In this document: in pieces, positions 1-35,015 of the stretch
How the letters are laid out: every line of letters starts with the position of its first letter
Position numbering within the stretch: position 1 is the first letter of the stretch
Assembly: GCA_900318935.1 (NCBI GenBank)
Contig: ONMP01000012.1
Span: 1 to 35,015 of the forward strand
Reading direction: 5' to 3'
DNA length: 35,015 bases
Origin: an uncultured Actinomycetes bacterium
GTDB taxonomy: Bacteria > Actinomycetota > Coriobacteriia > Coriobacteriales > Atopobiaceae
Made by a program: the position numbers and the translations under genes
The notes under the pieces: generated by a model
Seen by the model: the letters and a program-made list of their open reading frames with translations, nothing else
What the model was told of the DNA's origin: nothing
The model's database searches: none

Positions 1-1
1 C

Positions 2-3000
2 GGCGCTGCCACGATCGAGCTGTGGGTGGACGGCGAAACGAGCCCTCGCCAGAGCACGCCAGCTGTCATGGGCGAGCGCACGCAGGTGGGGACGAGGCGC
101 GTGTGGGCAGGACTCGAGCCCGTCTACGGAAACGACTTCATGGGGCGAGTCGTCACGGGATACGTGGACAAGTACGTGGACGAACCCATCTACGGCACCC
201 CTGCCAACGCCAGCCTCAAGGCGCCCTTCTTGAAGACGGGCGACGCAGCCTGCCTGCCCGCGGGCGCCAAGCTCAAGCTCGTCGTAACGCAGAACGGCAC
301 GTCCTACAGCTGGCCACTCGCCTGCACCATTTCCGAAGGCGTCGTGGAAGAACCTGCAGACAAGAAGAACCAAAAGCTCAATGCTATCAACGTGTCCAAG
401 ACCAGCACCTCAGGCATCGGCATCGTCTGGCCGGACAGCGTGCCCATCATAGGCGGCGGCAACCTCTCGTTCTGGATGCCGCAACTGCCCATCGACATCT
501 ACGTGAACCCCTTTGGCCTCGTACAAATCACCCTCAAGGTACCGCTCTGGGGTTACCGCAACGACAAGGGTAACGACGAGCCGAGCGGCTGGGGCCGCTA
601 CCCACGCAGTTCGGTGCAAAGTCAGTGGAATCAGAAGGTCAAGACCCTCAAGGCCATGGCCGACAAGACCAACGCGCTCGTCTCCAAACCAGGCGCCGTG
701 CAGCAGATCGACCTCTTCAAGTCCTTCTCCATCGACATCAACTTCCAACTCATGGCACTCGCGAAGTGGGACTCGGCTAAAGGTCTCTTTCAGGGCGAGG
801 TGGCGGGGCAAATCTTTGCGAGCCTGAACTTCACCATCACCGAGAACTTCTTTGCCGGGCCGATCCCCGTGCTCATCACCTTCGCGCTCGACGCGAGCCT
901 GATCTTTGGCTTGTCGGCGGGTACCTACTCCACAAGGAAGAATGCCGACGAGAAACTCATCGACGCCATCTTCGACTTCTCGCGCTGGCATTTCGACTAT
1001 GCGAACACCGGCTTCACCATGAGCTTCAACATCACGCCGTCGCTGTCCGTTGGCGTGGGCATCCGCGGCATTGCGTCGATCTCGGTGAAGGGTGCCATCA
1101 CACTGTCTCTCTTCCTTGGCGTACCCATGGGAACCCAGCCCAAATCGCTTCCCAACCCGCACCTGACGGCCGGCTGGTCAGCACAGATCTCGCTCGTCAT
1201 CGAGCTCTTTCTCTTTACCCAGAACTTCACGCTCTACAACAAGAAGTTCAAAAACTTTTATGACAACTGGGAAGGAAAGAACCTCGTCGCACAGGCGGAG
1301 GCAGACGCCATGAGCGGCCTTGCCGACTTGTCGTTCGAACATCTGCTCGCCGAGCTCGAGCCCATCACGGACACCATGCTGGCCCAAACGCTGGAGGCGA
1401 ACGTGACCGCACCGACGCTCTCGGCGCAAGCAGATAACGAGGCCTTTGTTCGAGACTGGAACTCCGCCGCCACCGAGGTCGAGGGACAGCTAGAGGACGG
1501 CACGCCCCTAAGGTACGTCGTCTATACCTGGGGAGAGCCAAAGGCCAACGAGGATGCAGGCGCGGAGAAGACGCCATCGACCGTCGCCGAGGGCACACCC
1601 CTGCCCGCGACTGGCGAGGACGTGCCCGCCGAAGGGGCATCGGAGGAGTCCGAGACCATCGCCGACGTCACTCCCCCGCTCGCGACTGAGGGGGACGAAA
1701 CACCCGAAGCGGTTGCAGAGGAGCCGTCAAGCGTCGACGAAGCCCTGACAAGCGAGGATGCCGTCGTCGCGGATGAGGATCCGGCAACGCGCGAGGTTAT
1801 TGACGTCACCGCATACACGAACGCCACCGCGGACAAGGAACTCGAAGCCCAGGCGACAAGCGAGGCGTCGATGTCCGCCACCTGGCTCACCGCCATGGCC
1901 GACACCGACCTGCCCAACCCCGGCGTGGCGACACTCGGCGTACGTGGCGGCATCCGCCCCTCTTCCGACGTGAGGCTCTTTGGCCAAGACGACAGCCACG
2001 TCTTTGGAGACTCCCGCATCAAGGCAGTCACCGTCAGCAATCTTAAGCCCTTAGATCACCAGTCCTCCACCTGGACCTTCCGCCTGGCCTCTGTCAGCAT
2101 CAACGATGGCAGTGAAAACCGCGTGCGAACTCGCGTCATCGCAAACTGCATCCATGGCAGCGCAAAGGGCACCTCGCACGTGATCGAGTTTGTCACCGGC
2201 ATCGCCGACATGCCTCACGAGGACCTATATGACTACGACTTTGACGTCGAACGGATAGACCAAGGAGACTACAGCGATCTACAGCTCGTGATCATATCCG
2301 GCAGAAGGGCGAGCGAGGACACGACGCTTGCGAGCGCCGCCACCGACCTTGTCTTTACCTGCATGAAGCTTACGCACGACGAGCTCATGTATGGTGGCAG
2401 CGCCTTGCGTCCGGTCAACATCAACACGCTCTCCCGCAAGGGCAACGAGCTCATAGGTGGGGATACGAATGCATTCCATAGCATCATGAGCATACAAATA
2501 ACGCGTCTGGGATTGAGCTCCGAAAGCATCGTGACGTTCCTCGACAGAAGTGCGGCCACGCGAGAAGAGGCGCTAGGAGAGGGCGCCCAAGTGAGCGTCG
2601 GCCTGCTCTTTGTCAACTGGTTCCCTACTTGCCAGATAATCGCGCCACAACACGAAGACTTTGCGAAGCTCATCGGCGAAATAACCGACACCACCGCATA
2701 CGAGCAGACGCTCTCCTACTACCGAGAGGATGCCTCCAAGCATAACTGGGTCTACACGCTCATGCTGCGCGGCTCCGAGAGCGCTCATTACATCCTGATT
2801 TCCATTGAGAAATACGTGGCGATCTACACCCCCGAGGGCGCCATAAACGTCATAACGAGCATCAAGCGATGCCGGGACTATGACCCCTCCATCCGACTGG
2901 TAGAGTATCCTGGGCATGACTTCTTCCTCACTTCGTTCCCGGACGACCCCGCACAGCTCGACCTGCCCTTTGACCAGCGGGACTACTCCAAATGGACGCT

Positions 3001-4234
3001 TCACAAAGTCACATGGTCGAACGACCCCACGCCCGAGATGCAGACGGCGCCCTTCGGTCCCTCCGGCTTCAACGTCGTAAACTTCGCCGTCAATCCAGAG
3101 GCAACCTACATCTTCTGGCCGCACACGCGCGACGAGTACGAGGACTGCGTTCCCAACGCACAAGCAAAGACGGACATGGTGGCGAGCGAAGCCATCTACC
3201 AGATCATGGGTTGCCGCATCCGTGACGGACACTTCTCCGACCCCTTCGTCGTGGCGGACATGGACACCGACACGGACTCGCTCTGCGTCGTGGACACGAA
3301 TGAGGGCGCCGTGGTCGAGATGCTGCGCACCGAGTACGTGGACACGGGAGAGCGCAACGCCCAGGATCTGCCCCTCTACCACGCAGCCGACATCTGGTAC
3401 ACGGCCGTGCCGCCCGTGAGCTGCGCGACAGCCACGGCCTGCGAGGCGCCGAACCCCTTCGTGACCCCCGGCGGGTCGATCAAGTTCCACGTGGCGGTGC
3501 GCAACGACGGCAACGCATACCTCTCGGGGTGCTCGCTCACGCTCTGCGACTATGACGAGGCGACCGACAGCTTCTATCGCGTGGACGGGGCGACGGCGCA
3601 GGTGGTCTTCGGGCCCGACACGATACAGGAGTCCAACTACAACCGCTCCGACGGCAACGGCGGCCTCACGAACCTGGAGCCCGACTACTCCCTGGCGCCC
3701 GGCAAGACGTCGGTGTACCTCTGCGAGGTGAAGACCCCCAAGGACTGGAAGCCGGGCGAAAAGATGATCCTCTTTGTGGCAAGCGACGGCGTGGTGGCAG
3801 GCAAGTCGGCGCTGTCGGGCCAAGCCGACGGACCCGAAGCCGTGGCGGAAAGCCTGGACGCACAGGCCATCGAGTTCCACATCGAACCCGGCGAGTACAA
3901 GGTTTTCCAGTCGCGAACCCAGCACGACCAGGATCTCAGGCAGCGGCACATGGACACGCTCGTTGTGTCGCAGACCGGCATCGCGATGGATTTCTCGCCC
4001 GCGCCGACGACTGAGTCAGATGAAGGGGAGGGCAATCCCAGCACGGGTGGCACGGGTGGTGCCTCGGGTGGCACGGGTGGCAACGCAAGCTCCGGCGGCA
4101 CGACAGTCGAGCGAAGCGACCTGCCCCACACAGCCGACGAATCCCCCTCAGGCATGCTAGGCGCGGGTCTCGCCGCCCTCGGAGCCGCCGCCCTAGCCTA
4201 CGAACGCCGCCGCGCCCAAAACGAGACCGACTAA
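2..4234 (+). CDS. Large sortase-anchored surface protein, 5' end outside window
   Basis: The reading frame is open from base 2, so the start codon lies upstream; the first GTG (26) is only an internal codon. At least 1,410 residues are present. The N-terminal two thirds match no family I recognise. A linker rich in Glu, Ala, Thr and Pro lies at about 1545-1800. A beta-rich stretch at about 3440-3790 (FVTPGGSIKFHVAVRNDG) resembles CARDB/Ig-like surface modules. The C-terminus is a classic wall-sorting signal: a Gly/Ser/Thr spacer (about 4010-4110), the pentapeptide LPHTA (4121-4135), a hydrophobic Ala/Gly/Leu helix, and a charged tail YERRRAQNETD. The motif has Ala where LPXTG has Gly. The protein is expected to be exported and attached to the wall by a sortase; adhesion is a guess. 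Base use is like that of its neighbours. Confidence 0.85.
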   Translation, partial: GAATIELWVDGETSPRQSTPAVMGERTQVGTRRVWAGLEPVYGNDFMGRVVTGYVDKYVDEPIYGTPANASLKAPFLKTGDAACLPAGAKLKLVVTQNGTSYSWPLACTISEGVVEEPADKKNQKLNAINVSKTSTSGIGIVWPDSVPIIGGGNLSFWMPQLPIDIYVNPFGLVQITLKVPLWGYRNDKGNDEPSGWGRYPRSSVQSQWNQKVKTLKAMADKTNALVSKPGAVQQIDLFKSFSIDINFQLMALAKWDSAKGLFQGEVAGQIFASLNFTITENFFAGPIPVLITFALDASLIFGLSAGTYSTRKNADEKLIDAIFDFSRWHFDYANTGFTMSFNITPSLSVGVGIRGIASISVKGAITLSLFLGVPMGTQPKSLPNPHLTAGWSAQISLVIELFLFTQNFTLYNKKFKNFYDNWEGKNLVAQAEADAMSGLADLSFEHLLAELEPITDTMLAQTLEANVTAPTLSAQADNEAFVRDWNSAATEVEGQLEDGTPLRYVVYTWGEPKANEDAGAEKTPSTVAEGTPLPATGEDVPAEGASEESETIADVTPPLATEGDETPEAVAEEPSSVDEALTSEDAVVADEDPATREVIDVTAYTNATADKELEAQATSEASMSATWLTAMADTDLPNPGVATLGVRGGIRPSSDVRLFGQDDSHVFGDSRIKAVTVSNLKPLDHQSSTWTFRLASVSINDGSENRVRTRVIANCIHGSAKGTSHVIEFVTGIADMPHEDLYDYDFDVERIDQGDYSDLQLVIISGRRASEDTTLASAATDLVFTCMKLTHDELMYGGSALRPVNINTLSRKGNELIGGDTNAFHSIMSIQITRLGLSSESIVTFLDRSAATREEALGEGAQVSVGLLFVNWFPTCQIIAPQHEDFAKLIGEITDTTAYEQTLSYYREDASKHNWVYTLMLRGSESAHYILISIEKYVAIYTPEGAINVITSIKRCRDYDPSIRLVEYPGHDFFLTSFPDDPAQLDLPFDQRDYSKWTLHKVTWSNDPTPEMQTAPFGPSGFNVVNFAVNPEATYIFWPHTRDEYEDCVPNAQAKTDMVASEAIYQIMGCRIRDGHFSDPFVVADMDTDTDSLCVVDTNEGAVVEMLRTEYVDTGERNAQDLPLYHAADIWYTAVPPVSCATATACEAPNPFVTPGGSIKFHVAVRNDGNAYLSGCSLTLCDYDEATDSFYRVDGATAQVVFGPDTIQESNYNRSDGNGGLTNLEPDYSLAPGKTSVYLCEVKTPKDWKPGEKMILFVASDGVVAGKSALSGQADGPEAVAESLDAQAIEFHIEPGEYKVFQSRTQHDQDLRQRHMDTLVVSQTGIAMDFSPAPTTESDEGEGNPSTGGTGGASGGTGGNASSGGTTVERSDLPHTADESPSGMLGAGLAALGAAALAYERRRAQNETD

Positions 4235-4292
4235 CCGGACAGCGGGGACGGGGTCGTTTGTCCGTCTGACACTTTCTTGACACTTTCCTTGC

Positions 4293-4320
4293 AGGGCCAC
4301 GGGGGATTCCCCACGGCCCT
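4293..4320 (+). terminator. Hairpin after the surface-protein gene
   Basis: The arms AGGGCC/GGCCCT and GGGG/CCCC form a stem with a two-base internal mismatch and almost no loop, 59 bases after the stop codon. There is no U-run after it, only CAATCGTATTCTCTT, so termination is plausible but not certain. Confidence 0.4.
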
Positions 4321-4401
4321 CAATCGTATTCTCTTATCAGCCGATGCAACAGGGCATACGGCAGGCACAAACGCCTGAAACCAAGCAAGGAGGTACGCAA
4401 G

Positions 4402-5109
4402 ATGCAGGATCGAAAGAATATGTCCCACATGGCAATTGCGGCATGGGCGGTGACAGGCATGCTCATCGGAACCATGTTTGTGGCGGCGCCGATGATCGCC
4501 TATGCTGCGAACGACAAGCCAGCGGAGTCGTCCGCGACGTCTGAGACCACGAAGGACTCCAAAGACACTGACGCCTCGAAGGACACAGCAACCGACGACA
4601 GCAAGCCCGCGGACAGTAGCAAGCCCGCCGACGACGACAGGCCAGCCGACATGCCTGGGGACCTACGCATGGGTCGGCGAGGCCACCACAGGGAGGACCT
4701 CACGAACCTCTCTGAGGCTGACCAGAAAGAACTCCAGGAACTCTACGACAAGATGGACGCACAGAAGCAGACCAGCGGCTTGACAGACGAGGAGCTTGAG
4801 CGTCTTGAGACCCTCGAGGAGAAGGCCCACCTGGCAAACATGAAGGCCACGCTCTCGGACTCAGACTACGCCGAGTACGAAAAGCTGTACGAGAAAGAAT
4901 CTGCCGTCCAAAAGAAGGTCAAGGAGCTCTATGAGAAGGAAGGCCTGAGTGACGAGGAGCGCGAACGCTTCGACTCCCTCGAGGAGCAGGTCTACGGTCA
5001 AAGCTCACGAGGAAAAGGTGGACCCTCCCGCGACGCAGGCGGCCCTGGACAGAAGCAAGACTCGGCCAACAGCGACCAGAAGGGCACGGACAAGAGCGTC
5101 ACTTCATAG
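4402..5109 (+). CDS. Secreted charged helical repeat protein, unknown function
   Basis: This 235-residue protein has a basic N-terminus, a hydrophobic segment (about residues 11-32) and a likely signal-peptidase site AYA-AND, so it is probably exported. A Lys/Asp/Ser/Thr-rich linker follows (about 35-85), then a strongly charged helical part (about 95-200). That part holds two related units of about 45 residues, beginning LSEADQKELQELYDK and LSDSDYAEYEKLYEK and ending LTDEELERLETLEEK and LSDEERERFDSLEEQ. The tail is Gly/Ser/Lys-rich. The start at 4402 has AAGGAGG about 10 bases upstream. A two-component system follows on the same strand 126 bases later. The helical units with L-(T/S)-x-x-(D/E) motifs recall CpxP/Spy-type stress proteins only in outline; I do not recognise a family. 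Confidence 0.75.
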   Translation: MQDRKNMSHMAIAAWAVTGMLIGTMFVAAPMIAYAANDKPAESSATSETTKDSKDTDASKDTATDDSKPADSSKPADDDRPADMPGDLRMGRRGHHREDLTNLSEADQKELQELYDKMDAQKQTSGLTDEELERLETLEEKAHLANMKATLSDSDYAEYEKLYEKESAVQKKVKELYEKEGLSDEERERFDSLEEQVYGQSSRGKGGPSRDAGGPGQKQDSANSDQKGTDKSVTS

Positions 5110-5149
5110 AGAGACGGCAACCAACGCAGGATAAACGCACCAACCGGAC

Positions 5150-5178
5150 ACGCGCGAGGAGCACCTCTCCTCGCGCGT
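5150..5178 (+). terminator. Strong GC-rich hairpin between the secreted protein and the regulator
   Basis: The perfect arms CGCGCGAGGAG and CTCCTCGCGCG enclose CACCT; an outer A-T pair gives 12 bp. It lies 40 bases after the stop codon. Only TT follows, so it is a weak intrinsic terminator or a processing/regulatory hairpin. A CATAAT hexamer at 5195-5200 could be the -10 box of the following regulator, but I see no good -35. Confidence 0.5.
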
Positions 5179-5235
5179 TCGCCGCAAGAACGGGCATAAT
5201 GTGGTCTGACAACGCACGAGACAAGGGAGAGGACC

Positions 5236-5961
5236 ATGGCACAGAACCGAAAGCTCATCTACCTAGCAGACGATGACCCAGCGCTGCTCGAGGTCTTCGG
5301 CGCATTTCTGGATGCGGCCGGCTACGAGGTGCGCCTCTTCCCCACTGGCGACGAGCTCGCGCGGGAGTTCGCGATCCTGGAGCCAGACCTCGTGATACTT
5401 GACATCATGATGCCGGGAACGGATGGCCTCACCGTATGCCGCAACCTGCGTGCCGTCTCGAACGTGCCCATCATCATCCTCACGGCCAAGGACTCCGAGA
5501 TGGACTACATGCAGGGCCTCGCCATCGGCGGAGACGACTACCTCATCAAGCCTTTCTCTCCCGCGATGCTGGTCATGCGCGTGAAGGCCTTGCTACGCCG
5601 CGTCGACATGGGCCGAACTCCCAAGGCGGAGGGCGGCGAATACTCCTTTGGCGACATCACGCTGTCGGAATCCACGCACAGCGCCAAGGCGGCGGGACGA
5701 GACCTGGCCCTCACCATGAACGAGTTCTCGCTGCTCAAGTGCCTGCTCGCGGCCAATGGCAGCGCCGTCTCGCGCACCACGCTCCTCGAAGAGGTATGGG
5801 GCATCACGGCCGAAGTCGAGACCCGCGTGACCGACGAGTGCGTGCGCAACGTACGCAAGAAGCTCCGCGCAGCAAAGAGCAACGTCTCCATCAAGGCGGT
5901 GTGGGGATTCGGCTACCAGCTCGTCGTCCCGCAGCGTGAGGGCCAAGACGATGGGCGGTAG
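5236..5961 (+). CDS. OmpR/PhoB-family response regulator
   Basis: This 241-residue protein is a DNA-binding response regulator. The receiver domain (about 5-120) has the acidic pocket DDD (12-14), the phospho-acceptor Asp56 in VILDIMMPG, Thr83 in ILTAKD and Lys105 in LIKPFSP. The C-terminal half (about 135-235) is a winged-helix Trans_reg_C domain, ending in the usual VWGFGYQLV. The start at 5236 has AAGGGAGAGG just upstream. The stop overlaps the start of the histidine kinase by 11 bases, so the two are translationally linked and should be cognate. The secreted repeat protein immediately upstream is a candidate target or modulator of the pair. Confidence 0.93.
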   Translation: MAQNRKLIYLADDDPALLEVFGAFLDAAGYEVRLFPTGDELAREFAILEPDLVILDIMMPGTDGLTVCRNLRAVSNVPIIILTAKDSEMDYMQGLAIGGDDYLIKPFSPAMLVMRVKALLRRVDMGRTPKAEGGEYSFGDITLSESTHSAKAAGRDLALTMNEFSLLKCLLAANGSAVSRTTLLEEVWGITAEVETRVTDECVRNVRKKLRAAKSNVSIKAVWGFGYQLVVPQREGQDDGR

Positions 5962-7036
5962 CACACGACCTCGCATCTCGCTGCCACTTCGGCTGTCGCT
6001 GCTCGGTGTCTTGAGCGTCGTGGCAGCGTTGGGCGCTGCGACGCTGGCGTTCAACGTCTTTGAGCGCTGGCAGCTTGCCAGCGAGGCGGCGACATCCATC
6101 GACGAGACGCTCGGCTGGGAGAACGGCGACGAGCCGCTCGCGACGCGCAGGGTCGAGGTCATCTGGGCCACGTCCGACTGGCAGCTGGTGGAGCCTATTC
6201 CCGACCGGCGCGACAGGTCGGGGCAACGTGCGAGGGAGCCATACGGGCACCTCGCCCTCACCGAGATGGAGCGAGAACTCGTCGCATGGTGTGCTCAGCA
6301 AGACGATCAGGGCGTCTTGTGGCTAGCAGACCTAAAGGACGGCACATGCTACGCGAAGGCGATAAGCCTCAGCAGCGAAGATATTCGCTACGCGATTGCC
6401 TACGTCGACGTGACGGCACAGCTCAGCCTCATCGGCGTCGTGAACCTCGCTTTTTTGGCGATTGCAGTAGTGGGAGGCCTCATTGCCGCATGGGCCGGAT
6501 GGAGGGCAGGCAGACGCATCGACGAGGCAAACGCCGCGCAAAAGCGCTTCTACGAAAACATGTCGCACGAGCTCAAGACGCCTCTAGCAGCCATACGAGG
6601 CTACGCGGAGGGATCGGCGGCGGGCGTCGTCGACCCCAAGCATGCCAGCATCGCCATCGTGGACTGCCTCATGCCGTTCGAGGGGCTCGTTCGAACCCGC
6701 GGGATAGAAGTGCGCCTGGAACTCAAGGAAGTCGTCATGCGAGCAGATCCAGACCTGTTTGCGCATGCGCTGGAAAACGTCATCTCGAATGCCGTGCGCC
6801 ACGCGGATAGCTACGTGAGCGTGCGCCTTGACGAACATGAGCTCGCAGTCGAGAACGACGGCGACATACCGTCTGCGGCTGAGATGCCCTACCTCTTTGA
6901 CCGTTTCCACACGGGCACGAACGGCGGCACGGGAATCGGCCTCGCCCTCGCACGCGAGATCGTGGAGCTACATGGCTGGCACATCGACGCAACCCGAGGC
7001 GACAAAACCCTTCGCATGACAATCCGCTTCGCCTGA
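5951..7036 (+). CDS. Sensor histidine kinase with a shortened DHp region
   Basis: This 361-residue membrane kinase partners the regulator upstream. Membrane segments lie at about 13-36 and 160-184, with an extracytoplasmic sensor of about 120 residues between them that I cannot assign. The H-box is ENMSHELKTPLAAIRGYAEG with phospho-acceptor His206. The catalytic domain has an N-box (LENVISNAVRH, Asn276/Asn280), a G1 box (VENDGD) and a G2 box (GTGIGLALA). I chose ATG 5951; a GTG at 5936 would add five residues. The H-box to N-box distance is only about 70 residues, against roughly 100 in ordinary kinases. The second DHp helix and the linker therefore seem to be cut down: the sequence runs from KHASIAIVDCLMPFEGL straight into RTRGIEVRLEL. 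Catalysis may still work, but dimer geometry should differ. Confidence 0.88.
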   Translation: MGGSTRPRISLPLRLSLLGVLSVVAALGAATLAFNVFERWQLASEAATSIDETLGWENGDEPLATRRVEVIWATSDWQLVEPIPDRRDRSGQRAREPYGHLALTEMERELVAWCAQQDDQGVLWLADLKDGTCYAKAISLSSEDIRYAIAYVDVTAQLSLIGVVNLAFLAIAVVGGLIAAWAGWRAGRRIDEANAAQKRFYENMSHELKTPLAAIRGYAEGSAAGVVDPKHASIAIVDCLMPFEGLVRTRGIEVRLELKEVVMRADPDLFAHALENVISNAVRHADSYVSVRLDEHELAVENDGDIPSAAEMPYLFDRFHTGTNGGTGIGLALAREIVELHGWHIDATRGDKTLRMTIRFA

Positions 7037-7043
7037 GACGTGC

Positions 7044-8732
7044 TCAGCCAAGGGCGTCGCGCACCTCTTGCTCGTAGTCTTCGATGATTGCGGGCACCTC
7101 TCCGTCGAACTCGACGACCGTGTCTCCCACGATATCCAGAAACACCTCGTTGATGTCGTCTACGGCAAGCGTCACATAGAGGGAGTCGAAGCCATCGAGC
7201 GCACCCCCGTCCAGCAACGCACGCAAGAGCTCAATCTGCCGATCATCAAGCGGCAGCTCTTCCGCAGACCTCGAGGAACGCTCCTCTTCCACCGTCCGCA
7301 AACCGTCGGAAGAAGCTCCCTCGGGTTCCACACCACGCAACTCGAACGTCTGCTCAACGACGGCCTCCCCGCCCATTGCCGCTATCGCCTGAGGCGTCTC
7401 TTCGCGCTCATCGTCGGTGAGCAGGGCCTCGCGCGTACGAGCGGCAGCAGAGCGGATGGAGCCGAGTGCCTTGCGGTCGATTGTGATGCGAGCCGCCTCC
7501 TCTGCCTCGCGCATCGCCAGCAGCTCGGCAATGCGCGTATCCACGAACTTGCCCTGGTACTTGGGCAGCGGCTTGTCCTTGAGGCCATGCTTGTCACCGG
7601 TCGCACGACGCATGCGGCAATCGATGGCATGAAGTAACGCCCCGATCTCGTCGCTCTTTTCGGCACGGCGACACGGCAGCTCACGCCACCAGAAGCCCCG
7701 CATGCACACATAGCGCTCAGTGGCACTCAGCTCGTAGGTCGTGTCGGGGTGGCTCGCCTCGCTCCAAAACATCGCACCGGGAAACATCGTGTACGACACG
7801 CGCGACGCTGGCCCGAAGGCTCCCTCGACGAAGCCCGTCTTGCGACGCTTGGCGCAGTGCGCAACCATATCGGCATACACCCGACAGGCAACCCATGCCA
7901 CATCCTCGCGTCGCGCACGAAAGAACCTCGACTTGTCGGCACGGTAGCGCGACAGCGTAATCAAGGCGTCAAGCAGCTCCTCTGATGAGGGCAGTCCCGC
8001 CTGAGGACGCTCGGGCCACGTAACCTGACCGCATGGCTCGAGCAGCGCACGCTCCGCCCGGTCGAGCGTCGACACTGCCTGAATATTTGCCGAAGTCGCG
8101 ATGCCCGAGACGAGTGAGGAGTCGATGCCGTAGTAGATTGCGTAGTCGTGCGTCCAGCGTTTGACCTGGTCGCGCACAACACCGAGCATCGGGTCATCCG
8201 CACCGATGCGCGACAGGGCCTCGAGGCCCGCAGGACCCGGTTCCATGCCGACACCGCAGATAATCTCAAAGGCATAGATGCGCCAAAACGTCCCCGGCGC
8301 GACCGTCTCCTCACCCGCCCGCAGTCGCGTCCGCCATGCCACGTAGCAGCGCAGGTCGTTGTCGCTCAAATCCTCGTAGGTGGGAGTGGCCCCCGTGTAC
8401 CCATAGGGATCCGGTTCCTCGGGATAGTCATCCTCGTAGTCAGCCAAGAGACGCGCCTGCTCCACAAAGAGCTTCGCGGCATCGGTTACGTAAGGATACC
8501 CCCACACGCCCTTCTTGCGCCCGCGCGCGAGACGGCGCACCTCGCGGTAGCGCTCAGGCAGCGACACGCGTCGCTGTCGCGGCCTCGCCACGCTCGTCTC
8601 CTGCTTGCCGTACGCACGCGCTCCCGTACGCAGGATGGGCTCGTCCACATAGACCTTGTCCCCAAAGAGCTTCGAGTTCGCATAGCGTTCGCCACCAAGA
8701 ATCATGTCTACGATGCGCTGCGCCCTTGACAT
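7044..8732 (-). CDS. TerB-N / TerB-C domain protein
   Basis: This 562-residue soluble protein starts at ATG 8732, which shares one base with the metK stop (TGATG) and has AAGGAG five bases upstream. The first half fits the TerB-N domain: LRCYVAWRTRLRAGE and FWRIYAFEIICGVG are the kind of Tyr/Trp/Arg-rich motifs seen there. The C-terminus fits TerB-C, with LDDRQIELLRALLDGG, DDINEVFLDIVGDTVVEFDG and IIEDYEQEV. I do not see a clear TerB core between them. Family members are found with tellurite-resistance-type and stress or conflict genes, where a metal-linked or scaffolding role is proposed; the biochemical function is unknown. The gene converges on the histidine kinase with only 7 bases between them and is probably cotranscribed with metK. 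The family call is from remembered motifs. Confidence 0.7.
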   Translation of the reverse strand: MSRAQRIVDMILGGERYANSKLFGDKVYVDEPILRTGARAYGKQETSVARPRQRRVSLPERYREVRRLARGRKKGVWGYPYVTDAAKLFVEQARLLADYEDDYPEEPDPYGYTGATPTYEDLSDNDLRCYVAWRTRLRAGEETVAPGTFWRIYAFEIICGVGMEPGPAGLEALSRIGADDPMLGVVRDQVKRWTHDYAIYYGIDSSLVSGIATSANIQAVSTLDRAERALLEPCGQVTWPERPQAGLPSSEELLDALITLSRYRADKSRFFRARREDVAWVACRVYADMVAHCAKRRKTGFVEGAFGPASRVSYTMFPGAMFWSEASHPDTTYELSATERYVCMRGFWWRELPCRRAEKSDEIGALLHAIDCRMRRATGDKHGLKDKPLPKYQGKFVDTRIAELLAMREAEEAARITIDRKALGSIRSAAARTREALLTDDEREETPQAIAAMGGEAVVEQTFELRGVEPEGASSDGLRTVEEERSSRSAEELPLDDRQIELLRALLDGGALDGFDSLYVTLAVDDINEVFLDIVGDTVVEFDGEVPAIIEDYEQEVRDALG

Positions 8733-9979
8733 CAGAGCTCCTTGACAGCGGCAAGCAACTCCTCGACGCGGTCGGTGCGCTCCCACGTAAAGTCAGCATC
8801 CTCGCGACCGAAATGGCCGTAGGCGGCTGTCTTTTCAAAGATAGGACGGCGTAGGTCAAGGTCATGGATGATGGCACCGGGGCGCAGGTCAAAGACCTTC
8901 TTTACCGCACGCTCCAGAACTCGCTCGTCAACCGTCGAGGTCCCGAAGGTGGTCACGAGCACGGAAACCGGATGGCTCACGCCGATGGCGTAAGCGATCT
9001 GCACCTCGCAGCGACGCGCCAAGCCTGCAGCCACGACGTTCTTTGCCACCCAACGCGCCGCATAGGCACCCGAGCGATCCACCTTGGTGCAGTCCTTGCC
9101 ACTGAAGGCACCGCCACCATGTCGGCCCATACCACCGTAGGTGTCCACGATAATCTTTCGTCCGGTCAGACCCGTGTCGCCCATCGGACCGCCCACGACG
9201 AAGCGCCCGGTCGGGTTCACGTAAATCTCGGCGTCAGCCCATGCTATGCCCGCGGCATCAAGAACAGGACCGATCACATGCTGCAGCATGTCGTTCTTGA
9301 TAACGTCCATGCTCTCGATCTCTGGCGCATGCTGCGTGGAGACAACCACAGCCGAGACCTCGACCGGCTCGTCGTCCTCATAGCGCACGGTCACCTGCGT
9401 CTTGCCATCGGGACGCAGGTAGCCCAAGGTTCCATCCTTGCGCACTGCGGCGAGTCGTTCTGCCATGCGCTGAGCCAAATATACGGGCATCGGCATGAGC
9501 ACGTCGGTCTCGTCCGACGCGTAGCCAAACATCATGCCCTGGTCGCCCGCGCCGATGCGCTCGAGCTCGTCCGCGCATTCGCGAGCATACGTACCGTCCA
9601 CGCCCTGCGCAATGTCGGGACTCTGCTCGTGAATCATGTTGATGACGCCACAGGTCTCGCAGTCGAAGCCAAACTTTGCGCGGTCGTAGCCGATGCGCCG
9701 TACCGTGTCGCGCACGATCTTTTGCACGTCGACATAGGCCTGCGTACGAATCTCACCCGCCACGATGACCGTGCCCGTCGTGAGGAAGGTCTCGCAGGCA
9801 CAACGCACGTTCGCGAGCGAAGCCGGCACGTTGGTCGGTGAGACATAGCCCTCGGCTTCGAGCCGCGCCTCCTTGGCGAGTATCGCGTCGAGCACGGCGT
9901 CAGAGATCTGATCCGCCATCTTGTCGGGGTGTCCCTCGGTCACGCTCTCAGAAGTGAAGAAATAGGATCCACCTGTCAT
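8732..9979 (-). CDS. metK: S-adenosylmethionine synthetase
   Basis: This 415-residue protein condenses methionine and ATP to S-adenosylmethionine in the cytosol. It begins [25 protein letters not shown], the ATP/methionine-binding signature; this is quoted here in part as SVTEGHPDK. It carries [12 protein letters not shown], the P-loop-like GGGAFSGKD and the metal-binding region near [13 protein letters not shown]. Length and order match the bacterial family. The start ATG at 9979 has AAAGGGG upstream. The gene is divergent from the XRE regulator, and the TerB-type gene follows with a one-base overlap. I looked for a SAM riboswitch in the 130 bases upstream and saw no convincing fold. A TACACT hexamer about 35 bases upstream of the start could be the -10 box. 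Confidence 0.97.
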
Positions 9980-10111
9980 AATTCGCCCCTTTCATCCGTG
10001 AACAAGTGTAGCGCATGTTGTCCCCACATGGAAAAAATGTCACGTATGAAGAGGTTTCTTTACGGGTTGGAGCATCGAACATTAAAGAACGCATCTCAAA
10101 GGACACAAGGC

Positions 10112-10372
10112 ATGAGTGACATCGATATCCGCACCCGCATCGGGTTACGCATAAAGCAAATACGGGCGGAGCGAGGTCTCACACAGGACGCGCTCGCGTA
10201 CGGCATCGGCCTCTCGCGCTCCTACTTGGCCGAGGTCGAGACGGGCAAGCGCAACGTCTCTGCCGTCAACATCGAGCGCATCAGCAATGGCCTTGGTATC
10301 TCGCTCTCGGATTTCTTCTCAGGCGAGCTCTTTGATAGCATCACCCAAGATGACGTGATCTCCCATCCCTAG
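10112..10372 (+). CDS. Small XRE-family transcriptional regulator
   Basis: This 86-residue protein is almost only a helix-turn-helix domain: RIKQIRAERGLTQDALAYGI is followed by the recognition-helix region LSRSYLAEVETGKRNVS, typical of the Cro/C1/SinR (HTH_3) fold. The ATG at 10112 is preceded by AAAGGACACAAGG. Longer in-frame starts exist but would run into the metK coding region on the other strand, so I prefer this one. There is no effector domain. The gene is divergent from metK and could regulate it or itself; this is only suggested by position. Similar short proteins act as controllers of restriction systems, but no such genes are nearby. Confidence 0.85.
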   Translation: MSDIDIRTRIGLRIKQIRAERGLTQDALAYGIGLSRSYLAEVETGKRNVSAVNIERISNGLGISLSDFFSGELFDSITQDDVISHP

Positions 10373-10416
10373 CGACTCCTAAGTGTCCTCCATACCTTAC
10401 GCTCAATTGTCCAAGC

Positions 10417-10441
10417 GCGCATTAGCCAACAGCTAATGTGT
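10417..10441. other. Hairpin between the XRE gene and tRNA-Ala
   Basis: CATTAGC and GCTAATG pair around CAACA, and two outer G-U and one G-C pair lengthen the stem to about 10 bp. No U-run follows. It may end the XRE transcript or stabilise its 3' end. Confidence 0.35.
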
Positions 10442-10481
10442 CACCCCCGAGCGGCACATCTTGTGTGCCTCCAAAAACTTC

Positions 10482-10510
10482 TTGACACGCGCGCGCATTC
10501 CTGCCAGACT
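10482..10510 (+). promoter_or_regulatory. Probable sigma-70-type promoter of tRNA-Ala
   Basis: A consensus TTGACA (10482-10487) stands 17 bases before CAGACT (10505-10510), 12 bases ahead of the mature tRNA. The -10 box is weak, but the spacing to the tRNA 5' end is right. Confidence 0.5.
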
Positions 10511-10522
10511 ATTCGTTGCTTC

Positions 10523-10598
10523 GGGGATGTAGCTCAGTTGGGAGAGCGCTGCCTTCGCAAGGCAGAGGCCGAGGGTTCGAATCCCTTCATCTCCACCA
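10523..10598 (+). tRNA. tRNA-Ala (anticodon CGC)
   Basis: The 76-nt cloverleaf has acceptor stem GGGGATG/CATCTCC with one G-U pair, D-arm AGCTCAGTTGGGAGAGC, anticodon arm CTGCC-TTCGCAA-GGCAG, T-arm GAGGG-TTCGAAT-CCCTT and an encoded CCA end. The anticodon CGC reads GCG alanine codons. Confidence 0.96.
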
Positions 10599-10607
10599 AG
10601 CTTTCTG

Positions 10608-10634
10608 GACCTGGCGGCGGCCGGGTCTTTTTTT
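10608..10634 (+). terminator. Intrinsic terminator after tRNA-Ala
   Basis: GACCTGGC and GCCGGGTC form an 8-bp stem (one G-U pair) around GGCG, followed by seven T residues. It sits 10 bases after the tRNA. Confidence 0.92.
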
Positions 10635-10657
10635 ATCGCTAGAGGACGGGATGAGAC

Positions 10658-11587
10658 ATGAGACTAGATGCTAGCGCCTACGAGCAATGCACGCTCTGCC
10701 CACGTCGTTGCGGAGCACGGCGGACGGAAGGTCAGCGAGGCGTATGCGGCTGCACATCCGAGCTTCTGGTTGCTCGTGCCGCCCTGCATTTCTGGGAGGA
10801 ACCTCCCATCTCGGGTGAGACTGGATCAGGAGCGATATTTTTCTCCGGATGCCCGCTTCGCTGCGTCTTTTGTCAGAACGAGACCATCTCGCACGAAGGT
10901 TTCGGCATCGGGGTAAGCACAGACCGCCTCACCGAGATGATGCTCGAGCTTCAGGACCAAGGCGCCCTCAACATCAACCTCGTGACACCGCTCCACTACA
11001 CCCCGCACGTCATCACCGCCGTCAAGCGCGCACGCGAAGACGGGCTTGCGATTCCCATCGTATGCAACACCTCGGGATACGAGCAGCCTGGGCTCATTCG
11101 CGAACTTGGCGACGTCATCGACATATGGCTGACCGACTTCAAATACGCCTCAAGTGACCTAGCACGACAACTCTCGGGAGCCGGTGACTACCCGGCCATC
11201 GCGTCGGACGCGCTCGCAGAGATGCTGTCCCTGCTCAGGGCTCGCGGTGGGCGTCGCATAACCGCTGACGGAACGATGCTTCAGGGCATCATCGTGCGCC
11301 ACCTCGTCTTGCCTGGCCACGCCGATGACTCATGCGCCGTCGTGAGCCGTGTATGGGATATCACGGGCAACGAAGTCGACCTCTCGATCATGAACCAATA
11401 CACGCCAAATGCTCGATGCCGCACACGCAAAGACGGACTCCAGAACGCCGTGAGCGAGGAAGAATACGACCTCGTCGTATGCCATGCTGACGAGGTCGGG
11501 TTCGAGAACATCTGGTGGCAGGAGGGCGGCACCGTTGGCGAGAGCTTTGTCCCCGCCTTCGATGCCACCGGTGTAAAGAGAGCCTAA
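10658..11587 (+). CDS. PflX-like radical SAM protein
   Basis: This 309-residue protein belongs to the radical SAM superfamily and resembles pyruvate formate-lyase activating enzymes, in particular the PflX group (COG1313). The [4Fe-4S] motif CX3CX2C is GCPLRCVFC (Cys65, Cys69, Cys72). The N-terminus has a second cysteine cluster (Cys11, Cys14, Cys18, Cys30, Cys32) in CTLCPRRCGARR and GVCGC, which is typical of that group. Later radical SAM elements include LVTPLHYTPH and DIWLTDFKYAS. The start ATG at 10658 lies just after the tRNA terminator, and a GGACGGGATGAG stretch provides only a weak ribosome site. The substrate is unknown; no pyruvate formate-lyase gene is in the window. The 3' end converges on the acyltransferase gene and overlaps it by 4 bases. 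Confidence 0.85.
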   Translation: MRLDASAYEQCTLCPRRCGARRTEGQRGVCGCTSELLVARAALHFWEEPPISGETGSGAIFFSGCPLRCVFCQNETISHEGFGIGVSTDRLTEMMLELQDQGALNINLVTPLHYTPHVITAVKRAREDGLAIPIVCNTSGYEQPGLIRELGDVIDIWLTDFKYASSDLARQLSGAGDYPAIASDALAEMLSLLRARGGRRITADGTMLQGIIVRHLVLPGHADDSCAVVSRVWDITGNEVDLSIMNQYTPNARCRTRKDGLQNAVSEEEYDLVVCHADEVGFENIWWQEGGTVGESFVPAFDATGVKRA

Positions 11588-14160
11588 TCCTTGCTTGTGC
11601 TGTCCGAATCGCTAGTGCTCGTATCAGACCCTGTACTCGAATCCGACTTCGTCGTACTCGAGTCAGACCCCGTCTCGGATGTGGACTCATCACTGTCAGA
11701 GGTGCTTCCGCTACCGCTGGCATCCTCGCTGTCGCCTGAGCTGGACTCGCTCGTCCCAGACTCATCAGTGCTCTCGGTATCGCTTGAATCATCAGAGTCG
11801 CTGGTATAGCTGTAGACGTAGTCGTACGAGCCGTACATCTCCTCGATCTCCTCCTCGTTCTCGGAGGGCTCTGCATCGGGATTGCGAACCTTGACCTTCT
11901 CCTTGACGAGACTCACGTAGGCGGCGATACCCTCCTCAGTCAGATGTATGCCATCGGCCTCAAACCAGTCATCGTGATCCTTCGAGGCGGAGAACCAGTC
12001 AATGACTTGCACGTTCGGAGTGGTAGCTGCGTTTTCAATCATCTGATTGTTCGGATCCTGCCAAGACCCTCCTCGCACGTTGACAATCCAAAGGTCCTTA
12101 TCCTTGCCGACGGCATTCACAAAGTCGCTCACGTCGTTTGCCGAGAGCTGTGCCTCGTTGCCGATAGCCAGGACGACAGCGGTGCCGATGACGTCCTGAT
12201 CCACATAGTTAAGGTAAGCTTTCATGACATCTTGGGACTTGCGTCCGTCTGCCGTGTCGATGATGCCCTTGGGGAAGACCTTCGCCAAGGCGTCAGCAGC
12301 ACCGAGGCTTACGGTATCACCCATAAAGGTAACGTCGTAGACGGTATTTGTATCATCAGGAATCTCGTACTCCATGGTGTCCACTACGAGCTTTGCGAAA
12401 GCGTCTCTTCCGTCCCACGTGAGATGGATACCGTCCTCGATGAGCCAGTCCTCATGGCCCTCGGTCGCACCGTTCCAGTCGATAAGATGCACGTTGTCAT
12501 AGTGCTCCACATACTCGTCGATGAGTGCATTGTTGTCTATGTCCTTGGCGTTGGGACTGCGCAGGTTCACGAGCCACAGATCGCGATCCTTGCCCACGAG
12601 TGCACGCATCTCATCCAAATCGCTTTGCGTCAACACGCCGTTGGTGCCAATGCTTATGACTACCTGATCCCCCACGATGTTTGGTTTCTGACTAATGTAG
12701 TCACGCAATGCAGCAATGGCATCATATGCCTGACGCTCACCCATCGTGTCGATGAGTCCATGCGGGAAGGCCTCGTTGAGCTGTTCGTTCGCACCGAGCG
12801 ACACCGAGTCGCCGATAAACACGACATCGTAGACACCATCCTGCAAGGGCTTCTTGAGCGAGGTATGCATTACCTTGCGCTCCTCGGGCCTGTCGCCCGC
12901 TATCGTCACGGGATCTACCGTGACAAGTCCATACACGGTGAACGCAGCACCTATCAATGTGAGTGCTAACGCGGGAGCCGCAACGCCAAGCTTCGCACGG
13001 AGTGGCACCTGAGCGCTCGACCCTTCCGCATCCGCACCTTCGCGAGCGGGACGGCCCAGCTTACGCAAGGGTACCTCCACGAAACGATACGACATCTCGG
13101 CTACCACCAAAATGATGACTAGCTCGAGCAGAAGCTTCCACCATGGAATGCCCGTCGTGTTGTTGAGCGGATTCATGAGCTCCAAGAGCGGGTAATGCCA
13201 CACGTAGATGGCAAACGAGCGCGAGCCTATCCATGCAAGCGGCTTCCACGACATGGCCTTGGCGAAATAGCTGCGATCGGGAACGAGTCCCGCAATCGCG
13301 CCGACCGACAAGAGCGAGCAGAGCAGGAAACCCCCATAGTACGAGAAAGCCGTGTAGCCTTCCGTGAAGAGCATCATGAGCACGATGCCGACAACGCATA
13401 ATGGACCGATGAGGATTGGAACGGTAGCGGCGAAGCCCTCGAGATGACGCGCCCTGCTCTTGCTCATGCGATCAAAAGGCCAGACGATGGCCAACCAGCA
13501 ACCCAGAAGCAGACTCATCGCACGCGTGTCCGTACCGTAGTACGGCCTCGACGGGTCGGCACCGGGAACGTACAGCAACGCCATGAGCAGTGCGGAAAGA
13601 AGAGCTGCCACAAGTGTTCCGACACACACCGTCCGCCTCGGGACCTTCTTGCGCATCAACAGGTAAAAGATCGGCGGCCAGATGAGATAGAACTGCGCCT
13701 CGATGGCAAGTGACCAGAAATGCGTCAGCGGCGAAGGATTGCCCGCTGCGGCAAAGTACGACTCGTTGCTAAAGATCTTTGTCCAGTTAATCACCATCAG
13801 AAGGGCGGGAACGATGTCAGGTCGCATCTTTGTGAAGAGCGCTGCATCGGCGAATGCGCATACCGCCCCCGTCACCGCCACGAACACGAGGCAGGTCGGC
13901 ATGAGCCGGGCAATGCGACGACGCCAAAACGAGCCGAGACTGATGGTGCCCCGCGTCTTGCTGAACTCGCGCATGAGTCCCGCGGTCACCAAATAGCCCG
14001 AAAGCACAAAGAGAACCGTTACACCTAGGAGTCCTCCCCCACACCAGCTCAGTCGCATGTGATAGGCAATAACACCCAAGGCACAGAGTGCCCTCAGACC
14101 ATCGAGAGAGTCGACATAGCGCGACGTAGGCTTAGCCTGCGTTTGTCCCATCTGAGCCAT
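11584..14160 (-). CDS. Membrane acyltransferase with two tandem SGNH domains
   Basis: This 858-residue protein starts at ATG 14160, with AAGGGGAG 10 bases upstream. Residues about 15-415 form an Acyl_transf_3/OafA-type membrane domain of about 10 helices, with the motif His at AYHM (34) and the FVLSGYLVTAGLM region. Two SGNH-hydrolase-like domains follow: copy 1 about 443-600 and copy 2 about 607-757. Copy 1 keeps the catalytic blocks GDS (Ser452), GTN (Asn507) and DGIH (Asp576, His579). Copy 2 has GDT (Thr616) for GDS and GNE for GTN, but keeps DGIH (736-739). The last about 75 residues are an acidic Ser/Asp/Thr tail. The OafA/OatA-type role is O-acylation of peptidoglycan or surface glycans. 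The neighbouring WecA/TagO-type gene fits a glycan substrate, but the substrate is unknown. Confidence 0.88.
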   Translation of the reverse strand: MAQMGQTQAKPTSRYVDSLDGLRALCALGVIAYHMRLSWCGGGLLGVTVLFVLSGYLVTAGLMREFSKTRGTISLGSFWRRRIARLMPTCLVFVAVTGAVCAFADAALFTKMRPDIVPALLMVINWTKIFSNESYFAAAGNPSPLTHFWSLAIEAQFYLIWPPIFYLLMRKKVPRRTVCVGTLVAALLSALLMALLYVPGADPSRPYYGTDTRAMSLLLGCWLAIVWPFDRMSKSRARHLEGFAATVPILIGPLCVVGIVLMMLFTEGYTAFSYYGGFLLCSLLSVGAIAGLVPDRSYFAKAMSWKPLAWIGSRSFAIYVWHYPLLELMNPLNNTTGIPWWKLLLELVIILVVAEMSYRFVEVPLRKLGRPAREGADAEGSSAQVPLRAKLGVAAPALALTLIGAAFTVYGLVTVDPVTIAGDRPEERKVMHTSLKKPLQDGVYDVVFIGDSVSLGANEQLNEAFPHGLIDTMGERQAYDAIAALRDYISQKPNIVGDQVVISIGTNGVLTQSDLDEMRALVGKDRDLWLVNLRSPNAKDIDNNALIDEYVEHYDNVHLIDWNGATEGHEDWLIEDGIHLTWDGRDAFAKLVVDTMEYEIPDDTNTVYDVTFMGDTVSLGAADALAKVFPKGIIDTADGRKSQDVMKAYLNYVDQDVIGTAVVLAIGNEAQLSANDVSDFVNAVGKDKDLWIVNVRGGSWQDPNNQMIENAATTPNVQVIDWFSASKDHDDWFEADGIHLTEEGIAAYVSLVKEKVKVRNPDAEPSENEEEIEEMYGSYDYVYSYTSDSDDSSDTESTDESGTSESSSGDSEDASGSGSTSDSDESTSETGSDSSTTKSDSSTGSDTSTSDSDSTSKD

Positions 14161-14240
14161 GTAGACGCCACTCCCCTTCTTGCACCGTACACGTATCATC
14201 GTGTTAAAAGGATAGCGTACCGCCGTCCTTAAGCCAACAC

Positions 14241-14405
14241 AAAAAGCGCCCCTGCGGTTGCTATTATGAACCCACCTCTCAAAGGTGGGTGTCCTCGTCG
14301 CCTGTTCCAGCTTCCCCAACAACGGAGGATCCCTGTACTGAGCACGAGATATGGACTCCCAAACAACACTTGTCGGTTCACCCAGTTTGCACCGCAGGAA
14401 ACGCT
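14241..14405 (-). ncRNA. ssrS: Probable 6S RNA
   Basis: The minus strand here folds like a 6S RNA of about 165 nt. The 5' end (GCGTTTCCTGCGGTGC) pairs with the 3' end (GCAACCGCAGGGGCGC) in a long closing stem that contains the perfect block CCTGCGGT/ACCGCAGG. It is followed by TTTTTGTG as terminator (14245-14238). A conserved-looking 3' hairpin lies at 14270-14290: ACCCACCT and AGGTGGGT around TTGAG, in the context CGACGAGGACACCCACC, which closely recalls the 3' half of known 6S RNAs. A -10-like TACTAT (14417-14412) places the transcription start at about 14405. 6S RNA binds the sigma-70 holoenzyme and damps transcription in stationary phase. A covariance-model search was not possible. Confidence 0.72.
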
Positions 14406-14516
14406 AACTACATAGTAGGGCTTTTGTTGCATAAGAACAGTCTTGACATGTCGGCGATGTAAGAAAAAATAGAAAGATAGCAACGATTGACTGTCACGGA
14501 AGGAGGCGCATCGGCG
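14406..14516. other. Divergent spacer between 6S RNA and the WecA/TagO-type gene
   Basis: With the 6S RNA and the 80 bases between it and the acyltransferase start, this spacer makes up a 356-base stretch without protein genes. It holds the -10-like TACTAT for the 6S RNA and a TTGACA (14443-14448) pointing to the + strand, for which I see no good -10 box. Confidence 0.4.
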
Positions 14517-15716
14517 ATGGGATGGTGGATACCATTCGTAATCCTCTTTTCCACGGCGCTCGTAATCGCGCTGCTCGTCACTCCGCTCGCCCGGCGCCTT
14601 GCGTGGCGACTCGGGTCGGTGGACTATCCGGGTGGTCGTCGGATCAACTGCAAGCCGCTGCCCCGCATGGGCGGAATCGCCATCTTTTGTTCGCTTATCG
14701 CCGGCACGTTCATGCAAACCCTGGGGTTCAGGGTGTTTGGCTGGCCCTCCGTCGTCGTCGGGGGCATGCGTCCGCCCGGAAGCGTCAACTATCCGGCACT
14801 CTTGTTGGGCTTCTGCATCGTCTTTCTCACCGGTCTCTTGGATGACTATCTGGAGCTGAACCCCAAGCAGAAGCTTCTTGGTCAGAGCCTGGCAGCCGTC
14901 ATCGCCGTGTCTGGGGGGCTCATGATCGACGTCGTCGTAAACCCCTTTACCAACGACGGCATCTATCTCGGCTGGGCTGCATGGCCCATCACGGTCTGCT
15001 ATCTCGTGGCCTATGCAAACATCTTTAACCTCATCGATGGTATGGACGGCCTCTCCGCCGGCATCGCCTGCATCGCCAGCATCACGATGTGGGTGGTCTC
15101 GACCATGGCGGGCCACCTCGATGCCGCGGCACTCTCCATCGTGCTTGCAGGGGCAACCTTGGGGTTTCTCCGTTACAACTTCAACCCCGCCTCCATCATC
15201 CTCGGTGACTCAGGCGCACTGCTCATCGGTTTCGCGCTCGGCACGGTATCGCTCCTCTCGGTGCAACGCGTAGCCGGCCTCACCTCCATCATCGTTCCAC
15301 TCGTGATATCGGGCATCCCCATCATCGACACGTTCTCGGCCATCGTGCGTCGCGGAAGGGCCCACGTGAGCATTGGCCAAGCCGACAAGGGACATATACA
15401 CCACCGACTCCTAGACGAGGGTTTCAATCAGCGTCAGACCGTGCTATTCATCTACCTCTGGACAGGCCTTCTCAGCATTGGTTCCATCGTGATGACCCAG
15501 GTCGGTGTCGCTCCTCGCATCGCGATTTTTTGCTTTCTCATCGTCGCGTCGGTGCTCTTTGCAATGCGGCTGCATCTCTTTAGGCCAGTACTCCTGCACC
15601 ACTACAACCCCGAGACGGGCCGCGACGAACTCGTGGGTCCCCAGGATGAGGCCTTCGAGGAGGAAGCCGAGAGGTTCGAAGAGGAACATCCGATCTTTCC
15701 CCACGTCGGAGAGTAA
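14517..15716 (+). CDS. Undecaprenyl-phosphate sugar-1-phosphate transferase, WecA/TagO type
   Basis: This 399-residue polytopic membrane protein belongs to the polyprenyl-phosphate sugar-1-phosphate transferase family (glycosyltransferase 4). It transfers a sugar-1-phosphate, usually GlcNAc-1-P from UDP-GlcNAc, to undecaprenyl phosphate to begin wall teichoic acid or other surface glycan synthesis. Signatures are MGGIAIF, the metal-binding pair LLDD (Asp109/Asp110), NIFNLIDGMDGLSAG (about 168-182), LGDSGALLIGF, and the His-rich loop KGHIHHRLLDEG, which separates WecA/TagO enzymes from MraY. ATG 14517 has AGGAGG 10 bases upstream, which decides against the TTG at 14487. About 10-11 helices precede an acidic tail (EEEAERFEEEHP). 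The divergent acyltransferase could modify the glycan it starts. Confidence 0.92.
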   Translation: MGWWIPFVILFSTALVIALLVTPLARRLAWRLGSVDYPGGRRINCKPLPRMGGIAIFCSLIAGTFMQTLGFRVFGWPSVVVGGMRPPGSVNYPALLLGFCIVFLTGLLDDYLELNPKQKLLGQSLAAVIAVSGGLMIDVVVNPFTNDGIYLGWAAWPITVCYLVAYANIFNLIDGMDGLSAGIACIASITMWVVSTMAGHLDAAALSIVLAGATLGFLRYNFNPASIILGDSGALLIGFALGTVSLLSVQRVAGLTSIIVPLVISGIPIIDTFSAIVRRGRAHVSIGQADKGHIHHRLLDEGFNQRQTVLFIYLWTGLLSIGSIVMTQVGVAPRIAIFCFLIVASVLFAMRLHLFRPVLLHHYNPETGRDELVGPQDEAFEEEAERFEEEHPIFPHVGE

Positions 15717-15722
15717 AAGAAA

Positions 15723-15746
15723 GACCCCGGCATCGCAGCCGGGGTC
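15723..15746 (-). terminator. Terminator of the infC-rpmI-rplT operon
   Basis: Perfect arms GACCCCGGC/GCCGGGGTC surround a 6-base loop. On the minus strand TTTCTTTTA follows, which suits rplT 25 bases away. On the plus strand it lies just after the WecA/TagO-type stop but is less U-rich, so it may act in both directions. Confidence 0.9.
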
Positions 15747-15771
15747 TCCTCACTCAATCTGATATGCGAAC

Positions 15772-16134
15772 CTACTCCTGCTCGAGCGCCTTCTTTGCGA
15801 CGTCAGCGAGGGCGGCAAAGCCCTGCTCGTCCTCGTAGGCGATGGCAGCAAGGACCTTACGGTCGAGCTCGACGCCCGCGAGCTTGAGACCATGCATGAA
15901 GCGGCTGTAGGACAGGTCGTTCATGCGAGCGGCAGCGTTGATGCGCTGAATCCACAGGCCGCGGATGTCACGCTTCTTGTTGCGGCGATCACGATACTGA
16001 TACTGCAGGGAGTGCTGCACCTGCTCCTTCATGCCACGGAAGGTACGCGAACGTACGCCGTAATAGCCCTTCGAACGTTCCTTCAGCGTGTTGCGCTTCT
16101 TGCGACCTGCGACGGCGCGCTTGATTCGTGCCAT
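15772..16134 (-). CDS. rplT: 50S ribosomal protein L20
   Basis: This 120-residue protein is the full-length L20 family member, needed for early 50S assembly and binding 23S rRNA through its basic N-terminal helix. It begins [19 protein letters not shown], with [16 protein letters not shown] and the rRNA-binding [21 protein letters not shown] following. The start at 16134 has GAGGAG 11 bases upstream. It is the last gene of infC-rpmI-rplT. In other bacteria L20 represses this operon by binding its mRNA, which makes the long infC leader a candidate target. Confidence 0.98.
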
Positions 16135-16154
16135 AGTATATCAACTCCTCAAAT

Positions 16155-16352
16155 CTAGTTCTTGCCCATCCTCTGGCTCACGACCTTGGCGTCACCCTTG
16201 GTGAGCTCGGTCTCCTGACGGAAACCGCGAATGCGCTTGGGCGACTTCTTGGTGAGAATGTGGCTCTTGAACGCCTTGGCACGCATGATCTTGCCGGTAC
16301 CAGTGCGACGGAAGCGCTTGGCCGACCCCTTGTGCGTCTTCATCTTAGGCAT
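16155..16352 (-). CDS. rpmI: 50S ribosomal protein L35
   Basis: This is a 65-residue basic protein typical of L35: [20 protein letters not shown], then [20 protein letters not shown]. It starts three bases after the infC stop, with its ribosome site (AAGAAGGGAAG) inside the end of infC, so the two are probably translationally coupled. rplT follows after 20 bases. Confidence 0.97.
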
Positions 16353-16355
16353 GAG

Positions 16356-16934
16356 TTATCTTCCCTTCTTCTGGTTGTTGTCTTCGCCCTCGTCCTGAAG
16401 CTCCTCTTTGTCGAAGGCTCCACGTATGGGGGCGACGAGCATGTGCATGTTGCGACCCTCCATCTTTGGCTGCTGCTCAACAGTTGCATACGGACGCAAG
16501 TCCTCTGCAAGACGATCGAGCACGTTCAAGCCCTGCTCCGGGTGAGCCATCTCGCGGCCACGGAACATGATGGTGATCTTTACGCGGGCACCCTTACGCA
16601 GGAAACGCATGACGTGGTTCTTCTTGGTCTCGTAGTCGCCCACGTCAATCTTTGGGCGGAACTTCATTTCCTTGACCTCGACCCGCACCTGCTTCTTGCG
16701 CGCGGCCTTTGCCTTGCGGTCCTGCTCGTACTTATACTTGCTGTAGTCCATGACCTTGCATACGGGAGGCTCAGCGTTCGGAGCAATCTCCACAAGGTCC
16801 ATGTTTTGCTCGCGCGCGATGCGAAGTGCGTCACGCACGCCAAAGAGACCGAGCTGCGTGCCGTCGGCAGCTATGAGCCTGCACGTCCGCGATGTGATCT
16901 CTTCGTTGATGCGGGGACCCTCGTTCCTGGCTAT
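16356..16934 (-). CDS. infC: Translation initiation factor IF-3, AUA start
   Basis: IF-3 keeps the ribosomal subunits apart and checks start-codon choice. The C-terminal domain (KMDYSKYKYEQ-like, VKEMKFRPKIDVGDYETKK, RGREMAHPEQG) is clear. The N-terminal domain (RINEEITSRTCRLIAADGTQ, then LVEIAPNAEPP) is only complete if translation starts upstream of GTG 16838. In that frame a TAG stands at 16940-16938, then AAG, then ATA at 16934, which is the only initiator-like codon before RINEEI. AAGGAAGG lies 8 bases before ATA. I therefore call an AUA start, giving 192 residues. infC of other bacteria is known for rare AUU/AUA/AUC starts, by which IF-3 represses its own synthesis. Starting at GTG 16838 would remove most of the N-terminal domain. 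Confidence 0.88.
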   Translation of the reverse strand: MARNEGPRINEEITSRTCRLIAADGTQLGLFGVRDALRIAREQNMDLVEIAPNAEPPVCKVMDYSKYKYEQDRKAKAARKKQVRVEVKEMKFRPKIDVGDYETKKNHVMRFLRKGARVKITIMFRGREMAHPEQGLNVLDRLAEDLRPYATVEQQPKMEGRNMHMLVAPIRGAFDKEELQDEGEDNNQKKGR

Positions 16935-16954
16935 CTTCTACACCTTCCTTTCAT

Positions 16955-16972
16955 TGCGATGCGCGCATCGCA
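16955..16972 (-). promoter_or_regulatory. 18-bp perfect palindrome just upstream of the infC ribosome site
   Basis: TGCGATGCGCGCATCGCA is a complete 18-bp palindrome ending only a few bases before the AAGGAAGG site of infC. In RNA it would be a compact hairpin or a dimerising loop near the AUA start, and is a candidate autoregulatory element of the infC leader. Confidence 0.45.
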
Positions 16973-17147
16973 CTCCTTGCGGCTCACGCCACAAAAAAAC
17001 TGCCTTCCCAGCCACGCACAGCCAAGGAGACAGCAAAACAAAGCGTAGTATGACAGATACCACGCACTTCGTTTCATGAAACCAGGCAGCTGCACACGGC
17101 GCCGCGTAGGTGGGGACGGGACGAACCTATCCCACTTAGCAGAAAGT

Positions 17148-17176
17148 ATGATAGCGCTTTGCGAGCCTTGACGCAA
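17148..17176 (-). promoter_or_regulatory. Probable promoter of infC-rpmI-rplT
   Basis: On the minus strand TTGCGT (17176-17171) is followed after 17 bases by TATCAT (17153-17148), five of six matches to the -10 consensus. Transcription would begin near 17141, leaving a leader of about 205 nt before the infC AUA codon. Apart from the palindrome at 16955-16972 I see no known leader motif there. Confidence 0.5.
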
Positions 17177-17233
17177 GGATAAGTCCGTCATTCACAGGAC
17201 GGACGAACTTGAACGCCATGGCAGTGCTAAACT

Positions 17234-17289
17234 GGGTGACAGGGGGGACAGTCCCCTGGGTACCCAGGGGACTGTCCCCCCTGTCACCC
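17234..17289. repeat. 56-bp perfect palindrome (REP/MITE-like)
   Basis: Every base of the 28-base left arm is matched in the right arm, with the centre GGGTACCC at 17258-17265 and no spacer. The arms contain GGTGACAGGGGGG and GGGGACTGTCCCC, so there are nested smaller palindromes. It lies between the divergent infC promoter and the methyltransferase start. The form suggests a repetitive extragenic palindrome or miniature mobile element. A shorter related-looking GC-rich sequence is at 4236-4263. Confidence 0.8.
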
Positions 17290-17331
17290 CCCTGTACCCC
17301 CCGTACCAGCAACGGATTGAAAGCCGGCGAT

Positions 17332-17931
17332 ATGACCATGCCAGTAACCCCTACCCTTGCATACTATGCCCGCAACGCCGAAGAGTTCGTGGCGTCGACC
17401 GTAGACGTGGACTTCTCCGCCACGCAGAAAAGGTTTGCGACACTGTTGCCCGAGCGCGGACGCGTGCTCGACCTGGGATGCGGGTCGGGACGCGACGCAC
17501 GTTGGTTCCTCATACGAGGCTTCGACGTGACGGCGACCGACGGCTCGCCGGAGCTCGCATCCGTTGCCCAGCGCGTGGCGGGCATCCCCGTGCGGGTTGA
17601 GCTCTTCGGTGACCTCGCCGATGTGGAGCACTATGACGGCGTGTGGGCGTGCTCCTCGATCCTGCACCTACCCAAGCAGGAGCTTGCCGACGTTCTGGGC
17701 CGCATCGAGCGCGCACTCGTGCCCAAAGGCGTGCTCTATACCTCCTTCAAATACGGCAACTTCGAGGGAATGCGCAACGGGCGTCACTTCACCGACTTCA
17801 CGGAGCCAGTCTTTAGGGAGTTCGTCACCAAGACATGCAACCTTGCCATCGAAGATCTCTGGATCTCGGGTGACGTCCGCCCCGGCCGCTCAGACGAGCG
17901 ATGGCTCAACGTCATCATGCGAAAGGCATAA
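17332..17931 (+). CDS. Class I SAM-dependent methyltransferase
   Basis: This protein of about 199 residues has the Rossmann-fold methyltransferase pattern. Motif I is GRVLDLGCGSGRDARWFL, the acidic end of beta-2 lies in FDVTATDGSPE, then comes YDGVWACSSILHLP (motif IV/post-IV). The C-terminal part has LVPKGVLYTSFKYG. It resembles the Methyltransf_11/TehB-like small-molecule group; the substrate is unknown. Start choice is uncertain: ATG 17332 and ATG 17338 both lack a strong ribosome site. A TTG at 17209 keeps the frame open through the 56-bp palindrome, but gives a low-complexity, unlikely N-terminus. The palindrome, 42 bases upstream, would make a very stable hairpin in the 5' untranslated region. 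Confidence 0.82.
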   Translation: MTMPVTPTLAYYARNAEEFVASTVDVDFSATQKRFATLLPERGRVLDLGCGSGRDARWFLIRGFDVTATDGSPELASVAQRVAGIPVRVELFGDLADVEHYDGVWACSSILHLPKQELADVLGRIERALVPKGVLYTSFKYGNFEGMRNGRHFTDFTEPVFREFVTKTCNLAIEDLWISGDVRPGRSDERWLNVIMRKA

Positions 17932-18018
17932 TGAGCGCTTGTTCTTCCGCGCATTCAACTTCGCAAAACCCTATCATGGCGTTCTGCTACTATGTGACTG
18001 CTGTCAACGGGAGGTCAC

Positions 18019-18612
18019 ATGACGAAGAAGGGCACAAAGCGCAAGCTGTGGGGCTGGGGCAAGGTCTTCTTGCTCGTACTCATCTGCTCGCTGGTGACCG
18101 TCGCGATAGCCGCCCTCGACCCCGCCCACACTGCAACAGAGCCCGACGTCAAGCCAACGGCGCACCTCAGCTTCAACGAGGAGATGGCCAGCGTCGTCAG
18201 CGAGGCAGAAGGGCAAATATACGACAACACCTTCTACGCTTGGTATGACGCCTACACGCAATCTCGCATCGTACCGATCATTCTCAACGACCGTGGACCC
18301 CTGCGCTATGGTCCCTGGGCCGCACGTAGCGAAAAGGGCACGGAGGACGCGAGTTCCGATGGGGCTCTCACGGAATGGGCGACCAACTACTACATAGCTC
18401 ACGACTGGTCAGATTACGGCCAAGAGATACTGACTATGCAGCCAGGCGACGAAGCGAACGTCAACGGCAAATCCTTCACCGTGGAAGGAATCTTTAATTA
18501 TCCCAAAGACAGCTTCTACGAAGAGATCATGCGCATTGCAGGTGATGGAGCCATTGTCTTTCAGACCTGTTATCCGGATTCCACATTCAATCGCATTGTC
18601 TATGGCCGTTAG
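18019..18612 (+). CDS. Sortase-like membrane-anchored protein
   Basis: This 197-residue protein has a basic N-terminus and one membrane segment (about 13-33), then an extracytoplasmic domain. The C-terminal half fits a sortase beta-barrel. His128 in YYIAHDWSDYG, Cys184 in VFQTCYP and Arg192 in FNRIVYG stand in the order of the sortase His-Cys-Arg triad, and MQPGDEANVNG matches the segment after the sortase His. Sortases join LPXTG-type proteins to the wall, and the window contains one such substrate (end at 4234). The protein is somewhat short and the TLXTC motif is altered to VFQTC, so I call it sortase-like. ATG 18019 has GGGAGG four bases upstream. Nothing suggests an operon with the methyltransferase, 87 bases away, except strand. 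Confidence 0.68.
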   Translation: MTKKGTKRKLWGWGKVFLLVLICSLVTVAIAALDPAHTATEPDVKPTAHLSFNEEMASVVSEAEGQIYDNTFYAWYDAYTQSRIVPIILNDRGPLRYGPWAARSEKGTEDASSDGALTEWATNYYIAHDWSDYGQEILTMQPGDEANVNGKSFTVEGIFNYPKDSFYEEIMRIAGDGAIVFQTCYPDSTFNRIVYGR

Positions 18613-18648
18613 CAAAGAAATGTGCTATAGTATCCCTGCTTTTGTTGA

Positions 18649-18733
18649 GCCCGAGTGGCGGAATTGGCAGACGCGGAGGTCTCAAAAACCTTTGAGGAAA
18701 CTCGTGTGGGTTCGAGTCCCACCTCGGGCACCA
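18649..18733 (+). tRNA. tRNA-Leu (anticodon CAA)
   Basis: The 85-nt class II tRNA has acceptor stem GCCCGAG/CTCGGGC, a D-arm around GGCGGAATTGGCAGACGC, anticodon loop CTCAAAA (anticodon CAA, reading UUG), a short variable arm, T-arm GTGGG-TTCGAGT-CCCAC and an encoded CCA. A TATAGT at 18626-18631 may be its -10 box. Confidence 0.95.
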
Positions 18734-18739
18734 GAAATC

Positions 18740-18774
18740 AACAGGCCGAGTTCACGCTCGGCCTGTTTTGTTTT
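18740..18774 (+). terminator. Intrinsic terminator after tRNA-Leu
   Basis: AACAGGCCGAG and CTCGGCCTGTT form an 11-bp perfect stem around TTCACG, with TTTTGTTTT at its foot. It starts 7 bases after the tRNA CCA. Confidence 0.93.
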
Positions 18775-18797
18775 GCTCAAAGAATGGCAGCGCAACC

Positions 18798-19427
18798 TTA
18801 GGCGAGCCAAGGATTGTAAGCAAGTTCTTGTTCCATCGTTGTGGCAGGACCGTGGCCGCAAAGAAGAACCGTAGCGGGATCTATCTCGCGCTTGAGCCTT
18901 GCCAACGTGCGCATGAGGGTCTCATGGTCCCCTCCGACGAGGTCGGTACGCCCGCACGACCCCGCAAAGAGCGTGTCTCCCATGAAGGCATAGCCATCAC
19001 CCACGAGCACGATACCTCCCTCAGTGTGTCCCGGCGCCTCAAGGACGCGCAACTCGGCACTCCCCACGCGGAGCACATCGCCCTCCGAGAGCTGCCGGTC
19101 AGGTGCCGGGGCATCCTCGACCTCGGCTTGCGATACGTCAAAGACGTGCGAGGAGAGCTCAAGCGCATGCTGTGCGCGCTCGGCATCCCCCACTGATACC
19201 GCAAAGCTCGCTCCCGTTGCCTCCTTGAGCGCTCGCACACCCCCCACGTGGTCATGATGCCCATGCGTGGCAACGATCTGGGTAACCTTCACGTCCGAGA
19301 GCGCCGCCGCGATGCGTGCTCCCTCGGCTCCCGGATCGACGACCAGGCACTCCCCGTCGCTCACGAGCGCATAGCAGTTGGTGGAGAGGTGCCCCACAAC
19401 GAACTGCCGAATGCCATCCTTGGCCAT
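18798..19427 (-). CDS. Metallo-beta-lactamase-fold hydrolase, glyoxalase II-like
   Basis: This 209-residue cytosolic protein has the metal-binding signature THGHHDH (His55, His57, Asp59, His60), then APGHTEGG, MGDTLFAGSCGRTD and LLCGHGPATT. These are the ordered ligands of the YcbL/GloB-like branch of the metallo-beta-lactamase fold, which hydrolyses thioesters or similar compounds. The exact substrate cannot be told; glyoxalase II proper has an extra C-terminal domain that is absent. It begins one base after the rel stop codon and is the last gene of the long minus-strand unit. This neighbour pair (rel then a YcbL-like hydrolase) is common in Gram-positive bacteria. Confidence 0.9.
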   Translation of the reverse strand: MAKDGIRQFVVGHLSTNCYALVSDGECLVVDPGAEGARIAAALSDVKVTQIVATHGHHDHVGGVRALKEATGASFAVSVGDAERAQHALELSSHVFDVSQAEVEDAPAPDRQLSEGDVLRVGSAELRVLEAPGHTEGGIVLVGDGYAFMGDTLFAGSCGRTDLVGGDHETLMRTLARLKREIDPATVLLCGHGPATTMEQELAYNPWLA

Positions 19428-19428
19428 A

Positions 19429-21771
19429 CTAGACCCTCCTCTTCATCTGGACAGAACCCTCACCAGGCATGATGCGCCTCGCGTCAAAGACCGACGGCAC
19501 GCGGCTGATGGAGGCAAGCAAGGGATCGAGCAAGCTCGCATCGCTGATACTCACCATGAAACGCAGGCGGGCAACACCTTCGCGCGTCGTCTGCGTAGAA
19601 GCAGAGAGGATGTTTGCCGCCGCATCAGCCACCGCAATCGTGATGTCCTTGAGCAGGCCCATTCGGTCGGTTGCCTCGATGACTATCTCGACGTTGAACT
19701 CAGTGGCACCCGAGGTGTCCCACTCGACCTCTATCATGCGCTCGGGATTATTCATGAGTGACACCACGTTGGGACAACTGCTACGATGCACCGAGACGCC
19801 TCGACCGCGCGTAATGAAGCCCACGATGTCGTCCCCGGCGACCGGATTGCAGCAATGTGCGAGATGTGCAAGCAAATCTGGGTCGCCCTTGACCACCACG
19901 CCACAACTACCCCGCTTCTTTTTGCCCTTGGAGGCATGGGTACGCGGGACGCGCAGATGCTGCTCGCCACCACGAAGATTCTCGAGCGCCTGACGCTCCT
20001 CGGCCTCCTTGCGCGCTTGGGCAAGCTGTTCTGGCGAACCCGCCTCGAGCACGGCTTGGATGCGGTTTGCAACCTGCTTGACCGAGCACTTACCCAGATG
20101 TATCGCCTGAAAGAGCCTCTCGGGAGTGCGCGCATCGAACTGAGGGAGCACCTGCTCGATGGCTCGCGTGGTGCGTGCTGTGGATATGCCGTAGCCGCGT
20201 TTGCGGAGCTCGCGCGCAAGCTCGGCACGCCCCTGCTCCGCATCATCAGCCTTGTTCACCGTTGCGAAGTATCTGCGAATCTTTGAGCGGGCGGACGGCG
20301 TAACCACGATGCCCATCCAGTCACGCGACGGACGGGCGTTTTTGTTTGTGAGCACTTCTACGCGATCACCCATCTGCAGGTTATAGGTGAGCGGCACCAC
20401 CGAACCGTTGACCTTAGCTCCCACACAGTGATTGCCCACCTCAGTGTGGACTGCGTAGGCGAAGTCAAGCGGCGTCGATTCGCGCCTGAGACTCACCACT
20501 TCGCCCTTCGGCGTAAATACAAAGATCTCCCCCTCAAAGAGGTCGACGCGCAGGTTGTTCAGGAACTCGTGCGGGTCCCCCAGATCGTCTTCGTTCACCC
20601 AATCGAGACTACGGCGGATGTGGTTGATCGTGGAATCGATACTGCGATCGTCCTTGGACATTTTGCCTTGCGATCCGCCCGACTTTTTGTATAGCCAGTG
20701 AGCTGCCACGCCGTACTCAGCGTGCTCGTGCATCTCAGCCGTCCGAATCTGAACCTCGATGGGTCGCGCATCGGGACCGACGACCGTGGTGTGCAGCGAC
20801 TGGTAGAGATTCGCCTTAGGCGTGGCAATGTAGTCCTTGAACCGTCCCGGAAGCGGGTGCCATAGAGAGTGAACCGCACCCAAGACCGAGTAGCACTCCT
20901 CCACCGTGCTCGTGATGACGCGCAACGCGATGAGGTCGTATATGTCGGTGAACTCCACGTCTCGCCGCTGCATCTTTTGGTAGATGGACCAGAGGTGCTT
21001 GGGCCTTCCCGTTACCTGGAAGCTGCCGACTCCCACGCGACGCAGCTCGTCGGTGAGCGTCCTGATTGCCTCGTCGGTATCGCGCTCCCGCTGCGCCCGC
21101 GAATCCTGCACCATGCGCGCAATCCGCTCGTATTCCTCAGGCTCCAGGTAAAAGAACGAGAGGTCTTCCAGCTCCCACTTGATGGAAGAAATGCCCAGAC
21201 GGTCAGCCAAGGGGGCGTATACGTCCATCGTCTCACGCGACTTGAACTCACGCTTGTGAGGCGGCAGCGCAGCGAGCGTCCGCATGTTGTGCAGGCGGTC
21301 GGCGATTTTTATGATAACGACGCGTATGTCCTTCGACATGGCGAGAACCATTTTGCGCAGGTTGAGAGCCTGCTTCTCGTCCATGTTTGATACCTGGATG
21401 TTTGTGAGCTTGGTGACGCCATCTACGAGCTCGGCGACGGTCGCACCAAATCGCTCAGTGAGGTCGTCAAGCGTCGCAGGAGTGTCCTCCACCGTATCGT
21501 GCAGAAGTGCGGCACATACGGTATCGGTATCCATGTGCAGGTCTTTCGCAAGAATGAGGGCCACTTCGACGGGATGGTTGATGTAGGGTTCACCAGACCT
21601 GCGTCGCTGCGTGCGATGGAACTCAGCCGCAAAGCGATAGGCGCGCTCGGTCTTTTCGCAACCAACCTTATCCAAGTAGCTCGCACAGGCACTCTGCAGC
21701 AGGCGGTAGTTGTCGGCACCGGGCGCGTCAAGGTCGCGCCCTTTATAAGCCCTCGTCTCCCTTATCCTCAT
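19429..21771 (-). CDS. rel: Bifunctional (p)ppGpp synthetase/hydrolase, RelA/SpoT family
   Basis: This 780-residue stringent-response enzyme makes and degrades (p)ppGpp on ribosomes. The HD hydrolase domain keeps its residues (INHPVEVA with His66; LLHDTVEDT with His91-Asp92). The synthetase domain shows RPKHLWSIYQKM, the DIYDLIALRV block and YQSLHTTVVG...EVQIRT. A TGS domain (IFVFTPKGEVVSLRRESTPL) and a C-terminal zinc-finger/ACT region follow, with paired Cys in LAHCCNPVAGD. All parts are present, so it should be bifunctional. ATG 21771 is chosen for AAAGGGG 9 bases upstream. A TTG at 21813 would add 14 residues overlapping the recJ end. It lies 19 bases after recJ, the usual neighbour. Confidence 0.95.
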   Translation of the reverse strand: MRIRETRAYKGRDLDAPGADNYRLLQSACASYLDKVGCEKTERAYRFAAEFHRTQRRRSGEPYINHPVEVALILAKDLHMDTDTVCAALLHDTVEDTPATLDDLTERFGATVAELVDGVTKLTNIQVSNMDEKQALNLRKMVLAMSKDIRVVIIKIADRLHNMRTLAALPPHKREFKSRETMDVYAPLADRLGISSIKWELEDLSFFYLEPEEYERIARMVQDSRAQRERDTDEAIRTLTDELRRVGVGSFQVTGRPKHLWSIYQKMQRRDVEFTDIYDLIALRVITSTVEECYSVLGAVHSLWHPLPGRFKDYIATPKANLYQSLHTTVVGPDARPIEVQIRTAEMHEHAEYGVAAHWLYKKSGGSQGKMSKDDRSIDSTINHIRRSLDWVNEDDLGDPHEFLNNLRVDLFEGEIFVFTPKGEVVSLRRESTPLDFAYAVHTEVGNHCVGAKVNGSVVPLTYNLQMGDRVEVLTNKNARPSRDWMGIVVTPSARSKIRRYFATVNKADDAEQGRAELARELRKRGYGISTARTTRAIEQVLPQFDARTPERLFQAIHLGKCSVKQVANRIQAVLEAGSPEQLAQARKEAEERQALENLRGGEQHLRVPRTHASKGKKKRGSCGVVVKGDPDLLAHLAHCCNPVAGDDIVGFITRGRGVSVHRSSCPNVVSLMNNPERMIEVEWDTSGATEFNVEIVIEATDRMGLLKDITIAVADAAANILSASTQTTREGVARLRFMVSISDASLLDPLLASISRVPSVFDARRIMPGEGSVQMKRRV

Positions 21772-21790
21772 GCGCCGACACCCCTTTCCC

Positions 21791-24700
21791 TCATCTGTCC
21801 ACCATATTCCCAAAGCTCGGAACGATGGGCCTGTTTATGCGATCTATCAGCTCCTGCGAGGTGGCCGTGAGCACCCAATCGCGGAAACGAACGAATTCTG
21901 CCAACGAGTGCCTGCCCTCAACGTAGCGAATGGAACTCGTAAGGTCTGCGTGGACCGGCGATGGATTCATGAGAATGGTACGGCTGTCTTCGAAGCCCTC
22001 GACCCTGAGAAAGCCAAGCTCGCCAAAGACGGCAATCCCACTTGCCACTGCTGCCATATCCAGCTGCACTTTTGGCTCCTGCGCGCGCACGGCTTCGAGG
22101 AGTTCGGCATCAGCAAGTGACAGAGAGCTGTTACCCACACTTGCGGCCTCACGCCGGAGCACCCGATACAATGCCACCAAGTCCTGACGAGGCGGAGCGG
22201 CCGACGATAGCAGCTTCTCGTTGATTATCGCGTCCCTGCCACCAAACAACAGACGGATGTATGCCGGGGCACCATCTCGACCTGCGCGCCCGCTCATCTG
22301 ATTGAATTCCGTCGCGCCAAACGGCATGTGATAGAGAACCACGTTGCGGATGCCGGGCAGGTTGACACCCTCGCCAAAAGCGCTCGTCGAGACGATGCAG
22401 CATAGATCATCGCCCCTGAATGCCTGCTCTATGCGCTTCCGCAGATCTCGCGAGAGACCTGCATGGTAGAACGCAATGCGTTCGCCAAGTCCCTGCGCCC
22501 GAGACCTGAGCGTCCGCACGAGTGACACGGCCTGATCGCGAGAATTGACGTAGACGACGCACTTCTCGCCCGACGAGACGATGGACGAGAGGTAGAGGTC
22601 ACGGTCGCGCAAGTCACGCTGGTCATCGAGCATGAGATTGGGCCGCACCGTACGATCCACGATAACGTCTTCCTCGTGCACCGAAAGCAAGCTGCATATC
22701 TCTCGAGCCACGGACTCTGATGCCGTAGCCGTTACCGCCAATGCCGTAGGATTCCCCAATTCTCGCAAGATGCGACCGAGCTCCGTATAAGCCTCTCTAT
22801 CCCCTCCCTTGGCTGAGCCAGCATGATGCGCCTCATCGATGACCACAAAGCCCACGTGGCCTGATCGCGCGAAGTCTCTCGTATGAATTGCCAAGAACTC
22901 AGGTGTCGTGAGCACGACATCGACATGCCTCTGTCGTAGACCCTCAAATATCTCGCTGCGCTCCGTAGCATCAGACTCGCCCGTGAGCACACGAACAGAC
23001 AGGCCCATCTTCGCGAATTCCTGTTCGAGATGAAATGCCTGATCTGAGACAAGCGCGCGCAACGGATACACAAAGATGCTCGCGAGCCCCTTCGCTAGAG
23101 CCATGCGCGCCGCATGAATGTGGAAGATAAGCGACTTGCCGCGCCCCGTCGCCATGACGCAGAGCGTGCTGCGGTTTTGCGCAAGCCTGTCGAGTGCTGC
23201 ACTCTGGGCAGGTAGAAGACTCGCATCTCCGATGAGTTGGGCACGCAAATGCTCGGTAAGGGTTTCTGGTGATAGCTCGCCGAGTTGTGACCGCACGGCT
23301 GTCGTCTCGTCTGTGAATGTGCGACCCTGCGGAGCGAAGGCAACAGGTGACACCCGCTGGCTCGAAATGAGCGCGTCTTTGCCATGCGCACCAACAGACG
23401 ATGTCACCAAGGCAGCGGTCGGCACATCCTTGGCCCGTATGTCTTCCGACTGATAGAGTATGTCACGCACCATGAGCTTAGCTTGGGTACGCCCCTGCCA
23501 TGTCTCGCTCACCGCGTCAACGACTAGGTCGACCATGTCCTCGCATGCGTAAGCCTGGCTCATGCGCGGAGCACGAAACATGATGGCCGGTACGGAACTC
23601 ACGCCATCGGTCGCAACGAATCGCAAGTGATTTGCATCGTAGCCTACGCGCGCCCGATTGCGCATAAACACTCCTTGGACGCCAAAGAGCGGGCGCTTGT
23701 TGCCCTGCCCAAACGGCTGGAGCATATCAAGCGCCTTTATGCCCGGCAAGTCGAGCTCACCGAGAGATGCGATGGCAGTCACCTCTCCCAAGTCCTGGAA
23801 CTGCTCTTCGGGCAGTTCGGCCATGACCTGCTGAAGCCGACGTCGGAACTCTCCGATCCTGCTTGCCTCACAGGTGACGCCCACCGCACCGGCATGCCCA
23901 CCGAAACGCACGAGGATGTCCGAGCACTGCTCCACCGCATGAAAAAGGTCCACCGAGCCGACGCTGCGCCCCGACCCTCGGGCAACGCCGTCCTGCATAG
24001 TGAAGACAATCGTCGGGACATGGTAAATGCTTACGATACGACTCGCAACGATGCCCTTCACGCCCTCGTGCCAGCCCTCTCCCGCCACCACGATAACGCG
24101 CTCCCCATCGTAGGTATTCCTGAGGAGCTTGATGGCCTCATCAGAGAGGACCGACTCCGTCTCCCTCCGTTCGGTGTTTATGGATTCAAGCGATGCCGCC
24201 AGCATTGCTGCCTCTGCGGGGTTGTCCGAAATCAAGAGGTCGAATGCCGCATCGGTACTTCCCATACGACCGGCAGCGTTGAGCCGAGGAATGAGCGAAA
24301 ACGGAAGGTTATCGGAGGTAATCTGCGTGAGGTCGCACTTAGCGCTCGCGGCAAGCGCGACGATACCGGGTCGCGTAGACGCGCGCATCCGGGTGATGCC
24401 TTCAGCCACGAGAGAGCGATTCTCGCCATGCAACAGCATCATGTCGGATATCGTGCCCAAAGCGGCAAGGTCCACATACGACCACCAAAGGTCGGGATTC
24501 CCAAGCCAGCGTCCCAAGAGGCAGACCAGCTTGAGCGCAACCCCTGCACCAGCCAACTCTCGCGACGGACACGTGTCGGAGAGCTTAGGATCGGTGACAG
24601 GTACGCCCTGCGGCACGAGGTCTCCCGGCTCGTGGTGATCGGTAATCACCACGTCGATACCCTTCTCGAGAAGCCACGTAACCTCGTTCTTTGCCGCTAT

Positions 24701-25153
24701 GCCATTGTCGACCGTCACGATGAGATCGGGGTGGCAGTCCGCGATGACCCTATGGAGCGCCTCGGGGGAAAGACCGTAGCCCTCACCAAACCGATGGGGT
24801 ATATAAGGGTGCGCATGCGCTCCGAGTGCCCTCAGCCCCAAAGTGAGCAGACAGGTAGACGTCATGCCGTCTACGTCGAAGTCGCCGTAGACGGCAATCG
24901 TCTCTTCGTCAATGATTGCGCGCTCCACCCTTCGCGCGGCTTCTTCCATCCCCGGGATCTCAAGCGGATCGGTCCAATCGCGTTTGAGTGAGGGCTGCAA
25001 GAAGCGAATGGCCTCCTGAGGTTCGCGCACGCCACGCGCACACAAAACGCGCGCCACGAGGGGTGTCAGGCCAAGTCTCTCGCACAGCACACGCTCGGAC
25101 TCCCCATGACTGGGGAGCACCTCCCAGCGCTTGTTGTCGAGAAGACTCGCCAT
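21791..25153 (-). CDS. recJ: RecJ exonuclease fused to a RecQ-like SF2 helicase
   Basis: This protein of 1,120 residues is about twice the usual RecJ size. Residues about 1-575 are a complete RecJ: DHH motif I GDFDVDG (90-96), TVDNG (148-151), TDHHEPG (171-177), IPRLNAAGRMG (289-298), DHHA1 motif GGHAGAVG (418-425) and an OB-like domain to about 570. Residues about 640-1000 are an SF2 helicase with PAQSAALDRL, Walker A MATGRGKS (667-674), DEAH (773-776), TATAS (808-812), STSAFGEGVN (922-931) and QMSGRAGRDG (952-961), which is RecQ-like. The last about 120 residues are unassigned. The frame runs through both halves without a break. RecJ and RecQ work together in RecF-pathway resection, so the fusion joins unwinding and 5'-3' degradation. 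It starts 15 bases after secD. Confidence 0.92.
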   Translation of the reverse strand: MASLLDNKRWEVLPSHGESERVLCERLGLTPLVARVLCARGVREPQEAIRFLQPSLKRDWTDPLEIPGMEEAARRVERAIIDEETIAVYGDFDVDGMTSTCLLTLGLRALGAHAHPYIPHRFGEGYGLSPEALHRVIADCHPDLIVTVDNGIAAKNEVTWLLEKGIDVVITDHHEPGDLVPQGVPVTDPKLSDTCPSRELAGAGVALKLVCLLGRWLGNPDLWWSYVDLAALGTISDMMLLHGENRSLVAEGITRMRASTRPGIVALAASAKCDLTQITSDNLPFSLIPRLNAAGRMGSTDAAFDLLISDNPAEAAMLAASLESINTERRETESVLSDEAIKLLRNTYDGERVIVVAGEGWHEGVKGIVASRIVSIYHVPTIVFTMQDGVARGSGRSVGSVDLFHAVEQCSDILVRFGGHAGAVGVTCEASRIGEFRRRLQQVMAELPEEQFQDLGEVTAIASLGELDLPGIKALDMLQPFGQGNKRPLFGVQGVFMRNRARVGYDANHLRFVATDGVSSVPAIMFRAPRMSQAYACEDMVDLVVDAVSETWQGRTQAKLMVRDILYQSEDIRAKDVPTAALVTSSVGAHGKDALISSQRVSPVAFAPQGRTFTDETTAVRSQLGELSPETLTEHLRAQLIGDASLLPAQSAALDRLAQNRSTLCVMATGRGKSLIFHIHAARMALAKGLASIFVYPLRALVSDQAFHLEQEFAKMGLSVRVLTGESDATERSEIFEGLRQRHVDVVLTTPEFLAIHTRDFARSGHVGFVVIDEAHHAGSAKGGDREAYTELGRILRELGNPTALAVTATASESVAREICSLLSVHEEDVIVDRTVRPNLMLDDQRDLRDRDLYLSSIVSSGEKCVVYVNSRDQAVSLVRTLRSRAQGLGERIAFYHAGLSRDLRKRIEQAFRGDDLCCIVSTSAFGEGVNLPGIRNVVLYHMPFGATEFNQMSGRAGRDGAPAYIRLLFGGRDAIINEKLLSSAAPPRQDLVALYRVLRREAASVGNSSLSLADAELLEAVRAQEPKVQLDMAAVASGIAVFGELGFLRVEGFEDSRTILMNPSPVHADLTSSIRYVEGRHSLAEFVRFRDWVLTATSQELIDRINRPIVPSFGNMVDR

Positions 25154-25168
25154 TCATACTCCTTCGCG

Positions 25169-26605
25169 CTAGGATTCCTCTGCCTTCGAATCCTCACCTT
25201 CGGAGGCAGATGCCTCCAAGCCCCAAGCTGCGGGGTCTTCCTGCATAGAGCCGACAGCCATAACCCTCATGAGCGGCACCTCAAAGAGCAGCACCGCCAT
25301 CGTAGAGGCAATGGCACCCAGCACAATGCCGAGGCCAAACTCACGCAGCTGGGCGAAGGGCAAGAAGAGAAGCACAAGTGAGACTACCACGATTCCCATC
25401 AGGGGCAGCGCCATGGGATTCAGCGCGTCTGACACGGCGCTGAGCGAGGACCCGCGCACGCTCTTGCCCAAGCGAGCGAGCTCCTGGAAGCGCGCCGCGA
25501 CAGCCCATGCCGCAACCACGCCACCAGCGCAGGCAAACACGCCGCCTACAAGCGAGGGCATGGTGAGCACAAATACCTCGATGCGTGAGACGACAGCCAT
25601 CAGGCCAATCATCAGGATGCCTTCGACGACCTCGCTCCCCAAGACTAGCAAACCGGTCTTCTTCATGCGCATGAAAGCGATGACAGCGATCACGATGATC
25701 GCGACCGCGGCGGCACCAGCGAGCATCACTGCCGCCTTGTCACCCGCAACTGCTCCAATCTCGGTGGAGTCGGTAAGCTTGAGATTTGTCGGCAGGACCT
25801 CAGAGTCAAGCACGGCCTTGAGCGCCCTCGCCTCAGCCTCGCTGAAGCCACCGGATATGGACACCTGACCACCGTCAATCTTCTCCGAGACGTTCGGCGC
25901 AGAAATCACGTTGCCGTCAATCACGATGGCTATCGAGCCGTATTCCTTAGCAAGCTCCTCCGTAACATCAGCAAACTTCTTTGCGCCCTCGTCATCGAAG
26001 TTGATCGTCACCGCATAGATACCCTCGGTCACCATCACGACATCACACGAGGTAACGTTGTCGTTGTTGAGAAAAGCAGTGTAGGTGCCATCCTTGAGTG
26101 TGGCATCCTTTGAGCCGGCATTGAGCAGGGAGAGGGCATCGGCGTCACCGATATCGTCCACGCGTACGAACTCGAGCTTGCCCGCTCCGCCCACAGACTC
26201 GGCGATGCGCTTGCCCTCGACGTTCCATGGGAGCTTGATGACCACACCATTGGATCCGCTGGGATCAGCAAGGTATTCCGACACGCCAACATTACCGAGC
26301 CTGTCGCGTATGGTAGCGACCGCCTTGGACTGCTCGTCCGCAGAAAGGTCCTTGTCGGCAGTCATGGTCTGCGCCGTACCGCCCTTGAACCACAGCCCTC
26401 GCGTGATACGTTCCTGAATAGGCCATGCGCACACGACGCTCAGCACGCAGCATATGACTACGAACGCTACCACCGCCACTCGGCGACGGCGGTCCTGTGC
26501 CAAGCGCTTGCCTCTATTTGCACGAGAATCGCGTCCCGTGCCTTCGCTCTCGTTCCATCCGGCGACACCCGTCTTGTGCGTGGTCGCCTCCTTGCCTCGG
26601 GCCAT
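25169..26605 (-). CDS. secD: SecD-like protein with degenerate proton-pathway helix
   Basis: SecD works with SecF to pull exported proteins out of SecYEG using the proton gradient. This 478-residue protein has the family plan: a membrane helix (about 42-61), an extracytoplasmic P1 domain (FKGGTAQTMTAD..., GGFSEAEARALKAVLDSEVL at 252-271), and five further helices. Anchoring on GKSV (380-383), the helix that usually reads VDANVLIFERI here reads VVAAWAVAARF (363-373). The conserved Asp is Val364, the Asn is Ala366 and the Glu is Ala371. The following DANITT-type motif is also not conserved. No secF or yajC is present: recJ starts 15 bases downstream, tgt lies 96 bases upstream. Start ATG 26605 has GAAGGA 7 bases upstream; other starts at 26629 and 26665 are possible. 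Confidence 0.85.
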   Translation of the reverse strand: MARGKEATTHKTGVAGWNESEGTGRDSRANRGKRLAQDRRRRVAVVAFVVICCVLSVVCAWPIQERITRGLWFKGGTAQTMTADKDLSADEQSKAVATIRDRLGNVGVSEYLADPSGSNGVVIKLPWNVEGKRIAESVGGAGKLEFVRVDDIGDADALSLLNAGSKDATLKDGTYTAFLNNDNVTSCDVVMVTEGIYAVTINFDDEGAKKFADVTEELAKEYGSIAIVIDGNVISAPNVSEKIDGGQVSISGGFSEAEARALKAVLDSEVLPTNLKLTDSTEIGAVAGDKAAVMLAGAAAVAIIVIAVIAFMRMKKTGLLVLGSEVVEGILMIGLMAVVSRIEVFVLTMPSLVGGVFACAGGVVAAWAVAARFQELARLGKSVRGSSLSAVSDALNPMALPLMGIVVVSLVLLFLPFAQLREFGLGIVLGAIASTMAVLLFEVPLMRVMAVGSMQEDPAAWGLEASASEGEDSKAEES

Positions 26606-26701
26606 GAGTATTCCTTCTTTCGCTTCCATATGTCCTGCATATGAGTAACTTATGAAGTCTATCACTCACCACATAGCCGTTACAAGGGTGAATTTTTGAC
26701 A

Positions 26702-27841
26702 CTAGAAGTCATTCACCGCCGAGCTCTGCTCCCAGTCCTGCACGAAGTCGGCGTAGGTGCCCGCGATGATGGCTTCTCGCGCACGACGCATGAGGTCGAG
26801 CAGGTAAAAGATGTTGTGCAGGGAGAGCAACTGCGCACCCACCATCTCGTGTTGCTTCACCAGATGATGTACGTAGGCACGCGAGAACCCACCCGCGCAT
26901 GCCGGACAGCCACAGCCGGGGTCGATGGGCCTCTCGTCGGCAGCGAATCGGGCGTTCTTGAGGTTGAGGCGACCCTCGTTCGAGAACGCCGTACCCATGC
27001 GAGCAGTCCTGGTGGGCAACACGCAGTCGAACATGTCGATGCCACAGGCCACACCGCGCACAAGCGTCGTGGGATTGCCCACGCCCATGAGATAGCGAGG
27101 CTTATGGCGAGGCATGTGCTCGCTCACCAGTGGCGTCAGCGACTCAAACATCGTCTCGTGGCTCTCCCCCACCGAATATCCCCCGATGCCATAGCCGGGG
27201 AAGTCCCCGCAGCTCTCCAGATGCGCGAGCGAGCGCAGACGAAGGTCGAGGTCCATGCCACCCTGCACGATGCCAAAGAGCGCCTGATCCTCGCGGGTAT
27301 GGGCGGCGAAGCAGCGCTCCGCCCACTTGCTCGAAAGCTCGACCGCACGTTCCACGAAAGCGCGCGGCGACGGATAGCCCGGGCATTGATCAAGCTGCAT
27401 CACGATGTCGGCACCGAGCAGCTGGGCGATCCGCATGTTTTCCTCAGGCGTCCAGCTCATGCGCTCACCACCGTAGTCGACCGCGCGGAAGCTCACCCCA
27501 TCATCCGTGAGCTTGAAGTGCTCACCCAAGCTAAACACCTGAAATCCGCCGGAATCCGTGAGAATCGGTCCATCCCAGCGCATAAAGCAGTGGAGGCCAC
27601 CCATCTGAGCCACGAGCTCGGCACCGGGCCGCACCGACAAGTGGTAGAGGTTTGCCAACAAGATCTTCGTTCCGAGCTCCTTGAGCTGAGCGGGCAAGAT
27701 TCCCTTCACCGTAGCCTTCGTACCCACTGGCATGAATATGGGCGTCGGCACGTCTCCGTGCGGAGTGTGAAACACGCCCGCACGCGCCGACGTACGCTCG
27801 TCCTCGGCCACGATGTCATAGGTAAACCATGTCTTACACAT
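26702..27841 (-). CDS. tgt: tRNA-guanine transglycosylase
   Basis: This 379-residue enzyme exchanges G34 in GUN-anticodon tRNAs for preQ1, the first tRNA step of queuosine synthesis. Catalytic Asp96 is in ILTDSGGFQVFSL and nucleophile Asp272 in FDCVLPTRTARMG. The base-recognition loop GIVQGG (190-195) and the zinc site CGCPAC (Cys310, Cys312, Cys315, with His342) are all present. The start at 27841 lies 8 bases inside the end of the HAD gene, so translation is coupled. queA and queH lie 4-7 kb upstream on the same strand, supporting local queuosine synthesis. In many bacteria tgt precedes yajC-secD-secF; here only secD follows. Confidence 0.97.
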   Translation of the reverse strand: MCKTWFTYDIVAEDERTSARAGVFHTPHGDVPTPIFMPVGTKATVKGILPAQLKELGTKILLANLYHLSVRPGAELVAQMGGLHCFMRWDGPILTDSGGFQVFSLGEHFKLTDDGVSFRAVDYGGERMSWTPEENMRIAQLLGADIVMQLDQCPGYPSPRAFVERAVELSSKWAERCFAAHTREDQALFGIVQGGMDLDLRLRSLAHLESCGDFPGYGIGGYSVGESHETMFESLTPLVSEHMPRHKPRYLMGVGNPTTLVRGVACGIDMFDCVLPTRTARMGTAFSNEGRLNLKNARFAADERPIDPGCGCPACAGGFSRAYVHHLVKQHEMVGAQLLSLHNIFYLLDLMRRAREAIIAGTYADFVQDWEQSSAVNDF

Positions 27842-28823
27842 ATCTCACACCCTCCTCGAGCCCGCCCGCGGCAAGCATGTTTTCGATCCAGACCGCCACG
27901 CCGTCCTCGCTTACTGGCGGACAAACCTCAAAGGCCGCCTCCTTGACGTCCTCGTCCGCGTTTCCCATGGCAACAAACCTGCCCACCGCCGAAGCCAAGG
28001 GAAGGTCATTGCCGCCATCACCAAACGCCACCGAGCGATTCCGTTCGATCCCGACGGCACGCATGAGCGCTGTGGCCCCCGTTCCCTTGGTGACACCACG
28101 GGCAGTAATTTCGAGCTCCTGTTCGCTCATCGACACGACCTCGAATCTCCCGTCGGCACGCAGGAGCTTTGCGGCTTCTGCGCAGGCAGCGCGATCCGGG
28201 ATGGTACAGCCCATCTTTTCGATGTCCCCTCGCGCGTTCAAGAGATGCCTTCTGATAGAGACGACCTGGTGATTCCCTCCCTTTGGGACCATACGCAGGA
28301 AAAAGCGAATGCCGCGCTTGCCTATCTTGACCAACCGCAGAATACCACTCCCCTGATCCTCGCGACGCATCGCGCGGGCTATCGCCCCCGTCCTGCCCGT
28401 GAGCATGTACGAGGCGCCCCTCCACTCGAAGTATGCCTGCCCGTCAAAGAATGCGTTCCACGCAGGGTGATAGGGCTCAAGCATCTCATAGCAGTCAAGC
28501 GCATCCTCCTGCGAGAGACGGTTCGCTACCAATCCGACGCCATCAGACAGCCTGACGACCGTGGCACCGTTTGAGCACAACGCGAAATCCATCACACCGC
28601 TCTCAAGAACGGACTTGGTCACGATACACTATGGCCTGCCCGTCGCAATCCCCAAAAGAAAGCCCGCCTCGCGAGCCGCAGCAAGTGATGCCATGACCCT
28701 CGGCGACACAATCGAGCCAAACTGCACGATGGTGTCATCCAAATCAAACAAGAGAAGCCCGACACCGCTGAGGTGCCGGGCGTTCGTGGCAATGCTTCGA
28801 TATAATCCCTTCGGACTACTCAC
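27834..28823 (-). pseudogene. HAD-IIB (Cof-type) phosphatase interrupted by one in-frame amber codon
   Basis: The minus strand encodes a Cof-like HAD phosphatase in two pieces in the same frame. The first (28823 or upstream, to 28629) has the catalytic motif LLFDLDDTIVQFGSIVSPR and ends IATGRP followed by TAG (28631-28629). The second (GTG 28622 to 27834, 262 residues) goes on with a cap domain and motif IV GDGGNDLPLASAVG. In relatives ATGRP is usually followed by Tyr, so a single TAC/TAT to TAG change explains the break. The second part alone lacks the nucleophilic Asp and should not be active. The first part's start is unclear: GTG 28823 overlaps the ptsH stop by 8 bases. It may be a recent pseudogene, a sequencing error or a readthrough case. 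Confidence 0.8.
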
Positions 28824-29088
28824 CAAAGCCGCTGTCCACGAGGGCGATGAGGGCGTCGAGAGCGGCCTGCTCATCGGGACCGTCGCATGCGATCTCGACC
28901 TTGGTGCCAGAGCCCATGCCGGCAGCCAGGATCATCATGATGGACTTGGCGTTGACAGGAGCGGAACCCTTGTCGACGTCCTTGATGGTGACGGTGCTCT
29001 CATACTTCTTGGCCTCGGTAACGAAGACGGAAGCGGGGCGGGCGTGCAGGCCGGTGGCGTTGACAATGGACGTCTGCTTAGAAACCAT
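28816..29088 (-). CDS. ptsH: Phosphocarrier protein HPr
   Basis: This 90-residue protein carries phosphate from enzyme I to the EIIA domains of the sugar phosphotransferase system. His15 lies in IVNATGLHARPAS. The regulatory serine region is NAKSIMMILAAG (Ser49), matching the HPr kinase site of Gram-positive bacteria. ATG 29088 has AAGGAG six bases upstream, which decides against an upstream in-frame start at 29190. It is the first gene of the long minus-strand unit and its end overlaps the HAD gene. No enzyme I gene is in the window. Confidence 0.95.
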   Translation of the reverse strand: MVSKQTSIVNATGLHARPASVFVTEAKKYESTVTIKDVDKGSAPVNAKSIMMILAAGMGSGTKVEIACDGPDEQAALDALIALVDSGFGE

Positions 29089-29113
29089 GTGATGCTCCTT
29101 CGACTCGTACGAC

Positions 29114-29139
29114 GGAGATTGGCCCGTTTGGCCATCTCC
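29114..29139 (-). promoter_or_regulatory. Hairpin in the ptsH leader
   Basis: On the minus strand GGAGAT-GGCC and GGCC-AATCTCC pair with a single bulged base and a 5-base loop, between the ptsH promoter and its ribosome site. No U-run follows, so an attenuator is not evident; it may stabilise the leader. Confidence 0.35.
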
Positions 29140-29157
29140 CCAAACACTGGGGATTAC

Positions 29158-29186
29158 CCTATCACACAATGCAAGAAAATTGTCAA
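29158..29186 (-). promoter_or_regulatory. Probable promoter of the ptsH-led operon
   Basis: On the minus strand a consensus TTGACA (29186-29181) is followed after 17 bases by GATAGG (29163-29158), preceded by the extended -10 element TGT. The start of transcription would be near 29151, about 60 bases before the ptsH ATG. Confidence 0.6.
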
Positions 29187-29300
29187 GCATCTCGCCGAGT
29201 TGCGATTCTCACACGTTGAGCGGTTGTTGGCGTTCGCGGACGGCCCAAAGACGGCTACAATGTATGAGGCGAGAACGCCGAGCGAAAGGATCTGTGAGGG

Positions 29301-30545
29301 ATGCAAAGCGCGACACAACGCCCAGACGAGTCACATGAACAGAGCGAAGTCACAGACGAAGATGCGACTACAGCTACACTCGCACGCGTAGGGTCATCCG
29401 CCCGCAACGCGGCGGCTGGGGCAGGCCAGTCCATAGCTGGAGGCATCAGCGCACTCAGAAAAGTGCGTCAGGCTTCCAAGATGCGCTCTGATGCCGAAGC
29501 GGACGTACGCGAGATTGAGCGGGGGCTCGCCGAAGACTATGACGAGCTCGCCCATCGCGAGGACGTCGAGCAGAACTACGACCACATCGTCTACACACAG
29601 ACCACCGAAATCGAGAGCGCGCAGTCGGACATCTCGAACGCAGAGGCACGCATGGAGCAGCAGCGAGCCGAGGCGACAAGGCTCACCAGCGAACTCAGGC
29701 AGATGCGCGAGCAACATGAGCAGGAGCTACGTCCCTATCGCAACCTCATGGACAGCACGCGCGGGCGATCGGACGATGCGGCTAAGTCACTTGCTGCCAT
29801 TCGACGCGACGTCCGCGCCGCCGAACGAGCCATGGCTGAGGCCACCAAGGACCGCGACGCAAAGATATCGGCCGCACACCGCGCGGTCGACACTGCCCAG
29901 GAGCGCGTCACCGCCTTGGAGACGGAGCTTGGGTCCTTGGGTATGGACGGCGAGGCAGCATCACCAGACGCAATGGCGCATATGGAGTCGGAACTCGCGT
30001 CCAACCGCGCCACCCTCGCGACTGCCCGGAACGACGTAGTCCAAATCACCCAGCAGGCGCAGGACGCCGTGGACCAGGCACAGCGCAAGCTTCTTACGCT
30101 CCAGCGCGATCAGGCGCAGGCGGAGCGTCTGGCGGAGAGCACCAAGACCGAGGCTACGACGCGCAAGGACGAGTATGACCGCATGTACCGAGAGGCGCAG
30201 ACGCAGGAACGCAAGCACGAGGAGCTGATCAAGGGCTGCGAGGGACGTATCCGCGAACTCACGCAGACTCGCAATGATGCGCAGGCCAGGCTTACTGATG
30301 CGCAGGACATGCTCGACGAGGCCAACGAGATTCATGCTCATCCCGAGACCACCGAGGGACTCCGCGAGCGCATCGCCGACGAGGAGGCCGACCTTGAGGA
30401 TGCCAGAGCCGAGCTCGAAGAGCTATGCGAGAGCGAACGCGAGCTCAGGCGCTCCACGAGAACCGCGCGCCTCGTGGTCATCGCCATCGCACTCGTGGTG
30501 GTCCTTCTCATTGCGCTCGGCGTGTGGTTCTTCGTCAGAGGATGA
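29301..30545 (+). CDS. Tail-anchored coiled-coil protein, unknown function
   Basis: This 414-residue protein starts with an acidic, low-complexity stretch and a small Ala/Gly-rich part (GAGQSIAGGISAL, about 40-52). From about 55 to 385 it is nearly unbroken coiled coil (Glu, Ala, Arg, Gln, with heptad Leu). One membrane helix (VVIAIALVVVLLIALGVWFF, about 392-411) ends the chain with RG. There is no signal peptide, so it is either tail-anchored with the coils inside the cell or inserted with them outside. TACAAT (29256-29261) may be its -10 box, and AAAGGA lies 10 bases before the start. It is flanked on both sides by minus-strand genes and its last 11 bases overlap the end of queA. I do not recognise a family; envelope scaffold or division roles are only guesses. 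Confidence 0.8.
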   Translation: MQSATQRPDESHEQSEVTDEDATTATLARVGSSARNAAAGAGQSIAGGISALRKVRQASKMRSDAEADVREIERGLAEDYDELAHREDVEQNYDHIVYTQTTEIESAQSDISNAEARMEQQRAEATRLTSELRQMREQHEQELRPYRNLMDSTRGRSDDAAKSLAAIRRDVRAAERAMAEATKDRDAKISAAHRAVDTAQERVTALETELGSLGMDGEAASPDAMAHMESELASNRATLATARNDVVQITQQAQDAVDQAQRKLLTLQRDQAQAERLAESTKTEATTRKDEYDRMYREAQTQERKHEELIKGCEGRIRELTQTRNDAQARLTDAQDMLDEANEIHAHPETTEGLRERIADEEADLEDARAELEELCESERELRRSTRTARLVVIAIALVVVLLIALGVWFFVRG

Positions 30546-31623
30546 GCATAGCGTCACCAAAGGAAAGCATGCGGTAGCGCCGCTCGATGGCCTCAGCGTA
30601 CGCGGCCATGATCTGCTCACGCGTCGCAAAGGCCGAGACGAGCATCATGAGGGTTGATCGCGGCACGTGGAAGTTCGTGACCATGGCATCTACCACGTGA
30701 AACTCGGAGCCGGGCATCAGGAAGAGGTTCGTCGTTGCGTTCTCGCGCGCAACCATAGCCTTGGCGTCAGCATCCCACGCGCTCTCAAGCGAACGGACGC
30801 TCGTCGTGCCCACGGCCACCACGCGGTGTCCGGCCTCATGCGTCGCGCACACGGCATCGACGACCGACTGCAGCACGTGATAGCGCTCGGTATGGATGGT
30901 GTGGTCGCGCGGGTCGTCCTCTTCGACCAGACGGAAGGTGTCGATGCCCACCTCGAGCTCCACCTCGGCCCAGCCCACGCCCGCTGCCTTGAGCTGGGAG
31001 AGTAGCCCGGGCGTGAAGTGCAGACCCGCTGTCGGTGCCGCTGCCGAATGCTCCTCTTGCATGGCATAGACCGTCTGATACTTCTCGGGATCTCCCTTGT
31101 ATGCGGTGATGTAAGGTGGCAACGGTACGTTGCCCACGGCATGAATGGCCTCGTCGAGCGTTCGTCCGCCTTGCGGTTCGAAGCGCACGATGCGCCCTCC
31201 CCTGCTGCCCTCCACGAAATCGAGGACCTCACCGACGAGGACTACCTCAGCGGTTTCTGGCGCCAAGAGGCCACCGGCGCGAAACTCGATGCGAGCTCCC
31301 TGCCTCAGGCGCCTTCCCGGGTGCACGAGGCACTCCCAGGTCGTCCCCAAGGAATCAAGGTCCTCCCTTCGACGAAGAAGCAGCGCCTCGGCCACGCCGC
31401 CCGTGGGCTTGTGTCCAACGAGGCGTGCTGGCAGGACGCGCGTGCGATTCGCGACGAGCAGGTCGCCCGGATCGAGGTACTCTCCGACGTCGGAGAAGCG
31501 GCGATGCTCGATGGTGCCTTCCTTGCGGTGCAGGACCAGAAGTCGGCACGAGTCGCGCGGCTCGGCTGGTGCCTGCGCGATCAGCTCCTCGGGAAGGTCG
31601 TAGTCAAAGTCATCGGTTCGCAT
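30535..31623 (-). CDS. queA: S-adenosylmethionine:tRNA ribosyltransferase-isomerase
   Basis: QueA uses the ribosyl part of S-adenosylmethionine to convert preQ1-tRNA to epoxyqueuosine-tRNA. The 362-residue protein is full length, with FDYDLPEELIAQAPAEPRD, LLVANRTRVLPARL, the conserved AAPTAGLHFTPGLL block and GTTSVRSLESAW, TNLFLMPG and TNFHVPRSTLMMLV. The start at ATG 31623 has GTAGGAG five bases upstream; a longer frame to 31719 lacks support. It lies 40 bases after the zinc-ribbon protein gene, in one unit with queH. The following enzyme, which reduces epoxyqueuosine, is encoded by queH two genes upstream. Confidence 0.96.
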   Translation of the reverse strand: MRTDDFDYDLPEELIAQAPAEPRDSCRLLVLHRKEGTIEHRRFSDVGEYLDPGDLLVANRTRVLPARLVGHKPTGGVAEALLLRRREDLDSLGTTWECLVHPGRRLRQGARIEFRAGGLLAPETAEVVLVGEVLDFVEGSRGGRIVRFEPQGGRTLDEAIHAVGNVPLPPYITAYKGDPEKYQTVYAMQEEHSAAAPTAGLHFTPGLLSQLKAAGVGWAEVELEVGIDTFRLVEEDDPRDHTIHTERYHVLQSVVDAVCATHEAGHRVVAVGTTSVRSLESAWDADAKAMVARENATTNLFLMPGSEFHVVDAMVTNFHVPRSTLMMLVSAFATREQIMAAYAEAIERRYRMLSFGDAMLIL

Positions 31624-31663
31624 CTGTCTCCTACCTTTCGTCCGGTTCGTGGCACGCCATCGC

Positions 31664-33370
31664 TCACGCGCGGGGAATCTCGGTCCAGTCAGCACCGGGG
31701 TCGAAGCCTCCAGATCCACCGATCACGTCCCCGGCCTGATTCTCGTACGCACGGTCCGCCGACACGTCCAGCTCGACCTCGCGCCCGTCGGAGGTGACGA
31801 ACGTGTTGACCCCACGTATGGCCTCCGACCAGTCGCCCACACCACCTCCGGTAGCGCTTCCCCTGAACTCCGCGTTTGTTCGCTCGCGGAACGCGGCGTG
31901 GTGCGCGTCGCTTTGGGCATGCCAAGAGGCGAGCTGCGCATCAAACGCGGCCTGACGTTGTCTGTCAGCCGCGAGCGCCGCCTGCGTCTGTGCATTCATC
32001 ATCGCAATCTGCTGGTTGGTAGCCTGCTGCATGGCTGCTGCTTCTTGGCGGGAGTCCGACTCGGCGAGCGCAATGAGCTCCTCATGCAGCGCATAGTCAT
32101 TGACTAGCGGAACAAACGCCTGTTGATAGAGACGGTCAAACTTGCTTGCAGGTGCAAAGAGCACCGCAACACCCGCCACATCCCAGTAGATACTACCCGT
32201 GTGGCGGTAGGACTCGAACTCAGGCAGGCTCCAAGCGCCAGCAGCTCCCGAGCCGGCCGTGACGGATCCGCTTCGAACGTCCTGCGTCTCCCTGCGCTTT
32301 TTGCGCCTGCCAAAGAGCCCACCTACCGCAGCACCAAGACCCACAACCATACCAGCGGGATTCAACATATCGACGCCGGAGGCATCGCGGATGGCATACA
32401 TGCGCACGTATGCTACCAGTCGGTATGCGATGTCCTGGTAGACGAACTCGTAGATGCGTGTAAGCTCTGCCGCGAAGGGGTCTTTGAGCAGCGCCCCACC
32501 AGAGGACTGCGCAGCACGTCGGAACTGCGCATGCCCCATCTCTTGGAGCTGGCCGAGGCGCGATGACCCCACCTCGCGCACGAGCCGCACGCCATGACCG
32601 GCGGCTTGACCCGTGACGCGGCGCATCGCAGCGTCGGCAAGCTCGCGCGGATCGGGCATATCGGCGTAGTTGGTACGGTCCACGCCCGCAAGCGCCCCGC
32701 CATACATGGCCATCGTGGCTCGCATGCTTTCGCTCATACGCATGCCCGCATCACCGAGCTCGAGGCTCATCTTGCCACTCGAGCCATCGTCAAAGCTCGC
32801 TCGTGCCAGATACGGCCGCGAGCTGGAGCTACCACGCAGCAACCTCGCATCGCTGAGCTGCCAATTCGTGGGAAGCGTCAGCAAGAACAACCCCCGGCCG
32901 CTCGACGCGTCACGCACAACGGCGCCATGGCGGTATTGTGGCTGTGCGGTCTCGCGGGCGGCGGCTTCGCGGGCGGCCTGCTCCCTCGCGGCGGCTTCGC
33001 GGGCGGCACGCTCTCGCTCCGCCCGCTCCCGCGCCGCCTGCCTCCGGGCCTCCTCAGCCTTCCTGGCCTCCTCTTGCTGCCGGAGCTCCTCTTGCTGTGC
33101 CTCGAAGGTGAGTCGTTGCTCTTCGGCCTTCCTCTTGGCCTCTTCGGCGTCGCGCTCAGCCTGTTTGCACGTCTCCTCAGCCTGCCGCGCCGCCTCCTGC
33201 GCCTCACGCATCGTCGCCCGAGCGGCTCGCAGCATCTCCTCAATCGCCCGAGCCTGCGCTATGTCAACCGGCTTCCCGCAATGCGGACAGAAGCACCTCA
33301 CGACATCCGCACGCGGCACGAAGCTCTCGCCACACGCAGGGCACATCAGCGGCTTGTCGGACCCACTCAT
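31664..33370 (-). CDS. Zinc-ribbon/coiled-coil protein of unknown function
   Basis: This 568-residue protein is coupled to queH: its ATG (33370) overlaps the queH stop as ATGA. Residues 10-31 make a zinc ribbon (CPAC at 10-13, CPHC at 28-31). Residues about 43-145 are a highly charged Ala/Glu/Arg/Gln coiled coil. A central region (about 150-440) has LFLLTLPTNWQLSDARLL and a small Gly-rich hydrophobic patch followed by GRRKKRRE. A Gln/Ala-rich helical part (about 460-510) and an acidic C-terminus (GDWSEAIRGVNTF, VELDVSADRAYENQAGD) complete it. I do not recognise a family. Its place between queH and queA may be chance, or link it to tRNA modification or zinc supply. Coding strength over the whole frame and the overlap with queH make it a real gene. 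Confidence 0.8.
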   Translation of the reverse strand: MSGSDKPLMCPACGESFVPRADVVRCFCPHCGKPVDIAQARAIEEMLRAARATMREAQEAARQAEETCKQAERDAEEAKRKAEEQRLTFEAQQEELRQQEEARKAEEARRQAARERAERERAAREAAAREQAAREAAARETAQPQYRHGAVVRDASSGRGLFLLTLPTNWQLSDARLLRGSSSSRPYLARASFDDGSSGKMSLELGDAGMRMSESMRATMAMYGGALAGVDRTNYADMPDPRELADAAMRRVTGQAAGHGVRLVREVGSSRLGQLQEMGHAQFRRAAQSSGGALLKDPFAAELTRIYEFVYQDIAYRLVAYVRMYAIRDASGVDMLNPAGMVVGLGAAVGGLFGRRKKRRETQDVRSGSVTAGSGAAGAWSLPEFESYRHTGSIYWDVAGVAVLFAPASKFDRLYQQAFVPLVNDYALHEELIALAESDSRQEAAAMQQATNQQIAMMNAQTQAALAADRQRQAAFDAQLASWHAQSDAHHAAFRERTNAEFRGSATGGGVGDWSEAIRGVNTFVTSDGREVELDVSADRAYENQAGDVIGGSGGFDPGADWTEIPRA

Positions 33371-34005
33371 CTTGCGCTTCCCTTCGATGGTGACCCATTC
33401 GTACCAGCGGCAGCTTCTCGCGCGGCCTTCTTTGCAGCCTTGCGGGCGTCTCGACGTTCTTGTCGCTCGATGGCAGCCTCGGCTGCACTGAAGCGACAGC
33501 CGCAATAGTTCTGCCGATACATGCCCAGCTCACGCGAGCGCCTCGTCGCCTCGGGATAATGTGGCCTGAAGTCGCGCACCACCGGCGTGAGCCCGTGATG
33601 GGCCGCCAGCGCTACGAGCACCTCGTTGCAGGTCTCAAAAAGCTGATACGGCGAGACGGCAAGCGTCGTGGAGATGTGACTGAAGCCCCTCTCCCCTGCC
33701 ACGCGGCAACTCTCGGCCAGACGCAGCGCGTAGCAGGCACGGCAACGGCGCTCACGGTCGAAGCCCGCCGGTGCCGCGCCGCGCTCCCATGCCTCACGAT
33801 CGTCACCCGCTATGATGACCTCGACCTGCGCCACCTCACGCGCCCAGTCGAGCAGCGTTTGTAGGCGCAGGTCGTGCTCTGCCACTGGCTGGATGTTTGG
33901 GTTCGTCCAGCAAATCGTCGGCTCGAAGCCCTCCTCGCGCAGCAAACGCAGCGGCTCGAGAGAGCACGGGCCGCAGCAGGCATGCAAGAGGAGCGGTGTG
34001 GGCAT
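33367..34005 (-). CDS. queH: Epoxyqueuosine reductase QueH
   Basis: QueH reduces epoxyqueuosine to queuosine in tRNA and replaces the cobalamin-dependent QueG in many bacteria. The 212-residue protein has the family's cysteine motifs: LLLHACCGPCS (Cys10, Cys11, Cys14), RCRACYALRL, and GMYRQNYCGCRFS, which together bind iron-sulfur and metal. ATG 34005 is chosen because AAGGAGG lies 5-10 bases upstream; an in-frame start at 34056 lacks this. A basic Ala/Lys/Arg-rich tail follows the core and overlaps the next gene by 4 bases. It lies 63 bases after thrH on the same strand. I saw no preQ1 riboswitch in that gap. Confidence 0.94.
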   Translation of the reverse strand: MPTPLLLHACCGPCSLEPLRLLREEGFEPTICWTNPNIQPVAEHDLRLQTLLDWAREVAQVEVIIAGDDREAWERGAAPAGFDRERRCRACYALRLAESCRVAGERGFSHISTTLAVSPYQLFETCNEVLVALAAHHGLTPVVRDFRPHYPEATRRSRELGMYRQNYCGCRFSAAEAAIERQERRDARKAAKKAAREAAAGTNGSPSKGSAR

Positions 34006-34068
34006 GGAGCCTCCTTGGGGCGAAGTATTGGAGTACATCAATCGGTCAGACAGCACAAAACAATGTGT

Positions 34069-34674
34069 CTACGACGCCAACGCAGCCTTGAAGGCAGCCA
34101 ACAGATCGTCGAATTCCTCGTAGGCAGGAATCTCCGGATAGTCCGCCTTTATTTGCTCGGTGCTACGGAAGAGAAAACCTGCCTTGCTCGCCTGTATCAT
34201 CGCGAGGTCGTTGAACGAGTCACCCGTGGCAATAGTGTCGAAGCCCATGCCCTGCAGCCCTCGCACCGTGGTGAGCTTGGACTCGGGACAGCGCATCCGC
34301 ACGCCCGCGACCATGCCCTCTGCGTCGATCTCCAACGAGTTGCAGAAGAGCGTAGGCCAGCCGAGCTTCTTCATGAGCGGTTTCGCGAACTCCTCGAACG
34401 TGTCAGAGATGATGATCACCTGACTCAGCGTACGCAGCTCGTCGAGGAACTCTTTCGCCCCGGGCAAGGGATCAATCGTGGCGATGACGTCCTGAATCTG
34501 CTTGAGCCCAAGCCCATGCTCGCGCAGAATGTCCATGCGAAAGCGCATGAGCTTATCGTAATCAGGCTCGTCGCGTGTGGTGCGGCGCAGCTCAGGTATG
34601 CCCGTCGCCTCGCTGAAGGCGATCCAAATCTCGGGGACGAGCACGCCCTCCATGTCCAAGCAACATACGTTCAT
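34069..34674 (-). CDS. thrH: ThrH-type phosphoserine phosphatase/homoserine phosphotransferase
   Basis: This 201-residue HAD protein matches ThrH, first studied in Pseudomonas, which dephosphorylates phosphoserine and can move the phosphate to homoserine. It begins CLDMEGVLVPEIWIAFSEATG, with the ThrH-specific D-x-E (Asp7, Glu9) instead of D-x-D; shown in part as CLDMEGVLVPEIW. RTTRDEPDYDKLM, IISDTFEEFAKPLMKKLG (motif II) and ATGDSFNDLAMI (motif IV) follow. Start ATG 34674 has GGGAGGAG upstream. It may lead a unit with queH. Serine or threonine genes are not nearby. Confidence 0.9.
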   Translation of the reverse strand: MNVCCLDMEGVLVPEIWIAFSEATGIPELRRTTRDEPDYDKLMRFRMDILREHGLGLKQIQDVIATIDPLPGAKEFLDELRTLSQVIIISDTFEEFAKPLMKKLGWPTLFCNSLEIDAEGMVAGVRMRCPESKLTTVRGLQGMGFDTIATGDSFNDLAMIQASKAGFLFRSTEQIKADYPEIPAYEEFDDLLAAFKAALAS

Positions 34675-34769
34675 GGTTCTTCTCCTCCCGGATGGTCATT
34701 CGCGTGACCTACTCTAGCGCAAAAGGCGACGAAAGAACAACGGAAGAAGCGCACGACGTTCACCGGGGG

Positions 34770-35015
34770 TTACAAGCTGCGGTAGTAGTCCTCCAGATGC
34801 GGGCGCGCAGCCACATAGACTTCCTGCAGGTTCGGGTCGAACTGGCTACCCATACCATCCATGATGATGGCATCGGCCTTCTCGAAGGACATGGCCTCTT
34901 TGTAGACGCGCTTGCTCACCAGCGCGTCGTAGACGTCAGCAATCGCCATGATGCGCGCCTCGAGCGGGATGCCCTCGCCCGCCAGGCCCTCGGGATACCC
35001 CGAACCGTCCCAGCG
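34770..35015 (-). CDS. HD-GYP domain protein, C-terminal end (partial)
   Basis: The frame is open from the window edge to a TAA at 34772-34770, giving the last 81 residues. It begins [20 protein letters not shown] and goes on with [16 protein letters not shown] and SQFDP. These are the last motifs of the HD-GYP phosphodiesterase domain, including the GYP triad itself. Such domains break down cyclic di-GMP or related dinucleotides. The HD motif and any receiver or sensor domain lie beyond the window. The end DYYRSL follows closely, so there is no C-terminal extension. Confidence 0.9.

Follow-up and report, generated by a model that had tools for sequence, protein, structure and literature searches.

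We analysed a window of 35,015 nucleotides, a contig from an Atopobiaceae genome bin of 397 contigs. On its minus strand one open frame encodes RecJ nuclease domains followed by the two RecA-like domains of an SF2 helicase. The frame begins at an ATG and has no internal stop in its 1120 codons. Its neighbours give the gene order secD-recJ-relA, all in one direction, and the features are as follows.

25169..26665, minus strand: secD (SecDF_P1_head, E=1e-21), same direction, 15 bp gap upstream of recJ
21791..25153, minus strand: recJ-helicase fusion gene, one open frame of 1120 aa, ATG start, stop at 21791-21793
24452..24901, minus strand: DHH nuclease domain, aa 85-234 (PF01368, E=2.9e-20), motifs GDFDVDG and DHH invariant
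23819..24100, minus strand: DHHA1 domain, aa 352-445 (PF02272, E=9e-13), GGH motif at 418-420
23462..23767, minus strand: RecJ OB domain (RecJ_OB), aa 463-564 (PF17768, E=2e-18)
23312..23458, minus strand: disordered linker, aa 566-614 (pLDDT 25-27 in the full-length model), site of the HIRAN domain in relatives
22658..23236, minus strand: RecA1 domain, aa 640-832 (PF00270, E=6e-24), Walker A ATGRGKS at 668-674, DEAH at 773-776
22232..22657, minus strand: RecA2 domain, aa 833-974 (PF00271, E=7e-23), motif V TSAFGEGVN, motif VI QMSGRAGR
21794..22231, minus strand: C-terminal domain, aa 975-1120, predicted winged helix, homologous to the ordinary RecJ tail (PF10141)
19429..21813, minus strand: relA/spoT (HD_4, RelA_SpoT, TGS and ACT domains), downstream of recJ

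The relA frame overlaps the recJ stop if a TTG start is taken. Among relatives whose loci have enough flank, secD adjoins the fusion gene in many. We found relA beside recJ at loci with an intact helicase, a pseudo-helicase, a helicase relic or no helicase, in both Bacillota and Actinomycetota.

All Pfam domain matches of the window protein (DHH, DHHA1, RecJ_OB, DEAD and Helicase_C) lie far above their cut-offs, and the NCBIfam recJ model TIGR00644 scores 453.8 bits against a cut-off of 396.9. In the alignment of relatives the catalytic columns D91, D93, D95, D149, D172-H174, D237 and G418-H420 are invariant. By these matches the N-terminal half is a complete RecJ core, with DHH, DHHA1 and OB in order, and is predicted to have 5'-3' single-stranded DNA exonuclease activity. 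It shares the DHH-DHHA1-OB core, the catalytic motifs and the relA-adjacent locus with known RecJ proteins (TIGR00644; structures 8y30, 5f54 and 2zxo). However, known RecJ proteins are without an active helicase, whereas the fusion protein continues past OB into a complete motor. Pfam bounds this motor at 648-816 (DEAD) and 858-961 (Helicase_C); SF2 motifs I (ATGRGKS), II (DEAHH), V and VI (QMSGRAGR) are intact and vary little or not at all among relatives. An earlier note on this DNA had described a single 1,120-residue chain that joins a complete RecJ, with DHH and DHHA1, to an SF2 helicase with all motifs, and had noted no obvious RQC or HRDC domain in that helicase. Each part of this description agrees with the domain matches, and orthologues share the single frame.

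The helicase half and its relation to RecQ

The AlphaFold model of the helicase and C-terminus (aa 566-1120) reached a pLDDT of 87.5 and a pTM of 0.82, and most of RecA1 was modelled with pLDDT above 90. For the full chain the values were 85.2 and 0.54, and given this pTM the placing of nuclease and helicase relative to each other is not confidently predicted. Each domain by itself is well modelled, and residues 569-612 come out as disordered. At the C-terminus the AF2 model gives the order H-H-H-E-E-H with pLDDT of about 90, and the last ~145 residues are predicted to form a winged helix. Pfam returned no match in this region of the window protein, and the gathering score of PF10141 was not reached. 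Unassigned residues at this end had been proposed as a possibly new DNA-binding part, but in profile-profile comparisons the C-terminal domain matched RecJ tails, PF10141 among them, with E=4e-10 to 6e-25, which indicates a known kind of domain.

The earlier note had also called the helicase RecQ-like. The relationship stands, since the nearest solved relatives are the RecQ proteins 4tmu and 1oyw. Identity with RecQ is ruled out by the curated cut-offs, the aromatic-rich loop, the accessory domains and the tree. The window protein falls below both RecQ models (TIGR01389, 183.6 against 640.2; TIGR00614, 171.5 against 219.8). The aromatic-rich loop after the DEAH motif (WGxxFRPxY) was present in 11/11 RecQ proteins and in 0/29 fused proteins, and Pfam found neither the zinc-binding (RQC) domain nor the HRDC domain in the window protein. 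In the helicase tree the fused proteins and RecQ formed two separate groups (SH-aLRT 99). These comparisons place the motor as an SF2 helicase that is related to RecQ yet belongs to a group of its own. PADLOC matches to the defence helicases DpdF and PsyrT come from the SF2 motor alone, and a defence function was rejected because the gene sits in the housekeeping locus secD-recJ-relA.

A separate recQ had been suggested as something to look for. Elsewhere in the same genome we found a true RecQ (L002) with helicase, RecQ_Zn_bind and HRDC domains, an AddA-type protein with UvrD and PD-(D/E)XK domains (L243), and RecF. Because this RecQ and this AddA-type protein coexist with the fusion, the fusion is not the sole resection system of the genome.

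Distribution of the fusion and of HIRAN

The single frame recurs in relatives of the genus, the family and the order, interrupted in a few cases by a contig break and in one by a frameshift. Genomes assembled as a single contig have it too (for example G025 and G178), and so do isolates, among them Olsenella porci and Parafannyhessea umbonata (L139 and L158). Since these orthologues share the frame, a chance or assembly frameshift, which had been named as a possible refutation, is excluded. An artefact of assembly that only seems to join two genes, for which one might cite the 397-contig bin that holds the window, therefore has next to no probability, and a cleavage artefact is taken to be improbable too.

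As the earlier note had proposed, we followed the fusion across Coriobacteriia. The helicase part was found in 130/139 sampled genomes of the class and in 116 of the 118 good ones (completeness >=90%, contamination <=5%), and 123 of the 130 helicase-bearing genomes have an open frame of 1,057 aa or more. In comparison with the closest relative (L008), RecJ has a dN/dS of about 0.05 and the helicase one of 0.06, rising to 0.14 in the C-terminus and 0.25 in the linker. Such ratios point to strong purifying selection on both halves. In one genome (L069) the helicase has been cleanly lost, with relA directly after RecJ, and two members of its genus carry the fusion (L067 and L068). The helicase is thus dispensable to RecJ in that genus, because it was lost while RecJ and relA remain.

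Longer relatives carry a HIRAN domain (PF08797) between the OB domain and the helicase, with E-values of 1.5e-18 (L063), 2e-10 (L067) and 1e-12 (L077). HIRAN was found in 103/135 fused proteins. The 32 fused proteins without it all come from the order of the window and include every member of the window's genus in the set, and Pfam found no PF08797 in the window protein itself. HIRAN is probably an original module of the fusion and has been lost in the window's genus. HLTF remodels forks through its HIRAN domain, which binds DNA (PMC4666394). HLTF and Rad5 likewise have HIRAN beside an SF2 motor, as do most fused relatives (PF08797 matches up to 1.5e-18). They differ from the fusion in that their motor belongs to another family and the fusion has no RING, and the window protein has no HIRAN.

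It had been stated that in other bacteria these activities come solely from separate genes. This is not the case. A profile of HIRAN, helicase and tail run against GTDB genomes gave 527 relatives, and the best 80 of the 527 either have RecJ on the same chain or meet a contig end before a whole RecJ is visible. These best 80 include Bacillota (Thermincola, HGW-Firmicutes-8, HGW-Firmicutes-14 and others) as well as Candidatus Oleimmundimicrobium, Anaerosomatales and Atopobiaceae. The intact full-length fusion is present in 19/199 Bacillota genomes, and fusions in Bacillota and in other Actinomycetota lie mostly beside relA. By its sequence distribution the RecJ-helicase arrangement is an old, widespread one that extends beyond Coriobacteriia. 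In one genome (G387) RecJ bears a pseudo-helicase, and an intact standalone HIRAN-helicase encoded elsewhere (L222) groups with that pseudo-helicase (SH-aLRT 84).

Homology between the helicase and ordinary RecJ tails

In Bacillota and in sister classes, the OB domain of ordinary RecJ is followed by a further 200-500 residues. A direct PF10141 search across the phylum gave no matches, the family model probably being too narrow, and profile-profile comparison was therefore needed. Tails were aligned in clusters and compared with the intact RecA2 and C-terminus, with column-shuffled profiles as controls. We found that RecJ proteins with a pseudo-helicase (984-1105 aa) matched RecA2 and the C-terminus with E=1e-57, and that their RecA1 could still be recognised (1.5e-25). 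Matches to the same region had E=1e-46 for Bacillota RecJ proteins of 841-907 aa, 5e-20 for other Bacillota tails, 6e-20 for tails of Actinomycetota sister classes and 4e-9 for Bacillus-type RecJ (PF10141 by Pfam), the last being the weakest step in the series. The shuffled controls gave E=0.09-0.5.

Profiles built from decayed tails only were also searched against the Protein Data Bank, where they matched the tail of the 757-aa RecJ 8y30 with E=5e-13. We take 8y30 to be the S. aureus RecJ, judging by its length. The same profiles matched RecA2 domains of DEAD-box proteins (Hera, 9e-5; Vasa, 4e-4; DDX3X, 6e-4). On one chain, L207, both a DEAD match (1.3e-5) and a PF10141 match (8.6e-4) were found, and in another protein (L209) HIRAN can still be recognised in decayed form (5e-7). 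All 42 intact rows of the alignment have Walker A, DExH and motif VI. DExH and motif VI are missing from every decayed row, and the few GK[ST] strings that occur there do not sit in a Walker context. The 8y30-type tail is thus homologous to RecA2 and the winged helix of the fusion protein, and PF10141, the tail of Bacillus-type RecJ, is homologous to the fusion's C-terminus at the profile level (4e-10). In contrast to the fusion, PF10141 lacks RecA1, its RecA2 is shrunken and the ATPase motifs are absent. Because the series reaches both PF10141 and the S. aureus RecJ tail, the C-terminal domain of RecJ looks like a fossil helicase. In many Gram-positives, S. aureus included, it appears to be the remains of a decayed motor. 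The tails of Deinococcus and Thermus RecJ (5f54 and 2zxo; domain IV) were not reached by the sequence profiles A7 and A8. For the Deinococcus tail the authors of the structure found no homologue (PMC4663267).

In a RecJ-core tree, a quick tree with long branches, intact forms are scattered among decayed forms in both phyla with 10 changes, and a single clade of intact forms was rejected (p-AU 2e-58). The helicase part itself forms one group in the helicase tree. The simplest account is that the intact form was ancestral and lost its helicase repeatedly, because a working motor with the shared SF2 motifs is very unlikely to arise from a remnant without motifs. Part of the pattern might also result from transfer of the whole gene between the phyla. 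In L069 and in G387 individual steps of the loss can be seen under way. We consider it highly probable that the ancestor of Bacillota and Actinomycetota had a RecJ-HIRAN-helicase resection chain, that Coriobacteriia and some Bacillota kept it, and that most Gram-positive RecJ tails (PF10141, S. aureus, Bacillus) are the fossil of its motor, with all stages of decay visible. It is very improbable that Coriobacteriia alone joined a RecQ-like helicase to RecJ in a separate event unrelated to the tails elsewhere. Pfam finds no significant helicase match in most ordinary RecJ tails, as such separate fusions would predict, but the profile comparisons, the decay intermediates, the single helicase group and the shared locus speak against them, and the decay series with its synteny contradicts them.

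A proposed resection chain and its alternatives

In the textbook view, 5' ends are resected by RecJ and RecQ, two separate proteins. In WRN and in AddA/RecB a helicase and a nuclease likewise work together. The same is described for exonuclease-DinG and the archaeal HAN-Hef (PMC12345164, PMC5717133). In HAN-Hef a RecJ relative and an SF2 helicase are separate proteins, unlike in the fusion. WRN, exonuclease-DinG, AddA/RecB and HAN-Hef all differ from the fusion in the polarity or the family of the nuclease. RecJ, RecQ-like helicases and helicase-nuclease fusions as a kind (WRN, exonuclease-DinG, AddA/RecB) are already known. Our literature search found no RecJ-HIRAN or RecJ-helicase fusion and no vestigial helicase in RecJ; subscription papers lay mostly outside the search, and earlier notice is possible.

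E. coli RecJ acts alone on 5' overhangs; for blunt or 3'-tailed ends it depends on RecQ, a 3'->5' helicase (PMC4846377). The fusion would place a 5'-3' single-strand exonuclease, a RecQ-related SF2 motor and a winged helix on one chain, originally with HIRAN between nuclease and motor. RecQ proteins, which have their RecJ partner in trans, are its nearest solved relatives and suggest a likely 3'->5' motor; they differ in the loop, the zinc-binding domain, HRDC, the tree and the NCBIfam scores described above. We infer that the helicase, presumed to move 3'->5' as in RecQ relatives, would load on the 3'-ended strand of broken or gapped DNA, while the winged helix would grip or split the duplex. 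The displaced 5'-ended strand may then pass to the active site of RecJ, so that unwinding and degradation would be coupled within one chain, and HIRAN, where retained, may hold the 3' end. The protein would in this way resect 5' ends by itself and provide RecF and RecA with a 3' overhang. The fused form would predate the split of the sampled Bacillota and Actinomycetota lineages, or would have spread early between them. The helicase would then have decayed many times at one locus, RecA2 and the winged helix persisting as the non-catalytic C-terminal domain of RecJ (PF10141).

Such a protein has nuclease and motor on one chain, which makes coupling, stoichiometry and polarity measurable in a single purified enzyme. 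Reading the tail as a fossil helicase supplies an origin for PF10141, which Pfam describes by position only, and suggests a candidate origin for the tail of Deinococcus RecJ. The same reading arranges the forms in a natural series, from a working motor to a protein-docking remnant.

Taken overall, we regard as the likely explanation an old single-chain recJ for self-contained 5' resection, with later repeated decay of the helicase to the PF10141 tail. HIRAN, the fork-remodelling module of HLTF and present in most fused relatives, might instead point to an HLTF-like fork remodeller, with HIRAN and the motor regressing stalled forks or opening gaps, and RecJ cutting back the regressed arm or the lagging strand. 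The protein would then serve fork repair and not double-strand-break resection, for which the genome also has the AddA-type enzyme and RecQ. However, the window's genus and other families of its order have retained the helicase without HIRAN, and the motor is related to RecQ and not to SWI/SNF, so we consider this role unlikely.

Quite unlikely, too, is that two independent enzymes were joined for co-expression or shared recruitment and are mechanically uncoupled. The disordered linker and the low full-chain pTM would fit such an arrangement, as would the helicase-free RecJ of L069 and the standalone HIRAN-helicase of G387. Against it, the helicase part is retained in nearly all good genomes of the class (116/118), the fusion occurs in two phyla, and in the genome with the standalone helicase RecJ still bears its pseudo-helicase.

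Absence and possible relocation of the helicase part

In one Coriobacteriia genus we found that HIRAN, the helicase and the tail are cleanly gone from RecJ (genome G221). G509, a second good genome in this genus, likewise lacks the helicase.

L069:429-4448, RecJ of 571 aa, followed directly by relA

A different arrangement was observed in the Bacillota genome G387, where two genes lie about 750 kb apart:

L222:1816-3786, intact stand-alone HIRAN-helicase gene, 657 aa
L223:715-3987, RecJ with a pseudo-helicase (a decayed helicase part)

The helicase of the first and the pseudo-helicase of the second group together. The pattern in G387 looks as if the motor had been moved out of recJ.

The window's own genome encodes, beside the true RecQ (L002), a second RecQ-like SF2 helicase, which has a WGHDFR loop (L005, G000:C376).

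Irregular frames and doubtful labels

Two fusion loci were found to be broken or extended:

L070:1037-4815, fusion split by a frameshift into frames of 588 and 788 aa (genome G034)
L078:1419-6383, open frame of 1655 aa with about 430 additional N-terminal residues ahead of RecJ (genome G022)

The frameshift reflects either a sequencing error or a gene in decay, and the N-terminal extra may be mere read-through of the frame upstream of the true start. The recJ genes in bins labelled Slackia heliotrinireducens (L160) and Aeromicrobium (L146) were placed far from the positions expected from those labels; the bins are probably mislabelled.

Other genes of the window

26-4234, plus, protein of 1402 aa in which a cell-wall anchor of the LPXTG type is the only domain match
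31664-33505, minus, candidate 613-aa frame without a Pfam match
7044-8786, minus, protein of 580 aa that carries both a TerB_N and a TerB_C domain

Sizeable plus-strand frames overlap the 613-aa candidate; either strand could be coding. The TerB_N/TerB_C protein is adjoined by S-adenosylmethionine synthetase.
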